Positions 1-64,000 of a stretch of DNA of 64,000 bases are shown here, piece after piece. Location: NCBI RefSeq assembly GCF_030505195.1, contig NZ_CP129672.1, forward strand, positions 4,746,501 to 4,810,500. The letters are read 5' to 3'. This DNA comes from Comamonas testosteroni. GTDB taxonomy: Bacteria; Pseudomonadota; Gammaproteobacteria; Burkholderiales; Burkholderiaceae_C. The notes beneath the pieces are model-generated. The model worked only from the letters and a program-made list of their open reading frames with translations, made no database searches and had not been told where the DNA came from. The translations under genes and the position numbers were made by a program. The number at the start of each line of letters is the position of its first letter. Position 1 is the stretch's first letter.

Positions 1-1
1 G

Positions 2-2572
2 ATCGAGACGATGACCGGCACGATCGAGACGGAAACGTCGAAGGGTAGGAAAATTGGCTTCAGCGGTTACTTGGAGTCCCCTGCAAGATGCTATTCACGT
101 GAGGAATGGAATGCACAATGGCCGCTTCCGCCTGAACTCAAAGTCCCCCCGGGAGGGCGGCCGCAGCCAGGAACGCAGCCATGGACACAGCTTCCCGCGA
201 CCCACACGGCCTGTGGCAAGCTGCCCTGCGAAGAATTGGGTGCGCAAACCGCCACAGGAGGAAGCACCAACTCGCTGGCCGACGTGGCCCAGTACTACTA
301 TGCGACCGACCTTCGCCCTGACAGCGACAATGTGGTAAAGCCCGCAGGTAACGCAGCGGAGGATGACAAGGCGACATGGCAGCACATGAGCACCTATGTG
401 ATTGGCATGGGCGTTTCGGGGACGCTCAAGTACGACAAGAACTACAAGAATGGTGCGGGCGATTTCGCCGACCTGCGCACGGGCAAGAAGACCTGGCCGG
501 TCTGGCCCACTGAGGGCACGACGAACTACGAGCAACGGCAATCCATCGATGATTTCTGGCATACCGCCGTGAATGGCCGGGGCCTGTACTTCAGCGCCAA
601 TGATCCCAAGGCCATCGAGGCCGGCCTGAGCGAGGTGTTCACAGACATTCGCGCCGCCATGGGTTCGGGGGCTGGCGTGGCGGTGTCCTCCGCGCTGGTA
701 AGTGCCGACAGCCAATACGCCTACGGCGCCACTTACAAGACCGGCCGATGGTCTGGCGACCTGCTGGCCTACAAGATCGATCCGCAATCGGGCCAGCGCA
801 CACAGATTGAGGGTTGGTCGGCACGGGCCAGGCTCGATGCCCGTGATCAGGCCAGCGACCCACGCAGGATTTACTTCATGGACGGCAACAGGACGCGAAA
901 GCCATTCACATGGAGCGGGCTGGGCAGCAGCCTGCAAAGCAACTTTAGCGGCACCCATGCCTCAAGCCGTCTGGCACAGTACGACCAGATGTCGACCGCG
1001 CAAAAGCAGGCCGCCCTGGGCCAGAATCTGGTGGACTTCATTCGCGGCGACCAGAGCAAGGAGGGCTTCACCCAGGACCAGAATGGCAGGCTGTACCGTA
1101 CGCGCGAGAGCAGGCTGGGCGACATCATCGGCTCCCAGCCGCTGTATGTGGGAGCGCCACCGCACAAGTACCGGGATGCAGGTCATAGCGCCTTTCGACT
1201 GGCCCAGCGTGGCCGCACGCCGATGGTGTATGTGGGGGGCAACGATGGCATGCTGCATGCCTTCTATGCGGAGGTAGACCCGCGTGCTTCTGCCACCGAA
1301 GGCCGCAAGCAGGTGCAGACGGCTGCACGCGAGGCCTGGGCCTTTGTGCCGACGACCGTGATGCCAGAGCTGCCCAGACTGGCCAGCGTCAGCTATGAAG
1401 GCGGTCACCGCTACTTCGTGGACGGCTCTCCTGTGACGGCCGACATCCAGGCCGGCGGCACCTGGAAAACCATCCTGGTGGGCGGATTCAACAAGGGCGG
1501 CAAGGGCTACTATGCGCTGGATATCACCGACCCGCAGGACCCCAAGCCGCTATGGGAAGTCAACAGCACGAGCATCTCCACCATGGGCCATAGCTTTGGG
1601 CGGCCACTGGTGTCCAAGTTGCCTGACGGGCGCTGGGCCGTGTTCCTGACCTCGGGCTACAACAATACGGATAACAAGGGGTATCTCTATGTGCTTGATG
1701 CCAACGACGGCAGCATCATCCACACGATTGCCACAGCAGGCAGCGGCCTGAGGGAGATCAACAACTTCGTACGCAACCCGGCCATCGACAACACTACGCA
1801 GCTGCTGTATGGCGGCGATCTGGAGGGCAATGTCTGGCGCTTCGAGTTCAATAAGGACGGCTCAGCCAAGAGCGCGAAGAAGGTCGTTCAACTGGTGGAC
1901 GAAGGCAGCAAGCCTCAGCCCATCACCACGCGTATGGAACTGGTGCCCACTTCTGCGGCGTCCGAGAGGCCGCGCATCCTGGTGGGAACCGGCAGGCTGT
2001 ATGGTTCATCCGATCTTGCAGACAAGAGTACGCAAAGCGTCTATGGCTTTGATGACAACATGGATGGCATGTCGGGGGAGTCGCTGCGCAGCCGGCTCAA
2101 TCAGATGCTGCTGGAGTCCAGTACCGGAGCGGGCGGCCAGCGCACGCGCACGATAGAGTGTCTGGGCAGTTCGACGGACTGCAAGGATGAGGCCAAGGGT
2201 TGGTACGTAGATTTGCCTGACTCAGGTGAGCGCGTGAATATCGACATGCGGTTGGCCAACTCAACCCTGGTCATCGCCAGCAACGTGCCTTCACCCGATG
2301 TATGCCTGGCAGGCGGCTATGGCTGGATCAATTACCTGAACTTCAACACTGGTCAGGCCGTGATTCAAGGGCCCGATGGCAAGGGCGATGTATCGACCAT
2401 TGTGGATGGCTCAACGATCTCGGGACATGCCTCCACTATCACCGGCGATGGCAAGGCAACCGATCACATATCGACGACGGGCGTCGGGGACAAGCCTTTG
2501 GACATTGACATTCCCTATGCTGCGCCCAAGCCGCTGGGTAGACGCATTAGCTGGCGTGAACTGGTGAAATAA
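2..2572 (+). CDS. pilY1: PilY1/PilC-type type IV pilus tip adhesin, 5'-truncated by window edge
   Basis: The frame is open from the first bases, so the start lies outside the window; an internal ATG at 11 is not a convincing start. About 855 residues are visible, against 1,000-1,400 for the family, so the N-terminal signal peptide and von Willebrand-like region are missing. The visible part is the C-terminal beta-propeller: the hallmark VYVGGNDGMLHAF lies about 400 residues in, followed by blade motifs such as GYYALDITDPQ and GYLYVLDANDG. Asp/Asn-rich loops (NTDNKG, DDNMDG) resemble the calcium-binding loop that controls pilus retraction in this family. PilY1 proteins sit at the pilus tip with the minor pilins and promote adhesion and twitching. 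The remaining minor pilin genes would be expected upstream. The family assignment is firm; the exact ligand is unknown. Confidence 0.9.
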   Translation: METMTGTIETETSKGRKIGFSGYLESPARCYSREEWNAQWPLPPELKVPPGGRPQPGTQPWTQLPATHTACGKLPCEELGAQTATGGSTNSLADVAQYYYATDLRPDSDNVVKPAGNAAEDDKATWQHMSTYVIGMGVSGTLKYDKNYKNGAGDFADLRTGKKTWPVWPTEGTTNYEQRQSIDDFWHTAVNGRGLYFSANDPKAIEAGLSEVFTDIRAAMGSGAGVAVSSALVSADSQYAYGATYKTGRWSGDLLAYKIDPQSGQRTQIEGWSARARLDARDQASDPRRIYFMDGNRTRKPFTWSGLGSSLQSNFSGTHASSRLAQYDQMSTAQKQAALGQNLVDFIRGDQSKEGFTQDQNGRLYRTRESRLGDIIGSQPLYVGAPPHKYRDAGHSAFRLAQRGRTPMVYVGGNDGMLHAFYAEVDPRASATEGRKQVQTAAREAWAFVPTTVMPELPRLASVSYEGGHRYFVDGSPVTADIQAGGTWKTILVGGFNKGGKGYYALDITDPQDPKPLWEVNSTSISTMGHSFGRPLVSKLPDGRWAVFLTSGYNNTDNKGYLYVLDANDGSIIHTIATAGSGLREINNFVRNPAIDNTTQLLYGGDLEGNVWRFEFNKDGSAKSAKKVVQLVDEGSKPQPITTRMELVPTSAASERPRILVGTGRLYGSSDLADKSTQSVYGFDDNMDGMSGESLRSRLNQMLLESSTGAGGQRTRTIECLGSSTDCKDEAKGWYVDLPDSGERVNIDMRLANSTLVIASNVPSPDVCLAGGYGWINYLNFNTGQAVIQGPDGKGDVSTIVDGSTISGHASTITGDGKATDHISTTGVGDKPLDIDIPYAAPKPLGRRISWRELVK

Positions 2573-2578
2573 GCATGA

Positions 2579-2677
2579 GGGAGCCTCTGCAAAACCTCGT
2601 TTTCTGGACACTCAACCCAATCCAATCAATAGGTTGTGATGGATTGGTGCATGAAAACTGGGGTTTGCAGACCCTCC
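2579..2677. repeat. Short inverted-repeat element, MITE-like
   Basis: An 18-base end GGGAGCCTCTGCAAAACC (2579-2596) faces an inverted copy at 2660-2677 whose complement reads GGAGGGTCTGCAAACCCC. The core TCTGCAAA is perfect and the outer bases are partly conserved. The interval is about 99 bp and has no coding capacity. The ends resemble termini of some IS5-group elements, so it may be a non-autonomous derivative. No target duplication is visible. It lies just after the pilY1 stop and could instead act as a weak terminator. Confidence 0.35.
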
Positions 2678-2705
2678 TTGGAGTGGCTGACACCACCGAT
2701 TCACG

Positions 2706-2761
2706 AAATGCGCACAGATAAATGCGCACAGGTAAATGCGCACAGGTAAATGCGCACAGAT
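2706..2761. repeat. Four tandem copies of a 14-bp repeat
   Basis: Four consecutive 14-bp units, AAATGCGCACAGAT or AAATGCGCACAGGT, begin at 2706, 2720, 2734 and 2748. The first and last units end in GAT and the middle two in GGT. Each unit has the half-palindrome TGCGCA. There are no spacers between units, so this is not a CRISPR array. It lies between pilY1 and an unknown gene. Confidence 0.85.
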
Positions 2762-2990
2762 GACTGGGCTTGAGCCTGAGCAAGTCTTCGATGTGCACCG
2801 CATAGGCCGCAAGCTTCCTGATTTTCCCGCCGGGCTCGGTCATCATGGCGGTGCTCTACTCTCAGCTGTCGGATTCCGTGGCCATGCTTCGGGCCGGAGC
2901 GCTCATGGCCTGTTCGTCAACGGCATGGTGGGCGGCTAAGCCAACTGCAGAATGCGGGTCGGCTTGACTGAAGGGTTACCCTAGGGCGAT
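2762..2990. other. Intergenic stretch with no recognised feature
   Basis: Short open frames exist on both strands but none shows a family signature or a convincing ribosome binding site. With the two repeats before it, the 418 bp between pilY1 and the next gene appears to be decayed or recombined DNA. Confidence 0.4.
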
Positions 2991-3500
2991 ATGAGAGGCG
3001 CAATGAAGCTCAGTTTGATGGCACTTTCCATTGTGGCTGCGCTCTTCCTTGCAGCCCGAGGCTGTGCAGGCCTCAACAGCTACTGGTACGAAGGCTACCT
3101 GCCTCAGGCGATTGAGGTTGAAGAATTACTGTTTATCGAAGACAGTGGCGGATTGAGAGAAGGTTGCGGAGCAGCTATCTACAAAATGGATGGGCCATCG
3201 CTGGAGCGCATTCGCACGAATGGGCTTGATGCTTTAAGAGACGCCAAGCAGGCCAGGCGGCATAAAGCCCGCGAATACAGTGACTGGAAGGAAACTCCCT
3301 ACATCGAGCCGAAGGACGAAATGGTTCGAAACGGCTGGCTGACCGGTATGAACGAGGGGTGCTCGGATATTCCCTCCGAAATGGAGCGCGGTATCAATGA
3401 GGCGTTGAGAGAGCCCGGCTCCTTTTATGCAACGGGGCATGAGTCTGGCCTGATCGTCATTCCCAAGCGTGGGTGGATCATCTTCTCTCATTTCGGATGA
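2991..3500 (+). CDS. Hypothetical small exported or membrane-anchored protein
   Basis: 169 residues from ATG 2991; ATG 3003 (MKLSLMALSI) is an equally plausible start. The N-terminus is a hydrophobic stretch (SLMALSIVAALFLAARG) that looks like a signal peptide or one membrane anchor, followed by a Cys in RGCAG that is not a good lipobox. The remainder is soluble, charged and mixed, with WKETPYIEPKDE in the middle and a hydrophobic C-terminus (GLIVIPKRGWIIFSHFG). I recognise no family. It stands alone on its strand, between repeats upstream and a 244-bp gap to the convergent porin gene in which I see nothing. It is likely a real gene because its composition is protein-like throughout. Confidence 0.55.
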   Translation: MRGAMKLSLMALSIVAALFLAARGCAGLNSYWYEGYLPQAIEVEELLFIEDSGGLREGCGAAIYKMDGPSLERIRTNGLDALRDAKQARRHKAREYSDWKETPYIEPKDEMVRNGWLTGMNEGCSDIPSEMERGINEALREPGSFYATGHESGLIVIPKRGWIIFSHFG

Positions 3501-3744
3501 AGATCGCTCGCGGCCCCTTCGGTTGCATGTCCCTCCTCACCGCCATCCGATATTCGACACCTGCGCTGAGCGTCCGTTTCGCATGCCTTCGGCGACGGCC
3601 TGTGGCCGAGACCTCCATTTCACCCGTGCCCTCGAAAGCGGCCGGCCTTGAACTTTCCCCATCGGCCGCGTCATGCCCGGTATCGGAAGAAGACGGGGCC
3701 GCGATGAATCACTGATTGCAGCCCATCAGGCAGTTCGTTCAGGT

Positions 3745-5109
3745 TTACAGGATCTTGAACGGAAGCTCCGCTTGCAGTCGAAGTTGATTCATATTGGCTT
3801 CACCTTGCGTTTTATTCGTTCGATGCACTCCGTAGCGCAGCTGCAAGCTCAGGTTCTTTGCCGCCCCATGTTGCACCGTGTATCGAACCTGAATGTCTCG
3901 CTCCCAGTGTTTGCCGTTGGCTGCCGAATAGCCGAGGTAGCTGGCATACACCGCGTTGAGACGGCTGTTGTCGATACCGGAGCCTCTGGTGTAGGCCACG
4001 CTCGCGCTCAATCCAGGGGTTGCAATGGAGCTTAGGTCCACGTCGTACCTGAGCTGCCACGAGGCTTCGCGCGGACCGTTGAAGTCGGACAGCTGCATCG
4101 CGTTTTCCAGCCAGATGGAGCCGCGATTCACATAGTCAAACGGGTTGTTCCCGCTGACCTTCTGGTAGCCGAGACCGAATTTGTGAGCACCTATGGCGTA
4201 GCTGCTCATCAAGCTCGAGGTGGTGGTGTCGATGACGCCGGACTTTGCCCTGCCGGTGTCGGTGCTGCGATAGATATTCAGATTGAACGACAGTGAACGC
4301 TTATCTGGCAGAGCAAGCTTGTAGAAGCTTCCCAAATACGCGGTGTTCCAGTTGTCCGCGTATTGCCCGTAGTAGCTGCTGAGCGTCAGGTTGGTGATGG
4401 GCGTGACCCATGTACCGCCTATAAAGCTGAAGGAGCTGCCGGTCACGCCCGAGTAGTTGGCCTGCAGATCGGCGCCGTTCTTGCGGGCGTTGCGGTCAGC
4501 CCAGCCGGTAAAGCGTCCGGCTTGCAGTGTGAGCGCAGGGATGTCTGTGCTGATGACTTGCCAGCCTCGATTGCTTTCAGGCAGCAATCGAGTATCGGAC
4601 GAACTGAAGAGCGGGGACCTGGTCCGCATCTCGCCCACCTTCAGTTCGGTGGCTGAGATTCGAATTTTCAGCGCAGCGCCGGAGCGCCCAAAACGATCGG
4701 CAATCTCTTGTCCATCTCTGGCCACGTAGCGAGGTGTTGCGCGGGCATGGTTCGCTTCGGTGCCTAGATTGAGGGCACCATAGGCATGCGCATCAAGCCC
4801 CACTCCAACAAGGCCCCGTGTGTAGCCTGATTCGTAATTGAGCATGAGCCCGTAGGCCGATTCGCGAGCAAGGGTTTGGCCTCTTTGCCCGCTTGCGGCG
4901 CGAAAGCTGCTGCCATTTTGATAGTCGAGTTGCTCTGAAAGCATGCGGTTTTGCATGATGAGAGAACTGCCCTCGGCAAAGCCTTTGGCCTCTTCCTGTC
5001 CAATAGCGAAGGCTTTGCCACCGGCCAGGAGGAGGGCAGCGACGATTGCAGGGCAGCAGAGGGTGGGGCGGGAGGTCACGGTAGATTTTTCAGGGAAGAC
5101 AGCGTGCAT
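3745..5109 (-). CDS. OprD-family outer membrane porin
   Basis: About 454 residues from the ATG at 5109, chosen because AGGAG lies just upstream and a signal peptide follows (TLCCPAIVAALLLAGGKAFA). The longer frame to 5310 overlaps the divergent gene and is unlikely. The mature protein starts with the family pattern GFAEGSSLIMQNRMLSEQLDY, has many alternating beta-strand segments (GVGLDAHAYGALNL, FSFIGGTWVTPIT, SLSFNLNIYRS, LGLSASVAYTRGSG) and ends in a short hydrophobic strand. OprD-type porins are 16- to 18-strand channels for small carboxylates, amino acids or occasionally ferric chelates. The substrate cannot be read from sequence. A Fur-box-like site lies in its promoter, suggesting an iron-related substrate or iron control. 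Confidence 0.88.
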   Translation of the reverse strand: MHAVFPEKSTVTSRPTLCCPAIVAALLLAGGKAFAIGQEEAKGFAEGSSLIMQNRMLSEQLDYQNGSSFRAASGQRGQTLARESAYGLMLNYESGYTRGLVGVGLDAHAYGALNLGTEANHARATPRYVARDGQEIADRFGRSGAALKIRISATELKVGEMRTRSPLFSSSDTRLLPESNRGWQVISTDIPALTLQAGRFTGWADRNARKNGADLQANYSGVTGSSFSFIGGTWVTPITNLTLSSYYGQYADNWNTAYLGSFYKLALPDKRSLSFNLNIYRSTDTGRAKSGVIDTTTSSLMSSYAIGAHKFGLGYQKVSGNNPFDYVNRGSIWLENAMQLSDFNGPREASWQLRYDVDLSSIATPGLSASVAYTRGSGIDNSRLNAVYASYLGYSAANGKHWERDIQVRYTVQHGAAKNLSLQLRYGVHRTNKTQGEANMNQLRLQAELPFKIL

Positions 5110-5192
5110 GTGCTCCTGCGTTCTTGGACACATGGTTTGCTTGCTTGAAGACAAGAGCTGGAACCACGTGCGGGTAAGCATAGAGTTGATAT

Positions 5193-5212
5193 GATAGTGA
5201 TAATTCAATATC
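5193..5212. promoter_or_regulatory. Candidate Fur box between porin and DUF1624 gene
   Basis: GATAGTGATAATTCAATATC matches the Fur consensus GATAATGATAATCATTATC at most positions of both half-sites. It lies 83 bp upstream of the porin start and 15 bp upstream of the divergent DUF1624 start, so it could repress both genes when iron is plentiful. Confidence 0.55.
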
Positions 5213-5227
5213 AATAGAGCAAACAGC

Positions 5228-6397
5228 TTGTCACCTTCTCCGTCTTCGCCAGCGAGTGCTGGCCGTCTGCAATCGATCGATGCGCTGCGTGGTCTTGTCA
5301 TGCTGTTCATGCTGCTTGACCATGTCCGTGAAACCTTTTACCTGCATCTGCAAGTACCGGACCCGATGGTGGTGGCAGACACTCCGCCCGGCCTTTTCTT
5401 TGCGCGCATGCTGGCCCATCTGTGTGCGCCAGTGTTTGTGTTTCTGACAGGCTTGGGGGCATATCTGTATGCCAGCCGTCATGCCGAGGCGGGTCAGGCG
5501 AGTGCAGCGTCAGGCTTCTTGTGGCGGCGCGGCCTGTTCTTGGTGCTGCTGGAAGTGACGGTAGTCAACTTCGCCTGGACTTTTCAATTTCCCCCCGCCA
5601 AGATCTTCCTGCAAGTGATCTGGGCCATTGGTCTTTCCATGCTGGCACTGTCGGTGCTGGTGTGGCTGCCACGCAAGGCTTTGCTGCTGTTGGGCCTGGT
5701 GCTGGTAGCGGGGCACAACCTGTTCGATAGCCTGCATTTCCCGCCGGATCACGTGATGCACATCCCCTGGGCAATCTTGCATGACCGTGGTTGGCTGGAG
5801 CAGGCGGGCTTGCAACTGCGCACGTCCTATCCTGTGCTGCCCTGGATTGGTGTGATCGCCCTGGGCTACGGCATTGGACCGTGGTTTGGCAAAACCTGTG
5901 ACGCGACGCAGCGCAGGCACCATCTGCTCGTTGCTGGCGTGAGCTGCCTGCTGGGCTTTGCTCTGCTGCGCACGCTGAACGTGTATGGCGATGCACCTTG
6001 GCTGGCCGGTGCGGATGCGCTGCGGACGGTCATGTCCTGGTTCAACGTCACCAAGTATCCGCCTTCACTGTTGTTCCTGCTATTGACGCTTGGCATCGGA
6101 TTGCTGCTGCTCAGAGCGTTCGAGAAAGCCACAGGCCGCCGCTGGCTGCAGCTTCTGGCCACGCTGGGCGCCGCGCCCATGTTCTTTTATGTGTTGCATC
6201 TGTATGTGCTCAAGTTCATGTACCTGGGCGCAATGGCGGTCTGGGGGGCCAACCAGGGACAACTGTTCGGGCTGAGCAGTTTTCTTTGGCTATGGGCGAT
6301 CTCGGCGCTGCTGGCCGTGGCCTTGTATCCCGCCGTTCGCTGGTTTGCTGCACTCAAGCAGCGTCGACGCGACATCACTTGGCTCAAGTACCTATAG
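5228..6397 (+). CDS. DUF1624/YeiB-like membrane acyltransferase family protein
   Basis: 389 residues. The start is taken as TTG 5228 because an in-frame stop at 5201 leaves no ATG upstream of the conserved N-terminus RLQSIDALRGLVMLFMLLDHVRE. That motif, with its Asp-Ala-Leu-Arg-Gly and the membrane Asp-His, is characteristic of the DUF1624/heparan-alpha-glucosaminide N-acetyltransferase-like family. About nine to ten hydrophobic helices follow, with ALGYGIGPWFG and MFFYVLHLYVLKFMYLG in the later ones. Family members are inner-membrane proteins thought to transfer acyl groups, but the substrate here is unknown. The gene shares a short promoter region with the OprD-type porin and the candidate Fur box. 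Confidence 0.82.
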   Translation: MSPSPSSPASAGRLQSIDALRGLVMLFMLLDHVRETFYLHLQVPDPMVVADTPPGLFFARMLAHLCAPVFVFLTGLGAYLYASRHAEAGQASAASGFLWRRGLFLVLLEVTVVNFAWTFQFPPAKIFLQVIWAIGLSMLALSVLVWLPRKALLLLGLVLVAGHNLFDSLHFPPDHVMHIPWAILHDRGWLEQAGLQLRTSYPVLPWIGVIALGYGIGPWFGKTCDATQRRHHLLVAGVSCLLGFALLRTLNVYGDAPWLAGADALRTVMSWFNVTKYPPSLLFLLLTLGIGLLLLRAFEKATGRRWLQLLATLGAAPMFFYVLHLYVLKFMYLGAMAVWGANQGQLFGLSSFLWLWAISALLAVALYPAVRWFAALKQRRRDITWLKYL

Positions 6398-6466
6398 GGG
6401 CCGGTCAAGGGGCGAGCCAGGGCACAATATTGCCTCCCCCCGCTTCCATGACATAGCCTCGCCACA

Positions 6467-6859
6467 ATGACCCCCTCCAAGCAACGATCCACGAAGCAGC
6501 GCGCGGCTATTGAGCAGGCCATGACGAAGGCCGGCAGGCCGCTTGCGCCACAGGAGGTGCTGGAGCTGGCGCAGGCAACGCTACCTGGGCTGGGGATTGC
6601 GACCGTGTACCGGGCTCTCAAAGCGATGGCTGAAGAGGGTTTTCTTCATGAGGTCCATTTGCCTGAGCGCACGCCCATGTATGAGGTAGCTCACCACGGT
6701 CACCACCACCATTTCCAGTGCACCGTCTGTCAGCGGGTTTTCGATGTACATGCTTGTCCCGGCGACCTGGCGGGCTTGGCGCCACCTGGTTTTCTGGTCG
6801 ATAGCCATGAAATTACGCTGTATGGCCGCTGTCGTGAATGCGCATCCACCTTGTCGTGA
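6467..6859 (+). CDS. Fur-family metal-responsive transcriptional regulator
   Basis: 130 residues. The N-terminal winged helix (residues 10-62) contains the recognition region LGIATVYRALKAM. The dimerisation domain carries the metal-site cluster HHGHHHHFQCTVC (76-88) and a second Cys pair, C122 and C125 in CRECA, which would form the structural zinc site. The length and Cys pattern fit Fur, Zur or PerR. The gene is 70 bp downstream of the DUF1624 gene and has its own start region. The unusual run of histidines hints at zinc or iron sensing, but the metal cannot be assigned. I do not think it is the global Fur, which is usually elsewhere beside omlA/recN, though this is inference. Confidence 0.9.
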   Translation: MTPSKQRSTKQRAAIEQAMTKAGRPLAPQEVLELAQATLPGLGIATVYRALKAMAEEGFLHEVHLPERTPMYEVAHHGHHHHFQCTVCQRVFDVHACPGDLAGLAPPGFLVDSHEITLYGRCRECASTLS

Positions 6860-7129
6860 GTGTGCGTCCAGTTTGCCGCGGCGATGACCTCTCTTGCCGG
6901 TAGCCGTCTTGTCGGCCGGCCTTGAATACCGATTCCATCCCAGAGCGGCCATGCGATTGGTTGCCATGTCCGACGGCATCTGGATGACTGCTCTCGCGTG
7001 TGTCGAAACGGTGCAGCAGACACTGGCAGACATTTGCTAGCGCATATCTGCGGCATGCCCGAGACCGCGCTGTCCTGCCTCGTACGACCACCTTGGATCT
7101 TGATGTTGTTTCGTGTCCCAAGCAATCAG
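6860..7129. other. Intergenic region, nothing recognised
   Basis: 270 bp between the convergent Fur-family and SDR genes. Short frames on the minus strand have no recognisable family. I see no strong terminator hairpin. Confidence 0.4.
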
Positions 7130-8209
7130 TCAGGCAGCCCTGCGCCCGGCTGCCCAATATGAGTTGAGGAACATTGCAGTGTGCTGCAAAGACTGGCGGA
7201 TATCCGGTTTGGCTATGCCATGCCTATTGGCAAATTGCTCGACTGCCGCCGTATCAAAGCGAGTGGTCTGAATAAAGTCCAAGGCTTCAGCGTTTGTATT
7301 CATGAACCGAGCGACGGGCGCAATACTCAGGAGCAATTTCAGCAATCGCAGTGAAATGTGATGCCTGGGAGGCTTCAGGCCCATGGGGCGTGCCACCTGT
7401 CCGAGGAGCTCCCGCAAGTTGGGACTTTGGTCATCAAGCGCCAGTAGTTCCTTGCCCGCCATGGCAGGGTCGAAAGCACAAGCTGCCACCAACTCAACCA
7501 GGTAATCCACGGTGACCAGTGGCAGCCAATGCTCGGCGGTACCGGGCACTGCAGCCAGCTTTCCCTGCGCAAGATTGCGGATCAGCGCCACCAGCGGCTG
7601 ACCGTCAAGGATATGCCCCGTGCGGCTGTGGCCACAGACCGTCGCGGGGTGGACAACGGTCACTTCCCCGCCCTTGGCGGACATGAGATCCAGAGTCGCA
7701 AAGTGCGCCTCCAGCTTGCTCGCCTCGTAGGCACCGACGCGCCGGTAGACGGCAGGCCAATTCGTCAGCTCCGGATGGCGAGGATCAATTCCGATGCGCA
7801 GCAGGTGTTCATGATTTTTCAGCATGTAGCCGCCGATCATCACCAAGCGGCTCTTTTGCCCAGCCGCCAACAGCGCCACGCGCTTTGCCCCTTCTACATT
7901 GACCGCACGAGAATGCTCCAATGAAAGCCCCCAAGCGAAGTGGGCACCCAGGTGGAATACGACTCTGGACTGCCTTAGCTCTGCCTGGTCGGAAGGGCTC
8001 AGCCCGAGGTTGTCCTGCTCCAGGTCGCCCGCAACGGCAAATATCCGGGTGCCAATCCCTCCCAGGTTGTCGACTTGCTCTCGCAGTGCAGCTAGTCGCT
8101 CTGGGCGGCGCATCAACACCTGAACGGGGTGACCTTTGGCACTCAGGTTCGCCAGCAAATGTTGACCGATAAAGCCGGTCCCTCCCGTGACAAAGCACTC
8201 CACGCTCAT
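7130..8209 (-). CDS. NAD(P)-dependent epimerase/dehydratase-like extended SDR
   Basis: 359 residues from ATG 8209, preceded by GGAGCAGGAG. The Rossmann motif TGGTGFIGQHLL is at residues 8-19, and the catalytic Tyr-x-x-x-Lys is visible as YEASK near residue 160. HPATVCGHSRTG follows in the substrate region. Extended SDR enzymes of this type reduce or epimerise sugar nucleotides, dihydroflavonol-like ketones or other carbonyls; the substrate cannot be assigned. The gene is divergent from a MerR regulator, and its promoter has the over-long spacer typical of MerR control. It may therefore be induced by a small molecule or oxidant sensed by that regulator. Confidence 0.88.
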   Translation of the reverse strand: MSVECFVTGGTGFIGQHLLANLSAKGHPVQVLMRRPERLAALREQVDNLGGIGTRIFAVAGDLEQDNLGLSPSDQAELRQSRVVFHLGAHFAWGLSLEHSRAVNVEGAKRVALLAAGQKSRLVMIGGYMLKNHEHLLRIGIDPRHPELTNWPAVYRRVGAYEASKLEAHFATLDLMSAKGGEVTVVHPATVCGHSRTGHILDGQPLVALIRNLAQGKLAAVPGTAEHWLPLVTVDYLVELVAACAFDPAMAGKELLALDDQSPNLRELLGQVARPMGLKPPRHHISLRLLKLLLSIAPVARFMNTNAEALDFIQTTRFDTAAVEQFANRHGIAKPDIRQSLQHTAMFLNSYWAAGRRAA

Positions 8210-8239
8210 TCTCCTGCTCCTTGGTTGGGTGAGAGATCA

Positions 8240-8271
8240 AATGTAGAGTGTCGACCTAACTCTATAGTCAA
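8240..8271 (-). promoter_or_regulatory. MerR-type promoter with 20-bp spacer and operator dyad
   Basis: On the minus strand TTGACT (8271-8266) and TACATT (8245-8240) form -35 and -10 boxes separated by 20 bp. The dyad TAGAGT-N9-ACTCTA occupies 8244-8264, inside the spacer. This is the classical arrangement in which a MerR protein untwists an over-long promoter. It would drive the SDR gene. Confidence 0.7.
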
Positions 8272-8282
8272 GCGGTATTTTC

Positions 8283-8672
8283 ATGAGAATCGGCGAACTT
8301 GAGACCCGCAGCGGCGCCAGCCGCCATACCTTGCGTTACTACGAGCAAATCGGCCTGATCTCGCCGACGCGGCGATCTAACAACTATCGCGTCTACACTG
8401 CGCAAACTCTGCAGGAGCTGACCTTTATCCAGCGCGCACAAAGCATGGGTTTTTCGCTGGGGGAAATAGGTCAGATTCTGGATGCGCAGCGGAACAAGAC
8501 GATCGATTGTGCTGACGGCGCCAAGCTCATTGAAAAGAAGATGGCGGAGATCAGACAGAAAATCGCCGACCTCCAAAGCATTCATCGCTATCTGGATGCA
8601 GAGCGTGCAAGCCTCGAAGCCAGCGCTGCCAGGCAACTTGAGCTGCAGCAACTGGCCAAGGCGTCGAGCTGA
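8283..8672 (+). CDS. MerR-family transcriptional regulator
   Basis: 129 residues. The N-terminal winged helix carries the hallmark TLRYYEQIGLISP (16-28) and NNYRVYT, then GFSLGEIGQIL, followed by a long C-terminal coiled coil (residues 80-125) used for dimerisation. Only one cysteine (C76) is present, so the multi-Cys metal sites of MerR, CueR or ZntR and the SoxR iron-sulfur cluster are absent. It more likely senses an organic compound or aldehyde. The gene is 73 bp from the divergent SDR start, with the probable operator between them. No effector domain beyond the coiled coil is present. Confidence 0.92.
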   Translation: MRIGELETRSGASRHTLRYYEQIGLISPTRRSNNYRVYTAQTLQELTFIQRAQSMGFSLGEIGQILDAQRNKTIDCADGAKLIEKKMAEIRQKIADLQSIHRYLDAERASLEASAARQLELQQLAKASS

Positions 8673-8894
8673 GCTGTCGGTATCCAGGAGCGGAAGCTGC
8701 CGCAACTTTCTAGCACAAGGCGCTAACACTCATCCGTGCCTGGCATGACGCGCGCAACCCACGGAGTCCATGGCTATCCATGCTGCACATCATCTCGTAT
8801 CTGGTTGGTGCGCAGGCAGCGCTGAGCTAGAACTTAGCGAGTTTACAAATCAGTTGATTTTTTTGACGCAATATTTACAATGCGCGGAAATGAT

Positions 8895-8913
8895 GTGAGG
8901 AATCATTCTCATT
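8895..8913. promoter_or_regulatory. Candidate Fur box upstream of siderophore receptor
   Basis: GTGAGGAATCATTCTCATT matches the right half of the Fur consensus fully and the left half partly. It sits about 115 bp before the receptor ATG in a 356-bp gap (8673-9028) that otherwise shows only AT-rich promoter-like sequence. Confidence 0.6.
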
Positions 8914-9028
8914 TATATTTGCTGGTAGCCCATATACGGTGTATCCGTTCTAGCCACAGCGTCATTGGTTCTTCGGCTGTTGATAACTTCCAGCTCGAAG
9001 AGAACACTTCGTTTGCTTTGAAACGCTC

Positions 9029-11251
9029 ATGCTAGAACGCTCGTTGTGCCCCTTAAGAGGGGCTTTGCCTTTTCGTCTTCATGCGATGGCCTTGGCCGCA
9101 GGTGTTGCCAGCTTGCTGCCGCAGCTCAGCCATGCACAAGAGGGTGGCGAGTCCACGCTGTCGGAAGTGACAGTGCAGGAAAAAGCAATTCCCAATGTTT
9201 ACGGGGAGTCTAGCGATTCCTATGTGGCCAATGGGGTGGAGGTAGGAAAGACTGCTCAGTCTTTGAAGGAGGTTCCGCAGTCTGTGACAGTGGTGACCCG
9301 GCAGCGTATGGACGATCAGGCCATGCGCACGCTCGATGATGTGATGAATTACACCACCGGGATCACGCGCGAAGAGACCTGGCTGGATACGACCTATATG
9401 TCCCGCGGCATGAACATCACCAATTTCCGGTTCGATGGCGGTGCTGCCAGCTCCTCTCGCTCGGGCAGCCGCAGTCTGGACATGGCGCAGTTCGACAGCG
9501 TCAGTGTGCTGCGCGGGGCCGACGGCCTGTTCGGTGCAGGTGAGGCGGGTGGGGTTCTGAACTTCACCTACAAAAGGCCACAGGCCAAACGTCAGACCCA
9601 GGTGATGCTTTCCGGCGGAACCATGAGCAACTATCGCGCCGAGCTCGACACGACGGGCGCGTTGAATGAAAGCGGAACTCTGCGTGGCCGTTTCGTGGCT
9701 GTGAACCATGACCGCAAGGAAATGGCAGCACCATCCAAGCTCAAGCGGCAGATGCTGTATGGAGCGCTGGAGCTGGATCTGACGTCCAGCACAGTCGCCA
9801 CGCTGGGTGCCAGCTATCAGAAGGACAGAAATACGGGCTTCAATGCCAGCCTGCCGCGCTATGCGGACGGCAGCGATATCGGCTTTGCGCGCAATACCAA
9901 CTTTGGCGCGCCCTGGAACTGGATCAATCGCGAGAACACCACGGTCTTTGCCAAGCTCGAGCAGCAGCTAGGCAACGACTGGCTGCTCAAGACCCAGCTC
10001 AGACACACCCGCTTCAATGAAGGTGTGAACGGCGCGGAGATCGAAAGTTCGCCGGATCCCGTCACGCTGCAGGGGGCGGACTGGTGGATCCATCAAGCCA
10101 AGTCACGCGAACGTGAAACCAGCTTCGACGTCAACTTGCAGGGCGGCTTCGATGCCTTTGGTCAACGGCACGATGTGATCCTGGGTTTTGATCAGCACCG
10201 TAACAGCAATAACAATCGGAGCCTGTGGCCGAGGGTGGGCCCGGCTGACGTCTTCAACCGGATTCCACCGGAGGACCCCGGTTATCCGCTGGGTGACTGG
10301 ACCAGCGGCTCGCAGACAAAAACGCAAAAGAGCGGCCTCTATGGCTCTATTCGCCTGCGTCCCGTTGAGCGCTGGTCCGTGGTTTTGGGCGGACGCTATG
10401 TGCTGCAGGATCGCAATACCCAGCACGACATGAACGGTGCGCTCACGGCAAAGAGTCGGGAATCGAATGTCTTTGTCCCCTATATGGGACTGATGCATGA
10501 GCTGACCAAGTCGACCAATCTGTATTTCAGCACCGCCGAGATCTATCAGTCTCAGGCCGGAAAGTTCTCGGCACCACTGCCGGGGACGCCGCTGGATCCG
10601 GTGCGTGGTCGTACCTACGAGCTGGGTGTCAAAAGCGAGCTGACCCCCGATCTGATTGCCAGTGCGGCCTTGTTTCGTACCGATAAAAAAGGCGAGGCCG
10701 TTTACGACCCCGCTTATCCCCAGACCGATTGGCGCGGCGGTTGCTGCTACTTCCGCGACGGCTTCAAGCTGAGCCAGGGCATTGATCTGGAGATGACGGG
10801 GCGAATCACTCCCAATCTCCAGCTGGCGGTGGGCTATACCTACAACAGCAACGAAGACAGACGCAAGGACAGCGCCCAGTTCAGCACGGTCACGCCGCGC
10901 CATCTGTTCAAGGCCTGGGCGGACTACCGCATGAGTGGTGCCATGCGTGGCTGGAGCGTTGGTGGTGGCGTGGTGGCGCAAAGCTCAAATTACCGGGCTT
11001 CAGGGATCAGCGCTTACAACCCGGCAACGGGCCGTTATGACGGAGCCTGGACACCGTACAACTTCACTTCCCCGGGTTACGCAGTCTGGTCGGCTCGTGT
11101 GGCCTATGCCTTCAACAAGGATTGGAGCCTTGCGATGAATGTGGGGAACTTGTTTGACAAGACTTACTACAGCACGGTCGGCTATGCGGGCTATGGCAAC
11201 TTCTACGGTGAAAAGCGCTCGGTGACTTTGTCCCTCAAGGGCCGGTTTTGA
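9029..11251 (+). CDS. TonB-dependent ferric-siderophore receptor (FpvA/FhuE-like)
   Basis: 740 residues with a signal peptide ending near SHAQ (residue 36) if ATG 9029 is used; ATG 9086 (MALAAGVASLL) is an alternative. There is no N-terminal signalling domain, so it is a plain transporter and not an ECF-sigma transducer. The plug domain begins with SLKEVPQSVTVVTRQRMDDQ and contains VLRGADGLFGAGEAGGVLNFTYKRP. The barrel ends in the terminal aromatic strand RSVTLSLKGRF. The plug pattern is that of hydroxamate or mixed-type siderophore receptors. Energy would come from TonB-ExbB-ExbD, present at 47.1-49.0 kb. It heads an apparent operon running to 18253 and is preceded by a candidate Fur box. 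The ligand is unknown. Confidence 0.93.
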   Translation: MLERSLCPLRGALPFRLHAMALAAGVASLLPQLSHAQEGGESTLSEVTVQEKAIPNVYGESSDSYVANGVEVGKTAQSLKEVPQSVTVVTRQRMDDQAMRTLDDVMNYTTGITREETWLDTTYMSRGMNITNFRFDGGAASSSRSGSRSLDMAQFDSVSVLRGADGLFGAGEAGGVLNFTYKRPQAKRQTQVMLSGGTMSNYRAELDTTGALNESGTLRGRFVAVNHDRKEMAAPSKLKRQMLYGALELDLTSSTVATLGASYQKDRNTGFNASLPRYADGSDIGFARNTNFGAPWNWINRENTTVFAKLEQQLGNDWLLKTQLRHTRFNEGVNGAEIESSPDPVTLQGADWWIHQAKSRERETSFDVNLQGGFDAFGQRHDVILGFDQHRNSNNNRSLWPRVGPADVFNRIPPEDPGYPLGDWTSGSQTKTQKSGLYGSIRLRPVERWSVVLGGRYVLQDRNTQHDMNGALTAKSRESNVFVPYMGLMHELTKSTNLYFSTAEIYQSQAGKFSAPLPGTPLDPVRGRTYELGVKSELTPDLIASAALFRTDKKGEAVYDPAYPQTDWRGGCCYFRDGFKLSQGIDLEMTGRITPNLQLAVGYTYNSNEDRRKDSAQFSTVTPRHLFKAWADYRMSGAMRGWSVGGGVVAQSSNYRASGISAYNPATGRYDGAWTPYNFTSPGYAVWSARVAYAFNKDWSLAMNVGNLFDKTYYSTVGYAGYGNFYGEKRSVTLSLKGRF

Positions 11252-11263
11252 AGAGGCGTAGCA

Positions 11264-11557
11264 ATGTCGCAAACTGATGCATCGCATTCTGGCTGGGGAG
11301 TGGGCGCGCGCGTAGCTGCAGCGGTGCTGGGAGGCTATGCCATCTCAAGCGCCTGGGTCGTTTTATGTGGCGCCATGAGTCAATCGCGTGTTGAAGCGAT
11401 TGTGGGAGGCATGCAGTCCAGCTGGCTGTGGTATGTCGCTGCTGTGGTTTGGGCATTCTCCCCGGCCTCACCTCGAAGGATATGGTTTGTGCTGAGCATT
11501 CTGATACTTCTAATGCTCGCGGCAACCATTGCTTTGCTGTACTTGAGGGGGCTGTGA
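11264..11557 (+). CDS. DUF3649 small inner-membrane protein
   Basis: 97 residues with three hydrophobic helices (about 14-35, 48-66 and 73-92). It begins 12 bp after the receptor stop and its TGA overlaps the ATG of the PepSY gene. DUF3649 proteins recur beside TonB-dependent siderophore receptors together with PepSY and DUF3325 membrane proteins. In Pseudomonas, comparable inner-membrane proteins next to pyoverdine uptake genes are linked with ferric-siderophore reduction. The specific role here is inferred from context only. Confidence 0.82.
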   Translation: MSQTDASHSGWGVGARVAAAVLGGYAISSAWVVLCGAMSQSRVEAIVGGMQSSWLWYVAAVVWAFSPASPRRIWFVLSILILLMLAATIALLYLRGL

Positions 11558-13269
11558 TGGCGCAGTCAAAGAATGAGTTTGGTGCCGGAAAAGGAAGTTT
11601 CCGTCAAGCCCAGGCTTGGTTGCATACCTGGTGTGGCTTATGGTTTTCCTGGCTGCTGTATGCCGTTTTCCTGACTGGGACTCTGGCCGTATTCGAGGAG
11701 CCGATCACCCATTGGATGACCCCGGAGCATCATGCACATGAGCAAGCCCAGGCGCGGTCTGTCGGCACTGCGCAAGAAGCCGAGTCTTCTCTGAGTCGGC
11801 GTCTGCAGTGGGGCCTGGCGTATATGAAGCGGCAGCACCCAGGTGCGGATATGTGGGAGCTTTGGCCTGCAGATGCCCAAGGAGGAGGCGATTTACGCGT
11901 CTACTGGTTTGATGCCAACGGGCAGTACGCTGCGGCGCGGCTCGATCCCGAGTCTGGCAATGCCGTGGACGCTGCTGATGCACCCAAGGTGCGCGAGACC
12001 TTGGGTGGTCATCATTTTGTGGATTTCCATTACCAGCTTCATGCGGGCCAGGTGGGCCTCTGGATTGTCGGAATCGCCGCGCTTGCCATGCTGGTGGCCC
12101 TGGTCAGCGGGGTGATCACCCACAGACGAATCTTCAAGGACTTCTTCACCTTTCGTTCCCACAAGGGGCAGAGAAGCTGGCTGGACATGCACAACGCCGT
12201 GGCGGTGCTGACGCTGCCTTTCCAGTTCATGATCGCCTACACAGGCATTGCCATCTCTTGCTCGACCTTCATGCCTGCAGGCATTGCAGCCTACTTCGGC
12301 AGCAGTGCCGAAGCCGTCAAGTCTTTTCAGGTGGCGCTGAATGAACCTGGCAAGCCACAGCGTTCGGGTCAGTCCATGCCCGTGCCGGATCTGGAGTCCT
12401 TCGTGCTGCGCGGTCAGGCCTCGATCGGGCAACCGGTGCGCGCGGTGGTGATTGACTACCCCGGAGATGCTGCGGCACGTGTTGGCGTTTATGGGTGGAA
12501 TGCCGCCGATGATCTGAACCAGCGTCTCAGTTCTACCAGTGGCATGGCCATGTTCTCGGCTGCCACTGGAGAGCTGCAGCAGTTGCGTCTGCCTGGAGGT
12601 GTGGATGGCGGTGTGGCATCACTTACGCAATCGGTGATCGGCGGGCTGCATATGGCAACTTATGGCGGGCTGCCGCTTAAGTGGCTGTACTTCATTTGCG
12701 GGCTAGCAGGAAGCGCCATGATGGCCACGGGGGCTATTCTCTTCATGGTCAAACGGCGGGGCAAGCATCAGGGAGAGTTTGGCTCCAGCACCTCCACGGT
12801 CTACCGGATGATTGAAGCCGTGAATGTGGCGGCCATCGTGGGACTGGGCATCGCCTGTGTGGGCTTCCTGTGGGCCAATCGTTTGCTCCCCATCGAGCTT
12901 TCACAACGCTCCAGATGGGAGCTGGCGGCATTTTTCGCACTCTGGATTCTGGCTCTTCTGCATGCGCTATTGAGATCGCCGCCAATGGCATGGCGTGATC
13001 AGATGACGGCGCTGGCTGTTCTGTGTCTTTTGCTGCCTGTGCTGAACTTCCTGAGCACTGGAGATCACCTTGCTGCATACCTTCTGGAGGGGGATTGGGA
13101 AAGCGCGGGAGTCGAGCTTTTTTCCATTGCTGTCGGGGTGGCGGCTGTCGCAGCCTTGTTCTGGATGCGAAGGCCAAAGCCTGTGCGAAAACAGATGCCT
13201 CGTGAAGTGTCGAAAGACTTGTCTGCGGTGGTGGACGCAAACGCCGTCAAGCAAGGGAGCCTCTCATGA
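11557..13269 (+). CDS. PepSY-domain transmembrane protein, putative siderophore-iron reductase component
   Basis: 570 residues from ATG 11557, which overlaps the upstream stop by one base. The first helix region (QAWLHTWCGLWFSWLLYAVFLTGTLAVFEEP) is the PepSY_TM signature with a conserved His. A periplasmic PepSY portion follows (residues about 65-160), then HYQLHAGQVGLW and further helices, with more helices at 355-385 and 420-540. Repeated membrane-embedded histidines (HTW, HHAH, HHFVDFHYQLH) are compatible with heme or metal binding. PepSY_TM proteins of siderophore loci are implicated in electron transfer to periplasmic ferric siderophores. The 3' end overlaps the next ORF by four bases, showing translational coupling. 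Confidence 0.88.
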   Translation: MAQSKNEFGAGKGSFRQAQAWLHTWCGLWFSWLLYAVFLTGTLAVFEEPITHWMTPEHHAHEQAQARSVGTAQEAESSLSRRLQWGLAYMKRQHPGADMWELWPADAQGGGDLRVYWFDANGQYAAARLDPESGNAVDAADAPKVRETLGGHHFVDFHYQLHAGQVGLWIVGIAALAMLVALVSGVITHRRIFKDFFTFRSHKGQRSWLDMHNAVAVLTLPFQFMIAYTGIAISCSTFMPAGIAAYFGSSAEAVKSFQVALNEPGKPQRSGQSMPVPDLESFVLRGQASIGQPVRAVVIDYPGDAAARVGVYGWNAADDLNQRLSSTSGMAMFSAATGELQQLRLPGGVDGGVASLTQSVIGGLHMATYGGLPLKWLYFICGLAGSAMMATGAILFMVKRRGKHQGEFGSSTSTVYRMIEAVNVAAIVGLGIACVGFLWANRLLPIELSQRSRWELAAFFALWILALLHALLRSPPMAWRDQMTALAVLCLLLPVLNFLSTGDHLAAYLLEGDWESAGVELFSIAVGVAAVAALFWMRRPKPVRKQMPREVSKDLSAVVDANAVKQGSLS

Positions 13270-13607
13270 CGCTGTGGCAATCATCTTTGCAGGCTCTTGC
13301 TCTTTCAATGGGTGGAATGACGGCTTTGGCCCTTGCCATGGACCGTCATTACGCGCAACTGAAGCCTCGGGACGAGGTGCCTGCTGCACATCGCATGGCG
13401 CTACGTGTGCTGGGCGGTCTACTTTTATTGGCAGTCTGGCTACCGGCCATTCGCAGTTGGAGCGCAACGGTTAGTACTGCGCTGGTGCCGGGTTTTTGGA
13501 GTCTGGGAGCGCTCGCGACAGTCGCAGGGCTGTCCTGGTCGGCTCGGCGTTTTGCGGTAGCTGCTGCCGTGATGGCGCTGCTGGGCGCAGTCAGTTGCCT
13601 CTGGTGA
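13266..13607 (+). CDS. DUF3325 small inner-membrane protein
   Basis: 113 residues beginning in an ATGA overlap with the PepSY gene. It has a hydrophobic N-terminus and two to three further helices (about 43-60, 70-88 and 94-112). The family DUF3325 is almost always found after DUF3649 and PepSY_TM genes in siderophore operons. The three probably form one inner-membrane complex. A 109-bp gap separates it from the exporter genes, the only gap in this operon long enough for an internal promoter. Confidence 0.82.
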   Translation: MTLWQSSLQALALSMGGMTALALAMDRHYAQLKPRDEVPAAHRMALRVLGGLLLLAVWLPAIRSWSATVSTALVPGFWSLGALATVAGLSWSARRFAVAAAVMALLGAVSCLW

Positions 13608-13716
13608 CGGCCGCCTCGACGCCTGTGTGGCTTTGGATCTTCAATCGCTCCAACCCATGCCCTGAGCATGCGTTTGAGCAGCGGCTGCGAATTGTTTTCT
13701 GGAAAGTGCGACGTTC

Positions 13717-14898
13717 ATGACGGTGGGGAAAGTCAAACGCTGGAGTGGCCTCGGCCTGCTTCTGGTCTGTGCTGCAGGTACTGCTCTGTGGTGGGCCAGT
13801 CGACCAAGGATAGAGTATCAGAGTGTTGCGGTGCAGCGCGGCGATGTGGAGTCCACGGTCACCGCCATCGGCACCCTGCAACCCAGAACCTATGTGGATG
13901 TAGGGGCACAGGTTTCGGGGCAGATCACCCGTTTGCTGGTCAGTGCCGGGGCCAGGGTCGAGAAGGGCGCATTGCTGGTGGAGATTGACCCCAGCGTGCA
14001 GCGTGCCACCGTGGATGCGGGAAGAGCATCGCTGGCGAGCCTGCGTGCCCAGATCGCCGAGCAGCAGGCGCAGCTGAAGCTCGCCAGTCAGCAGTTGAAG
14101 CGACAGCAGCAGCTGGCCGCCGAGGAAGCCACTAGGCAGGAAGACGTGCAGATTGCCGAGGCCCAGGTTGCCGGTGCAGCGGCGCGTATCGACCATCTCA
14201 AGGCACAGATGCAGCAAACGCAGGCCAGCCTCAAGGCGGATGAAGCCCGGCTGGGCTACACCCGCATCTATGCCCCCATGTCCGGCACGGTGGTGTCTGT
14301 CGATGCCCGTGAAGGCCAGACCCTGAATGCGACCTATCAGACGCCCAATATCTTGCGCATTGCCGATCTGACGGCCATGACGGTCTGGACCGATGTGTCG
14401 GAAGCCGACGTGCGGCGCGTGAGAGCGGACATGCCCGTGTATTTCACGACTCTGGGCAGTGCCGGTCAGGAACAGGCGCGCCGCTGGAACGGCAGGGTGA
14501 GGCAGGTACTGCCTGCGCCGCCGGCCAGTGTTGCCCCCGTGGCAGGCAATGCTGCGACACCTGCTGCGGCCACCAAGGCCGTGACCTATACGGCGTTGTT
14601 TGACGTGGACAACAAGGATGCGGAACTGTTGCCGCAGATGACGGCCCAGGTGGTCTTTGTGACCGGCAGCGCGCCGCAGGCCCTGACGCTTCCATTGACA
14701 GCGCTCCAGTCTGAGAAGGAGCCGCAATCGCAGAGCGTCCGGGTGCTGACGGCCGAACGCCAGCCTGAGCTGCGAAGTGTGAAGCTGGGCGTCAGAAGCC
14801 GCCACCAGGTGCAGGTGCTCGACGGTGTGGCCGAAGGCGAGCGTGTCATCGTCGGCGAAACCTTGATTCCAGGCGGCCTGCGGTGGCTGCAATGGTGA
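13717..14898 (+). CDS. macA: MacA/PvdR-like periplasmic adaptor of a tripartite ABC exporter
   Basis: 393 residues. An N-terminal anchor (LGLLLVCAAGTALWW) is followed by the lipoyl half QVSGQITRLLVSAGARVEKGALLVEID and a long Ala/Gln-rich coiled hairpin (residues about 95-175). The second lipoyl half is YTRIYAPMSGTVVSVDAREGQTLN, and beta-barrel and membrane-proximal domains complete the protein. This order is that of MacA and of the pyoverdine exporter adaptor PvdR. It would link the ABC transporter encoded next to the outer-membrane channel that follows. Its position after a siderophore receptor supports export or recycling of a siderophore. Whether it also handles macrolides cannot be said. 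Its 3' end overlaps macB. Confidence 0.9.
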   Translation: MTVGKVKRWSGLGLLLVCAAGTALWWASRPRIEYQSVAVQRGDVESTVTAIGTLQPRTYVDVGAQVSGQITRLLVSAGARVEKGALLVEIDPSVQRATVDAGRASLASLRAQIAEQQAQLKLASQQLKRQQQLAAEEATRQEDVQIAEAQVAGAAARIDHLKAQMQQTQASLKADEARLGYTRIYAPMSGTVVSVDAREGQTLNATYQTPNILRIADLTAMTVWTDVSEADVRRVRADMPVYFTTLGSAGQEQARRWNGRVRQVLPAPPASVAPVAGNAATPAAATKAVTYTALFDVDNKDAELLPQMTAQVVFVTGSAPQALTLPLTALQSEKEPQSQSVRVLTAERQPELRSVKLGVRSRHQVQVLDGVAEGERVIVGETLIPGGLRWLQW

Positions 14899-16862
14899 GT
14901 GCGATGGAGCAGGCGGCGCTGATTTCGCTGCGTGGCATTCGCAAGCACTATGGCGGTGTGGGCGAGCAGCCGTCGGTGACCGTATTGCGTGGCATCGATC
15001 TGGACATTCGCGCGGGCGAGTATGTTGCCGTCGTCGGCAGCTCTGGCTCGGGCAAGTCCACCTTGATGAATATCCTGGGCTGCCTTGATAAGCCAAGCGA
15101 GGGTTGCTATCGGTTTCAAGGTCAGGACGTGTCCTTGCTGGACTCGGATGCCCTGGCCTGGCTGCGTCGTGAAGCCTTCGGTTTCGTGTTTCAGGGCTAC
15201 CACCTGATTCCCAGTGAAAGCGCTTCGGAGAATGTGCAGATGCCTGCCATCTACGCAGGTTTGCCCAAGGCGCAGCGGATGCACAGGGCCCAGCTTCTGC
15301 TTGAGCGCCTGGGGCTGGGATCGCGCCTGGGCAATCGCCCCAATCAGCTATCGGGTGGTCAGCAGCAGCGAGTGTCCATTGCTCGGGCCTTGATGAATGG
15401 CGGTCACATCATCCTGGCCGATGAGCCTACCGGGGCTCTTGATTCGCATAGCGGAGCCGAGGTGATGGCCTTGCTGCGCGAACTGGCCGATGCGGGACAC
15501 ACCATCATCGTGATCACACATGATCGCGAAGTTGCCGCCCAGGCAAGACGTGTCATCGAAATCAGCGATGGACGCGTCGTCAATGACAGTGCTCCTCATG
15601 GCAGTCAGGCTCACGGCGAGCTACCGCCATTGACCGCGCAGCGCAACACAGCAACATCGGGAATCTCCTGGGTGGCTGAAATTTCCGAAGCTGCACGCAG
15701 TGCCTGGCGCGGCATGCGCATGAACCGCGTGCGTACCAGCCTGACCTTGCTGGGCATCGTGATCGGTGTGGCCTCGGTGATCGTCATGCTGGCCATCGGC
15801 GAAGGTGCCCGGCGCAAGGTGGTCGAGCAGATGGGCACCATGGGAACGGCCATTCTCTATATGGGCAGCAAGCCGCCGGCCAGCGGTGGACCTGCGGGCC
15901 AGATCACCGAAGACGATCTGGCTGCCATGCGGGAGTTGCCAGCGATACGCAGAGTGATGCCTGTCATCGGAGACCCCGTCACCGTGCGCTATGGCAAGGC
16001 CGACAAGCAGCTCTATGTGTTTGCGGCCAGCCAGGAGATGCCGCTGGTCCACCACTGGAGTGTGGCTCAAGGCCGTTACTTCACCGATGTGGAAGATCGC
16101 GATCTGGCTCCGCTGGTGGTGATAGGGCACAAGGCGCACCGGCATTTTTTCCCGGAGGTGGCCAATCCCCTGGGTCGGCAGCTGATCATCGGAAACTCGG
16201 CGTTCGAGGTCATTGGCGTCATGAGCGAGCGAGGGGCGGACTCTGGCGCGCAGGACTATGACGACATGGTGTTCATTCCCTATCAGTCGGGACGCGCCAG
16301 GGTCTATCAGGCGCAGACACAGCCCGATTACGTGGTCGTGGAAGCCAGCTCTTCCGAGCGGGTCCATGAAGCCGAGCAATCCATCCGCAGCCTCCTGCTG
16401 GCGCGGCACGGGGGAAGGGAAGACTTCGGCATCGGCAATGCTGCAGCCCGTATTCAGGCCGAGGCAGCAACGCGCCAGAGCATGGCCGTGATGCTGGGGC
16501 TGATTGCAGCCGTTTCGCTGGTGGTCGGAGGTATCGGGGTCATGAACGTGATGCTGATGACGGTGCGCGAGCGGACCAGAGAGATCGGCATTCGCATGGC
16601 GGTGGGTGCCAGACAGCGTGACATCCTGCGTCAGTTCCTGACGGAAGCCAGCATGGTGACCGTGGTGGGCGGGGGCGTGGGCCTGCTTGCAGGCTTGGGC
16701 ATTGGCCTGGTGCTGATTGCCTCGGGCGTGCCCGTGGTTTTTTCGGTGAAAGCCATGCTGGGGGCATTTGCCTGTGCGGTGCTCACCGGTCTGGTCTTCG
16801 GCTTCATGCCGGCCAGAACGGCGGCACGGCTGGAGCCCGTGCGAGCATTGGCGGGAGAGTAG
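14892..16862 (+). CDS. macB: MacB/PvdT-like ABC exporter, fused ATPase and permease
   Basis: 656 residues from ATG 14892, which overlaps the macA stop; ATG 14904 is possible. The N-terminal ATPase has Walker A GSSGSGKST, the signature LSGGQQQR and Walker B ILADEPTGALDSHSG, and the H-loop is VITHD. A first membrane helix (LTLLGIVIGVASVIVMLAIG) leads into a large periplasmic MacB domain. Three C-terminal FtsX-type helices follow, including RERTREIGIRMAVGARQ. This is the type VII 'mechanotransmission' architecture. With the adaptor and channel it would drive periplasmic substrate out of the cell. Similarity of layout to PvdRT-OpmQ suggests siderophore secretion or recycling. Confidence 0.92.
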   Translation: MVSAMEQAALISLRGIRKHYGGVGEQPSVTVLRGIDLDIRAGEYVAVVGSSGSGKSTLMNILGCLDKPSEGCYRFQGQDVSLLDSDALAWLRREAFGFVFQGYHLIPSESASENVQMPAIYAGLPKAQRMHRAQLLLERLGLGSRLGNRPNQLSGGQQQRVSIARALMNGGHIILADEPTGALDSHSGAEVMALLRELADAGHTIIVITHDREVAAQARRVIEISDGRVVNDSAPHGSQAHGELPPLTAQRNTATSGISWVAEISEAARSAWRGMRMNRVRTSLTLLGIVIGVASVIVMLAIGEGARRKVVEQMGTMGTAILYMGSKPPASGGPAGQITEDDLAAMRELPAIRRVMPVIGDPVTVRYGKADKQLYVFAASQEMPLVHHWSVAQGRYFTDVEDRDLAPLVVIGHKAHRHFFPEVANPLGRQLIIGNSAFEVIGVMSERGADSGAQDYDDMVFIPYQSGRARVYQAQTQPDYVVVEASSSERVHEAEQSIRSLLLARHGGREDFGIGNAAARIQAEAATRQSMAVMLGLIAAVSLVVGGIGVMNVMLMTVRERTREIGIRMAVGARQRDILRQFLTEASMVTVVGGGVGLLAGLGIGLVLIASGVPVVFSVKAMLGAFACAVLTGLVFGFMPARTAARLEPVRALAGE

Positions 16863-16864
16863 GC

Positions 16865-18253
16865 ATGTACAAATGGAACGCAGCCCTGGCGGCTCTTGCT
16901 CTGGCGGGATGCGCGGCACAGGAATCCAGTGACGAGGCTCGAAAAATGTCTCTCGATATTCCTCATGCCTGGGCGCAACAGCAGGGATCGGAGCGCGAGG
17001 AGGTCAACTCCCGCTGGTGGCATGGTTTTGGCAGCCCTGAACTCAGCGCACTGGTCGAGCGGGCCGGAACTCAAAGTCTGGATGTGGCAGCAGCCGTGGC
17101 GAGAGTGCAGCAGGCGGATGCCCGCGCAGCTTATGCCCGCGCAGCTCTGGTGCCGGAGGTGAATGCAGATTTCGGGGCCTCAAGATCAGCCGCTCTGGAC
17201 AGTCATACGCAAAGAAATGCCAGTGCCTGGCGGATAGGCCTGTCGAGCAGCTACGAGCTGGACTTCTGGGGACGCCAGCGGGCGTTGAGGGACGCCGCCG
17301 AGTCCGGCAGACAGGCCAGCGTGTTTGACCGCGAGACCGTGCGCCTGACGGTCACGGCTTCGGTCGCTCAGACTTGGCTTCAGTGTGTGGGCTTGCGTGA
17401 GCGCGTTGCGATTGCCCAGCTCAATCTCGAGGTTTCCGAGCGGCTGTTGAAGCTGGTGGAGTCCCGAGCCCGTTATGGGGCCGCAACCTCCGTGGAACTG
17501 GCTCAGCAGCGCGGTCAGGTTGCCGCACAGCAGCGTGTCGTAGCTCTGCTGCGCAAGCAGCTAGCGGATGCACATGCGGTGCTGGCTCTGCTGTCGGGTC
17601 AATGGGCTATGGATCTGGTGAGCGAGGCCAGTCTGTCGAATCTGGCGATTCCGGGCATTCGCGAGGGTACGCCAGCGGACCTGATGACACACAGGCCGGA
17701 CGTGGCGAAAGCCGAGGCTCAACTGCTTGCAGCGAATGCCAATCTTGCCGTAGCCAGAGCAGCCATGCTGCCGCGCGTAACGTTGACCGCAAGCTTGGGC
17801 TCTGAGAGCGAAAAGATCCGCAATCTGCTGGAGAGTCCGTTGTCTTCTCTGGCAGCAGGGATTCTGGCTCCGATTTTCGATGCCGGACGGCTTGCTTCCA
17901 ATCGTGACCTGGCTGTAGCGCAAAAGGAGGAGCTGTTGATTGGCTACCGCAAAGCCATTTTGCAGGCCTTCAATGATGTTCAAGTTGCATTAAATGCGGT
18001 TGACGGTGCCGAGAAACAGGCGCAGGTTCAGGCGCAGGAAGTGATTCAGGCACAGAAGGCGCTTGCGCTGGCGGAAAGCCGATACAAGGCTGGTGCGGAC
18101 AACTTGCAGACCTTGCTGGACGTGCAGCGTGTGGCCTATCAGAGCCGGGACCTCGCTGTTCAGTTGCGGCAGGAGCGCCTTCAGGCGAGTATTGCGCTTT
18201 ACAGGGCCCTAGGAGGTGGCTGGAGACGAACCCCAGAGGGGCCTGAGGGTTGA
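16865..18253 (+). CDS. Outer-membrane efflux lipoprotein (OprM/NodT/OpmQ-like)
   Basis: 462 residues starting two bases after macB. The lipobox LAGC places the acylated Cys at residue 16. Two OEP repeats follow: the first contains SSYELDFWGRQRALRDA and AQTWLQCVGLRERVAIAQ; the second has MTHRPDVAKAEAQLLAANANLAVARAAMLPRVTLTASLG and ADNLQTLLDVQRVAYQ. These proteins form trimeric beta-barrel plus alpha-barrel channels that dock to MacA-like adaptors. It is the last intact gene of the operon that starts with the receptor at 9029. The TGA stop overlaps the beginning of a broken Fur-like frame. Confidence 0.92.
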   Translation: MYKWNAALAALALAGCAAQESSDEARKMSLDIPHAWAQQQGSEREEVNSRWWHGFGSPELSALVERAGTQSLDVAAAVARVQQADARAAYARAALVPEVNADFGASRSAALDSHTQRNASAWRIGLSSSYELDFWGRQRALRDAAESGRQASVFDRETVRLTVTASVAQTWLQCVGLRERVAIAQLNLEVSERLLKLVESRARYGAATSVELAQQRGQVAAQQRVVALLRKQLADAHAVLALLSGQWAMDLVSEASLSNLAIPGIREGTPADLMTHRPDVAKAEAQLLAANANLAVARAAMLPRVTLTASLGSESEKIRNLLESPLSSLAAGILAPIFDAGRLASNRDLAVAQKEELLIGYRKAILQAFNDVQVALNAVDGAEKQAQVQAQEVIQAQKALALAESRYKAGADNLQTLLDVQRVAYQSRDLAVQLRQERLQASIALYRALGGGWRRTPEGPEG

Positions 18254-18267
18254 GGTTTGTAAGCGTG

Positions 18268-18477
18268 ATGCCACGGTTGAGGGCAGCAGGACTGCGTCCA
18301 ACCGTCGCCAGAATTGGCGTGCTGAGCTCTTCTGCGCATGCGCTCAGCAGAGACGAGATCTATCGTCAGCTATACCTTCGGGGAACCCCGGTCAGTGTGG
18401 GAGCCGTCATGCAGGTGGGCATCCGCTTAGGGCGCATCACGGTAACGACCATGAGGCCAGGGCACCGCCGAAGGTGA
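18268..18477 (+). pseudogene. Truncated Fur-family regulator remnant
   Basis: A frame beginning MPRLRAAGLRPTVARIGVL and continuing with ALSRDEIYRQLYLRGTPVSVG reads as the first half of a Fur winged-helix domain. After VSVGAV, where TVYRVL would be expected, similarity ends and an unrelated tail runs to a stop at 18477. The whole metal-binding domain is missing. It lies 14 bp after the efflux lipoprotein gene and likely once regulated that operon. The break is next to the diguanylate cyclase gene, suggesting a recombination junction. Confidence 0.6.
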
Positions 18478-18524
18478 AGTGCATCCGGGCCCTCGCACTG
18501 GCTCCTGTCGAGGCTAGAGGATCC

Positions 18525-19688
18525 TCATTGCGGCCGCCCTGGCGGAGGCGGGGCGAGTTCCATCCGGTCCCGTCCCTTGCGCTTTGATGCGTATAGGGCT
18601 TCGTCGGCCCGCTTGAGCCAATGTGACAGCTCGGCCTCGGACTGCTCGAACAAGGCCGCACCGATGCTCAGGGACACCGGCTCCGGCGTTGCGAACATAG
18701 CGCGCGCTTGCTGCGCGAACGACTCGCGCAGGTTCTGTCCCAGCGCCTGCGCGACGGTGCCGGAGACACTGCGCAGCAGAATCACGAACTCGTCCCCACC
18801 CAGTCGCGCTGCCAGCGCGCCTTGGGGGAGCGAGCCGCGGATGAGGTCGCTCAGTGCCACCAGCAGGCGGTCGCCTGCATCGTGACCGTGCAGGTCGTTG
18901 ACCTGCTTGAAGTGGTCAATGTCGATCAGCAGCAGGGCACCGGGGCTGGCCGGCGAGGCCTGCCGCAGCAGCTCAGGTGCGCGCAGATAGAGCGCTCGGC
19001 GGTTGTCCAGGGCGGTCAGTGGGTCGCGGGCGGCGATCTGCGCGATACGCTCTTCACGGCGATGGCGCTCGGTGCCGGTCATGGACATCGCGAGCAGCAT
19101 GATCGCCATCACGCCTTCCACCAGCGAGACCAGGATCACCGTGCCGTGGAAATTGGTCAGGTTGATGAAGGTGTCTAGCGCCACGGTCGAGACGGCCTTG
19201 GCCAGGTAGAACAGGCCGTGTGCCAGCAGAACGAAGCGCAGTTGCGCCGCGCCCACGCCCAGCGTACCGCCCTGCGGGCGCAGCAGCAGGCCGGCGCGCA
19301 GGCTGATGACGGCGATCAGCAGCGACTGGATGCCCAGCATTGCCCTGGACCACCACGGCCCGCTAGGTAGAAACAGCATCGCCAGCCAGACGACGGCCAC
19401 CAGCCACCAGGTGCGCGGCAGCCGGGTGTGCGTGAACGCGGCAACGCCGGCCAGGAACAGCCAGTGCGCGGAGATCAGCAAGCCGTTGGGAAACCAGATG
19501 CCCAACAGCACATGGCCGCTGGAGCGCAGCAGGGCCAGCACACAGCCCACGGCGATGATGGCAAACCCCCCGCTCCAGAGCAGCAGCGAGCGTTCGTGCA
19601 CGCTCCCCCATTCCGCAGCCAGATACAGCGCCGAGGCGGCGGCCATGGCCGCGGTGAGAACGAGCAGGGTGAAGGGATCGAGAACCAT
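18525..19688 (-). CDS. Membrane diguanylate cyclase with GGDEF domain
   Basis: 387 residues from ATG 19688. The N-terminal half has six or so hydrophobic helices (residues about 5-185), including LLLWSGGFAIIAVGCVLALL. A short linker follows, then the GGDEF domain with ARDPLTALDNRRAL, LLLIDIDHFKQVNDLHGHDAGD and the intact active-site motif RLGGDEFV. The inhibitory I-site RxxD, normally five residues before GGDEF, is absent (PQGA there), so product inhibition is probably weak. It would synthesise cyclic di-GMP in response to a membrane signal. The gene is visibly richer in G+C than its neighbours, is transcribed towards the broken Fur frame and stands next to an insertion sequence, so it may be acquired. 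Confidence 0.9.
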   Translation of the reverse strand: MVLDPFTLLVLTAAMAAASALYLAAEWGSVHERSLLLWSGGFAIIAVGCVLALLRSSGHVLLGIWFPNGLLISAHWLFLAGVAAFTHTRLPRTWWLVAVVWLAMLFLPSGPWWSRAMLGIQSLLIAVISLRAGLLLRPQGGTLGVGAAQLRFVLLAHGLFYLAKAVSTVALDTFINLTNFHGTVILVSLVEGVMAIMLLAMSMTGTERHRREERIAQIAARDPLTALDNRRALYLRAPELLRQASPASPGALLLIDIDHFKQVNDLHGHDAGDRLLVALSDLIRGSLPQGALAARLGGDEFVILLRSVSGTVAQALGQNLRESFAQQARAMFATPEPVSLSIGAALFEQSEAELSHWLKRADEALYASKRKGRDRMELAPPPPGRPQ

Positions 19689-20012
19689 GGACGATGGATG
19701 TGTCAGCGCGGGTGGGCTCCGCGCGAGAGCCGTCCGGCCAGGGGCAAAGCGCGGGAGCCGATCAGTTGCTCGGGGGTGACGGTCGGGGCCGTGGCATTGA
19801 AATGGAACGGGCCGCACGCGAGGCGAATTGTCGCAGGATGCGGATTTTCAAGTATCTCTGGTTGGCTGGGTCGTCGAAAGGAAGTAGCGGATGGAGCCGG
19901 GCATGAGGAGAGGACGGCCTGCCGTTGCCGCCGCGATCGGCGGGCTGTCTTCGTTGACCCGCCGCATGCGGACCAGCCGTGCAACCTCGTCGTTACTGCT
20001 GCGAATTCACAC
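19689..20012. other. Intergenic region between cyclase gene and insertion sequence
   Basis: About 320 bp of G+C-rich sequence without a recognised gene. No promoter could be picked out confidently for the cyclase gene, and no ribosome binding site is obvious before its ATG. Confidence 0.4.
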
Positions 20013-20020
20013 ATAAAAAA

Positions 20021-21327
20021 GGTTCATCGCGCATTACCGGGGAATGCTGCCCGAATCTTCAGAAAGAAGTAGTCCTGATCGCGGTAGCCATAGGCCCGGC
20101 GCTTGATGACCTTGATGGTGTTGTTGATGCCCTCCACAACACTTGTGTTCAACGGATGCCTGCATCGGGCGATGATCCCGTGCAGGTAGCTTTGCAAGCG
20201 CTGAGCGAAGGTGCTCAGTGCGGCAATGCCGCTTTGATGGGCTTGATCACACCAGTGCCGCCAGGCGCGATGCGCCCAAGTCGCACGACGGTAGAACCAC
20301 AACTGTTTGAGCTCGTCGCGCAAGACGTATACCGTCATCAATGGTTGATTGGCCGCCAGCAGTTCCTTGAGTTGCACTGCTTGTTGAGGCTGCAGCTTGT
20401 TGCGATTGCGCAGCAGCAACCAGCGGCTGGATTTGAGCACCTTACGTGCTGAGGGCTGTTGGCGCAGCAAGTTGGCCTGATCGACACGCACTCGGTCGAT
20501 GACCTCCCGGCCGTACTTGGCCACGACATGGAACAGGTCATAGACGATCTCGGCGTTAGGGCAGTGGGCCTTAATCTCCAGCTCGTAAGCCGTAGTCATG
20601 TCGATAGCAACTGCGCGAATGCGCTGGGCAACGCCAGCGGGCAACTGCTCGAAGAACTGGCGGGCCGTCTCGCGTGAGCGCCCTTGCCCCACCCACAGCA
20701 CCTGCCGGCTGATGGGGTCGACGACGACTGTGGCGTAGCGATGGCCCTTGTGCAGCGCAAACTCGTCCATCGCCAGGTACTCGATCTGATCCCATTGCGG
20801 CTGCGCAGTGTTGGCCAGCAGCAAGGCTTTGTCGATGGACTTGACGGTGTGCCAGCCCAGATCGAAGAAGGCCGCTACCGCCTTGATGCTGCTGCTGCGA
20901 AGCAACTGGCTGCACGCCTGCGCCAGACGGTCTGTGACGCGCTGGTAGCGACCGAGCCAGCTGAGTTTCTCCAGGTGCGGGCCACCACAGCTATCGCACC
21001 ACAGACGCCGACGCGGCACATGTAGCACCACTCTGTACTCGAACAATGCCAGATCGCGCACGCGCCGTGTCGTGGTCTCATGGACTTGGCTGCACTGCGC
21101 ACCGCAGCGCTCGCAATGCATGACGCTGGCCTGCGGCTTCAGATAAATCGACACGGTGCGGCTATCGCCCTGGGGCCACTGCACACGTTCAACCACGTAG
21201 CCCTCCCAGCCGCCAAGAGCCTGCAATAACTTCGAGTCCAGCATTTGATTTGTTCTCCGATGTCAGTGTCGTTGCCATCAGATTACAAAACGAACGGGCT
21301 TATCTCCACGAAATTCCTCGATGAACC
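20021..21327 (-). mobile_element. Complete ISL3-family insertion sequence with 8-bp target duplication
   Basis: The ends are inverted repeats: 20021 onward reads GGTTCATCGCGCATTACCG, and the complement of the right end at 21327 reads GGTTCATCGAGGAATTTCG. The first nine bases are identical, and 17 of 23 match overall. An identical 8-bp ATAAAAAA flanks both sides (20013-20020 and 21328-21335); 8 bp is the duplication length known for ISL3 elements. The element is 1,307 bp, carries one intact transposase gene, and that gene's stop codon lies inside the left repeat. The intact frame and perfect duplication imply recent insertion. Confidence 0.93.
20024..21244 (-). CDS. ISL3-family transposase
   Basis: 406 residues. 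The N-terminus has the zinc-ribbon pairs HCERCGAQC and LWCDSCGG that bind the element ends. A helix-turn-helix region follows (RSSSIKAVAAFFDLGWHTVKSIDKAL). The DDE catalytic domain includes EYLAMDEFALHKGHRYATVVVD for the first Asp, AVAIDMTTAYELEIKAHCPNAEIVYDLFHV for the second and SVVEGINNTIKVIKRRAYGY for the Glu. Length and motif order match full-length ISL3 transposases, and no frameshift is visible. It is probably active. Confidence 0.95.
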   Translation of the reverse strand: MLDSKLLQALGGWEGYVVERVQWPQGDSRTVSIYLKPQASVMHCERCGAQCSQVHETTTRRVRDLALFEYRVVLHVPRRRLWCDSCGGPHLEKLSWLGRYQRVTDRLAQACSQLLRSSSIKAVAAFFDLGWHTVKSIDKALLLANTAQPQWDQIEYLAMDEFALHKGHRYATVVVDPISRQVLWVGQGRSRETARQFFEQLPAGVAQRIRAVAIDMTTAYELEIKAHCPNAEIVYDLFHVVAKYGREVIDRVRVDQANLLRQQPSARKVLKSSRWLLLRNRNKLQPQQAVQLKELLAANQPLMTVYVLRDELKQLWFYRRATWAHRAWRHWCDQAHQSGIAALSTFAQRLQSYLHGIIARCRHPLNTSVVEGINNTIKVIKRRAYGYRDQDYFFLKIRAAFPGNAR

Positions 21328-21333
21328 ATAAAA

Positions 21334-21360
21334 AAGCCCCGGGGCAGGGCCACGGGGCTT
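21334..21360 (-). terminator. Rho-independent terminator of yggX, interrupted beyond its T-tract by the IS
   Basis: On the minus strand the stem AAGCCCC/GGGGCTT (21360-21354 with 21340-21334) is followed by a run of T. That run is part of the ATAAAAAA duplicated by the insertion sequence, so the terminator kept its T-tract after the insertion. Confidence 0.85.
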
Positions 21361-21380
21361 GGTGTGCGAGTCAGAAGAAC

Positions 21381-21656
21381 TTACTCGGCGCTGGGAGGCA
21401 CATAGCCGGCTGCGGCATCGGCACCACCACCAAAGAAATGGTTTTCCATCTGGCGGGCCAGGTACTGGCGGGCGCGGGCATCGGCCAGGTTCAGACGGTT
21501 TTCATTGATCAGCATGGTCTGGTGCTTGAGCCAGTCGGCCCAGGCCTGCTTGCTCACGCTTTCATAGATACGCTTGCCCAGTTCGCCCGGGGCAGGAGGG
21601 AAATCCAGGCCTTCAGCGTCTTGACCAAGCTTGATGCAGTGAACGGTACGTGCCAT
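21381..21656 (-). CDS. yggX: YggX-type Fe(2+)-trafficking protein
   Basis: 90 residues from ATG 21656 ([21 protein letters not shown]). The conserved Cys7, the motif [21 protein letters not shown] and the C-terminal [12 protein letters not shown] are those of YggX, whose usual length is 90-91. The protein protects iron-sulfur clusters from oxidative damage and is thought to shuttle labile iron in the cytosol. The gene has its own terminator. It is divergent from the sulfate-binding protein gene, with about 140 bp between the starts. Confidence 0.93.
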
Positions 21657-21799
21657 GTGTAGGGTCCTCTTGGTTGATTTCAGATGTTTGAGTAATAACA
21701 AACTGAAATCTTAGTAGTTTGAGTTTTAAGAATGCGGCTCAAGAATGCACAGCAACGGGGCAGAAGCCCGTTAACCATTCACTCCAAGAACACAGTCCA

Positions 21800-22831
21800 A
21801 TGAAAAATCGTCGCAACTTTATCAAGTTTCCTCTGGCTGCCGGTCTGATTGCTGGCTTGACCCTCTCGGCTCTGCCCACATTGCCCGCTTTTGCGCAAAC
21901 CGGCGTGCAACTGCTCAACGTATCCTACGACCCGACACGCGAGCTGTATGTGAACTACAACCAGGCGTTCGCCAAGCACTGGAAGGCCACGCAGAATCAG
22001 GATGTGACCATCAAGCAGTCGCATGGCGGCTCGGGCAAGCAGGCGCGCTCCATCATCGACGGTATTGAGGCCGACGTGGCCACGCTGGCCCTTGCAGGCG
22101 ATATCGACGCCCTGGTCAAGAACGGCAATGTCAAGGCCGACTGGCAAAAGCGCCTGCCGCACAACAGCGCGCCCTACAGCTCCACCATCGTGTTCCTGGT
22201 CAAGAAGGGCAATCCCAAGGGCATCAAGGATTGGGACGACCTGGTCAAGCCCGGCATTCAGGTGATCACTCCCAACCCCAAGACCTCGGGCGGTGCACGC
22301 TGGAACTATCTGGCGGCCTGGGAATTTGCCAAGCGCAAGTACGGCGGCGATGCACAAGCCAAGGATTTCATCACCAAGCTTTACAAGAACGTGCCCGTGC
22401 TGGACACCGGCGCGCGCGGCTCCACCGTGACCTTTGTGCAGCGCGGCCTGGGCGATGTGCTGCTGGCCTGGGAGAACGAGGCCTATCTGGCGCTCAAGGA
22501 GTTCGGCCCCGAGAAGTTCCAGATCGTCGCGCCTTCGCTGTCGATCCTGGCCGAGCCTTCGGTGGCCGTGGTCGACAAGGTGGTCGATAAAAAGGGTACG
22601 CGTGCCGTGGCCGAGGCCTATCTGAAGTATCTGTACTCCGAGGAGGCCCAGCGCATTGCCGGCAAGAACTTCTACCGCCCGACCGATGCCAAGGTGGCGG
22701 CCGAGTTTGCCGGCCAGTTCCCCAAGCTGGAGCTGTTCACTATCGACAAGGCTTTTGGCGGCTGGGCAGCGGCAGACAAGGCTCACTTTGCCGACGGCGG
22801 CAGCTTCGATCAGATCTACACCAAGAAATAA
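21800..22831 (+). CDS. sbp: Sulfate ABC transporter periplasmic binding protein
   Basis: 343 residues from ATG 21800 ([20 protein letters not shown]), a twin-arginine-like signal peptide ending near PAFAQ. The mature N-terminus [24 protein letters not shown] and the motif [18 protein letters not shown] are diagnostic of sulfate- and thiosulfate-binding proteins (Sbp/CysP). [21 protein letters not shown] is the second ligand-binding segment. It would deliver sulfate to a CysTWA permease, which is not encoded here, so that transporter must be elsewhere. It opens the sulfur-scavenging cluster and lies 68 bp upstream of ssuE. Control by a CysB-type regulator is likely, but I cannot point to a clear site. 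Confidence 0.94.
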
Positions 22832-22899
22832 GCGAAACGCAGGATGGGAGCGCGATGAGTGCTCCTGACTTTGCAATAACAAAAAGATAAAGCCAAGCC

Positions 22900-23496
22900 A
22901 TGTCGATTTTGCTGATTGCCGGTAGTCCCTCGCAGCCTTCGCGCTCCAGTGCCTTGCTCAATGCCGTGGCCGCTCGCCTGCAGGTGCAGGGGCTGAGCAC
23001 CGAGCCCGTGCTGCAGCTCAACCAGCTGGAGCCCGCAGCCCTGTTGCATGCCCGCTTCGATCACCCCGAGATTCGTGCCGTGACCGATAGAGTGGCCCGT
23101 GCCGACGCGGTGGTGGTGGCCACGCCGGTCTACAAGGCGGCCTATAGCGGCCTGCTCAAGGTGTTTCTCGATGTGCTGCCGCAGACGGCGCTCAAGGGCA
23201 AGCTGGTTCTGCCATTGGCCACTGGCGGCAGCCCTCACCATATGCTGGCGCTGGACTACGCGCTGCGCCCCGTGCTGCAGTCGCTTGGCGCGCGCCACAT
23301 ACTGCCGGGCATCTATGCCACCGACCAAGGTGTGCCTCTGCTGCCTGAAGGCGGCTATGGCCTGGCCCCCGAGATCGCCGAGCGCGTCGAGGATGCAGCC
23401 CAGTTGCTGGCCACCGATCTGCGCCGCAGTGCCCAATGGGCCGCAGCCAATGACTTTGAAAGCATTGCGTTTGCCGACGTGCGATGTAGCGTTTAA
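22900..23496 (+). CDS. ssuE: NADPH-dependent FMN reductase of alkanesulfonate metabolism
   Basis: 198 residues, the usual SsuE size. The N-terminus ILLIAGSPSQPSRSSALL is the FMN phosphate-binding loop. ADAVVVATPVYKAAYSGLLKVFLDVLPQTAL is the signature flavin-binding segment, and LPLATGGSPHHMLALDYALRPVL follows. It reduces FMN with NADPH and hands FMNH2 to SsuD at 25858. The gene is followed by a dispersed palindromic repeat (23503-23583) before the substrate-binding genes. Confidence 0.93.
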   Translation: MSILLIAGSPSQPSRSSALLNAVAARLQVQGLSTEPVLQLNQLEPAALLHARFDHPEIRAVTDRVARADAVVVATPVYKAAYSGLLKVFLDVLPQTALKGKLVLPLATGGSPHHMLALDYALRPVLQSLGARHILPGIYATDQGVPLLPEGGYGLAPEIAERVEDAAQLLATDLRRSAQWAAANDFESIAFADVRCSV

Positions 23497-23502
23497 GTAG
23501 GT

Positions 23503-23583
23503 CCCCCTGAGCGGCTTTGCCGCTTCCCCCAGGGGACGACGACCTTTGCTGCGGGGCGGCCCTTGCTGGCCGTCCTTTCTCGC
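23503..23583 (+). repeat. Dispersed palindromic repeat, copy 1
   Basis: CCCCCTGAGCGGC, a TTT loop and GCCGCTTCCCCCAGGGG form nested hairpins, followed by GACGACGACC and a G+C-rich tail (GCGGGGCGGCCCTTGCTGG). Related copies occur at 27930, 50707 (inverted), 55018 and 55706. It is non-coding and lies between ssuE and ssuA. The rest of the gap to 23708 holds nothing else recognised. Confidence 0.75.
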
Positions 23584-23708
23584 AGCGTTGACGCATTTAC
23601 CATTTTTTTGATAGCAGTCCTCGCACTGCGAAGGCCGAGCTGCGCCTGAAATCAGGCCGAAGGTGCGCCTGAAGTGTGTGGACTGCAAGCTCCAAGGATT
23701 GATTTCTC

Positions 23709-24731
23709 ATGACTGATCGCAACAACACTTCTGGCGTCATTTCGTCGCAATTGCTGAACACCACACGCCGTCAGTGGCTGGCAGGTACGGCCGCCTCGGC
23801 GCTGGCCCTGGCCTCGGGTGGACTGCATGCGCAGCAGGGCAGTGGCACGGCAGGCGGGCAGCGAGTGCTGCGTGTGGGCCATCAAAAAGGCTGGCTGTCG
23901 ATTCTCAAGAATCGCGGCACGCTGGAAAAGCGCCTGACCCCGCTGGGCGTGGCCGTGCGCTGGGTCGAGTTCAACGCCGGTCCCGTGCAGCTGGAAGCGC
24001 TCAATGTAGGCTCCATCGACTTTGGCGATGTGGGCGAGGCTCCACCCATCTTTGCCCAGGCCGCCGGTGCGCCCCTGGTCTATGCGGGTGCCACCGTGGC
24101 ACGCCCAGGTCTGGAAGCGGTGATCGTTCCCAAGGGCTCGGCGATCCGCAGTGTGGCCGACCTCAAGGGCAAGCGCATTGCCTACAACAAGGGCTCCAAC
24201 GTCCATTATTTCCTGGTCAAGCTGCTGGAAAAGCATGGCCTGAAGTACGGCGATGTGCAGTCGGTCTTTCTGGCTCCTGCCGATGCGCGTGCCGCCTTCG
24301 AGAAAGGCTCGGTCGATGTCTGGGTGATCTGGGACCCGTTCCTGGCCTCGGCCCAGAAGGCTCTGGATGCACGCCTGCTGGCCGATGCCAGGGGCGTGGT
24401 CAACAACCGCGCCTACTACTTCACCTCGCGTGACTATGCGAGCCGCAATGCCGATGTGCTGCGCATCGCGATCGAGGAAATCGCTGCCATCGATGCTTGG
24501 GCCAGCAAGAACAAGAGCGCAGCAGCGGCAGAGCTGTCGCAGATCCTGGGCCTGGACACCGCCGTGACCGAGCTGTACCTGAGCCGCGCCGAGTTCGGCA
24601 CCAAGGCCGTGAATGCCGAAATCCTGGGTGAGCAGCAAAAGATTGCCGACACTTTCTTCGATCTCAAGTTGATTCCCAAGAAGCTCAATTTGCTGCATGC
24701 CGCGCCCGTGGACTTGCTGGCCAGCCGCTGA
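23709..24731 (+). CDS. ssuA: Aliphatic sulfonate ABC transporter substrate-binding protein
   Basis: 340 residues. A twin-arginine-type signal peptide (TTRRQWLAGTAASALALASG) ends near LHAQQ. The mature protein starts with VLRVGHQKGWLSILKNRGTLEKRL and contains VGSIDFGDVGEAPPIFAQAAG, LKGKRIAYNKGSNVHYFLVKLL and SVDVWVIWDPFLASAQ, the standard SsuA/TauA pattern. It captures alkanesulfonates in the periplasm for the SsuBC transporter encoded downstream. It is the first of two such proteins side by side, only moderately alike, which suggests different ligand ranges. Confidence 0.93.
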   Translation: MTDRNNTSGVISSQLLNTTRRQWLAGTAASALALASGGLHAQQGSGTAGGQRVLRVGHQKGWLSILKNRGTLEKRLTPLGVAVRWVEFNAGPVQLEALNVGSIDFGDVGEAPPIFAQAAGAPLVYAGATVARPGLEAVIVPKGSAIRSVADLKGKRIAYNKGSNVHYFLVKLLEKHGLKYGDVQSVFLAPADARAAFEKGSVDVWVIWDPFLASAQKALDARLLADARGVVNNRAYYFTSRDYASRNADVLRIAIEEIAAIDAWASKNKSAAAAELSQILGLDTAVTELYLSRAEFGTKAVNAEILGEQQKIADTFFDLKLIPKKLNLLHAAPVDLLASR

Positions 24732-24751
24732 TTCATGAAAAGGTCATTGCC

Positions 24752-25834
24752 ATGAGTTCAGCATCCTCTTCACCCCGTTTCCATCGCGGCCGTCGCCAGG
24801 CTCTGCAACTGCTGGGCACCACGGCTTTCAGCTGGAGCCTGGCCGCCTATTACGCCAACGATGCACTGGCCCAGTCTGTGCCGGCTATTGCAGCTCCGGC
24901 CCAGTTGCGCATCGGCTATCAGAAGTCAGCCGTCAATCTGGTCGTGCTCAAGCAGCATGGCGTTCTGGAAAAGCGCTTTCCAGGCACCAAGATCAGCTGG
25001 CTGGAGTTTCCAGCCGGGCCGCAGTTGCTGGAGGCGCTGTCGGCCGGCAGTCTGGACTTTGGCCTGACTGGCGATTCGCCACCCGTGTTTGCCCAGGCTG
25101 CGGGCAAGGATCTGCGCTATGTAGGGGCCGAGCCGCCCAAGCCTGAAAGCTCGGCCATTCTCGTGCTCGCCGATTCGCCGCTGAAAACCCTGGCCGACCT
25201 CAAGGGCAGGCGTGTGGCGCTGCAAAAAGGCTCAAGCGCCCATTACCTGCTGGTGCGTGCGCTGGACAAGGCCGGTATTGCCTGGGCCGAGATTCAGCCC
25301 GTGTATCTGGCCCCGGCCGATGCGCGTGCAGCGTTCGAGCGCGCAAGCGTCGATGCCTGGGCCATCTGGGACCCGTTCTATGCGGCCACCGAGCTGAGCA
25401 TCCGAGCGCGCGTGCTGACCACCGGCGAAGGTCTGACGGGCAACAACTCGTTCTATCTGGCCTCGCGCGGCCTGGTCGAGCACCATCCCCAGCTCATCAA
25501 GGCCTTGTTCGACGAGCTCACGCGCGCCGATCAGCTGGTGCAGGCCTCGCGCAAGGAGGCAGTGCAACTGCTGGCTGCCTTCAGCGGTCTGGACGCGAAT
25601 GTGGTCAGCCGCTTTATCGGCCGCCGGCCCAGCTCGCCGACCACGCTGCTCAATCCCGCCATCGTGCTCGAGCAGCAGCGCGTGGCCGATACCTTTTTTC
25701 GTCTGGGCGTGATTCCACGCCAGGTGAAGGTGGCCGACATCGTCTGGCAGCCCACAGCGGCGGAATACGCGGGCTATGGCCAGGCGGGCCCCGCCGCGTC
25801 ATCCATCACGCCCGCCGTGGCATCCAGGTTCTAA
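24752..25834 (+). CDS. ssuA: Second aliphatic sulfonate ABC transporter substrate-binding protein
   Basis: 360 residues starting 20 bp after the first ssuA. The signal region has [23 protein letters not shown], again twin-arginine-like, ending at DALAQS. The order of motifs mirrors the neighbour: [68 protein letters not shown] and [16 protein letters not shown]. Differences in the ligand-contact segments suggest a distinct sulfonate. There is an extra Ala/Pro-rich C-terminal tail. The two genes look like an ancient tandem duplication. Confidence 0.92.
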
Positions 25835-25857
25835 GTCAGGCTCAAGGAGATTTCGTC

Positions 25858-27081
25858 ATGCAAGTGTTCTGGTTCATTCCCACCCATGGTGATGCCCGCT
25901 ACCTGGGCAGCAGCGAAGGCGCACGCCAGCTGAGCCATGACTATGTCAAGCAGGTGGCCGTTGCGGCCGACAGCCTGGGTTACGAAGGCGTGCTGATTCC
26001 CACGGGCCGCTCCTGCGAAGATCCCTGGGTAGTGGCGTCCAGCCTGTTGCCCGTCACCAAGCGCCTGAAGTTCCTGGTGGCCGTGCGTCCCGGTCTGCAT
26101 CAGCCCAGCCTGGCTGCTCGCATGGCAGCCAGCTTTGACCGCCTTTCCGGCGGGCGGCTGCTGATCAATCTGGTTACCGGCGGCGATCAGGCTGAACTGG
26201 AGGGTGATGGCGTGTTTCTCGATCATGCGACACGCTATGAACAATCGGCGGAGTTCATCGAGATCTGGCGCGAGATTCTGGCGCGCAGCCATGAGGGCAA
26301 GTCGCTGGATTTCAAAGGTCGGCATCTGCAGGTCAAGGGTGCCAAGCTGCTGTTCCCGCCACTGCAAAAACCCTATCCACCCGTGTATTTCGGCGGCTCT
26401 TCGCCTGCCGCTCACGAGCTGGCGGCAGAGCAGGTCGATGCCTATCTGACTTGGGGCGAGCCGCCGGCCGAAGTCGCCAAGAAGATTGCCGATGTGCGCG
26501 AGAAGGCCGAGCGCCGTGGCCGCAAGGTCAAGTTCGGCATCCGTTTGCATGTGATCGTGCGCGAGACCGATGAAGAAGCCTGGGCCGACGCCGAGCGATT
26601 GATCAGCCGCCTCAAGGACGAGACCGTGGTGCAGGCACAGGCCGCATTTGCGCGCATGGATTCCGAAGGCCAGCGCCGCATGGCCCAGTTGCATGCGGGC
26701 GGCACCAAGCGCAGCCGCAAGGACCTGGAGATCAGCCCCAATCTATGGGCCGGCGTGGGTCTGGTGCGTGGCGGTGCGGGCACGGCCCTGGTGGGCAGCG
26801 CCCAGGCTGTGGCCGACCGCATCAAGGAATATGCCGATCTGGGCATAGACACCTTTGTGCTCTCGGGCTACCCGCATCTCGAAGAAGCCTATCGCTTTGC
26901 CGAGCTGGTCTTCCCGCTGTTGCCGGTCAATGTGCAGGAAAAGCTGGGCGGCGGCAATCCGGGTGGCCCGTTTGGAGAAACCGTGGCCAATCTGTACTCG
27001 CCGCGAGCCGCCGCTTCGGGAGCCGTCGCTTCGGCAGCCTCCGCTTCGGAGCGCGAGCAGGTCCGAGTATCGCAAAGCTGA
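25858..27081 (+). CDS. ssuD: FMNH2-dependent alkanesulfonate monooxygenase
   Basis: 407 residues; SsuD proteins are usually about 380. Residues 1-380 show the bacterial luciferase-like fold with [55 protein letters not shown] and [29 protein letters not shown] and [14 protein letters not shown] follow. It cleaves alkanesulfonates to aldehyde and sulfite with FMNH2 from SsuE and oxygen. The last 25 or so residues are an Ala/Ser-rich tail produced by a 15-bp tandem repeat and are not part of the family fold. The start is preceded by CAAGGAGA, a good ribosome site. Confidence 0.95.
27007..27051 (+). repeat. Three tandem 15-bp repeats in the ssuD 3' end
   Basis: Units GCCGCCGCTTCGGGA, GCCGTCGCTTCGGCA and GCCTCCGCTTCGGAG lie back to back and encode [10 protein letters not shown] and ASASE. 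In-frame repeat number could vary between strains. Confidence 0.85.
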
Positions 27082-27091
27082 AGGAGTGTAT

Positions 27092-27937
27092 ATGAGTGAT
27101 GTTCAAACGCTGACCTTGCAATCCGCTGCCCAGCCTGCAAGACCGCCGGTGCCGCGCCTGGAGCTGCTGGCGCGTCAGTTCGCTTTGCGGCTGCTGCCCT
27201 GGCTATTGCCTGTCGCACTGATCGCTGCCTGGCAGGCCGCATCGGCCTATGGCTGGCTGTCCACACGGGTGCTGCCCGCACCGCTGGATGTGTTGCGTGC
27301 AGCCTGGGCTCTGGCAGAGTCGGGCGAGTTATGGACCCATGTCAAGGTCAGTGCCGGGCGTGCGCTGGCAGGGCTGGCCATTGGCGGCAGCCTGGGCTTG
27401 CTGCTGGGTCTGCTCACAGGCTCGCTGCGCTGGGCCGAGACGCTGCTCGATTCCACGATCCAGATGGTGCGCAACATCCCGGCGCTGGCGCTGATTCCGC
27501 TGGTCATTCTGTGGTTCGGCATCGACGAGTCGGCCAAGCTCTTCCTGATCAGCATTTCGGTGTTCTTCCCCATCTACCTCAATACCTTCCACGGTATCCG
27601 CAATGTGGACCCGGGGCTGATCGAGATGGGACGCAGCTACGGCCTCACGCGCTGGCAGCTGTACCGCGACATCGTGTTGCCGGGAGCGTTGTCTTCCATT
27701 TTGGTGGGCTTGCGTTTTTCGCTGGGGCTGATGTGGGTGATTCTGATCGTGGCCGAGACCATCTCGGCCCAGGCAGGCATCGGCTACCTGACCATGAATG
27801 CGCGTGAATTTCTGCAGACCGATGTGGTGCTGGTGGGCATCTTGCTCTACGCAATCCTGGGCAAGCTGGCCGATGTGTTTGCCCGTTCGCTCGAGCGCTG
27901 GTGGCTGCGCTGGCATCCTAGCTATGGAGCCCCCTGA
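27092..27937 (+). CDS. ssuC: Aliphatic sulfonate ABC transporter permease
   Basis: 281 residues from ATG 27092, preceded by GAAGGAGTG. About six membrane helices are seen, and the permease EAA loop is [60 protein letters not shown] is the first helix. The protein forms the membrane channel for SsuA-delivered sulfonates with SsuB. Its stop codon TGA at 27935 is supplied by the start of a dispersed palindromic repeat, so the natural C-terminus may have been shortened or changed by repeat insertion. The end WHPSYGAP is close to the expected length, so function is likely retained. Confidence 0.94.
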
Positions 27938-28003
27938 GCCGCATTGCGGCTTCCCCCAGGGGACGACAGCCTCGCTGCGCGGCGGCGCTTGCTCGCTGTC
28001 ACG
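27930..28003 (+). repeat. Dispersed palindromic repeat, copy 2
   Basis: CCCCCTGAGCCGC, an ATT loop and GCGGCTTCCCCCAGGGG, then GACGACAGCCTCGCTGCGCGGCGG, match copy 1 in sequence and structure. It starts inside the last codons of ssuC and fills most of the gap to ssuB. Confidence 0.75.
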
Positions 28004-28049
28004 CGCATGTGCTGGGCCAGTTTTGAACAGACAAAGACGGGAGTGGGTG

Positions 28050-29060
28050 ATGAGCAGTTTGTGGAATCGTTTGACGCAGTCGCTGGTGAGTGCTGGTGCC
28101 TTGAATGCACGTCAGCCGCTGGTGGCATGGGAGGCATCCTGGGACGAGGCCGAGGCCTTGCAGGCTAGCGGCCAGCTGTGGCACAAGGCCGAGGATGCGG
28201 AAGAGGAAAAAAAGGACAGCAGCCAGCGGCCGGACGCGCAGCAGAAAGAGCAGACCGAGGGCGCGCAGGGGGTGCATTTACAGACACGGCAGCTGACCAA
28301 GCGCTATGGCGAGCGTGAAGTGCTCAAGCAGGTGCAGCTCGATGTTCAGCCCGGCGAGTTCATCGCCATCGTTGGGCGCAGCGGCTGCGGCAAGTCCACC
28401 TTGCTGCGCCTTGTGGCAGGGCTGGAAGAGGCCAGTGCTGGGCAGCTGCTGATCGATGCGGGCGATGCGCGCGAACAGCGCCGGCAGAACAGGGATACGC
28501 GCATCATGTTTCAGGACGCGCGTCTGCTGCCCTGGAAGCGGGTGCTGGACAACGTGATTCTGGGGTTGCCTGATTCGGCTCGCGAGCGCGGCCGCAAGGT
28601 GCTGGCGCAGGTGGGACTGGCTGAGCGCGAAAACGAATGGCCGGCGCGGCTGTCTGGCGGCCAGCGCCAGCGCGTAGCCCTGGCCCGTGCCCTGGTTCAC
28701 CAGCCGCGACTGCTGCTGCTCGATGAGCCGCTGGGCGCTCTTGATGCGCTGACGCGCATCGAGATGCACCGCCTCATCGAAGGTCTGTGGCGCAGCCACG
28801 GCTTCACGGCCTTGCTGGTCACGCACGATGTGCAGGAAGCCGTGGCCCTGGCCGACCGCGTGGTGCTGATCGAGGATGGGCGCATTGCGCTCGACGAGCG
28901 CATCGATTTGCCGCGTCCGCGTGTGCATGGCGATGCCCGCTTTGCTGCGCTGGAGACGCGCATTCTGGATCGCGTGCTGCAAAAGCCAGAATCCGGGCAG
29001 GTGTCCGGGCCGAGCAATTGGCTTGGCGTGCCGGCAACGGGCTTGCGCTGGGCCATCTGA
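28050..29060 (+). CDS. ssuB: Aliphatic sulfonate ABC transporter ATP-binding protein with N-terminal extension
   Basis: 336 residues from ATG 28050, preceded by GGGAG. The ATPase core begins only at residue 73 ([21 protein letters not shown]) and has Walker [11 protein letters not shown]-loop FQDARLLPW, signature LSGGQRQR, Walker [12 protein letters not shown] and H-loop VTHD. Usual SsuB length is about 255-270, so the first 70 or so residues, acidic and Glu/Lys/Gln-rich ([20 protein letters not shown]), are an unusual extension. A later start cannot be excluded, but no equally good ribosome site was seen. It energises uptake through SsuC. Confidence 0.93.
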
Positions 29061-29130
29061 GGCATACAACGACAACAAAGAGAAACAGGCGGCCGACGCA
29101 GAAGGAAATTGCGCCGGCGGCTATCAAGAT

Positions 29131-30063
29131 ATGAATTTTCAGCAACTGCGTTCGGTTCGTGAAACCGCAAGGCGTGGCTTCAATCTGACCGAAGTGGCGG
29201 CCATGCTCCACACCTCGCAGCCCGGCGTGAGCCGGCAGATTCGCGAGCTCGAGGAGGAGTTGGGCATCGATATCTTTGTGCGCGCCGGCAAGCGTCTGAC
29301 GGGCTTGACGCCGCCGGGCACGGCCTTGCTGCCCATTGTCGAGCGCATGCTGCTCGAAGCCGACAATCTGCGTCGCGCGGGCGAGGACTTTCACGCCAGC
29401 GAGCGCGGCGGTCTGTCGATTGCTGCCACGCATTCCCAGGCACGCTATGCCTTGCCCCAGGTGGTGCGCGATTTCCGCAGGCTCTACCCCCAGGTTTCGC
29501 TGCATCTGCATCAGGGCTCGCCACGCCAGGTGGCCGAGATGCTGCTCTCGGGCGAGGCCGATATCGGCGTGGCCACCGAGGCGCTGGGCAGTTATGAGAA
29601 TCTGGTGACTCTGCCTTGCTACCGCTGGTCGCACAGCGTGGTCGTGCCGCCCGGCCATGAACTGCTCGATGCAGAAGGAGCACTGACGCTGCAAGCGCTG
29701 GCGCGCCACCCCATCATCACCTACGAGCAGGGTTACACGGGGCGTGCCCATATCGACAAGGCGTTTGCGGCGACCGGGCTGGTGCCTGATGTGGTGCTTA
29801 CCGCCATGGATGCCGATGTAATCAAGACCTATGCGGAGCTGGGCATGGGTGTGGGCATCATTGCCTCCATCGCCTTCGATGCCGAGCGCGACCGCCATCT
29901 GCGCGCTATCGATGCTCGCCACCTGTTTGAGGTCAATCTCACGCGCCTGGCACTGCGCCGCGATGCCTGGCTGCGTGGCTATGCCTATGCCTTCATCGAG
30001 AGCTTTGTGCCTACGCTGACGCCTGAGGTGGTGCGTGCGGCACTGCAATCTGTCAAAGACTGA
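29131..30063 (+). CDS. CysB/Cbl-type LysR regulator of sulfur assimilation
   Basis: 310 residues from ATG 29131. The N-terminus MNFQQLRSVRETARRGFNLTEVA is the CysB/Cbl signature, with the helix-turn-helix in NLTEVAAMLHTSQPGVSRQIRELEEELG. The effector domain contains ATHSQARYALPQVVRDFRRLYP and PIITYEQGYTGRAHIDKAF, residues that bind inducers such as O-acetylserine or adenosine phosphosulfate in this group. Position after ssuB and on the same strand suggests it controls the sbp-ssu cluster, as Cbl or SsuR do in other bacteria. It could also be the cell's CysB. Confidence 0.92.
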   Translation: MNFQQLRSVRETARRGFNLTEVAAMLHTSQPGVSRQIRELEEELGIDIFVRAGKRLTGLTPPGTALLPIVERMLLEADNLRRAGEDFHASERGGLSIAATHSQARYALPQVVRDFRRLYPQVSLHLHQGSPRQVAEMLLSGEADIGVATEALGSYENLVTLPCYRWSHSVVVPPGHELLDAEGALTLQALARHPIITYEQGYTGRAHIDKAFAATGLVPDVVLTAMDADVIKTYAELGMGVGIIASIAFDAERDRHLRAIDARHLFEVNLTRLALRRDAWLRGYAYAFIESFVPTLTPEVVRAALQSVKD

Positions 30064-30427
30064 ATTTCAACTCGGACTTCCCGAAAGAGCTTCAAGCCCC
30101 CGGGTATTGCACTGCACGGGGCGAATATGCAGCAGGGGCCGGCACAGGTGGTGCTCTATGTCTCGAGCTTTTTGCACAGCCATATCGTGGTGATGGGCGT
30201 CTTTGTCATCCGCTCGATCGGGCTGTTGTTCGATGCCTGGCCGCGCAGGCGTTGTGCCACGCAGGCTCGTGCCACGGTATGGACGCTGATTTTCATAAGA
30301 TGTTTTTGGTATAAAAATTTTTATTTTTATTCTTTTGAGTTTTTTGGAGAAGGTTTCAGAATCGTTTTCATGCAGTGCAGCAAACACTGTTTTCAAAACC
30401 TTTCACGACTTCTCAGGAGAATTTTGT
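30064..30427. other. Intergenic region upstream of molbindin gene
   Basis: 364 bp. The first two thirds contain a hydrophobic open frame with no family signature and no ribosome site. The last part (30296-30340) is strongly AT-rich, with TTTTTGGTATAAAAATTT, and probably holds the promoter of the molbindin gene. Confidence 0.4.
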
Positions 30428-30643
30428 ATGTCCATTCAAGCCATCAACGTACGCAATCAGTTCAAGGGCAAGGTCAAGGAAATCATCCGCGGTGACGTGG
30501 TCTCGGAAGTGGATGTGGAAACGCCCTGGGGCATCGTCACTTCGGTGATCACCACGCGCTCAGTCAATGACCTGGGTTTGGCGGTGGGCTCGGAGGTGGT
30601 AGCTCTGGTCAAGTCCACAGAGGTGTCCATCGCCAAGCTGTAA
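30428..30643 (+). CDS. mop: Molbindin (single TOBE-domain molybdopterin/molybdate-binding protein)
   Basis: 71 residues from ATG 30428, with CAGGAG upstream. The whole protein is one TOBE/Mop domain: INVRNQFKGKVKEIIRGDVVSEVDVETPWG, then VTSVITTRSVNDLGLAVGSEVVALVKSTEVSIAKL. Such molbindins assemble into hexamers that store molybdate. The gene stands alone between the sulfur cluster and putA and has its own terminator. Molybdate and sulfate are similar oxyanions, but a functional link to the ssu cluster is only speculation. Confidence 0.92.
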   Translation: MSIQAINVRNQFKGKVKEIIRGDVVSEVDVETPWGIVTSVITTRSVNDLGLAVGSEVVALVKSTEVSIAKL

Positions 30644-30663
30644 ATCTCATTGACTCTCAAAGA

Positions 30664-30704
30664 GCACCCAGCGCAGGTACTGCTTGCGCTGGGTGCTTTC
30701 TTTT
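30664..30704 (+). terminator. Rho-independent terminator after mop
   Basis: A perfect 12-bp stem (GCACCCAGCGCA at 30664-30675 with its complement at 30685-30696) encloses a 9-base loop and is followed by TTTCTTTT. Confidence 0.9.
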
Positions 30705-30822
30705 GTACTGTCTGCGGCTTCGCGCCTAGTCTCAATAGCAGACCTGCGGTTTGCTGGGTGGTGTTAACGGCTCTGAGGGGCGTGGTGAGTATCGGGCGCA
30801 CAGCGTCTCAGGGGGTTTTTGC

Positions 30823-33800
30823 CTATTCCAGCGTCATCAATGCCGCATTGCCGCCCGCTGCCGCCGTGTTGTGCGACAAAGCTCGTTCATGCCAGAGCCG
30901 TTCCAGCCGAACGGGCTGGCCTGCCACACAGCGTGTGGGCAGTATCAACGGGCCGGGGCGCCTTGCCAAGGCCTGCGCCCAGCGTAGAAATTGAGGGTCG
31001 TCGCATTCCAGCAGTGCTGAATCCATGGGTTCGGTTTGCGCAATTTCCTCGATTCTCAGCCCGGCAGGCAGCAGCAGCACATGGCGGCGCAGTGGCTCTG
31101 GCAGCTCGCCGTGAACTGCGGTGCCTAGCGGGCCGGGTGCCCATAGCGGTTGCGAGCCGCAGGCCAGTGCGGCCGCCAGTTGCTGCAGCAGCATGGTTCT
31201 TTCCTGCGCCAGGCACAGTGTGCGCGGCTTGCCAAGCAACTGGTAGAGATTGCGCTCGCCTGTGGGGCCGGGCAGTAGGCGCACAGCATGCAGATCGGGC
31301 AGGGCCGATTGCAGGCGCTCGCAATCGCGGCTGACGATGGCCTCACCATACTGCCTGGCCCAGTGGCCCAGCTGCCGCAAGGCGGTCGCCGCTGCTGCCG
31401 TGACGGGCGTGGCATTGGCCTGTGCCTGCCCGGATTGATGCAGCAGCAGACTGAGCAAACGCAGGGGCGAGCCGGGTGTCTGCTGCAGGCGCGGAAGATA
31501 CAGGGGACCGCCGGCCTTGGGACCGGTGCCCGACAGCCCCTCGCCGCCAAAGGGCTGAACACCGACTACGGCCCCCACCATATTGCGATTCACATACAGA
31601 TTGCCAACATGTGCCGCCTGGGCGACCTGCTGCACGGTTTCGTCGATGCGCGTGTGCAATCCCATTGTCAGGCCGTAGCCCAGGGCGTTGATGCGCTCCA
31701 GCAACTGCGGCAACTCGCGCCTTTGATAGCGCAGTACATGGAGTACGGGGCCGAAGACTTCGCGTTTGAGCTGATGCAGATCGGGCAGCTCGATCAGCGT
31801 GGGTGCCACAAAATGCCCTTGTGCGGCAGTTTCAGGGCTCAGGGGCGATTGGTGGATGCGCAGACCCAGAGCCCTGAGTCTGGCGATATGCCGCTCGATA
31901 CCCGTCTTGGCGTCGGCATCGATCACGGGCCCCACATCGGTGGCCAGTTCGGCCGGGTTGCCGCAATGCAGCTCTTGCATGGCACCGCGCAGCATGGCCA
32001 GCAGCCGGTCGGCGCAGTCGTTTTGCACACACAGCAGGCGCAGAGCCGAGCAGCGCTGGCCCGCGCTGTCAAAGGCGGATGCAGCAATGTCCTGAACGGC
32101 TTGCTCGATCAGGGCGGATGAGTCCACCAACATGGCGTTCTGACCGCCCGTTTCGGCCACCAGCACCACAGGCTGGCCGTCGGGGCGCAGCCTGGCGGCG
32201 GTCTGCAGAGCCAGCAGTCGCGCCACCTCGGTGGAGCCGGTGAACAGCACACCTGACACGCGCGCATCGGCCACCAGCGCGGCGCCCACGGTCTCGCCCC
32301 GGCCGGGCAGCAGCTGCAGAACGTCTGGCGCAATGCCGGCCTGATGCAGCAGGCGCACGGCTTCAAGGGCGATCAGCGGGGTCTGCTCGGCGGGCTTGGC
32401 CAGCACTACATTGCCAGCGCTCAAGGCGGCTGCGACCTGGCCGGTGAAGATGGCCAGTGGAAAATTCCAGGGGCTGATGCAGACTACGGGGCCTATGCCG
32501 GGGGCGAGCAGATCCGCATCGGCCTGCCGCTGAATCTGAGCCGCGTAATAGCGCAGAAAGTCCACGGCCTCGCGCACCTCGGACACGGCATTGGCTGCAG
32601 TCTTGCCGGCTTCGCGCATCAGCAGGCTCATCAGCGGCTGCATCTGCGTTTCAAAGAGCTCGGCTGCAGTCTGCAGCAGACTGGCACGCAGCTCGGCCGG
32701 GGTGGATTCCCACGCAGGCTGGGCCTGTGCGGCTGCCTGCATGGCCTGCTGAATCTGTGCGGGCCCGGCATCGCTGACATAGCCCAGCAGCTCCTGATGG
32801 CTGGCCGGGTTGGTTATGGCTGTGCCGATGGTGTCGGCGGCATGCACGGCATGGACACCTTGGCGAAGTTGTGCGGGCCTGCTTTGCGCAAGCGCTTGAG
32901 ACAGAGCGCTCAATACACCGTCATCGCTCAGGTCCAGACCTGAGGAGTTGCGGCGCTGCTCACCCAGCAGATCGCGCGGCAGCACTATACGGGGGTGGGG
33001 CAGGCCTATGTCATCGCCTGCAAGAAGTGCCTCCACCCCGGCTCGGGTTTGGGGACCCGGTTGGCCCTCAGCCCAGGTTTGGTCTGCCGGGGCTGCTATC
33101 AAATCAGAGATAGGCCAATCGGGGTTGGCGATGCGGTGCACGAATGAGCTGTTGGCGCCGTTTTCCAGCAGGCGGCGCACCAGGTAGGCCAGCAGTGTCT
33201 CGTGCGTACCCACGGGAGCATAGATGCGGCAGGGGCGGCGTGCGGCCTTGTCCTCGGCCTCGACCACATGCAGGTAGAGCTGCTCGCCCATGCCGTGCAG
33301 GCATTGAAACTCGTAACGTCCGGCGCTGTAGGGCTGAGCACCAGCCAAGGATTCGATGCTGGCCACGGTCTGTGCGTTATGGGTGGCGAATTGCGGGTAG
33401 ATGGCGCTGGGGGCGGCCAGTAGCTTGCGAGCGCAGGCAATATAGGCCACATCGGTGTGGTGCTTGCGGGTGTAGACCGGGTAGTCGCTCAGACCGTCGA
33501 TCTGGGCGCGTTTGATTTCGCTGTCCCAGTAGGCGCCTTTGACCAGGCGCACCATCAGGCGGCGCTCGCTGCGACGGGCCAGGTCGATCAGATAGTCGAT
33601 CACATAGGGGCAACGTTTTTGATAAGCCTGAATCACAAAGCCCAGGCCGCTCCAGCCTGCCAGGGCAGGGGCGTGGGCCAGCTGTTCCAGCAGGTCCAGC
33701 GACAGCTCCAGGCGGTCGCCTTCTTCGGCGTCGATATTGAGCCCTATGTCGTAGCTGCGTGCCAGCTCGCACAGTTGCAGCACGCGCGGCAGCAGCTCGG

Positions 33801-34677
33801 TCATCACGCGTTGCCATTGTGCGCGGCTGTAGCGCGGGTGCAGGGCGCTGAGCTTGATGGAAATGCCCGGCCGTTCATAGACGCTCTTGCCGCCAGCGGC
33901 CTTGCCGATCGCATGAATCGCATTCACATAGGACTGCATGTAGCGCTGTGCGTCCTCGGCCGTGAGTGCGGCCTCGCCGAGCATGTCGTAGGAATAACGA
34001 AAGCCTCGGGCCTGCAGCTCGCGAGCGCGCTCCAACGCCTTGGAAATGGTCTCGCCCATCACAAACTGCTCGCCCATCAGGCGCATGGCCATGTCCACGC
34101 CCTTGCGCACCAGCGGCTCGCCGCCCCTGGCTGTGATGCGTTTGAGCGCCGCGAGCAGGCCAGACTCGCTATGCGTATCGACCAGCTTTCCGGTGACCAC
34201 CAGTCCCCAGGCGGCAGCATTGACAAAGAGCGAGGGGCTCTTGCCCAGATGAGCCTGCCAGTCGCCGCCGCGCAGCTTGTCGCGGATCAGTGCGTCGCGC
34301 GTGGCGGCATCGGGTATGCGCAGCAAGGCCTCGGCCAGACACATCAGCGCCACGCCTTCCTGCGAGGACAGAGAGAACTCCTGAAGCAGGCCTTGTACCA
34401 GCCCCTGGCGCCCCGCGCTGGCGGGTTGGGCGCGCAGCTGCTCGACCAGGTTTTGTGCATGGGCAGCGACCTGGGCAGCCTGGGCGGGCGGCAGCGTGGC
34501 TGCAGGCAGCAGCCGTGCCACGGCATCGGACTCGGCCATGCGGGTGGCGCAACTGATGGCTTGACGCAGTTCATCGGCAGGGCGGCTGGAATCTGGCAGC
34601 GCAGTGAAAGTCGGCATGTCTGTGCAGGTGTTGTAGAGCCTGGACGCGAGCGGGTGCGCGGCCTTCACCATGTTCAC
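30823..34677 (-). CDS. putA: Bifunctional proline dehydrogenase / P5C dehydrogenase
   Basis: Up to 1,284 residues. The start is uncertain: GTG 34677, ATG 34671 or ATG 34617 (MPTFTALPDSSRP). The proline dehydrogenase barrel spans roughly residues 180-500 and includes YSYDMLGEAALTAEDAQRYMQSY, GISIKLSALHPRYSRAQ and VRLVKGAYWDSEIKRAQ. The aldehyde dehydrogenase part spans about 570-1060 with PWNFPLAIFTGQVAAALSAGN, VAETGGQNAM and the catalytic Cys in SAGQRCSALRLL. A further C-terminal domain completes a long-form PutA. The N-terminal ribbon-helix-helix seen in trifunctional PutA is not apparent, so it probably does not repress its own gene. It oxidises proline to glutamate, feeding electrons to quinone. 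The Lrp-type gene divergent from it is the likely activator. Confidence 0.95.
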   Translation of the reverse strand: MNMVKAAHPLASRLYNTCTDMPTFTALPDSSRPADELRQAISCATRMAESDAVARLLPAATLPPAQAAQVAAHAQNLVEQLRAQPASAGRQGLVQGLLQEFSLSSQEGVALMCLAEALLRIPDAATRDALIRDKLRGGDWQAHLGKSPSLFVNAAAWGLVVTGKLVDTHSESGLLAALKRITARGGEPLVRKGVDMAMRLMGEQFVMGETISKALERARELQARGFRYSYDMLGEAALTAEDAQRYMQSYVNAIHAIGKAAGGKSVYERPGISIKLSALHPRYSRAQWQRVMTELLPRVLQLCELARSYDIGLNIDAEEGDRLELSLDLLEQLAHAPALAGWSGLGFVIQAYQKRCPYVIDYLIDLARRSERRLMVRLVKGAYWDSEIKRAQIDGLSDYPVYTRKHHTDVAYIACARKLLAAPSAIYPQFATHNAQTVASIESLAGAQPYSAGRYEFQCLHGMGEQLYLHVVEAEDKAARRPCRIYAPVGTHETLLAYLVRRLLENGANSSFVHRIANPDWPISDLIAAPADQTWAEGQPGPQTRAGVEALLAGDDIGLPHPRIVLPRDLLGEQRRNSSGLDLSDDGVLSALSQALAQSRPAQLRQGVHAVHAADTIGTAITNPASHQELLGYVSDAGPAQIQQAMQAAAQAQPAWESTPAELRASLLQTAAELFETQMQPLMSLLMREAGKTAANAVSEVREAVDFLRYYAAQIQRQADADLLAPGIGPVVCISPWNFPLAIFTGQVAAALSAGNVVLAKPAEQTPLIALEAVRLLHQAGIAPDVLQLLPGRGETVGAALVADARVSGVLFTGSTEVARLLALQTAARLRPDGQPVVLVAETGGQNAMLVDSSALIEQAVQDIAASAFDSAGQRCSALRLLCVQNDCADRLLAMLRGAMQELHCGNPAELATDVGPVIDADAKTGIERHIARLRALGLRIHQSPLSPETAAQGHFVAPTLIELPDLHQLKREVFGPVLHVLRYQRRELPQLLERINALGYGLTMGLHTRIDETVQQVAQAAHVGNLYVNRNMVGAVVGVQPFGGEGLSGTGPKAGGPLYLPRLQQTPGSPLRLLSLLLHQSGQAQANATPVTAAAATALRQLGHWARQYGEAIVSRDCERLQSALPDLHAVRLLPGPTGERNLYQLLGKPRTLCLAQERTMLLQQLAAALACGSQPLWAPGPLGTAVHGELPEPLRRHVLLLPAGLRIEEIAQTEPMDSALLECDDPQFLRWAQALARRPGPLILPTRCVAGQPVRLERLWHERALSHNTAAAGGNAALMTLE

Positions 34678-34746
34678 AGCTGCATTGCATGCGGCTCGGG
34701 CGCAGCTGTCTACATAGGGAAAATCATTGCTGGTTTGTCGAAAAAT

Positions 34747-34768
34747 GAATCACTATATTGAGTGAATT
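34747..34768. promoter_or_regulatory. Imperfect palindrome, candidate Lrp/AsnC operator
   Basis: GAATCACT-N6-AGTGAATT is an imperfect inverted repeat in the AT-rich 109-bp divergent promoter between putA and the Lrp-type gene. Lrp-family activators of proline catabolism usually bind such sites. Confidence 0.45.
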
Positions 34769-34786
34769 AAAAAGAGGAATTCACCA

Positions 34787-35263
34787 ATGATCGAGGCTTC
34801 AGAAGTGGATATCGACAGGATTGATCGAAAAATACTGGCAATTCTGCAAACCGATGGGCGCATCTCCAATCTGCGCCTGGCAGAGCAGGTGGCGCTGTCG
34901 CCCACAGCCGTACAGTCCCGCGTGGCCCGGCTTACGCGCGATGGTTACATCCTGGGCTACGAAGCGCGGCTGAACCCGCAGAAGCTGGGCGTGGGCATGA
35001 CGGTGTTTGTCGAGGTGCTGCTGGATCGGACCACGCCCCATGTGTTTGACGAGTTCAAATCTGCCGTGCTCGCCTATCCGGCCATCATGGAATGCCATAT
35101 GGTGGCAGGCGGTTTTGACTATCTGCTCAAGACCCGCATGGCCGATATGGCTGCTTATCGTGACTTTGCGGGTCGGGTGCTGTGGCAGCTTCCGGGCGTG
35201 CGCGAGACCAGAACCTATGCGGTGATGGAGGAGATCAAGGACGATGCGCGGCTGCCTCTGTAG
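34787..35263 (+). CDS. Lrp/AsnC-family transcriptional regulator, probable putA activator
   Basis: 158 residues, with AGAGGA upstream of ATG 34787. The DNA-binding domain is IDRIDRKILAILQTDGRISNLRLAEQVALSPTAVQSRVARLTRDGYILGYEA (residues about 10-61). The RAM ligand domain follows with VAGGFDYLLKTRMADMAAYRDFAGRVLWQLPGVRETRTY. Divergent placement from putA matches the PutR/Lrp arrangement of other Proteobacteria, where proline turns the regulator into an activator. The alternative is a leucine-responsive regulator of other genes. Confidence 0.92.
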   Translation: MIEASEVDIDRIDRKILAILQTDGRISNLRLAEQVALSPTAVQSRVARLTRDGYILGYEARLNPQKLGVGMTVFVEVLLDRTTPHVFDEFKSAVLAYPAIMECHMVAGGFDYLLKTRMADMAAYRDFAGRVLWQLPGVRETRTYAVMEEIKDDARLPL

Positions 35264-35460
35264 GAGAAAAGCGCGTTTGAATGAAGGTCTCGGAGCCCTA
35301 TATCTGCATTGACGCGGGCTAGCAACAACTGCTTTTCCAGGAGTGGGTGGGTTGCCCAAAACATGTAAATAATTGATACACACAGAGGTGGTCGCCGCAG
35401 CGTGGGCTGCGGCACAAAGCTGTGCAGTTTTTCTCGATTAATGACCAAAAAGCGGCATCT

Positions 35461-37005
35461 ATGAGAGTCAATGCACCAGTGACCCAGCGGGAGTACAGCT
35501 TTGATGAGCATGCAACTCTGATGTCCACCACGGACACGGAGAGCTACATCAAATATGCCAATCAGGCGTTCATGGAGGTCAGCGGCTTCGAGCCGCAGGA
35601 GATCCTCGGCCAGACGCACAATCTGGTGCGCCACCCGGACATGCCCCCGGCTGCTTTTGCCGACATGTGGGCCACCCTCAAAAGCGGCGAGCCCTGGAGT
35701 GCACTGGTCAAGAACCGGCGCAAGAACGGGGACCACTACTGGGTTCGGGCCAATGCCATTCCCATCATCCGCAATGACAAGGCCAAGGGCTATATGTCGG
35801 TGCGCACGCAGCCTGAGCGCAAAGAGGTCGAGGCGGCGCAAAAGCTGTATGAGTCCATGCATGACAAGGGCGCTGCCGCTCCCGAGTTGCACAAAGGCAT
35901 AGTCTCCAAGAAGGGGCTGGGGAAGGTGCTGTCGATCTGGCGGCACATGGGGGTGCGCTGGCGCATTCGCCTGAACTCCCTGGCCTTGTGGAGCGCCCTG
36001 ATACTTGGCACCTGGCTGCTGGGTCAAAGCCAGATGCAGTTTTTGTCGATGGCGGCCTTCATGACGGTGGCGCTGATGGTGATGACCCTGTTGCTGGAGA
36101 GCCAGTTCGCCACGCCGCTGGAGCTGCTCAAGCGTCAGTCGCTGAATGTGGCAACCGGCAACAACCGGCAGACCGAATACTTGCAGCGCACGGATGAGAT
36201 CGGCACCACGCTGCGCACGGTCAACCAGATCGGTCTCATGTTTCGCTGGCTGGTGGACGATGTGAATCAGCAGGCGCTCAATGTTCAGCAGGCCTGTAAC
36301 GAGATCGAGCAGGGCAACAGCTATCTGCACGGGCAGACCGAGCAGCTGGCGGTGAATGTGGCCCAGACTTCGGCGTCCATGGAGCAGATCACGGCCCGGG
36401 TTCAATCCAGCGCCGATACGGCACAAAAAGCCGGTGTGCTGGCCAGCGAAGCCAGCGCGGCGGCCTTGCGCGGGGGGCAGTCCATGGATCAGATCGTCTC
36501 CACCATGGAGTCCATCACGGCCAACTCCCGCCGCATTGCCGACATCGTCGGCGTGATTGACAGCATTGCGTTTCAAACCAATTTGCTGGCGCTGAATGCG
36601 GCTGTGGAAGCCGCCCGCGCGGGCGAGCATGGCAGGGGGTTTGCCGTGGTTGCCGGTGAGGTGCGAGCCCTGGCTCAGCGCAGCGCCGATGCAGCCAAGG
36701 AGATCAAGACGCTGATTCAGGCCAGCACGGCCACCATCGAGGCCGGCTCTTTGGTGGTCGGAGATGCGGGGACCAACATTGGTGAGATCGTCTCCCAGGC
36801 GCGCAGCGTAGCGGACTTCATTGCCGAGATCAGCAAGGCCACGCGTGAGCAGAGCGAGGAGATCAGCCAGGTCGGCAAGTCGGTGGCGGACATGGACTAT
36901 CTGACGCAGCAGAACGCGCAGTTGGTGACCCAGGGGGCGCAGGCGTCCAGCAGCATGCAATGGCAGGTGAAAAATCTCGTGGAAGCGATTGGCGTGTTTC
37001 GATAG
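35461..37005 (+). CDS. PAS-domain methyl-accepting chemotaxis protein, Aer-like energy/aerotaxis receptor
   Basis: 514 residues from ATG 35461. The N-terminal PAS domain (residues 5-120) has the Aer pattern [45 protein letters not shown] and [11 protein letters not shown], which binds FAD in E. coli Aer. Two close hydrophobic helices at about residues 170-215 anchor the protein with a short loop, and there is no large periplasmic sensor. The C-terminal signalling domain includes [58 protein letters not shown]. It would report redox or oxygen state to CheA/CheW. It stands alone; the 197 bp before it hold no other gene. Confidence 0.93.
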
Positions 37006-37113
37006 CTGATGAGTCGCAGAAGGCTGAGACGGCATGGCCGCTATCGTTGCAATGAGCGGGCGGCCGTCTTTCCTGATGAGCGAGATGCGCGCGAGCCGAT
37101 CGTGGCAGGCGCT

Positions 37114-37590
37114 TCAGCCCCAGAGCGCCGGCTTGTTCACCATCAAATAGTAGGTGCCGGCCATGGCCACAAAAGCGGGGTAGCCCAGAGCTTCCCAGCG
37201 CAACTGATACTGCCGGAAAAGCGGTGGCAAGGCCTGGCTCTGGCTGTGGGCCTGAGTGGCCAGGGCCGCCATGCGCATCTGCAACCAGACTACGGGCAGC
37301 CAGCAGATGCCAGCCAGCGCATACAGCCCCAGAGAAAGTGCGAGCCAGGGAGTGGTGAGCGGCCAGCCTGCCAGATGCGCCATGGCAATGCCCGTAATCG
37401 GTTGAATGAAGACGCAGGGAGTAGTGAACCACCAGTCGGCCCGTACCACCAGGCGGCTGACCACGGCCTGGGCGGCGACCGAGCCACTGCGGTTTGCGAA
37501 AAACATATAGAAGGCCGAGCCGAGGCCGGTGCCGACCAGCAGCACGCTGGAGAGGATATGCAGTGTCTTGAGCAACAGATAGGTATTCAT
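37114..37590 (-). CDS. DUF2269-family integral membrane protein
   Basis: 158 residues with four hydrophobic helices. The N-terminus YLLLKTLHILSSVLLVGTGLGSAFYMFF is the DUF2269 hallmark, with a conserved His in the first helix. DWWFTTPCVFIQPITGIAMAH and YLMVNKPALWG are further family segments. The function of the family is unknown. It is the last gene of a four-gene minus-strand operon (GbsR-like regulator, SDR, DoxX-like, DUF2269), and its start overlaps the end of the DoxX-like gene by four bases. Confidence 0.85.
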   Translation of the reverse strand: MNTYLLLKTLHILSSVLLVGTGLGSAFYMFFANRSGSVAAQAVVSRLVVRADWWFTTPCVFIQPITGIAMAHLAGWPLTTPWLALSLGLYALAGICWLPVVWLQMRMAALATQAHSQSQALPPLFRQYQLRWEALGYPAFVAMAGTYYLMVNKPALWG

Positions 37591-38024
37591 GATTCAAGCC
37601 TGTTGGACGAGTTGCCTGTTTGCAGCAAGAACCACAGCATGGCGGCGATGGGCAGGTTCTTGAGCAGCGGACCCAGAGGGTGCAGCCACAGCGTGGGCTG
37701 AAGAGCCGTGCCGATCACGGTCATGGCCGTCATCAGCAGCAGGGCGCTCAGGTAGATGGCGCGGCCGGGGCGCAGCAGCAAGGCCAGACCCAGAGCCAAA
37801 TCGGCCAGCAGGCCGGACCAGATGAGCAGTGCCTGCCAGCGTGCGTCGCCAATGCCGCCCTGGTCCAGCAGGCGGGCACCTTCGTGGTTGAGGCCTGAGA
37901 GTCCGAGATAGTCCAGCGCGCTGACTACAGCCGTGCCCAGCCAGACGACGACCAGACTGGCGTGCATGAATCTGGCCGCTTGCTTTTGCGGGTTGGCTCT
38001 GCTGCCGTTTTGCAACTCAGGCAT
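37587..38024 (-). CDS. DoxX-like integral membrane protein
   Basis: 145 residues from ATG 38024, which lies inside the 3' end of the upstream SDR gene. Four helices are seen: ASLVVVWLGTAVVSALDYLGL, ALLIWSGLLADLALGLALLL, IYLSALLLMTAMTVIGTAL and NLPIAAMLWFLLQ. The pattern fits the DoxX-like family, small quinone- or thiol-linked membrane proteins of uncertain role. Overlap at both ends indicates translational coupling with the SDR and DUF2269 genes. This set (SDR plus DoxX-like plus DUF2269) is a recurrent association, and the proteins may form one redox unit. Confidence 0.78.
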   Translation of the reverse strand: MPELQNGSRANPQKQAARFMHASLVVVWLGTAVVSALDYLGLSGLNHEGARLLDQGGIGDARWQALLIWSGLLADLALGLALLLRPGRAIYLSALLLMTAMTVIGTALQPTLWLHPLGPLLKNLPIAAMLWFLLQTGNSSNRLES

Positions 38025-38901
38025 GGCGGCGGCCTTCCTTGGGCAAGGTGGCCAGCATGGCATCCGGAGCCACGGGGGCGCGCCCCAGCAGCGAGGCCAG
38101 GGTCTGAGGATCGGTGACGTTGTCGTTTTCCAGCAAGGCCATGGTTTCGCTGCACCAGGGCAGGGCTGGTATCTGGTCTCCGACTCTGGCACTGCCCTTG
38201 CTCATCCAGTCTGGCAGGGCATGCACCGAAGCCGGGCCGTAACCCATCTGGGCGCGCAGGCTGGCGATAAAGGCCTCTGTCGAAAGCGGCTGGGGGCCGC
38301 CGATTTCGACGATACCCTCGCAGGTGTCCGATGTCGCCATATGCGCGAGCACTTCGGCGAGATCGCGCACGGCCACGGGCTGAATCTGGCTGCTTCGCAT
38401 GAGCTCGGGCAGCAGCAAAACGGGCAGTCTGGCCAGATTCAGAAACAACTGGCTGCTGGCACCGCCCGCGCCAAAGATGATGCTGGGGCGCACGACAACG
38501 GGCTTGAGCAGCGCTTGCCTGCCCAGCGCCAGCAAATGTTCGTCGGCCGCGCGCTTGGTGCTTGCGTACTGGGTGCCGCTCTGATCGGCCCCCAGCGCCG
38601 AGACCTGAACCACGCGGCGCACGCCAGCCTGGGCGCAGGCATCAAACAGCGCGATGGGTGCCAGAGAGTGCAGGGTCTGCAGATCCTGGCCGGGCTTGTC
38701 GCGCAGAGCACCGACGGCGTTGATGACGGCGTCGATGCCATGCAGATGCTCAAGCCACGCTTCGGTTGTCGTACAGGCGCTGAAGTCCAGAGGCGGCTGG
38801 CTGTGGCGGCTGCGCACCACGGGGTCGTGGTCCAGCAGGGCCAGCGCATTCACGATATGTCGGCCCAGAAAGCCTGTGCCGCCGCAGATCAGAACTCGCA
38901 T
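38017..38901 (-). CDS. NAD(P)-binding SDR/NmrA-like protein
   Basis: 294 residues. The Rossmann loop is LICGGTGFLGRHIVNAL (4-20). GIDAVINAVGALRDKPGQ and RRVVQVSALGADQSGTQYASTKRAADEHL carry the Ser and YxxxK-like residues of atypical SDRs, and the segment VVVRPSIIFGAGGASSQLFLNLARL follows. Proteins of this kind resemble complex I assembly or ubiquinone-related SDRs (NDUFA9-like). The substrate is not known. It is the second gene of the GbsR operon and overlaps the DoxX-like gene by eight bases. Confidence 0.87.
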   Translation of the reverse strand: MRVLICGGTGFLGRHIVNALALLDHDPVVRSRHSQPPLDFSACTTTEAWLEHLHGIDAVINAVGALRDKPGQDLQTLHSLAPIALFDACAQAGVRRVVQVSALGADQSGTQYASTKRAADEHLLALGRQALLKPVVVRPSIIFGAGGASSQLFLNLARLPVLLLPELMRSSQIQPVAVRDLAEVLAHMATSDTCEGIVEIGGPQPLSTEAFIASLRAQMGYGPASVHALPDWMSKGSARVGDQIPALPWCSETMALLENDNVTDPQTLASLLGRAPVAPDAMLATLPKEGRRHA

Positions 38902-38948
38902 ACGCTACTCCTTTGCAATTTTCTGCCTTGACAGAATTCAGTTCGGCT

Positions 38949-39500
38949 TCAATCGTTGCCGCTCTCCCGGCCGCCATCCTTGCCTCTGACAAAGCGCTGG
39001 ACGCTGGCGCCAAGGCGCAGGATCTTGTCCAGCGTGGCCGGGGACAGGCGCAGCATTTCGTCGGTCCAGATGCCCAGCGAATCCATGAGGCGCAGCGTCT
39101 CGTGCACGCGATCCTGGGCATCGGGCGTTTCCTGCTCGAATTCGGGCTGGGCGATCAATTCGCGCAGCAGTGCACTGGTGGGGTCGAACTCGCGCTGCTT
39201 GCGCTCTCGCACAATGGTGCGCAGCAGCTCCCAGACATCGGCCGAGGTCTCGAAATACTCGCGTCGGTCACCGCTCTTGCGGCTGCTGCGAATCAGGTTC
39301 CAGTTCAGCAGCTCCTTGAGGCTGTTGCTGACGTTGGAGCGTGCCGCACCCAGGGTTTCGCAGATTTCGTCGGCATTGAGGGGGCGGCCATGAAAGAACA
39401 GCAGTGCATGAATTTGCGCCACCGTGCGGTTCACACCCCAGGCGTTGCCCATATCTCCCCAGTGGTGCACAAAGCGTTCAGCGATAGGACTCAGTTGCAT
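38949..39500 (-). CDS. GbsR/MarR-family transcriptional regulator
   Basis: 183 residues from ATG 39500. A TTG at 39536 would add 12 residues but lies within the operator-like repeats, so I prefer the ATG. The winged-helix motif is LNADEICETLGAARSNVSNSLKELLNWNLIRSS, preceded by WGVNRTVAQIHALLFFHGRP. The C-terminal half is helical and mediates dimerisation. GbsR proteins repress choline/betaine genes in Bacillus, but in Proteobacteria the subfamily is poorly studied. It heads the SDR-DoxX-DUF2269 operon and probably autoregulates through the GAAATTTC sites just upstream. Confidence 0.88.
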   Translation of the reverse strand: MQLSPIAERFVHHWGDMGNAWGVNRTVAQIHALLFFHGRPLNADEICETLGAARSNVSNSLKELLNWNLIRSSRKSGDRREYFETSADVWELLRTIVRERKQREFDPTSALLRELIAQPEFEQETPDAQDRVHETLRLMDSLGIWTDEMLRLSPATLDKILRLGASVQRFVRGKDGGRESGND

Positions 39501-39522
39501 GAAGCGAAGTGTGGTCTTGCTT

Positions 39523-39548
39523 GAAATTTCTGTCAATACAGAAATTTC
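39523..39548. promoter_or_regulatory. Candidate GbsR operator: paired GAAATTTC palindromes
   Basis: The 8-bp palindrome GAAATTTC occurs at 39523-39530 and 39541-39548, 18 bp apart, just upstream of the regulator start. A third copy is at 39641-39648, towards the divergent gene at 39731. A minus-strand TTGACA (-35-like) overlaps the first copy. Confidence 0.5.
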
Positions 39549-39730
39549 TATTCATGTGAATGCCAGAGAGGGATCGGCAAGGTGTTTGTGCAGGCTTTGC
39601 CCATGGGAGCCGGGACGGTAGGCAATTTTCTCGAAATGAAGAAATTTCACGTCCACCTGGTCGCTGCGTCGCTACTCGTAAAATAGTCGCATTACAGGGG
39701 CATGGAGCCCCGTCAGGGAAGGGAGAGTTC

Positions 39731-40042
39731 ATGACTGCTGCATCCGTCTTGCGTGCCGCTTTGGTTCTGTCGGCCTGTGCTTGGGCCCAGGTCGCATCGG
39801 CTGCCTGCTATTTTGTCTATGCACCCAATAACGAGCTGATCTATCGCTCCAATGTGGCGCCGGTCGATCTGTCCCTGCCTCTGCATCAGACGGTGCCGCA
39901 ACTCTACTCCGGAGCCCGCATGTTTTTCTCGCTCGACGAGTACAACTGTGCCACCGAGGTCAACCTGATCGCCGAGCGCGCCCAGATTGCTGCGGCGCGC
40001 AACAACCGCGAGCGTCGTCTGCGCGAAGAACAACGCTTCTGA
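39731..40042 (+). CDS. Small exported hypothetical protein
   Basis: 103 residues from ATG 39731, preceded by GGGAGAG. The N-terminus is a clear signal peptide (VLRAALVLSACAWAQVASA, cleavage before ACYFVY). The mature protein is about 75 residues with Cys at both ends of a compact region (ACYFVYAPNNELIYRS and DEYNCATEV), probably a disulfide. The C-terminus is highly charged (NNRERRLREEQRF). I know similar small proteins in Comamonadaceae only as hypothetical. It is divergent from the GbsR gene. Confidence 0.7.
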   Translation: MTAASVLRAALVLSACAWAQVASAACYFVYAPNNELIYRSNVAPVDLSLPLHQTVPQLYSGARMFFSLDEYNCATEVNLIAERAQIAAARNNRERRLREEQRF

Positions 40043-40193
40043 TTGCATAGCTGTCAGACAAGCGTCGGCGGCACCTTGAGGCTTGATTTGCCTTGCAGAA
40101 GGCCGATTGGCTTGGCGCGTGACATGGGCGCCCATGCAGTTTTTTGCCGTGGTCGGCTCTCGGGTATGGGGTGGCCTGAGACAATCGGGCACC

Positions 40194-41693
40194 ATGAGTG
40201 AATCCCGCGACAACAAAATTCCCGAAAACCTGCCCGAAGTCCCGTCTGATGCCCCGGCGCTGCCCGAGGGCTGGCTGGAAGTGCTGTCCATGGACATGGA
40301 TGCCCAGGGCGTAGCCCGCAAGCCCGATGGCAAGGTGGTCTTCATCGACGGCGCCCTGACCGGTGAAATCGTCAGCGCCAACACCCATCGCAAGAAGAAC
40401 AACTGGGAAGCGGCCACGCTGACTGACATCCACCGCGAATCCTCGCAGCGCGTGACGCCCGGCTGCCCTAATTTCGGGCTGCACGCCGGTGCCTGCGGTG
40501 GCTGCAAGATGCAGCATCTGCATGTGGCGGCCCAGGTCGCCATCAAGCAGCGTGTGCTGGAAGACAACCTCTGGCATCTGGCCAAGGTCAAGCCTGAGAC
40601 GCTGCTGCGCCCCATCGAAGGCCCGGCCTGGGGCTATCGCTTTCGCTCGCGCCTGTCGGTGCGCTATGTGGCCAAGAAGGGCAAGGTGCTGGTGGGCTTC
40701 CACGAGCGCAAGAGCCGCTACATCGCCGACATGGAGGTCTGCAAGATTTTGCCTCCCCATGTGGATGCAATGCTCATGCCCATGCGCGCACTGATCGCCA
40801 GCATGGATGCGCGCGAAACCTGTCCTCAGATCGAAGTGGCCTGCGGCGACCATGTCACCGCCCTGGTGCTGCGTCACCTGGAGCCTCTGTCGGAGGCCGA
40901 CAAGCAGCGCCTGCGCGACTTTGCTGCCGAGCAGAACGTCCAGTGGTGGCTGCAGCCCAAGGGCCCGGATACCGTGCATCTGATGGAAGAAGGCGGCACA
41001 CAGCTGTCCTACGGTCTGCCGGACTTTGGCATCACCATGCCGTTCAAGCCCACCGACTTCACCCAGGTCAATCCGCATATCAACCGCGTGCTGGTCACGC
41101 GCTCTTTGCGCCTGCTGGATGCGAAAAAGGACGAGCGCGTCATCGACTGGTTCTGCGGTCTTGGCAACTTCACGCTGCCCATTGCGACCATGGCGCGCGA
41201 GGTGCTGGGCATTGAAGGCTCGGAAACATTGGTCAAGCGCTCGCACGAGAACTATGCGGGCAACAATGCCACGCGCAGCGAAGACGACAAGCTGGCTCCC
41301 ACCAGCTTCGTGGCGCGCAATCTGTTCGAGATGACGCCCGCCATGCTGATTGCCGACGGCAACTCCGACAAGTGGCTGGTCGATCCTCCGCGTGAAGGTG
41401 CGTTTGCCCTGTCCAAGGCACTTGCCGATATTCACCAGATCCGTATCGGCGCCAAGCAGACCGGTGTGGCCAGCGAAGAGCAGCCCGATTTGCTGCCGCC
41501 GCTGCCCGAGGGGCAGGAAAACTGGCAGTTCCCCAAGCGCATTGTCTATGTGAGCTGCAACCCGGCCACGCTGGCGCGCGATGCAGGCTTGCTGGTGCAT
41601 CAGGCCGGCTATCGCTGCGTGGCAGCAGGTGTGGTGAATATGTTCCCGCATACGGCGCATGTGGAGTCCATGGCCGTTTTCGAGCGCGCATAA
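40194..41693 (+). CDS. rlmD: 23S rRNA (uracil-1939-C5)-methyltransferase
   Basis: 499 residues from ATG 40194 ([16 protein letters not shown]). A TRAM-like domain (residues 25-85) is followed by the iron-sulfur site [14 protein letters not shown] (about 90-103). The SAM-binding motif is [22 protein letters not shown], and the catalytic nucleophile Cys lies in [14 protein letters not shown] near the end. This is the RumA/RlmD order. It methylates U1939 of 23S rRNA. Two insertions relative to E. coli lengthen it moderately. It converges on the ZIP transporter gene, with a hairpin between the two stops. Confidence 0.94.
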
Positions 41694-41706
41694 GCGAGCA
41701 TGTCCT

Positions 41707-41731
41707 GAACTGCGCCTGCGCGGCGCAGTTC
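41707..41731. terminator. Convergent hairpin between rlmD and the ZIP gene
   Basis: A perfect 10-bp stem GAACTGCGCC/GGCGCAGTTC with a 5-base loop lies between two convergent stop codons and overlaps the TGA of the ZIP gene. There is no T-tract, so termination may be weak or Rho-assisted. Confidence 0.55.
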
Positions 41732-42647
41732 AGCCGCCAAGGGATGTATCCAGAATCATCATCAGCACAAAGCCCAGCATGAGTCCTGTGGTGGCCCAGG
41801 CTTCATGACCCTTGCGGTGGGATTCCGGAATGATTTCGTGGCTGATGACAAACAGCATGGCCCCGGCTGCAAATCCCAGGCCCCAGGGCAGCAGCACGGT
41901 GGAGCTGCTGACCACGATGGCGCCGATCACGGCCCCCAGAGGCTCGATCAGCCCTGTCAGTGCGCCCAGCACTACCGCAAAGCCCCGGGTATAGCCGGCA
42001 GCCAGCAAAGAGGCTGCGACGACAAAACCCTCGGGTACATCCTGTATGGCAATGCCCAGCGTGAGCGAGCTGGCACGCAGGCCCTCGTTGGCGGCATAGC
42101 CCACGCCGATGGCCAGACCTTCGGGCAGGTTGTGAAGGGTGATGGCAATCACAAACAGCCAGGTGCGCCGCAGCTGCTTGGCATCAGCGCCTTCACGGCC
42201 TTTGATGAAGTGCTCGTGCGGCAGCAGGCGTTCCATGGCCAGCAGGGCGGCACCTCCGAGCAAGATGGCTGTGCCTATCAAGGCTCCGCTCATCCATTCG
42301 CTGCTTGCGGGCGAAGTCGCTACCTTGGCGGCTTCCAGCCCGGGCAGAATCAATGAAAAGGCGCAGGCAGCCAGCATGACGCCTGCGCCAAAGCCAAACA
42401 GCGTGTCCTGTGTGCGCTCGGACGGATGTCGGGTCAGCAGCACGGGCAAGGCGCCCAGCGCGGTCGCCAGTGCCGCCATGCTGCCGCCCAACAGTGCATT
42501 CAGTGCTGCGGGATTGGTCTGCAGCTGTTTCCAGACCATGGATGCCAGCACCAGAGCACCAGCCGCAGAGATCAGCAGCCCGAGCCGGGTTCTGTGCGAC
42601 AGGAGCGATTGGCTTGAAGATGCGCTTTGCAGTCCGTCCGGGCCCAT
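41730..42647 (-). CDS. ZIP-family divalent metal transporter
   Basis: 305 residues with eight predicted helices. The metal-binding signature HNLPEGLAIGVGYAANEG is helix IV and DVPEGFVVAASLL is helix V. HEIIPESHRKGHEAW is near the end, and a His-containing loop (LLPHEHFIKGREG) lies between helices III and IV. Families of this kind import zinc, manganese or iron. It starts three bases downstream of the sodA stop, so the two are cotranscribed. Position after a manganese-type superoxide dismutase under a Fur-box promoter suggests manganese import under iron limitation. Confidence 0.92.
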   Translation of the reverse strand: MGPDGLQSASSSQSLLSHRTRLGLLISAAGALVLASMVWKQLQTNPAALNALLGGSMAALATALGALPVLLTRHPSERTQDTLFGFGAGVMLAACAFSLILPGLEAAKVATSPASSEWMSGALIGTAILLGGAALLAMERLLPHEHFIKGREGADAKQLRRTWLFVIAITLHNLPEGLAIGVGYAANEGLRASSLTLGIAIQDVPEGFVVAASLLAAGYTRGFAVVLGALTGLIEPLGAVIGAIVVSSSTVLLPWGLGFAAGAMLFVISHEIIPESHRKGHEAWATTGLMLGFVLMMILDTSLGG

Positions 42648-42650
42648 GGC

Positions 42651-43286
<636 letters not shown>

Positions 43287-43319
43287 GAGTAAAAGCCTTG
43301 GCAGTGAGAGAGATGGGAG

Positions 43320-43835
43320 TCAGTGCAGTGATGAATGCACAGGCTCGAAGCTGGCAAGGCGAGAGCGCCTGTTGCTGGCGGGGTGAGTGAGAAAGGGGGC
43401 GGATGTCGAGGCGCAGACGCCCGCGGCGGCGTGGGGGCCTGCTGCACCATGCTCGGCCCGCGCGGCCAGGAGCTGCGGCAGATGGCGGCATATCGCCAGG
43501 TTCAGGGACTGGCTGGTGGAGTCCTGCTGCAGAAATGGCATCAGGGTTTGTTGCGCCTCATGCAGGCATTCAGATGCTGCTGCCGGCTGATCTGCTTCGA
43601 CGAGAGCATCCGCCAGATTCAGGTGGGCAACAACAAAAGCGGCGATGCGGTCATCGTCGGCAATATCGCCGGACTCTGCGACCAGCAACTGCAAGCCAAG
43701 CTGTTGTGCATGTCGGTAGTGTTCAAGTGCTGAGAGATGGCGATGCTCCAGCGTTGCGGCCAGCGCCGTGCGGGTTTGCTGCTTCCAGGCGGACAACAAA
43801 TCAGCTGCCGAGGCGTTTGTCGTGTGGACTCTCAT
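43320..43835 (-). CDS. Conserved-position hypothetical protein in sodA operon
   Basis: 171 residues from ATG 43835, which overlaps the DUF2325 stop (ATGA). It is alpha-helical and Ala/Leu-rich (residues 10-130) with TLEHRHLSALEHYRHAQQLGLQLL and AAFVVAHLNLADALVEADQPAAASECLHEAQQTLMPFL, reminiscent of a tetratricopeptide-like helical hairpin. The C-terminal 40 residues are low complexity. Its place between the regulator-like DUF2325 gene and sodA is like the 'orfX' gene before sodM in Pseudomonas. Function is unknown. Confidence 0.72.
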   Translation of the reverse strand: MRVHTTNASAADLLSAWKQQTRTALAATLEHRHLSALEHYRHAQQLGLQLLVAESGDIADDDRIAAFVVAHLNLADALVEADQPAAASECLHEAQQTLMPFLQQDSTSQSLNLAICRHLPQLLAARAEHGAAGPHAAAGVCASTSAPFLTHPASNRRSRLASFEPVHSSLH

Positions 43836-44434
43836 GAGGCTCCTTCGATGCAGGCTTGGGCTGCCACGACTTTTCCGTCCTCTCCGGATGGGTGAATGCG
43901 AACCACGCGCAAGGCTGTCGGCTGATCCACCAGCAGACAGGTCTTGCCGGTGCGCTTGCAGTGATCCTTCACGCGCCAGTAGGCTCCGTCGCTGATGCAA
44001 CCTGTCTGGCAAATCACCAGGTCGGCGGCGTGCAGGCTGTCCTCCAGCAGTTGTTGCTCGGACAAGGCCTGGCTGTCGGCATCCTCAACCAAAGGCCAGT
44101 CGACGCCGGACGCTGTCTGGTCAGCTGTGGGTTGAGGTGTTTCCTGCAGCAGATCCAGTGCCATCGCCTGGGCCAGGGCGTGGCGCTGCTCACGCTCCCA
44201 GGCAAGAGCGCTATCGCGGACAATGACCTTGGCCCTGAGCAGTACGAGCTGCTGCCTGAGTGCTTCGACCTCCCGTGCCAGCGACTGCATCTGGGCCGTG
44301 CAGCGGGTCTGCACTTCCCTATAGGTCAGCATGAGGGCCTCATGCTCAAGGCGTATTTGGTTGAAGTCATCATCTGGCACGGCAGTCTTGTCCCCATGGT
44401 TGAGAGCACAACAGAACTCGTCGCTGGGATGCAC
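43832..44434 (-). CDS. DUF2325-domain protein
   Basis: 200 residues. The start is GTG 44434, the only reasonable in-frame start. The first 110 residues are charged and probably a coiled coil (EHEALMLTYREVQTRCTAQMQSLAREVEALRQQLVLLRAKV). The C-terminal DUF2325 domain has ADLVICQTGCISDGAYWRVKDHCKRTGKTCLLVDQPTALR, with three conserved Cys residues that could bind metal or form a redox switch. The family is common in Burkholderiales and of unknown function. It is the first gene of the sodA operon and sits directly behind a strong candidate Fur box. Confidence 0.88.
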   Translation of the reverse strand: MHPSDEFCCALNHGDKTAVPDDDFNQIRLEHEALMLTYREVQTRCTAQMQSLAREVEALRQQLVLLRAKVIVRDSALAWEREQRHALAQAMALDLLQETPQPTADQTASGVDWPLVEDADSQALSEQQLLEDSLHAADLVICQTGCISDGAYWRVKDHCKRTGKTCLLVDQPTALRVVRIHPSGEDGKVVAAQACIEGAS

Positions 44435-44475
44435 GCATGTGCGGCTAAGAATGGAATTTATCTTTCATGAATATA

Positions 44476-44494
44476 AATGATAATGGTTTTCATT
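44476..44494. promoter_or_regulatory. Candidate Fur box upstream of DUF2325-sodA operon
   Basis: AATGATAATGGTTTTCATT matches the Fur core closely in both halves, 42 bp before the GTG start of the DUF2325 gene. Confidence 0.75.
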
Positions 44495-44552
44495 CAAAGT
44501 CCGCAGAAGAAATATGACATCCGAGTGGCTTGGCGTGAGAGGTGCTGAACAT

Positions 44553-44582
44553 AAAAAAGGCCGTAGCAGTGTTGCTACGGCC
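44553..44582 (-). terminator. Rho-independent terminator after lipoprotein gene
   Basis: A perfect 10-bp stem GGCCGTAGCA/TGCTACGGCC (44559-44568 and 44573-44582) with a 4-base loop is followed on the minus strand by TTTTTT. It serves the minus-strand lipoprotein gene ending at 44643. Confidence 0.88.
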
Positions 44583-44642
44583 TGTGCGGGCGTTGGCCGG
44601 CACTGGCCCGGAACTCATGATCCGGGCCTGGCGCAAGCGATT

Positions 44643-44996
44643 TCAGCTGCGGTTGCGACCGGCGCTGTTCTCGGGCTCCGCAGTGCTGCGTTTTTCGGCT
44701 GCGTTCTGACCCAGTACGGAAGGCACGCCTTCGATCTTGTTGGAGCGCATGTATTCATCCATGTCCTTCCAGCCCGCAAACACCAGCGCCTTGGGTGCCT
44801 TGGGGTTGAGGACGTAGCAATCCTCCAGTCCGCGCATGGCATGCCGGCAGGCGCCGCCAATGGCCTTGGCTTCGGACTCGCGCGCCACGGCGCGTGGGTC
44901 TGGACCCAGGCCCGGAATGTCTTCAATCTTGCAGCCTGCCAGTACCAGGGGCAGCAGGGCAATGGCAAGTGCGCGGGGAAGGTGGTTTGGCTTCAT
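44643..44996 (-). CDS. Small hypothetical lipoprotein
   Basis: 117 residues. The signal peptide RALAIALLPLVLAGCKIEDIPGLGP has the lipobox LAGC with Cys22. The mature part contains three more Cys (GGACRHAMRGLEDCYVLN), a paired-Cys pattern suggesting a disulfide. KALVFAGWKDMDEYMRSNKIEGVPSVLG is a conserved-looking segment. I know no function. It is a single gene with its own terminator and is transcribed in the same direction as the sodA operon. Confidence 0.78.
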   Translation of the reverse strand: MKPNHLPRALAIALLPLVLAGCKIEDIPGLGPDPRAVARESEAKAIGGACRHAMRGLEDCYVLNPKAPKALVFAGWKDMDEYMRSNKIEGVPSVLGQNAAEKRSTAEPENSAGRNRS

Positions 44997-45094
44997 CTTG
45001 TCTGGTTATCGGCAGCAGCAGTCGGAAATTTAGTCCATGACTGAAATATCCATCGATGCGATGACCGCGCCTGGCGTCAAGGTTACCGGAAACA

Positions 45095-45121
45095 AAAAGG
45101 AGTGCGCAAGGCACTCCTTTT
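45095..45121. terminator. Bidirectional rho-independent terminator
   Basis: An 11-bp stem AAAAGGAGTGC/GCACTCCTTTT with a 5-base loop has T-rich tails on both strands. It ends the minus-strand Bax-inhibitor gene. Confidence 0.88.
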
Positions 45122-45142
45122 TTGCTTGGGTGGTGGCGAGGT

Positions 45143-45835
45143 TCAGTCGCGGTCGCCGCCCATGATGCCCAGCAGGGCCAGCAGGCTCTGGAACACGTTG
45201 AACAGGTCCAGATACAGGGCCAGGGTGGCGCTGATGTAGTTGGTCTCGCCGCCGTCGATGATCTGCTTGAGGTCATACAGCATGTAGGCGGAGAAGATGC
45301 CGATGGCCAGCATGGAGATGGCCATCATGCCTGCAGTGGAGCCCACGAAGACATTGATGATGGCGCCTACCATCAGCACCAGGGCGCCCACGAACAGGAA
45401 CTTGCCCATGCCCGACAGGTCGCGCTTGATCACGGTGGCCAGCATGGCCATCACGAAGAACACGCCAGCGGTACCGGCAAAGGCCGTCATGATCAGCTGG
45501 GTGCCGTTGGAGAAGCCCAGAATCATGCCGATCAGGCGCGATAGCATCAGGCCCATGAAGAAGGTGAAGGCCAGCAGCACGGGCACGCCAGCGGCGCTGT
45601 TCTTGGTCTTTTCAATCGCGAACATGAAGCCGAAGGCACCGACCATGAACACGATCAGACCCACGCCGCCCGTCAGCGCGCGAGTCATGCCAGTGGCTAC
45701 GCCCAGCCAAGCGCCCAGCACGGTGGGGATCAGGCTGAGTGCCAGCAGCCAGTAGGTATTGCGCAAGACACGGTTGCGCTCTTGCTGCGAGACACCGTAG
45801 CCCGCAGAGCCCAGTGTGGTGACTTGTTCGTTCAT
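45143..45835 (-). CDS. Bax inhibitor-1/YccA-family membrane protein
   Basis: 230 residues, with AGGAGGAATG upstream of the start on the minus strand. Seven helices are seen, including TYWLLALSLIPTVLGAWLG and FNVFQSLLALLGIMGG. The family motifs FMLYDLK-like (SAYMLYDLKQIIDGGETNYISATLALYLDLFNVF) at the end carry the two Asp residues of the pH-sensing calcium-leak pore. In bacteria YccA-like members interact with FtsH or act as calcium channels. It is a single gene with its own terminator. Confidence 0.93.
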   Translation of the reverse strand: MNEQVTTLGSAGYGVSQQERNRVLRNTYWLLALSLIPTVLGAWLGVATGMTRALTGGVGLIVFMVGAFGFMFAIEKTKNSAAGVPVLLAFTFFMGLMLSRLIGMILGFSNGTQLIMTAFAGTAGVFFVMAMLATVIKRDLSGMGKFLFVGALVLMVGAIINVFVGSTAGMMAISMLAIGIFSAYMLYDLKQIIDGGETNYISATLALYLDLFNVFQSLLALLGIMGGDRD

Positions 45836-46027
45836 GTAGCCATTCCTCCTTCAGGAATTGTGGGTTGAAACATTGTCATTCTAGGTGGGGGTCTTGAGAA
45901 GCCTTTGCAATACCCCGTTGCAATGCGGCAGTTTTAGGATGGAATGTTTTTCACATCGCATCTACTTTTGCCTGCAAAGTACAGAATATGCTTGCTGCAT
46001 TGACAATCCAACGGAGCTTTTTATCTT

Positions 46028-46435
46028 ATGAAGACCAAGCACGAACTCGAACTGGCCGATGTGAAAGCCATCGCTGCGGCTGCCGAAGCTGAAGCACTGA
46101 AGAACAACTGGCCCGTGACGATCTCCATCGTGGACGACGGCGGCCATCTGCTGCTGTTGCAGCGCATGGATGGTGCTGCTCCCATCTCTTCCCACATCGC
46201 CCCCGCCAAGGCGCGCTCTGCAGCCGTGGGCCGCAAGGACACCAAGGCTTTCGAAGACATGATCAACAACGGTCGTACCGCTTTCCTGAGCGCTCCCTTT
46301 GTGGACGGTCTGCTCGAAGGTGGCGTGGCCATCGTCAAGGACGGCCAGGTGCTGGGTGCCGTGGGTGTCTCCGGCGTGAAGGCCAATGAAGACGCACAGG
46401 TTGCCAAGGCCGGCATTGCTGCCCTGGGTCTGTAA
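46028..46435 (+). CDS. GlcG/HbpS-family protein (DUF336)
   Basis: 135 residues. The single domain shows KAIAAAAEAEALKNNWPVTISIVDDGGHLLLLQRMDGA, ISSHIAPAKARSAAVGRKDTKAFEDMI and GGVAIVKDGQVLGAVGVSGVKANEDAQVAKAG, all typical of GlcG/HbpS proteins. HbpS of Streptomyces binds heme and iron, while GlcG lies in glycolate operons. No signal peptide is visible, so it is likely cytosolic here. It stands alone but is within 500 bp of hemP, which makes a heme link attractive yet unproven. A very strong bidirectional terminator follows. Confidence 0.88.
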   Translation: MKTKHELELADVKAIAAAAEAEALKNNWPVTISIVDDGGHLLLLQRMDGAAPISSHIAPAKARSAAVGRKDTKAFEDMINNGRTAFLSAPFVDGLLEGGVAIVKDGQVLGAVGVSGVKANEDAQVAKAGIAALGL

Positions 46436-46469
46436 TCGCGCTTGATTTCTGCCACTGCGGTGGCAGAGA

Positions 46470-46517
46470 CCAAAACAAAACCCCTGTCGCTTGATGAGCG
46501 CAGGGGTTTTGTTTTGG
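46470..46517. terminator. Strong rho-independent terminator after HbpS-like gene
   Basis: A 17-bp perfect stem, CCAAAACAAAACCCCTG at 46470-46486 with its complement at 46501-46517, encloses a 14-base loop that can fold further (CGC/GCG). The stem itself supplies T-rich tails in both directions. Confidence 0.9.
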
Positions 46518-46641
46518 CGGGTTGCGGATGAGGGAAAAAACGCGTGGCTATGTGAAGTGTGAGCACAAGAGAGGGCAGGTGCTCTACAACGACTATGGCT
46601 GGCGAATCGACACTTGCGGTGTCGCCCCACGATGAAACGGT

Positions 46642-46851
46642 TTATTTGGTCAGAATGAGCTTGCCCAGCTTGGTGGCCTGCAGGCGATAGGGCGTGCCGT
46701 TGTGCAGGATGGTGACGGCCTTTTGGCCGTTGAGCAGCAGGGCGCTGTCCAGGCCCAGGCTGGGGCCGGCAGCGGCTGAGGGGGTTGCAGCAGCCATGGA
46801 GGAAGAGCTGCGGTTGTTGGGCTGTGAGGTCGCAACAAGCGGTGCAGACAT
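46642..46851 (-). CDS. hemP: Hemin uptake protein HemP
   Basis: 69 residues from ATG 46851. The last 35 residues hold the HemP core LNGQKAVTILHNGTPYRLQATKLGKLILTK; the first 35 are a Ser/Ala-rich leader. HemP proteins are small, iron-repressed and in Burkholderia activate transcription of heme-receptor genes. The gene is separate from tonB-exbBD, which ends 266 bp upstream behind a terminator, and has its own candidate Fur box. No heme receptor gene follows here, so the target must be elsewhere. Confidence 0.9.
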   Translation of the reverse strand: MSAPLVATSQPNNRSSSSMAAATPSAAAGPSLGLDSALLLNGQKAVTILHNGTPYRLQATKLGKLILTK

Positions 46852-46881
46852 GCCGTGATTCCTTAAGTTCAAAACTGAGGG

Positions 46882-46900
46882 AATGATAACAATTCTCAAT
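46882..46900. promoter_or_regulatory. Candidate Fur box upstream of hemP
   Basis: AATGATAACAATTCTCAAT matches the Fur consensus in both halves, 31 bp upstream of the hemP start. Confidence 0.72.
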
Positions 46901-47072
46901 TAAAACGCAAGTGATACTTAGTCTCATTTGCGAAAAAACACTGTTTATTTTTCTGCGGGAATCCGTCCTTCCGTGCGCCAGCCCGGGATTTCTGCCTTGC
47001 GATGTTGCGCAAGAGCTGGCCCGGCTGGGCAGGCAGATGCGGATGCCATTGCTCGATGCCATTCGAGTCATG

Positions 47073-47100
47073 AAAAAACGGCCCCAGAGGGCCGTTTTTT
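47073..47100. terminator. Bidirectional rho-independent terminator after exbD
   Basis: A 12-bp stem AAAAAACGGCCC/GGGCCGTTTTTT with a 4-base loop lies 17 bp after the exbD stop on the minus strand. It separates tonB-exbBD from hemP. Confidence 0.9.
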
Positions 47101-47116
47101 GGGGGCAAGCACGCGC

Positions 47117-47533
47117 TTATTGGGTGGGGTCGGTCACAAAACCGATTTTCTTGACGCCGGCACGCTGGGCGGCGGCCATGGCCTGGGCCACGCGTTCGTA
47201 GCGCACTTCCTTGTCGCCGCGGATATGCAGGTCGGGCTGAGGCTCCTTGACGGCTTCGGCCTGGAGATTGGTCTCCAGCTGCTCGTCGCTGATATTCTGG
47301 CCGTTCCAGGAATACTTGCCGTCGGCCGTGATGCCCAGCTGGACGGTGGCAGGCTTGGTGTCCTCGGGCTGGTTGGTGGCACGCGGCAGGTCCACGTTGA
47401 CCGAGTGCTTCATCACGGGCACGGTGATGATGAAGATGATGAGCAGAACCAGCATGACGTCCACCAAAGGCGTCATATTGATCTCGTTCATCACATCATC
47501 GCTGTCCCCATCGTCCATGGTTCCGAATGACAT
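47117..47533 (-). CDS. exbD: TonB-system proton channel protein ExbD
   Basis: 138 residues. A short cytoplasmic start (DDVMNEINMTPLVDVMLVLLIIFIITVPVM) contains the essential membrane Asp of ExbD in PLVDVMLVLL. A periplasmic domain (residues 45-138) follows with the LPRATNQPE and IRGDKEVRYERVAQAMAAAQRAGVKKIGFVTDP segments. It couples proton flow to TonB with ExbB. It begins three bases after the exbB stop. Confidence 0.94.
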   Translation of the reverse strand: MSFGTMDDGDSDDVMNEINMTPLVDVMLVLLIIFIITVPVMKHSVNVDLPRATNQPEDTKPATVQLGITADGKYSWNGQNISDEQLETNLQAEAVKEPQPDLHIRGDKEVRYERVAQAMAAAQRAGVKKIGFVTDPTQ

Positions 47534-47536
47534 GGC

Positions 47537-48259
47537 TTAGGCGCCTTTCTTCAGGGGCAGCACATTGCCAGAGACCTGGCCGTCCACGGAAACGCGGGCA
47601 CCAGTCACGAAGTAGGCGTGCACGTCGTGGGCGAAGCTGTTCAGTGCATTCAGGATGCCCTTGTTGCCGCGCACCAGAGCGTTGTAGCCCAGCACGGCGG
47701 GGATGGCGACAGCCAGACCCAGGGCGGTCATGATCAGCGCCTCGCCGATGGGGCCGGCCACCTTGTCGATGGATGACTGGCCGGACATGCCGATGGCCAC
47801 CAGCGCGTGGTAGATGCCCCAGACGGTGCCGAACAGGCCGATGAAGGGGGCGGTGGAGCCCACGGAAGCCAGAATGGCCAGGCCCGATTGCAGGCGGGCC
47901 GTAAATTCGTTGATGCCGTTGCGCAGGCAGCGAGTCACCCAGTCGCTGATGTCCAGCGTGTCATGCAGGTGGACGCTGGTCTTGCGATGGTGGGCGGAGG
48001 CTTCGCGGCCTTCGAGCACCATGAAACGGAAGGGGTTCTGCTTGTCGTTACCGAGCTTTTCCAGGCCGGTGGCCAGATCGGGGCTGTGCCAGAAGTCCTG
48101 TGCCTGGGTGGCGAACTTCTTGAATTTCACGATATCCAGGGCCTTGAGAACGATGACCAGCCAAGAGGCCACCGACATGACCAGCAAGATGATGGCCACG
48201 CCTTTGGTCACGAAGTCGCCCTGTGTCCAGACGTGGGCAATGCCGAATTGGGATTCCAT
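47537..48259 (-). CDS. exbB: TonB-system proton channel protein ExbB
   Basis: 240 residues from ATG 48259 (MESQFGIAHVWTQGDFVTKG). Three helices are seen at about 15-40, 130-155 and 175-195. The conserved segments LASVGSTAPFIGLFGTVWGIYHAL and GPIGEALIMTALGLAVAIPAVLGYNALVRGNK identify ExbB/TolQ. The gene order tonB-exbB-exbD and lack of tol-pal genes favour ExbB. It assembles a pentamer around ExbD and powers the siderophore receptors of this window. Confidence 0.94.
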   Translation of the reverse strand: MESQFGIAHVWTQGDFVTKGVAIILLVMSVASWLVIVLKALDIVKFKKFATQAQDFWHSPDLATGLEKLGNDKQNPFRFMVLEGREASAHHRKTSVHLHDTLDISDWVTRCLRNGINEFTARLQSGLAILASVGSTAPFIGLFGTVWGIYHALVAIGMSGQSSIDKVAGPIGEALIMTALGLAVAIPAVLGYNALVRGNKGILNALNSFAHDVHAYFVTGARVSVDGQVSGNVLPLKKGA

Positions 48260-48282
48260 GGGTACTCCTGAGAACTGCAGAT

Positions 48283-49008
48283 TTATTTGAGAACAAAGTT
48301 GATGGGCACGATGTGCCACATGGGTTCGGCCACGCCGTTGCGTTTGCCGGGAACAAATTTCCACTGGCGCACGGTGTTGACGGCGGCTTCATCCAGACGG
48401 TCAAAGCCGCTGGACTGCTTGATTTCGATTTTCTCGGGTTGGCCCTGCTCGTTGATATAGACGCGCAGCAGCACCTTGCCTTGCTCACCCATGCGCTTGC
48501 TGACCGAAGGATAAGCGGGAGCGGGGTTGTTCAGATAGGCTGCATTGCTCGATGGCTGCTCGATCTTGGGCGGTGCAGGTGGTGCCGGAGGTGCGGGCGG
48601 AGCTGGAGGGGCCGGGGGCGCGGGTGGCGCTGGAGGCGTCTTGTCCGGTTTGCTGTCGTTGCTCTCCAGTGCTCCTTGAGGCGCGGCCGGTGCAGGGGTC
48701 GGATCCTTGATTGCCTTGGGCAGCGGAGCCTTCTTGACCTCGGGTTTGGGCTGCTGTTTTTCGGGCTTGGGCGCTGGTGCGGGAGGCTTGGGAGGCGGCG
48801 GTGGGGCAGGCGGTGCGGGTTCGGCAGCAGGCGGCGCCACGAACTGGGCAATCACGCTGGCGGGAATCACTATCTCTGGCGGCTTTTGCTGGGCCAGGCC
48901 ATGCTGCATGGCCCACAGGGCGGCAGCATGCACAACAACCACAGCACCAGCAACTGCCATATTGCGGCTCACGCCGCTGGCAGGTGCAAATCGATCAGAC
49001 TGGGACAT
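48283..49008 (-). CDS. tonB: Energy transducer TonB
   Basis: 241 residues. One N-terminal signal anchor (MAVAGAVVVVHAAALWAM, with a membrane His) is followed by a Pro-rich spacer (residues 55-155). The C-terminal domain is PAYPSVSKRMGEQGKVLLRVYINEQGQPEKIEIKQSSGFDRLDEAAVNTVRQWKFVPGKRNG. The spacer contains Pro/Lys blocks and then a run of Pro-Pro-Ala triplets encoded by a 9-bp-type repeat near 48568-48642. It spans the periplasm and transmits energy to receptors. Cotranscription with exbB is likely, since 23 bp separate them. Confidence 0.94.
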   Translation of the reverse strand: MSQSDRFAPASGVSRNMAVAGAVVVVHAAALWAMQHGLAQQKPPEIVIPASVIAQFVAPPAAEPAPPAPPPPPKPPAPAPKPEKQQPKPEVKKAPLPKAIKDPTPAPAAPQGALESNDSKPDKTPPAPPAPPAPPAPPAPPAPPAPPKIEQPSSNAAYLNNPAPAYPSVSKRMGEQGKVLLRVYINEQGQPEKIEIKQSSGFDRLDEAAVNTVRQWKFVPGKRNGVAEPMWHIVPINFVLK

Positions 49009-49111
49009 AAGAGCGAGAAGAGCAACCAGCGCAGGCTGGAATCAGAAAGGAAAAGCGCTGGTCAACCGGCAATAGCTGGCCGAGGAAACAGGGCACGCAG
49101 ACGGGATCGCA

Positions 49112-49195
49112 TCATTCACGCAGGATCCACCAAGTGCATACCATCACCAGAATCAGGCTGCCGAAGACGGCTGAGAGGACGGAGAGGTGGGCCAT
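49112..49195 (-). CDS. Possible 27-residue hydrophobic membrane microprotein
   Basis: An ATG at 49195 is preceded by GGAAAG at ideal spacing and opens a 27-codon frame to TGA at 49112. The product starts MAHLSVLSAVFG, has a single hydrophobic helix (SLILVMVCTWW) and ends ILRE. It overlaps the 3' end of bfd by 43 bp in another frame and precedes tonB by about 100 bp. The strong ribosome site and clean single-helix topology suggest a real small protein, but no homologue is known to me. Confidence 0.4.
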   Translation of the reverse strand: MAHLSVLSAVFGSLILVMVCTWWILRE

Positions 49196-49446
49196 GCTTT
49201 GCTTTCCAGAATATTGGTGGCAAGCTGAACGGTCTGCACCGAAGCGCACGATTGCGCTTCGTTGTGGATCGCCGCGATCGGATGGCTTGCACTGCACTGG
49301 GCGACGACATCGCGTGCACAGCCTTCGCAGCGCCCGCATTGTGTGGCAACACCCAATTCAAACTGGATTTCGTCAAAGCTCATACCCGCATGCGCGTGGC
49401 GTGCTATTTCTCGGTCAGAAACCCGGCGGCATACACAGACGATCAT
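49153..49446 (-). CDS. bfd: Bacterioferritin-associated ferredoxin
   Basis: 97 residues from ATG 49446. The [2Fe-2S] ligands are the two Cys in MIVCVCRRVSDREI (residues 4 and 6) and the pair in ATQCGRCEGCARDV (C37, C40), the standard Bfd pattern. Typical Bfd is 60-75 residues; here 25 extra residues of low complexity follow. It reduces iron stored in bacterioferritin for release and is made under iron starvation. It leads the transcript into tonB-exbB-exbD, and a candidate Fur box is upstream. Confidence 0.92.
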   Translation of the reverse strand: MIVCVCRRVSDREIARHAHAGMSFDEIQFELGVATQCGRCEGCARDVVAQCSASHPIAAIHNEAQSCASVQTVQLATNILESKAWPTSPSSQPSSAA

Positions 49447-49493
49447 GGCTACAGGCAGTTGTTGCTGGCTATTGATGTAATAGGCGGAGTATA

Positions 49494-49512
49494 AATGAGA
49501 ATCCATCGCATT
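49494..49512. promoter_or_regulatory. Candidate Fur box upstream of bfd-tonB-exbBD
   Basis: AATGAGAATCCATCGCATT matches the left Fur half-site fully and the right half partly, about 48 bp before the bfd start. Confidence 0.65.
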
Positions 49513-49541
49513 TGCAATGCATGCCGCCAAATTACGCACAA

Positions 49542-50684
49542 TCAGCAAGTGGTTAAGAGCCCGGGCCCGATCTGATCGAGCCTGGCGCAGCCGGTCTGGG
49601 CCATGGCCAGCTCCAGCTCGGCGCGCAGCAGATACAGCATATGGGCCACGCCCAGCATGCCGGCCACTGCCAGGGCATGCATCTGGGGCCGACCCAGCAG
49701 CACGGCACTGGCACCCAGTGCGATGGCTTTGAGCACATCGGTGCCCTGACGCACGCCGCCATCCATCAGCAGCGGGATATGGGCAGGTGTGGCCGCGCGT
49801 ATGGCTGCGAGCACTTCCAGAGCGGAGACGGCGGTGTCCAGCACGCGCCCGCCATGGTTGGAGACCACGATGGCATCGGCCCCCAGTTCCACGGCTTGCG
49901 CGGCGGCGCGGGCCGAGAGCAGACCTTTGATGATCAGCGGTAGCCGGGTTTGCTGACGCAGCCAGACCAGGTCGTCCCAGGTGGGCGCGCCTCGGGCCAG
50001 CTCGGAGCCGAACAGAATGTGCTCGCTCATCAGGTCGCCACTCTGGCGCTGCTGGGGCATGCCGCGCAGGTTGACGGCCTCCACGCCTGGCGGCAGCGGG
50101 TAGCTGGAGCGTTTGATATGGGCGTCCACCGTCCAGACCAGCGCCTGATAGCCGGCGTCTTCGGCGCGTCGGATCAGCTGCAACGTGTGCTCGCGTGCTG
50201 CCTGCTGGTAGAGCTGAAACCAGAGCGGGCCGCTGCGTCCCAGCTCCTGGGCTGCGGCTTGCGCGGCCTGGGCAATGGCTTCCAGGGTGCAACTGGACAG
50301 GGTGCTGACCATCATGCCGGTGCGCATGGCCATGGCCGCGCGTGCCGTGGCGAGCTCGCCCTCGGGATGCGCCAGCTGTTGATAGGCAACAGGCGCCAGC
50401 AGCAACGGCCAGTCCAGACTTTGGCCCAGCAGGCTTTGCCGCGTATGGGCTGCGGACAGATCGACCAGCGGCTCCGGGCAGAGGCGAAAGCGGTCAAACG
50501 CCTGGCGGTTATGAGCCAGCGTCAGCCCCTGATCGGCGCCGCTTTCCATATGCGCCCAGGCGTGGGCCTCCATATGCTCGCGCGCCAGCCGGGCGTAGTC
50601 CGCAAGGGAGCCTGTCTGAGCGGGAATCTGCGTCAGTGGCGGTTTGACGGGCTGGCCTGTGGCATTCAAACGTTCAACAGTCAT
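49542..50684 (-). CDS. FMN-dependent alpha-hydroxy-acid oxidizing protein
   Basis: 380 residues. The TIM-barrel FMN enzyme shows LLLAPVAYQQLAHPEGELATARAA (FMN phosphate side), MMVSTLSSCTLEAIA, PLWFQLYQQAAREHT and LIIKGLLSARAAAQAVELGADAIVVSNHGGRVLDT with the catalytic His. LLMDGGVRQGTDVLKAIALGASAVLLGRP follows. Lactate, glycolate or mandelate are possible substrates. It is downstream of piuC on the same strand, but a dispersed repeat lies between them (50707-50789), so cotranscription is uncertain. Confidence 0.92.
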   Translation of the reverse strand: MTVERLNATGQPVKPPLTQIPAQTGSLADYARLAREHMEAHAWAHMESGADQGLTLAHNRQAFDRFRLCPEPLVDLSAAHTRQSLLGQSLDWPLLLAPVAYQQLAHPEGELATARAAMAMRTGMMVSTLSSCTLEAIAQAAQAAAQELGRSGPLWFQLYQQAAREHTLQLIRRAEDAGYQALVWTVDAHIKRSSYPLPPGVEAVNLRGMPQQRQSGDLMSEHILFGSELARGAPTWDDLVWLRQQTRLPLIIKGLLSARAAAQAVELGADAIVVSNHGGRVLDTAVSALEVLAAIRAATPAHIPLLMDGGVRQGTDVLKAIALGASAVLLGRPQMHALAVAGMLGVAHMLYLLRAELELAMAQTGCARLDQIGPGLLTTC

Positions 50685-50706
50685 AAATCAAGCCGGTTGG
50701 ATGGGG

Positions 50707-50789
50707 ATGGGGCGACAGAGCAGGCCCGGTGCAGGAGGAGACAGCCGGCGAGGGCTGCCCAGCAGCGCAGGCTGTCGTCCCCCTGGGGG
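50707..50789 (-). repeat. Dispersed palindromic repeat, copy 3 (inverted orientation)
   Basis: On the minus strand CCCCCAGGGGGACGACAGCC and a G+C-rich tail (CTGGGCAGCCCTCGCCGGC) match the other copies. It starts immediately after the piuC stop codon. Confidence 0.7.
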
Positions 50790-51470
50790 CTAGCTTTCCG
50801 ACCACATGCGCAAGAGATTGTGATAGGTGCCCGAGAGGGCGGCGACGCGCGGGTGTTCGGGCTGCTCCTGGCTGAGTTGCTGAATGCTCTGGTCCAGATC
50901 GAACAGCAGACGGCGCTGCTCCGCCGACTTGACCAGGCTGTGCGTCCAGAAGAACGAGGCATAGCGCGTGCCGCGTGTGACGGGGTTGACGCGGTGCAGG
51001 CTGGTGCCGGGGTAGACGATGGCGTCGCCCGCCGCCAGCTTCACGCTTTGCTGACCGAAGGTGTCTTCCACCATCAGCTCGCCACCTTCGTATTCGTCGG
51101 GATCGCTGAAGAAGACCGTGGTGGAGACATCGGTTCTGACCTTGATGGCGGTACCCGGAATGGTGAAGAACGCATTGTCGATATGGTTGCCATAAGTGCC
51201 TCCGCCCTCGTAGCGATTGAAGCGCGGCGGCAGGACCTTGAGCGGCAGGGCCGCCGACATGAACAGCGGGTTGCGGCCCAGCCGGTCCAGGATCAGATCA
51301 CCTATCTGCTGGCCGGTCTTGCTGTCCAGTGGCAGCTGCAGATTGCGCTTGACCTGAGCCGCCACATGGCCGGCCGTGGCCTTGCCGTCCTGCCAGCTGG
51401 CGGCTTCCAGCGCCTGACGGCAGTGGCGTACTTCATCGGGAGTGAGCAGGGCGGGTATGCGTAGCAGCAT
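50790..51470 (-). CDS. piuC: PKHD-type Fe(II)/2-oxoglutarate hydroxylase PiuC
   Basis: 226 residues from ATG 51470 ([21 protein letters not shown]). The iron-binding facial triad is His and Asp in [12 protein letters not shown] and the second His in [25 protein letters not shown] holds the 2-oxoglutarate-binding Arg. This is the YbiX/PiuC family, usually 225-228 residues and adjacent to catecholate siderophore receptors. Its substrate is unproven; modification of a siderophore or receptor-linked function has been proposed. It lies downstream of the piuA-like receptor, separated by a terminator and an inverted repeat. Confidence 0.93.
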
Positions 51471-51510
51471 GGGTGGGTATCTGGCGGTTGTTGATCCTGG
51501 TCTCTCATTA

Positions 51511-51596
51511 ACCATAGCTGCTTGCGCTTGCTGCATATTGTTTTCAATATCTTTTCATATTGAAATCATTGAAGGGCAAGCGTAAGCAGCTATGGT
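51511..51596. repeat. 21-bp inverted repeat with AT-rich loop between piuA and piuC
   Basis: ACCATAGCTGCTTGCGCTTG plus C (51511-51531) is mirrored by 51576-51596 with one mismatch, enclosing 44 bp of AT-rich DNA. It may form a cruciform or a stem-loop in RNA. It may also be a mobile palindromic repeat, as similar 'AGCTGCTTGCGCTTG' sequences are familiar from intergenic DNA of this family. Confidence 0.6.
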
Positions 51597-51651
51597 TTTA
51601 AGAACCAGAATCCGACATTCTGAAAGAGTATCCGGGCAGTGTGCACGTAAA

Positions 51652-51684
51652 AAGCCCCGCTGGCATCCGGGGCCTGCGGGGCTT
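51652..51684 (-). terminator. Rho-independent terminator after siderophore receptor gene
   Basis: The stem AAGCCCCGC/GCGGGGCTT (51652-51660 and 51676-51684) has a 15-base loop and is followed on the minus strand by a T-run. It lies 55 bp after the receptor stop. Confidence 0.85.
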
Positions 51685-51738
51685 GGAGTGATGGTTTGCT
51701 GCAAGCCTGCGCCAGATCAAGCGCAGGCAGGGCTTGCA

Positions 51739-53994
51739 TCAGTACGTGAACTTGAGCGAAGCCACGGCAGAGCGGCCAGCGCCGATATTGGCGTAGTGGG
51801 GCGAGCGCACGCCGGTGTAGTAAGCCTTGTTGCCCAGGTTGTAGACATTCAGCTGGAAGCTCAGGTTCTTGTCGATCTGGTAGGCCATCATCGCGTCGTA
51901 GCGGGCATAGCCGGAGGCGCCCTTGGTTACGATGCCGCCATCCACGGTGGACACTGCATAAGCTGCATTGACGCTGCTTTGCGCATAGATGCCCATACCC
52001 AGCGTCAGCTTGGACATGGGCTTGTAGCTGGTCCACAGGCTGAAGCTGTGCTTGGGGGTGTTGATGAAGGGGCGGCCATTGGCGACGTTGCCGACGCCCA
52101 TGTTCTTTTGCTCGCTATCCATGAAGGTATAGCCGCCGAACACGCTCAGGTTGGACAGGATCTGGCCGGTGAAGCCCAGCTCCAGACCGTTGACTTCCTT
52201 GTTGCCGCCCATGTAGGTGATGCCGTTTTCCGTAATGCGGACGTTTGTCACCTCATTGCGGAAGATGGCAGCGCTCAGGTTCAGCTTCTTGTCCAGCAGA
52301 TCCCACTTGGTGCCCAGCTCGATGGACTTGGTCTTCTCGGGCTTGAGGTCGGCCAGTGCAATGGTGTTGGCAGCCAGATCTTCATTGCCGTTACCCAGGG
52401 TCGAGCCGCCGGGGCGCGAAGAGGTGCCCAGATTGGCGTAGATGCTGCCATTGGCCGCAGGCTTGTAGACCACACCCAACTGGTAGTTGAACAGCGTGTC
52501 GCTGCGGCTCAGGTCGTATGCGGGGGCAGGGTTGCGGCCCGTGCTTGCGGGGCCGGATGCGCTGAGCTTGTAGTGGTCCACGCGCAGACCGGCGTTCACC
52601 AGCCATTGCTCGTTGAGCTTCAGAGTGTCAAAGCCGTACACCGCGATGGTGTCGATCTTGTTGACGGTGGATTGAGTAGGTAGTGCCCAGGCGAAGTTCC
52701 AGGGGGCATTGGCGCCGCTGGGGTTGCTCAGGGTGGTGCACCAGGGGTCGGATACCGATGTGCAGGTGCCGCCGCTTTGGATGGCGGCGGAGCGCACATC
52801 TGCCTTTTCCTTGGACAGCTCCAGACCGAAGGCATAGCTGTGGCCGATGGAGCCGGTCTGCTCCTTGCCGGTGAACTCGGTCACGTTCTGCAGCGTGGTG
52901 GTGTCGGATACGCGTGCGTTGCCGCGGCGCCAGACATAGCCATTGAGCACATTGCCCTTGGAGTCGTCGGGCTGGGTCCAGACATAGTCCTGCTTGGTCT
53001 TGCTGTAGCGCAGGCTGTTGCGGATCTTGTTGGTGTCGGTGAACTTGTGGGTGACCGAGGCAGTGAACAGATCGCTCTTTTCCTTCTCGAAGTCACGGTT
53101 GTTCAGGCCGTACCAGTTGGCGCGGTCATTGCCGTAAGTGGGGCGCACGGTGCTGCCGCCGGGCAGTCCCGCCATGGCCGCATTGCTGTACAGATAAGGT
53201 ACGCCCCCATCGGGTGTGTTGTCGGTCTGCAGATGCTGCCAGGACAGCGTCACTTCGGTGGGCGTGCCCATGCCGAAGGTCACGGTGGGAGCAATGCCCC
53301 AGCGCTTGTTGTCGGGACCGTTGCGGCCAGGAACGTCGGCACTGTGGCCCATGGCGTTCAGACGGAAAGCCGTGGTGTCGTTGATCTTGCGGTTGATGTC
53401 CAGCGTGCCGCGCAGATAGTTGTCGGTGCCCAGGCCCACGTCGCCCGAGATGAAGTTCTCGTTCTTGGCCTTCTTGGTGGTGATGTTGATGGAGCCGCCT
53501 GCACCGCCACGACCGGCGTAGGCCGAGTCCGCGCCCTTGATGACTTCCACGGCTTCGACGTTGAACAACTCGCGGGTGCCGGAGGCGATGTCACGCATGC
53601 CGTCCACGAAGGTGCTGGACTGGGCGTCCATGCCGCGGATGAAAGGCTGATCGCCTGTGGGGTTGCCGCCTTCGCCGTTGCCGAAGGTGATGCCGGGGGT
53701 GGAACGCAGGGCATCCTGCAGGCTGGTGGCGCCGGTCTGCTTGATGATCTCTTCATTGATGACCTGAACGGTCTTGGGCGTGTCCAGCAAAGGGGCGGTG
53801 AACTTGCCTTGAGGGCTTGCTTCGGTCTTGAAGCTGGCGTCGGCAGCGGCTTCCACATTCACGGTGGACAAGGTGGTTTCCTGCTGAGCCATCGCGCTGG
53901 CGCCAATCAGGCACAGGCCTGCGGCAATCACGATTTGCTTGAGCTCGCAGCGCAAGCCGTTGGAGTCGGTCGGAGTCAGGGAGTGGTTGGACAT
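51739..53994 (-). CDS. piuA: TonB-dependent catecholate siderophore receptor (PiuA/Fiu-like)
   Basis: 751 residues. The signal peptide ends at SAMAQ (residue 36). The TonB box region is ETTLSTVNVEA. The plug includes PKTVQVINEEIIKQTGATSLQDALRSTPGITFGNGEGGNPTGDQPFIRGMDAQSS, and EVIKGADSAYAGRGGAGGSINITTK follows. The order and the FIRGMDAQSSTFVDGMRD segment are those of PiuA/Fiu/CirA-type receptors for mono-catechols and catecholates. The barrel ends in AVASLKFTY. piuC on the same strand and the divergent PepSY operon complete the known piu association. A candidate Fur box precedes it. Confidence 0.93.
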   Translation of the reverse strand: MSNHSLTPTDSNGLRCELKQIVIAAGLCLIGASAMAQQETTLSTVNVEAAADASFKTEASPQGKFTAPLLDTPKTVQVINEEIIKQTGATSLQDALRSTPGITFGNGEGGNPTGDQPFIRGMDAQSSTFVDGMRDIASGTRELFNVEAVEVIKGADSAYAGRGGAGGSINITTKKAKNENFISGDVGLGTDNYLRGTLDINRKINDTTAFRLNAMGHSADVPGRNGPDNKRWGIAPTVTFGMGTPTEVTLSWQHLQTDNTPDGGVPYLYSNAAMAGLPGGSTVRPTYGNDRANWYGLNNRDFEKEKSDLFTASVTHKFTDTNKIRNSLRYSKTKQDYVWTQPDDSKGNVLNGYVWRRGNARVSDTTTLQNVTEFTGKEQTGSIGHSYAFGLELSKEKADVRSAAIQSGGTCTSVSDPWCTTLSNPSGANAPWNFAWALPTQSTVNKIDTIAVYGFDTLKLNEQWLVNAGLRVDHYKLSASGPASTGRNPAPAYDLSRSDTLFNYQLGVVYKPAANGSIYANLGTSSRPGGSTLGNGNEDLAANTIALADLKPEKTKSIELGTKWDLLDKKLNLSAAIFRNEVTNVRITENGITYMGGNKEVNGLELGFTGQILSNLSVFGGYTFMDSEQKNMGVGNVANGRPFINTPKHSFSLWTSYKPMSKLTLGMGIYAQSSVNAAYAVSTVDGGIVTKGASGYARYDAMMAYQIDKNLSFQLNVYNLGNKAYYTGVRSPHYANIGAGRSAVASLKFTY

Positions 53995-54048
53995 GCTTTT
54001 GATGAGGAGTCGATTTTTGGAAAAAGCGTGCGGATTCTAGGTGATATT

Positions 54049-54067
54049 GATAATAGTTCTCGATATC
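54049..54067. promoter_or_regulatory. Candidate Fur box between piuA and the PepSY operon
   Basis: GATAATAGTTCTCGATATC matches the Fur consensus at both ends (GATAAT and TATC). It is 55 bp upstream of piuA and about 300 bp upstream of the divergent operon. The rest of the 369-bp gap (53995-54363) is AT-rich around 54210-54250, where a promoter for the rightward operon is likely. Confidence 0.65.
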
Positions 54068-54363
54068 ATTCAATAATGGCTGCGGACACCCTGCGTTTTG
54101 TTGTACTACAGCAACAGACAGCCGGTCTGGATAGGCGGTGCGGATCCTGCCTACCTGTACAGCCACGAGTTTTCGGGATGGCGTAAACGCTCTTGCCTTG
54201 GGTGGGTGCTTTGTTTACGTCAAGTAAAGTAAATAAAAGTGAGATGCATTTAGAATTTGCGCAACTAGAATGCCGCCTTGCTGCGCAAGCAAGGCCGGCC
54301 TTGTGGCGCGATGTCGCGCAGGCCGGTTCGGCCCGGCGGCGATGCAATCCCAGAAAGTTCTGA

Positions 54364-55014
54364 ATGACCGCGGCTTCCCCCAACGCTCCGCAGCGGGCGT
54401 ACTGGCTCAAAAAATTACATGAGTGGCACTGGATCAGCTCCGCCATCTGCCTGATCGGCATGCTGCTGTTTGCTTTGACGGGATTCACCTTGAATCACGC
54501 CGGGCAGATCGAGTCCAAGCCCAAGGTCGAATCGCGTGATGCGCAATTGCCCCCGGAGCTGCTCGAAAAGCTGCAGCAAGCCCAGAAGCAGGGCGCGCAG
54601 GCTGCCAGCAAGGATGCGGTGGGCTTGCCTGCCGAGGTGGATGGCTGGCTGGCTCGGCAGATCAAGGTCAGTGCCAAGGGTTTTGCCGTGGAGTGGAGCG
54701 AAGACGAAGCCTATGTGCCCATGCCGCGCCCGGGTGGCGACGCCTGGCTGCGCGTGGACTTGAAGGAGGGATCGGTCGAGTACGAGAAGACCGACCGGGG
54801 CTGGATCTCCTACCTCAACGACTTGCACAAGGGGCGCAATACGGGCGGAGCCTGGAGCCTGTTCATAGATGTCTTTGCGATTGGCTGTCTGGTGTTCTGC
54901 ATCACGGGTCTGCTGATTCTGAAGATGCATGCGCAGCGCCGGCCCATGACCTGGCCCATGGTCGGCCTGGGGCTGGTGCTGCCTGCGCTGCTGGTATTGC
55001 TGCTCGTGCATTGA
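54364..55014 (+). CDS. PepSY-associated transmembrane protein
   Basis: 216 residues. The first helix is WISSAICLIGMLLFALTGFTLNHAG, preceded by LHEWHW with two His residues. A periplasmic PepSY-like portion (residues 45-155) follows, then LNDLHKGRNTGGAWSLFIDVFAIGCLVFCITGLLIL and a last helix. Conserved His at both membrane faces fit heme or metal ligation. It is a short relative of the PepSY_TM proteins that pass electrons across the inner membrane, and it leads the operon with DUF2271, DUF4198, ApbE and a diflavin reductase. Confidence 0.88.
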   Translation: MTAASPNAPQRAYWLKKLHEWHWISSAICLIGMLLFALTGFTLNHAGQIESKPKVESRDAQLPPELLEKLQQAQKQGAQAASKDAVGLPAEVDGWLARQIKVSAKGFAVEWSEDEAYVPMPRPGGDAWLRVDLKEGSVEYEKTDRGWISYLNDLHKGRNTGGAWSLFIDVFAIGCLVFCITGLLILKMHAQRRPMTWPMVGLGLVLPALLVLLLVH

Positions 55015-55017
55015 AAT

Positions 55018-55100
55018 GAGGCACTCCCTGAGTCGCTTCGCGCCTTCCCTCTTGAAAGGGGGCGACGGTACATGCTGGGGCAGCCCTTGCTGGCCGTCTC
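55018..55100 (+). repeat. Dispersed palindromic repeat, diverged copy 4
   Basis: GCACTCCCTGAGTCGCTTCGC, then CTTCCCTCTTGAAAGGGGGCGACG and GGGGCAGCCCTTGCTGGCCG, resemble the other copies with more changes. It lies between the PepSY gene and the DUF2271 gene. Confidence 0.6.
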
Positions 55101-55168
55101 TGACTGGGATTGCGCTCGTTTCATGCGATGTGGGAAAAGTTGACTGGAAATTTGTGAAGGAAGAAAAA

Positions 55169-55690
55169 ATGGCGAAGCGGATTTTCAAGACCACGGTGGC
55201 GCTGAGCGCTGTGGTGGGCCTGCCGGCAATCGCGGGCGGCATGAATGTGGCTGTGACTGTGCCCCAGTTGCAGGTGGCCGAATACCACAAGCCGTATGTT
55301 GCCGTGTGGCTGGAAAAGGCCGATGGCGGCGTGGCAGCCAATCTGTCCGTCTGGTACGACGCAAAGATGAAGAATGCCGAGGGCACCAAGTGGCTCAAGG
55401 ACATGCGCCAGTGGTGGCGTCGTACGGGCCGTGAGCTGAGCTTTCCCATTGACGGCGTGACCCAGCCGACCAAGCCTGTGGGCAGCCATGCGCTGTCTTT
55501 TGCCGAAGGCAAGAACCCGCTGCCCCAGTTGGCTCCCGGTCAGTACAAGCTGATGGTGGAAGCCGCGCGTGAAGTCGGCGGCCGCGAGCTGGTGTCCATT
55601 CCCTTTGAGTGGCCCGTCAAGCAGGCCACCAGCCTGAGCGCCAATGGCAGCACCGAGCTGGGCGCGATCAAGCTGGAATTGAAGCCTTGA
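55169..55690 (+). CDS. DUF2271-domain periplasmic protein
   Basis: 173 residues from ATG 55169, within the AGGAAGAAAAAATG context. The signal peptide KTTVALSAVVGLPAIAG is followed by the DUF2271 domain: PYVAVWLEKADGGVAANLSVWYDA, TKWLKDMRQWWRRTGRELSFPIDGVTQPTKPVG, and GQYKLMVEAAREVGGRELVSIPFEWP. No Cys and no heme motif are visible in the mature protein. DUF2271 proteins co-occur with PepSY, DUF4198 and ApbE genes in iron-related loci and are thought to act in periplasmic electron transfer. The role is inferred from context. Confidence 0.87.
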   Translation: MAKRIFKTTVALSAVVGLPAIAGGMNVAVTVPQLQVAEYHKPYVAVWLEKADGGVAANLSVWYDAKMKNAEGTKWLKDMRQWWRRTGRELSFPIDGVTQPTKPVGSHALSFAEGKNPLPQLAPGQYKLMVEAAREVGGRELVSIPFEWPVKQATSLSANGSTELGAIKLELKP

Positions 55691-55705
55691 TCTTGATTCT
55701 CACCC

Positions 55706-55815
55706 CCTGAGCGGCTTTGCCTAGGCGGCCCCGCCGCTTCCCCCTCTCTGGCTTCGCGGCAGGGGGACGACACCCTCGGTGCGGGGCGACCCTTCCTTGG
55801 TGTCTCTTGCCTGCG
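55706..55815 (+). repeat. Dispersed palindromic repeat, copy 5 (longest)
   Basis: CCCCTGAGCGGCTTTGCC, an inserted GGCGGCCC arm, then GCCGCTTCCCC, GGGGGACGACACCCTCGGTGC and GGGGCGACCCTTCC. It matches copy 1 with an extra internal stretch (55725-55757). It fills the gap between the DUF2271 and DUF4198 genes. Confidence 0.75.
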
Positions 55816-55898
55816 TAGCGCCAGTTTTAGGGTGTTGCTTGGCCGTCACGTCTCTCTCTCTTTTGATTTGTCACCCTTTTTGTTCTCAAGGACCCGAT

Positions 55899-56699
55899 AT
55901 GAAGTTCAAAACACGTGCTCTCGCTGCAGCCGCTCTGGCACTGACCGTACTGGGCGCCCAGGCGCATGATCTGTGGTTCAAGCCCTCCAGCACCGTGCTG
56001 TCCAAGTCCGACTGGGTGACGGTGGATGCGGCCGTGTCCAACGATGTGTTCTTCTTCAATCACCGTCCGCTGGGCCTGGAAGCCGTCAAGGTGACCGCGC
56101 CCGATGGCTCGGCGGTGGAAATGAAGAATGTCGCCAAGGGCGAGTTGCGCAGCATGTTCGACTTCAAGCCAGAAAAGGCCGGCACCTACCGCGTCACCAT
56201 GCTGATGACCGGCGTGATGGGTGGCTACAAGGATGCCAACGGCCAGCCCAAGCGCCTTCGTGGCTCGGTGGAAGAAGTGCTCAAGCAGATTCCCGCCGAT
56301 GCCAAGGAAGTGCGCGTGACCGAGAATCTGCGCCGCATGGAAACCTTTGTGTCCCTGGGCAAGCCTTCGGCGCTGGCGCTGACCGGCAAGGGTCTGGAGC
56401 TCAAGCCCGTGACGCACCCCAATGATCTGGTGGCCAGCGAAGAGGCGACTTTCGAATTTCATCTTGACGGAAAGCCCGCTGCGGATCTGGAGCTGGAGCT
56501 GGTGGCCGACGGCATTCGCTACCGCGACGGTGTGGACGCCATGAAGCTCAAGACCGATGCCAAGGGCCAGGTCAAGATCAAGTTCCCCCGCGCAGGTCTG
56601 TTCTGGCTGAACGCCGATGCCACGGACAAGAAGACCAGCATTGCCAAGGCAACGGAGCGTCGCCTGGGCTATATCGCGACTCTGGAAGTCCTGCCTTAA
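55899..56699 (+). CDS. DUF4198-domain periplasmic protein
   Basis: 266 residues from ATG 55899. The signal peptide RALAAAALALTVLGAQA precedes HDLWFKPSSTVLSKSDWVTVDAAVSNDVFFFNHRPL, the family start with an invariant His right at the mature N-terminus. Beta-sandwich segments follow, ending in RLGYIATLEVLP. DUF4198 proteins resemble metal- or nickel-binding periplasmic carriers (NikM/CbiK-like). The mature N-terminal His-Asp could bind metal as an amino-terminal copper- or nickel-type site. It lies between DUF2271 and ApbE in the same direction. Confidence 0.87.
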   Translation: MKFKTRALAAAALALTVLGAQAHDLWFKPSSTVLSKSDWVTVDAAVSNDVFFFNHRPLGLEAVKVTAPDGSAVEMKNVAKGELRSMFDFKPEKAGTYRVTMLMTGVMGGYKDANGQPKRLRGSVEEVLKQIPADAKEVRVTENLRRMETFVSLGKPSALALTGKGLELKPVTHPNDLVASEEATFEFHLDGKPAADLELELVADGIRYRDGVDAMKLKTDAKGQVKIKFPRAGLFWLNADATDKKTSIAKATERRLGYIATLEVLP

Positions 56700-56778
56700 G
56701 CGTTGGCGCTTGATGGACTGAATACGCGCCCGATCCGGGCGCGTCGTTGTTTTCGCTGCTGTTTTCGCCTTTGTCTGG

Positions 56779-57903
56779 ATGCCCATGCCCACACCCCCCC
56801 GCGTACGCTTTGACGCCAGTCTCTGGCAACTGCCCTTGTCGGCGGCACAGAGTCAGGCTCGCGCTCGGATGCCGGCGCCGGACTTTGGCGTGCAGCGCTG
56901 GCGACCTGCAAGCCTGCAGCATCGGCAGGACGGGCGTATTCATCGCCTGTCCGGCCAGACCATGGGCACGCATTGGTCGCTGTGTCTGGCCAACCCGGAT
57001 TACCTGCCCACCGAGCCGGCGCAGGCTCTGCTGGAGCAGGTGTTTGCTGATGTCATCGCTCAGATGAGCAACTGGGAGGCGGATTCGCTGATCACCCGGT
57101 TCAATCGTTCAGGACCCGGTCAAACGCATATAGTGCCGGCGGAGTTCGCCCATGTTCTGGAAGCGGCCTTGCACTGGAGCCGGCTATCCGGCGCGGCCCT
57201 GGATCCCGCCATGGGGGCGCTGGTCTCGCTGTGGGGGTTCGGGCCGCGCCAGAACCCGCTGCAGCCGCATTCAGGGCAGGCGCCGGCCGGCGATGAGATC
57301 GAGCGCTTGCTGAAGACCAGCGGCCACGGCCATCTGCGCTGGAATGCGCAAACCCGGCAGTTGCAGCAGTCCGGAGGTCTGGAGCTGGATTTTTGCGGCA
57401 TTGCCAAGGGCTTTGCCGTGGATTGGGCTGTGCGCAAGCTGCAGGCCGCAGGCTGGGCTGCGGGCATGCTCGAAATTGGCGGTGAGCTGCGCAGCTGGGG
57501 GGCGCGCCCTGATGGGCGGCCCTGGCAGGTGCAGCTGGGCACGGGCGGTTCTGCCGAGGCCGAGCCGCTGGTCGTGGCCTGCAGGGAGGGCGCTTTTGCC
57601 ACCTCGGGCGATTTCTGGCATCAGTTCACGCAGGCCGGCAGGCGCTATTCGCACACGCTGGATCCGCGCACGGGCTGGCCGGTGACGCATGATCTGGCCA
57701 GCGTGACCGTGTTCCATGAGGAATGCATGCATGCCGATGCGCTGGCCACCGTGCTCACGGTGCTGGGTCCGCAGCAAGGCATGGACTTTGCCCGTGAACA
57801 CGAGATTGCAGCCGTGCTCACATCGCATCTCGCATCCGATGGCAATGAGGCCCGCAGACGGGTGCTCAAGACACCGGCCTGGATCAACCTATTTGAGGCA
57901 TGA
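56779..57903 (+). CDS. apbE: FAD:protein FMN transferase ApbE
   Basis: 374 residues from ATG 56779 (or 56785). The catalytic domain shows SGQTMGTHWSLCLANP, MSNWEADSLITRFNRSG, GLELDFCGIAKGFAVDWAVRKL, AGMLEIGGELRSWGARP, ATSGDFWHQF and YSHTLDPRTGWPVTHDLASVTV. The magnesium-binding Asp is in ADALATVLTVLG. ApbE attaches FMN to Thr/Ser of partner proteins. Unusually, no signal peptide or lipobox is present; the first 50 residues are Arg/Gln-rich, so the enzyme may be cytosolic or use a non-standard start. No partner with the usual DGxSGAT site is seen nearby. The stop overlaps the next start by four bases. Confidence 0.9.
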   Translation: MPMPTPPRVRFDASLWQLPLSAAQSQARARMPAPDFGVQRWRPASLQHRQDGRIHRLSGQTMGTHWSLCLANPDYLPTEPAQALLEQVFADVIAQMSNWEADSLITRFNRSGPGQTHIVPAEFAHVLEAALHWSRLSGAALDPAMGALVSLWGFGPRQNPLQPHSGQAPAGDEIERLLKTSGHGHLRWNAQTRQLQQSGGLELDFCGIAKGFAVDWAVRKLQAAGWAAGMLEIGGELRSWGARPDGRPWQVQLGTGGSAEAEPLVVACREGAFATSGDFWHQFTQAGRRYSHTLDPRTGWPVTHDLASVTVFHEECMHADALATVLTVLGPQQGMDFAREHEIAAVLTSHLASDGNEARRRVLKTPAWINLFEA

Positions 57904-59303
57904 CAGTGGAATGGATTTTGACGCCCGAGCGCATCTATGGGGCTATGGGTTTGGTCGCAGCCTATGCAGGCATGTGCTGGGGTATTGGCACCAAGGTGCG
58001 CAAGCAGCGCCTGGCCGATGAGGCCGAGAGCAAGGTCTCGCAAGGCGATGCTGCTGCGCCTGCCGTCCTGGTCGCCTATGCCAGCCAGACGGGGCAGGCC
58101 GAGGCCCTGGCCCGTGCCACGGTCAAGATGCTGGTCGATGGCGGTCTGCAGGTGCGCCTGCTGCCCGTCGAGAAGCTGACGACCGAGCTGCTGCAGCACT
58201 ATGCACACAGCCTGTGGCTGCTGTCCACCACAGGCGAGGGCGATGCGCCCAACCATGCGCTGGGCTTTGTCCAGCAGCTCATGGCCACGCAGCCTCAGCT
58301 GAGCCGGCACCAAAGCCTGGTGCTCGCGCTGGGTGATCGTGAATACCAGGAGTTCTGTGCGTTTGGTGTGGAGGTGCACGAGTGGTTGCAGAGCGGCGGC
58401 GCGCGCAGCGATCTGGTCTGCGTGGACAATATGGAGGCCTTGAGCTTGCAGAGCTGGCAGACCCAGGTCGCTCAGATGCGACAGGGCTTGCTGGGCGAGT
58501 CTGCGCCAGCCCGGGAGCTGGATTCGGACTGGTTGCAGGCGCCGGCCAGCATACCTTTTGTGCTCAGTCGGCGGCGTTTGCTCAATCCCGGCAGCCAAGG
58601 CGGGGCACTGCACTTGCTGGAGTGGACGCCGCAGTCGGGCGAGCTGCCGCAGTGGGAGTCGGGCGATCTGGTGTCTCTGTGCGTGCCTGCCGACCCTGAG
58701 CGTGCGCGCGACTATTCGATCGCCTCGATCACGGCCGATGGCAGCCTGCAACTGCTGGTGCGCGAGAGCACGCGTGCCGATGGTTCACCGGGCCTTGCCT
58801 CGCACTGGTTGTGCCGAGGCATGGCCGAGGGGGATGTACTGCCGCTGACCTTGCGCGAGCACCGAGGCTTCAGACTCGGTGAGAACGCCGGGCGGCCGCT
58901 GATTCTGATCGGCAATGGCTCGGGCCTGGCGGGCCTGCTCAGCCATATCAGGGCGCGTGTGCAGCAAGGGCTTGGTGATCAATGGCTGTTGTTCGGGGAG
59001 CGCAGCCCGCAGCACGACGCGCTATTTGCCGACCAATTGGGCGCATGGCTCAGGCAAGGCCGACTGGCACGGCTGGATCAGGCCTGGTCGCGCAACGGTA
59101 AGGATTCGCGCTATGTGCAGGATTTGCTGCGCAGCCATGCACAGGAAGTCCGGCAATGGGTGGAGCGTGGCGCGGCCATCTATGTCTGCGGCAGCCTGAG
59201 CGGCATGGGGCAAGGCGTGCATCTGACGCTGCAGGCCATTTTGGGCGAGGCCAAGGTGGCCGAGCTGTTGGGCTCGGGCCGCTACCGGCGCGATGTGTAT
59301 TGA
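57900..59303 (+). CDS. Membrane-anchored diflavin reductase (flavodoxin plus NADPH-FAD domain)
   Basis: 467 residues. One N-terminal helix (IYGAMGLVAAYAGMCWGIGT) anchors the protein, with a basic stretch after it keeping the enzyme on the cytosolic side. The flavodoxin domain (55-190) has VAYASQTGQAEALA for FMN binding and WLLSTTGEGDAPNHA. The FAD/NADPH part (215-467) has RDYSIASI for FAD, LILIGNGSGLAGLLSHI and YVCGSLSGMGQGVH for NADPH, and ends in the terminal Tyr of RYRRDVY. This is the sulfite-reductase-flavoprotein/cytochrome P450-reductase family. It would oxidise cytosolic NADPH and deliver electrons to the PepSY partner for periplasmic iron reduction. In Pseudomonas the two parts are fused in one protein (PiuB-like). 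Confidence 0.9.
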   Translation: MTVEWILTPERIYGAMGLVAAYAGMCWGIGTKVRKQRLADEAESKVSQGDAAAPAVLVAYASQTGQAEALARATVKMLVDGGLQVRLLPVEKLTTELLQHYAHSLWLLSTTGEGDAPNHALGFVQQLMATQPQLSRHQSLVLALGDREYQEFCAFGVEVHEWLQSGGARSDLVCVDNMEALSLQSWQTQVAQMRQGLLGESAPARELDSDWLQAPASIPFVLSRRRLLNPGSQGGALHLLEWTPQSGELPQWESGDLVSLCVPADPERARDYSIASITADGSLQLLVRESTRADGSPGLASHWLCRGMAEGDVLPLTLREHRGFRLGENAGRPLILIGNGSGLAGLLSHIRARVQQGLGDQWLLFGERSPQHDALFADQLGAWLRQGRLARLDQAWSRNGKDSRYVQDLLRSHAQEVRQWVERGAAIYVCGSLSGMGQGVHLTLQAILGEAKVAELLGSGRYRRDVY

Positions 59304-59425
59304 AAAAGCCGAGACCGGCTTTGCCTGTTGCTGTGCAGGGCGGCTTCACGCCGGGCTCGATCGCAAGCCCCGGCTTGCTTTGCGGTATCAGCCGTTCGGC
59401 CGTGAGGTGCTTGTCTCAGAAACGC

Positions 59426-59451
59426 AAAAAGCTGGCTCAGGCCAGCTTTTT
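59426..59451. terminator. Bidirectional rho-independent terminator
   Basis: An 11-bp stem AAAAAGCTGGC/GCCAGCTTTTT with loop TCAG, with T-runs on both strands, lies between the convergent diflavin reductase and SWIB genes. Confidence 0.9.
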
Positions 59452-59474
59452 TGTGGTCAGCGCAAGCGCAGTGC

Positions 59475-59783
59475 TTACTTGACGTGCTTGCCGATCAGGC
59501 CGGCCATCTCGAACATGGAGACTTGGGGCTTGCCGAAGACTTCCTTGAGCTTGGCATCAGCGTTGATCATGCGCTTGTTGGCCGCATCTTGCAGGTTGTT
59601 GGCCTTGATGTAGACCCACAGCTTGCTGATGATTTCAGTGCGGGGCAGGGGATCCTTGCCAACCACGGCAGCCAGAGCGGCGCTGGGGGTCAGAGGTTTC
59701 ATGAAGGCAGCGTTGGGAGTGCGCTTCTTAGCGGCGGGAGCTGCTGCCGGTGCTGCAGCGGGTGCCTTCTTTGCAGTTGCCAT
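59475..59783 (-). CDS. SWIB/MDM2-domain protein
   Basis: 102 residues from ATG 59783. An Ala/Lys-rich basic tail (residues 1-25, ATAKKAPAAAPAAAPAAKKRTP) is followed by the SWIB domain PLTPSAALAAVVGKDPLPRTEIISKLWVYIKANNLQDAANKRMINADAKLKEVFGKPQVSMFEMAGLIGKHV. Such domains are typical of eukaryotic chromatin proteins but are also common in Chlamydia and Burkholderiales. The basic tail suggests nucleic-acid or nucleoid binding. The 278 bp upstream (59784-60061) contain no gene, and the region near its start is AT-rich. Confidence 0.92.
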   Translation of the reverse strand: MATAKKAPAAAPAAAPAAKKRTPNAAFMKPLTPSAALAAVVGKDPLPRTEIISKLWVYIKANNLQDAANKRMINADAKLKEVFGKPQVSMFEMAGLIGKHVK

Positions 59784-60061
59784 TTTGCTTATTCCTAATT
59801 GGGTAGTGGACTTATCACCAGCGAAATACAGCTGCAATCCACTGGCTGAGGCTGATGCTAATGGCAAAAAATCGCTCTTCCAAGCTAGTGGGCTGTTTTT
59901 TTGCCTTGATTTGTTGCTCTCAGGCCCTTTAGTGTCCGTTTTCACGGGTTTTTCCTTGAGAGTGTTGTGAAAAAGTTGCTCTCTGTGTGTGCCCGCAGGT
60001 GCTTGTGTTATGTCGGGTGCTCAGGGCAAGATGCGGGAGAGTTGGTTCTGTGGAGATTTTC

Positions 60062-60577
60062 ATGAGCGATTCCTCGGCTTCTCTTGGCTTTAGCACCTGC
60101 GATTTGTGCGATGCGCATATCAGTGACGACAGCAGCGATTTCCGCGTGCTGCCGCCCGTGTTCCACAGCTATGGCGGGCATGTCGGCTTTACGGGCGAGG
60201 TCAGCACCGTGCAGTGTCTGGACGACAACAGTCTGGTGCGAGCGGCGCTGGCCGAGCCGGGAGGTGGCCGTGTGCTGGTGGTCGATGGCGGCGGCTCGCT
60301 GCGCCGAGCTCTGGTGGGCGGTAATGTGGCGACATCGGCGGCCCAGAACGGCTGGGCCGGGGTGCTTGTCTATGGCTGCGTGCGCGACGTGGCCGAGCTG
60401 AAATCCACGCCCCTGGGTCTGTATGCGCTGGCGCTCAACCCCATGCCTACCGCCAAGCAAGGCCAGGGACTGCGCGATACCTATGTGCAGATCGCAGGCC
60501 TGTGGATTCGCCCGGGCGACTGGCTGTATGCCGACTCCGACGGCATTGTGCTGAGCCGCCGCAACCTGCTTGCCTGA
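60062..60577 (+). CDS. rraA: RraA-family protein (putative RNase E inhibitor / oxaloacetate decarboxylase-type)
   Basis: 171 residues from ATG 60062. VLVVDGGGSLRRALVGGNVATSAAQNGWAGVLVYGCVRDVAELKSTPLGLYAL is the RraA/HMG-aldolase core with the metal-binding Asp. Family members regulate RNase E or act as 4-hydroxy-4-methyl-2-oxoglutarate aldolase. The length (161-171) and the VRD motif suit both. No partner gene is near, and it ends in a convergent arrangement with the EamA transporter gene. Confidence 0.9.
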   Translation: MSDSSASLGFSTCDLCDAHISDDSSDFRVLPPVFHSYGGHVGFTGEVSTVQCLDDNSLVRAALAEPGGGRVLVVDGGGSLRRALVGGNVATSAAQNGWAGVLVYGCVRDVAELKSTPLGLYALALNPMPTAKQGQGLRDTYVQIAGLWIRPGDWLYADSDGIVLSRRNLLA

Positions 60578-60590
60578 TGGCTGATGCTGC

Positions 60591-61499
60591 CTAACGCCTG
60601 ATCTGCAATGAGCCGGGCCAGGTTGCAATCACAACGCTGGTCAGGGCTATGCCGAAGGCCAGCAATTGCATGCTGCCGATGCGCTCGCCCAGGGCCAGCG
60701 TACCCACCACAGCGGCGCTGATGGGCAGCAGCACGGTAAAAATTCCGGCTCGCGATGCGGGCACGGCGCGCAGCCCCGTCATCCACAGCCACACCGTCCA
60801 GACACAGGCGGCCAGGGCGTAAAACAGCAGCAGGCCCCATGCAGGCACCGAAACCCGGGAAAAATCAAACTGCCAGGCCAGATAGAGCCCGGCGGGCGTG
60901 GAAAGCGCGAACCCCCAGAGATTGATCAGTGCCGTAATACGCTTGGGGCTTACGCTGGCGGTGAGCTTTTTGCCGATCACGGCATATGCAGCCTCGCACA
61001 GTACGGCGGCAATCAGCAGCAACTGACCCAGGCCTTGCTGAGGATGTGCGGTTAGGCTGCTTTCGGTCTTGCTCAAGGCATTCAGCCCTATGCCGGCCAC
61101 TGCGAAAACAATGGCTGTCCATGTACGCGCGCCAACGGCTTCGCGCAGAAAAAGCCAGCTCATGATGGCGACTGCGGCAGGAATTGCGGCCATGGTCACG
61201 CCCGCCGTGACCGCACTGGTCAAGGCCACGCCGCTGATCATGCAGAGCGTGAAAAGGAAATTGCCGAAGAAGGACTCAAAAAACAGCAGCCATTTGGTCT
61301 GCCTGCTCAGAGTTGTCTCGTGTGCAGGGGCCTTGAGCCAGCCCAGCATGGCCACGGCACCGATGCCAAAGCGCAGCCAAGCCAGCAGCATGACCGGAAA
61401 GATGGCAGCCAGAGGCTTGGACAGGGCCACATAGCTCCCCACCAAAGACATGCTGAGCGCCAGGCAGAGATAGGCGATGGGGCGACTGGGCGTGTGCAT
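60591..61499 (-). CDS. EamA/DMT-family transporter
   Basis: 302 residues from ATG 61499. Ten hydrophobic helices in two EamA repeats are visible: the first starts AYLCLALSMSLVGSYVALSKPLAAIFPVMLLAWLRFG, and the second has LGQLLLIAAVLCEAAYAVIGKKL. Drug/metabolite transporters of this kind export amino acids or other metabolites; the substrate is not assignable. It is divergent from aceA, across a long AT-rich gap. Confidence 0.9.
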   Translation of the reverse strand: MHTPSRPIAYLCLALSMSLVGSYVALSKPLAAIFPVMLLAWLRFGIGAVAMLGWLKAPAHETTLSRQTKWLLFFESFFGNFLFTLCMISGVALTSAVTAGVTMAAIPAAVAIMSWLFLREAVGARTWTAIVFAVAGIGLNALSKTESSLTAHPQQGLGQLLLIAAVLCEAAYAVIGKKLTASVSPKRITALINLWGFALSTPAGLYLAWQFDFSRVSVPAWGLLLFYALAACVWTVWLWMTGLRAVPASRAGIFTVLLPISAAVVGTLALGERIGSMQLLAFGIALTSVVIATWPGSLQIRR

Positions 61500-62009
61500 G
61501 GCGTGGCGAAATGGATGTCGATGACCAGAGAAGGTGATGCAAGGCAGTGTGGCAGGGCTGTTGCATGCATTTGACTCGGAGCAGGGGGCTGTTGTTTTTT
61601 TGTTCTCGCCGCCTTGGGCACTGTGTCTTTGTCCTGTCACCTGGTTTTGTTCAAGTGGCCTGGCCAGTCCCGTGCCGGGTAAATGGGTAGATCAAGACAG
61701 GCGCCGGGACTTTTTTCGTGCCGCGTTCAAAGGATGCCGACTTGAGAGGCCGTGCTTGCGCAAATTTTTCATGAAGCAAGAATTCAATTTCTTATTATGA
61801 AAAATTGAAATGCTGCGCTGCCGCAAAATTTCTCAATACGAGAAATGCGTTTTCTCATTGTGAAAAATAAAAATAAGCCATTGATTTTATTGAATATAAA
61901 TTTCAGTCTTTTATAAGACATAAGACTTTGTAGAAGAACGTCGCAGACATAGAGTAGATCCCAAGGACGAACACCAAGTCATCTTGTTTTAACCGCTAAG
62001 GAGTGCACC
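61500..62009. other. Long AT-rich promoter region of aceA
   Basis: 510 bp between the EamA gene and aceA. The part from about 61760 to 61930 is AT-rich and holds three related palindromes described separately. TTTATAAGACATAAGAC (61915-61930) could contain the -10 region. The first 250 bp hold nothing recognised. Confidence 0.5.
61788..61867. promoter_or_regulatory. Three phased 17-bp palindromes upstream of isocitrate lyase
   Basis: TTTCTTATTATGAAAAA (61788-61804), TTTCTCAATACGAGAAA (61829-61845) and TTTCTCATTGTGAAAAA (61851-61867) share the pattern TTTCT-N-A-N4-GA-N-AAA. Their starts are 41 and 22 bp apart, close to whole helical turns. They look like operators for a regulator of the glyoxylate shunt (IclR-type or similar). 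Confidence 0.6.
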
Positions 62010-63341
62010 ATGCCCCAATCCCTGACTCAGCAACTGAGCCGTGAACAGCAAATCGCAGCCCTCGAAAAAGACTGGGCACAGAACCCACGCTGGAAGAGCG
62101 TAAAGCGCGGTTACAGCGCTGCCGATGTGGTGCGTCTGCGTGGCAGCCTGCAGCCTGAGTACACGCTGGCCCAGCGCGGCGCCGAAGTGCTGTGGGACAA
62201 GATTAACGGCAGCTCGAAGAAGGGCTATGTGAACGCCTTCGGCGCCATCTCTGCAGGCCAGGCCATGCAGCAGGCCAAGGCCGGCCTGGAAGCCGTGTAC
62301 CTGTCGGGCTGGCAAGTAGCCGCCGACGGCAACACCTCCGAGACCATGTACCCCGATCAGTCGCTGTACGCCTATGACTCCGTGCCCACCATGGTGCGTC
62401 GCATCAACAACACCTTCAAGCGCGCCGATGAAATCCAATGGGGCAAGGGCATCAACCCCGGCGACAAGGAGTTCATCGACTACTTCCTGCCCATCGTGGC
62501 TGATGCGGAAGCCGGCTTTGGCGGCGTGCTCAACGCGTTCGAGCTGATGAAGAACATGATTCAGGCAGGTGCTGCCGGCGTGCACTTTGAAGACCAGTTG
62601 GCCGCCGTCAAGAAGTGCGGCCACATGGGCGGCAAGGTGCTGGTGCCCACCCGCGAAGCGGTCGAGAAGCTGATCGCCGCCCGTTTTGCAGCTGACGTGA
62701 TGGGCGTGCCCACCATTGTGCTGGCCCGTACCGATGCCGAAGCGGCCAACCTGATCACCAGCAACCATGACGAGAACGACATCCCGTTCCTGACTGGCGA
62801 GCGTACTCAGGAGGGCTTCTACCGTGTCAAGAACGGTCTGGAGCAATCCATCAGCCGCGGCGTGGCCTACGCTCCCTATGCGGATCTGGTGTGGTGCGAA
62901 ACCGGTGTGCCCGATATCGGCTTTGCCCGCGAATTTGCCCAGGCCGTGCACGCAGCCTGCCCAGGCAAGCTGCTGAGCTACAACTGCTCGCCTTCGTTCA
63001 ACTGGAAGAAGAATCTCAACGACAGCCAGATCGCTTCCTTCCAGGAAGACCTGTCCGCACTGGGTTACAAGTTCCAGTTCATCACGCTGGCCGGCATTCA
63101 CAGCAACTGGTACAACACCTTCAAGTTCGCCCACGAGTACGCTCGCGGCGAAGGCATGAAGCACTACGTGGAAATGATCCAGGAGCCCGAATTCGCGGCT
63201 CGTGACAAGGGCTACACCTTTGTCTCGCACCAGCAGGAAGTGGGCGCAGGTTACTTCGACGACGTGACCACCGTGATCCAGGGCGGCTCCTCCAGCGTCA
63301 AGGCGCTGACCGGCTCCACCGAGGAAGAGCAGTTCCATTGA
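62010..63341 (+). CDS. aceA: Isocitrate lyase
   Basis: 443 residues, with TAAGGAG upstream of ATG 62010. The signature [18 protein letters not shown] contains the catalytic Cys, and [24 protein letters not shown] and [37 protein letters not shown] form the isocitrate site. The length fits the short bacterial class. It splits isocitrate to succinate and glyoxylate in the glyoxylate shunt, needed for growth on acetate or fatty acids. No malate synthase gene is next to it. It has its own terminator. Confidence 0.96.
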
Positions 63342-63385
63342 GCCACGATGAATCGTGATTCTGTCTAGGTAAAAAAAGGGGTTAT

Positions 63386-63417
63386 GCGCCCGGGGCGAAA
63401 GTCTCGGGCGCTTTTTT
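63386..63417 (+). terminator. Rho-independent terminator after aceA
   Basis: The stem GCGCCCG/CGGGCGC (63386-63392 and 63405-63411) has a 12-base loop and is followed by six T. Confidence 0.88.
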
Positions 63418-63477
63418 GTTTGCCGGGTTAAAATGCCGCGACTTCAATTCACAAGGGCGAGAAAGGCATCAACGGTT

Positions 63478-63519
63478 ATGACACCGCGAACTACATCGGA
63501 GATGTACTTCAGCTGCTGA
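63478..63519 (+). CDS. Putative threonine-rich thrS leader peptide
   Basis: Thirteen codons from ATG 63478 encode [13 protein letters not shown], stopping at TGA 63517. Threonine codons are at positions 2, 5 and 6. AAGG lies upstream at a rather long distance (63463-63466), so initiation may be weak. The peptide has no expected function of its own; its translation would sense charged tRNA-Thr and set the attenuator. Confidence 0.5.
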
Positions 63520-63567
63520 TGGCAGCTGGCGGTTCGCGCCTGCCCGAGATTTCTCGACCCCTCATCA

Positions 63568-63593
63568 AAGCGCGGACTGGTTCCGCGCTTTTT
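63568..63593 (+). terminator. Attenuator terminator upstream of thrS
   Basis: AAGCGCGGA, loop CTGGT and TCCGCGCTT form a perfect 9-bp stem followed by TTT. It lies within the thrS leader, 70 bp upstream of the thrS start, with no gene end before it except the short leader peptide. Confidence 0.75.
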
Positions 63594-63662
63594 GCTTTCA
63601 GGCAACTCCAAAGCTCTGGCGCTGGCCCTCACCCACACAAATTTGGTTTGACAAGGAATTTC

Positions 63663-64000
63663 ATGATCAACATCACGCTCCCCGATGGCTCCAAGCGCGA
63701 ATATCCGGGCCCGGTTTCGGTCGCTGAGGTCGCTGCTTCGATCGGCTCCGGCCTGGCCAAGGCGGCACTTGCCGGCAAGATCAACGGCAAGGTCGTGGAC
63801 ACCAGCTTTGTGATCGAGCAGGATTCGCCGCTGTCCATCATCACCGCCAAGGATGCCGATGGTCTGGAGGTGATCCGCCACTCCACCGCTCACTTGCTGG
63901 CCTATGCCGTCAAGGAGCTGTTTCCCGATGCCCAGGTCACCATCGGCCCTGTGATCGAAAACGGTTTCTACTACGACTTCTCGTACAAGCGTCCCTTCAC
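63663..64000 (+). CDS. thrS: Threonyl-tRNA synthetase, 3'-truncated by window edge
   Basis: About 112 residues are visible from ATG 63663, preceded by AAGGA. The N-terminal TGS domain is [45 protein letters not shown] (residues 2-46). The editing-domain start follows with [39 protein letters not shown], where HSTAHLL supplies the first metal-like His cluster of the editing site. It charges tRNA with threonine. The catalytic core lies beyond the window; infC and rplT usually follow in Proteobacteria. Confidence 0.95.

Follow-up and report, generated by a model that had tools for sequence, protein, structure and literature searches.

It was concluded that transcription of thrS, the threonyl-tRNA synthetase (ThrRS) gene, is very probably controlled in Comamonas testosteroni by a ribosome-mediated attenuator that reads the charging of tRNA-Thr. 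This conclusion was drawn from sequence and modeled folds, and the anatomy found before thrS means that the cell probably makes more ThrRS when threonyl-tRNA is short. Such an attenuator had been proposed in an earlier note on this DNA, and the proposal was supported by Thr-rich leaders, by the terminator and by coevolution across lineages. The leader anatomy described there was recovered by inspection of the sequence and an ORF check, including a leader of 13 codons with Thr codons at 63481, 63490 and 63493 and the pairings of 63485-63491 with 63532-63538 and of 63531-63539 with 63570-63578. The terminator, placed by the note at 63568-63590, was found and its extent refined to 63567-63591 plus a U tract. 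Features beyond that note were a hairpin spanning the leader stop codon, a frozen core at 63474-63491 and a long-range helix involving the leader Shine-Dalgarno (SD) sequence.

The window, i.e. the whole stretch of 64,000 nucleotides that was analyzed, covered positions 4746501-4810500 of a 6.08 Mb genome. The order along the locus was TAAAAT, leader SD, leader ORF, terminator and thrS, and the features were as follows.

62010-63341, isocitrate lyase gene (NCBIfam NF011645), the 5' neighbor of the thrS leader
63386-63411, the isocitrate lyase gene's own terminator, from terminator detection
63429-63434, plus strand, TAAAAT, predicted as the -10 element for the leader, from sequence and conservation in relatives
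63455-63468, plus strand, segment 0, the leader SD stretch GGGCGAGAAAGGCA, pairing with the late spacer according to folds and swap tests
63459-63466, plus strand, leader SD GAGAAAGG, within segment 0
63474-63491, plus strand, frozen core GGTTATGACACCGCGAAC of 18 nt around the leader start, from conservation in upstream regions
63478-63519, plus strand, leader peptide of 13 codons (ATG 63478-63480, stop TGA 63517-63519), from the ORF check and Thr-rich relatives
63485-63491, plus strand, segment 1, CGCGAAC, pairing with 63532-63538, from the fold and relatives
63509-63529, plus strand, hairpin spanning the leader stop codon (arms 63509-63517 and 63521-63529), from folds and relatives
63530-63539, plus strand, segment 2, the antiterminator 5' strand, with GTTCGCG at 63532-63538, from the fold and coevolution
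63541-63560, plus strand, late spacer pairing with the SD stretch (63541-63544, 63550-63556 and 63558-63560), from folds and swap tests
63567-63591, plus strand, intrinsic terminator (segments 3 and 4), then TTGCTTT, from the detector and relatives
63663-64000, plus strand, start of thrS (NCBIfam TIGR00418), which continues beyond the window

The full-length thrS gene (locus L348, same genome) matched the TIGR00418 profile with an E-value of 2.1e-218, and the first 112 residues of ThrRS were 100% identical in the closest named relative in genome_contigs, a Comamonas MAG. Downstream of thrS in the genome lie infC, rpmI, rplT and pheS (NCBIfam), followed by ORFs which resemble pheT and ihfA, as judged from sequence and position only. 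Since infC, rpmI and rplT come after thrS, the switch may also act on initiation factor IF3 and two ribosomal proteins. A hairpin with a U-rich tail was observed between rplT and pheS (L348:3900-3942); it is possibly a separate pheST terminator, and no Phe-rich leader was noticed by eye ahead of it. On the 5' side, a tRNA gene adjoined the thrS leader in several relatives (e.g. L303, L307, L311 and L326) and in several of the best 80 genome_contigs loci, and its anticodon was read by eye as GAC (Val).

Upstream regions were taken from the best 80 of 576 confirmed genome_contigs relatives and from sampled genomes of the family (160), the order (90) and the class (114). Within the family, 155 genomes had thrS, and the upstream DNA of 150 was examined, one genome (G114) twice, giving 151 regions; outside it, upstream DNA was covered for 68 of 86 in the order sample and 48 of 102 in the class sample, mostly the better matches. 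The 31 minus-strand loci were left out of the core analysis of 226 regions and of the analyses built on the same set, and were included again in the final carrier count. Carriers were defined by a core with ≤3 mismatches in 18. By the final count, 123 of the 151 family regions, in which one genome appears twice, had GGTTATGACACCGCGAAC before thrS, 111 of them without a mismatch. Beyond the family it was present in 9 of 68 regions from the order and in 0 of 48 from the wider class, and 43 of the best 80 genome_contigs regions had it. A terminator was detected in 111 of the 123 family carriers and at least three Thr codons in 114. A whole-genome search for the core at ≤2 mismatches gave matches in 128 of 160 genomes, against 22 of 160 for the reversed pattern.

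The core was missing in 28 of the 151 family regions, 13 of which kept a strong hairpin with a U tract ≤140 nt before thrS. By eye, only a promoter, a hairpin and the gene were seen at L022 and L071, the leader core being absent. At L059, from a Polaromonas MAG, the core was recognizable, its start codon had become ATA and the short frame was Thr-poor, so that this locus looks like a decayed leader with the terminator kept. Conservation of the Thr codons, a check suggested by the earlier note, was borne out by leaders that are Thr-rich throughout the family and in some scattered order members. Thr-rich leaders beyond the family included MFKRTTTTRISR, MSFRTTTTGTLNQG and MQLNRTTTTS, as well as MDTTTAQR and MSTTTAQR in Luteimonas and another class member; Thr leaders of other lineages lacked the full core and kept the Thr run and the terminator. 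When short ORFs were scored for triplets, Thr was the commonest residue in the order sample, narrowly (9 of 68 vs. 7 for Arg), and not in the class sample (2 of 48 vs. 4 each for Val and Arg).

The predicted leader peptide combined an excess of the regulating codon with a predicted ribosome-binding site. Its three Thr codons (ACA at 63481, ACT at 63490 and ACA at 63493) lie at the low end, as the mean was 4.1 Thr per leader among 150 core-carrying leaders with a median length of 13 codons. From codon 6 on, Thr made up 24.5% of 1333 codons in these leaders vs. 1.4% and 3.6% in the other two frames, and it followed MTPRT at codon 6 in 71% and at codon 7 in 51% of them. The leader SD was conserved for the most part across relatives, reaching an identity of 0.95. 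The leader stop TGA was seen to overlap an ATG at 63519 that is in frame with thrS, 48 codons upstream of the usual start. Translation of thrS from this ATG was considered and rejected: the frame is open in the window, but the ATG is missing from L082 of the same genus.

Of 145 relatives, 101 had a TANAAT motif 30-75 nt upstream of the leader ATG, vs. 1 of 145 in a control stretch. A promoter scan ahead of the leader found no sigma-70 consensus pair. Transcription would start at about 63441. Judged from sequence, the frequency of the -10-like element upstream of the leader in relatives would make a start downstream of 63519 unlikely.

In 133 of 150 relatives the leader was followed by a detected terminator, and 1 of 750 shuffles had one of equal quality. 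The terminator began 56-115 nt after the leader ATG and ended a median of 33 nt before thrS in those 133; the remaining 17 included L024, L025 and L040, which visibly have one. Of the 12 terminators detected in the window, only that of the thrS leader had an ATG ORF with at least three Thr codons 45-125 nt upstream.

The RNA of 63440-63600, whose folding the earlier note had called for, folded better than its dinucleotide shuffles, of which 1 of 200 was as good (z -3.4), and 63442-63581, which ends before the 3' arm of the terminator, was no better than shuffles (z -1.2, 21 of 200). The antiterminator formed between 63531-63539 and 63570-63578, and between 63530-63539 and 63570-63579 when segment 1 was omitted from the fold. 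Counted from the first base of the stop codon, its 5' strand began a median of 3 nt downstream in 133 sequences, and its strength against shuffles was modest (median z -1.2; 37 of 133 below -2); the energy of the 1:2 pairing in the 133 sequences was ordinary (median z -0.2).

Covariation, for which the note had proposed to test all three helices, was found in part. In 41 Comamonadaceae-type leaders picked via the segment 2 pattern, the terminator was paired in 100% of cells, with compensatory changes on both sides in 3 of 9 pairs. Helix 1:2 hardly varied (96.2% of cells paired, 6 of 7 pairs invariant). The antiterminator was paired in 92.1% of cells, its U-A pair next to the end being unformed in 20 of the 41, and within this set it showed no two-sided change and no covariation above shuffles (367 of 500 as high); between lineages it did coevolve. 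One U to C change in segment 2 broke 1:2 in 11 sequences and 2:3 never. In the stop-codon hairpin, 70.7% of cells were paired and 4 of 5 tested pairs had two-sided changes.

Between lineages, segment 2 and the terminator changed together: CUAGUCG with CGGCUAG in Massilia (L008), UCGAGG with CCUCGA in Burkholderia (L033), CUGAGCC with GGCUCAG in Aquitalea (L067) and CUGAGUCG with CGACUUAG in L279. The energy of segment 2 with its own terminator arm was compared with that obtained with the arms of other sequences, with reversed sequences as controls. For 26 diverse leaders picked by hand (18 of 26 listed diverse rows and 8 family rows), the own arms had an advantage of 2.25 kcal/mol that none of 20000 permutations matched (z -5.3, vs. 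-2.1 and -1.6 for the reversed controls), and without L001, L018, L024 and L044 the remaining 22 gave z -4.4 (reversed -0.2). The test was repeated with 31 leaders, i.e. 24 of the 26 listed rows (L313 and L326 had no detected terminator) and 7 family members, and gave z -5.0 (reversed -2.1). Removal of L001, L018 and L044 left 28 leaders with z -4.1 (reversed -0.4), and the 24 listed diverse leaders alone gave z -4.1 (reversed -0.5). For 112 family sequences the swap gave z -4.9, but this test was confounded and dropped as evidence because the reversed controls were nearly as good (-4.1 and -3.5). Segment 1 against segment 2 gave no signal (+0.6) and, for the variable part, a value of the wrong sign (+2.3).

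The switch was modeled in 130 sequences by folding the RNA up to the terminator loop and recording how far the terminator 5' arm paired with the RNA upstream of it. The mean pairing was 0.47 with no ribosome; stalling of a ribosome at the Thr codons gave 0.80, and a ribosome placed at the stop codon 0.68. The shuffled control gave 0.62, 0.68 and 0.57 for these states. Upon stalling, pairing rose by more than 0.2 in 82 of 130 sequences and fell in 3 (23 up and 9 down in the control); in the thrS leader of this window it was 0.08, 1.0 and 1.0 for the three states. In this model stalling favors the antiterminator. Computed folds and cross-lineage coevolution agreed on an antiterminator that excludes the terminator and has its 5' strand freed by stalling. 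From the stalled state to the stop codon, 34 sequences went down by more than 0.2 and 6 up, which was not beyond the shuffled control (34 and 10), and covering of segment 2 by a ribosome at the stop codon was not supported in the folds, either here (1.0) or in the 130 sequences. We regard such covering as a variable rather than a defining feature of attenuators, one that ribosome release can replace. Termination in times of plenty probably needs this release, since a ribosome at the stop leaves segment 2 free here.

We propose the following sequence of events. RNA polymerase would start near 63441, and a ribosome would enter the leader at 63478. When charged tRNA-Thr is short, the ribosome would stall at the Thr codons and cover segment 1, segment 2 would pair with segment 3, the terminator would be blocked and thrS transcribed. 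When charged tRNA-Thr is plentiful, the peptide would be finished and the ribosome would depart; helix 1:2 and the stop-codon hairpin would then close, and the terminator would end transcription. With no ribosome, pairing between the SD stretch and the late spacer would keep the fold that permits the terminator, and the leader would be translated only while the transcript is young.

The long-range helix was examined by swapping the SD stretch (-38 to -6 of the leader ATG) against the late spacer, which lies after segment 2 and before the terminator. Own combinations were better than swapped ones in 122 sequences (z -4.8, 0 of 10000; reversed +0.5) and in 65 mutually dissimilar sequences (z -3.4, 8 of 20000; reversed 0.0). 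The late spacer version, in which segment 2 (the spacer's first 14 nt) is omitted, was chosen after weaker versions that gave z -3.0 and z -2.4. Against the whole spacer the SD stretch gave -2.8, and two other upstream stretches -0.4 and -0.9. Compared with dinucleotide-shuffled spacers, the SD energy was slightly unusual (mean z -0.63), with 17 of 125 sequences below -2 and 12 of 125 for a control segment. As judged from these folds, the helix would hide the leader SD. It excludes the antiterminator loop or must thread through it, and it could serve as a once-only lock.

The core itself was conserved beyond what the leader peptide accounts for. In the 226 distinct regions, the best mismatch counts split into two groups, 150 at 0-3 (131 of them exact) and 73 mostly at 6-9, with 3 at 4-5. 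In the 150 carriers the leader ATG lay 101-278 nt upstream of thrS, and each position from -4 to +13 of the ATG was 95-100% identical, vs. 0.33-0.55 at -8 to -5 and 0.34-0.58 from +20 on (the SD again 0.95); these identities arise partly by selection, because carriers were chosen at ≤3 mismatches, which leaves the split into two groups unaffected. Leader codons 2-4 were ACA, CCG and CGA in 55, 57 and 56 of 58 genomes, compared with a mean of 0.65 for use of the commonest codon at conserved thrS residues. ACA (12.2% of Thr) and CGA (6.7% of Arg) are minor codons in 28 ORFs of the window. The core was thus frozen even at synonymous sites, and also in the GGTT ahead of the ATG. Its 3' half is explained in part by the pairing of CGCGAAC with segment 2, and the pairings examined gave no explanation for the 5' half. 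A GGU/ACC hairpin over the start codon was considered as the cause and showed no covariation: the rare variants L024, L041 and L205 break it, and L111 keeps it by a G-U pair. T-box antiterminators have the consensus UGGN-ACCGCG. The core was seen to resemble it, with a 6-nt insert, and this look is probably a coincidence since the Rfam T-box model found no match.

Chance was rejected as the origin of the arrangement by the fold (z -3.4), the terminator shuffles, the in-frame Thr excess and the single match among the 12 window terminators. A core frozen at synonymous positions and in the GGTT before the ATG, more than the peptide needs, might instead point to a ThrRS binding site at the leader start, where the enzyme would regulate its own gene by acting on the leader and the Thr codons would be secondary; the E. 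coli enzyme binds its own leader, as a passage of PMC2965389 mentions. We find this explanation unlikely: the Thr codons 3' of the core are enriched independently (24.5%), in other lineages Thr leaders without the full core still have the Thr run and a terminator, and the start-codon hairpin brought no covariation gain. The nearly invariant MTPRT with its minor codons ACA and CGA would also suit a sensor of peptide arrest or translation efficiency, in which the ribosome pauses at MTPRT in response to another signal and the terminator reads the pause. Against this, Thr often comes after MTPRT (codon 6 in 71%, codon 7 in 51%), the gene concerned is thrS, and Thr runs persist in relatives that lack MTPRT, which leaves such a sensor very improbable.

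It is harder still to believe that nothing is regulated and that a leftover short ORF stands beside a terminator which trims upstream read-through. A terminator-like hairpin is indeed kept ≤140 nt before thrS in 13 of 28 core-less family regions, but the upstream gene already ends in its own terminator, and the frequent -10 element, the leader, the spacing and the coevolving alternative helices speak for regulation. A tRNA-binding T-box leader is barely conceivable; thrS is a usual T-box gene in Gram-positive bacteria, yet the Rfam T-box gave no match at E≤1 in 62500-64000 or in the upstream regions of 20 relatives. The ribosome-mediated attenuator thus remained the preferred reading. An extended form of it with two gates, in which the frozen core would be read by a ligand (e.g. 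ThrRS) or by the initiating ribosome and the SD helix would close the leader early, allowing one Thr-tRNA test per transcript, is tentative and rather doubtful.

Annotation with Rfam would miss the leader, because no family reached the gathering score over 62500-64000 or in the upstream regions of 20 relatives. Sub-threshold matches were RF02837 over the upstream terminator and, in relatives, mostly matches near tRNA genes. In the accessible parts, thrS was not mentioned in the main text of PMC2965389 or in PMC1262725, and the word count for thrS was zero in PMC2864571 and PMC4603805. Attenuators of leuS and trpS were predicted in Streptomyces in the accessible part of PMC1262725; they too are leader peptides of synthetase genes found by genome comparison, for other amino acids and in another phylum. 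The kind of attenuator is well known, and its gene, its spread, the frozen core and the SD helix may be new here. Work by Vitreschak in 2004 and Lopatovskaya in 2010 reportedly covered attenuators in proteobacteria and those of synthetase genes, and may already list the thrS element.

The ribosome-mediated attenuators of enterobacteria include trpL, hisL, thrL and pheM, which serve amino-acid operons and pheST. The thrS leader resembles them in its short codon-rich frame, its 1:2, 2:3 and 3:4 pairing and its U-tailed terminator before the first gene. Unlike in those systems, the gene is that of threonyl-tRNA synthetase, an 18-nt core is frozen across a family, and in this species a ribosome at the stop codon does not extend to segment 2. 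The E. coli thrABC leader (Rfam RF00506) shares the Thr codons, while gene and sequence differ and no Rfam match was found here. In E. coli trpL there is a distal pairing over the ribosome-binding site, so that downstream RNA hides a leader SD there too; here the helix is supported by coevolution and folds only.

At thrS itself, the E. coli gene is repressed in translation by ThrRS, which binds hairpins before the thrS SD. The same gene is here preceded instead by a leader ORF and a terminator ending a median of 33 nt before thrS. The Gram-positive thrS T-box (RF00230) shares both the gene and the read-out, tRNA-Thr charging; there, however, the tRNA binds the RNA directly, and a T-box match is absent here. 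Both the frozen core and the SD helix pose concrete questions that can be tested. If the attenuator is real, it would be a third way to sense a shortage of tRNA-Thr at thrS, spread in a large Burkholderiales family, beside the E. coli synthetase that binds its own mRNA and the T-box of Gram-positive bacteria.
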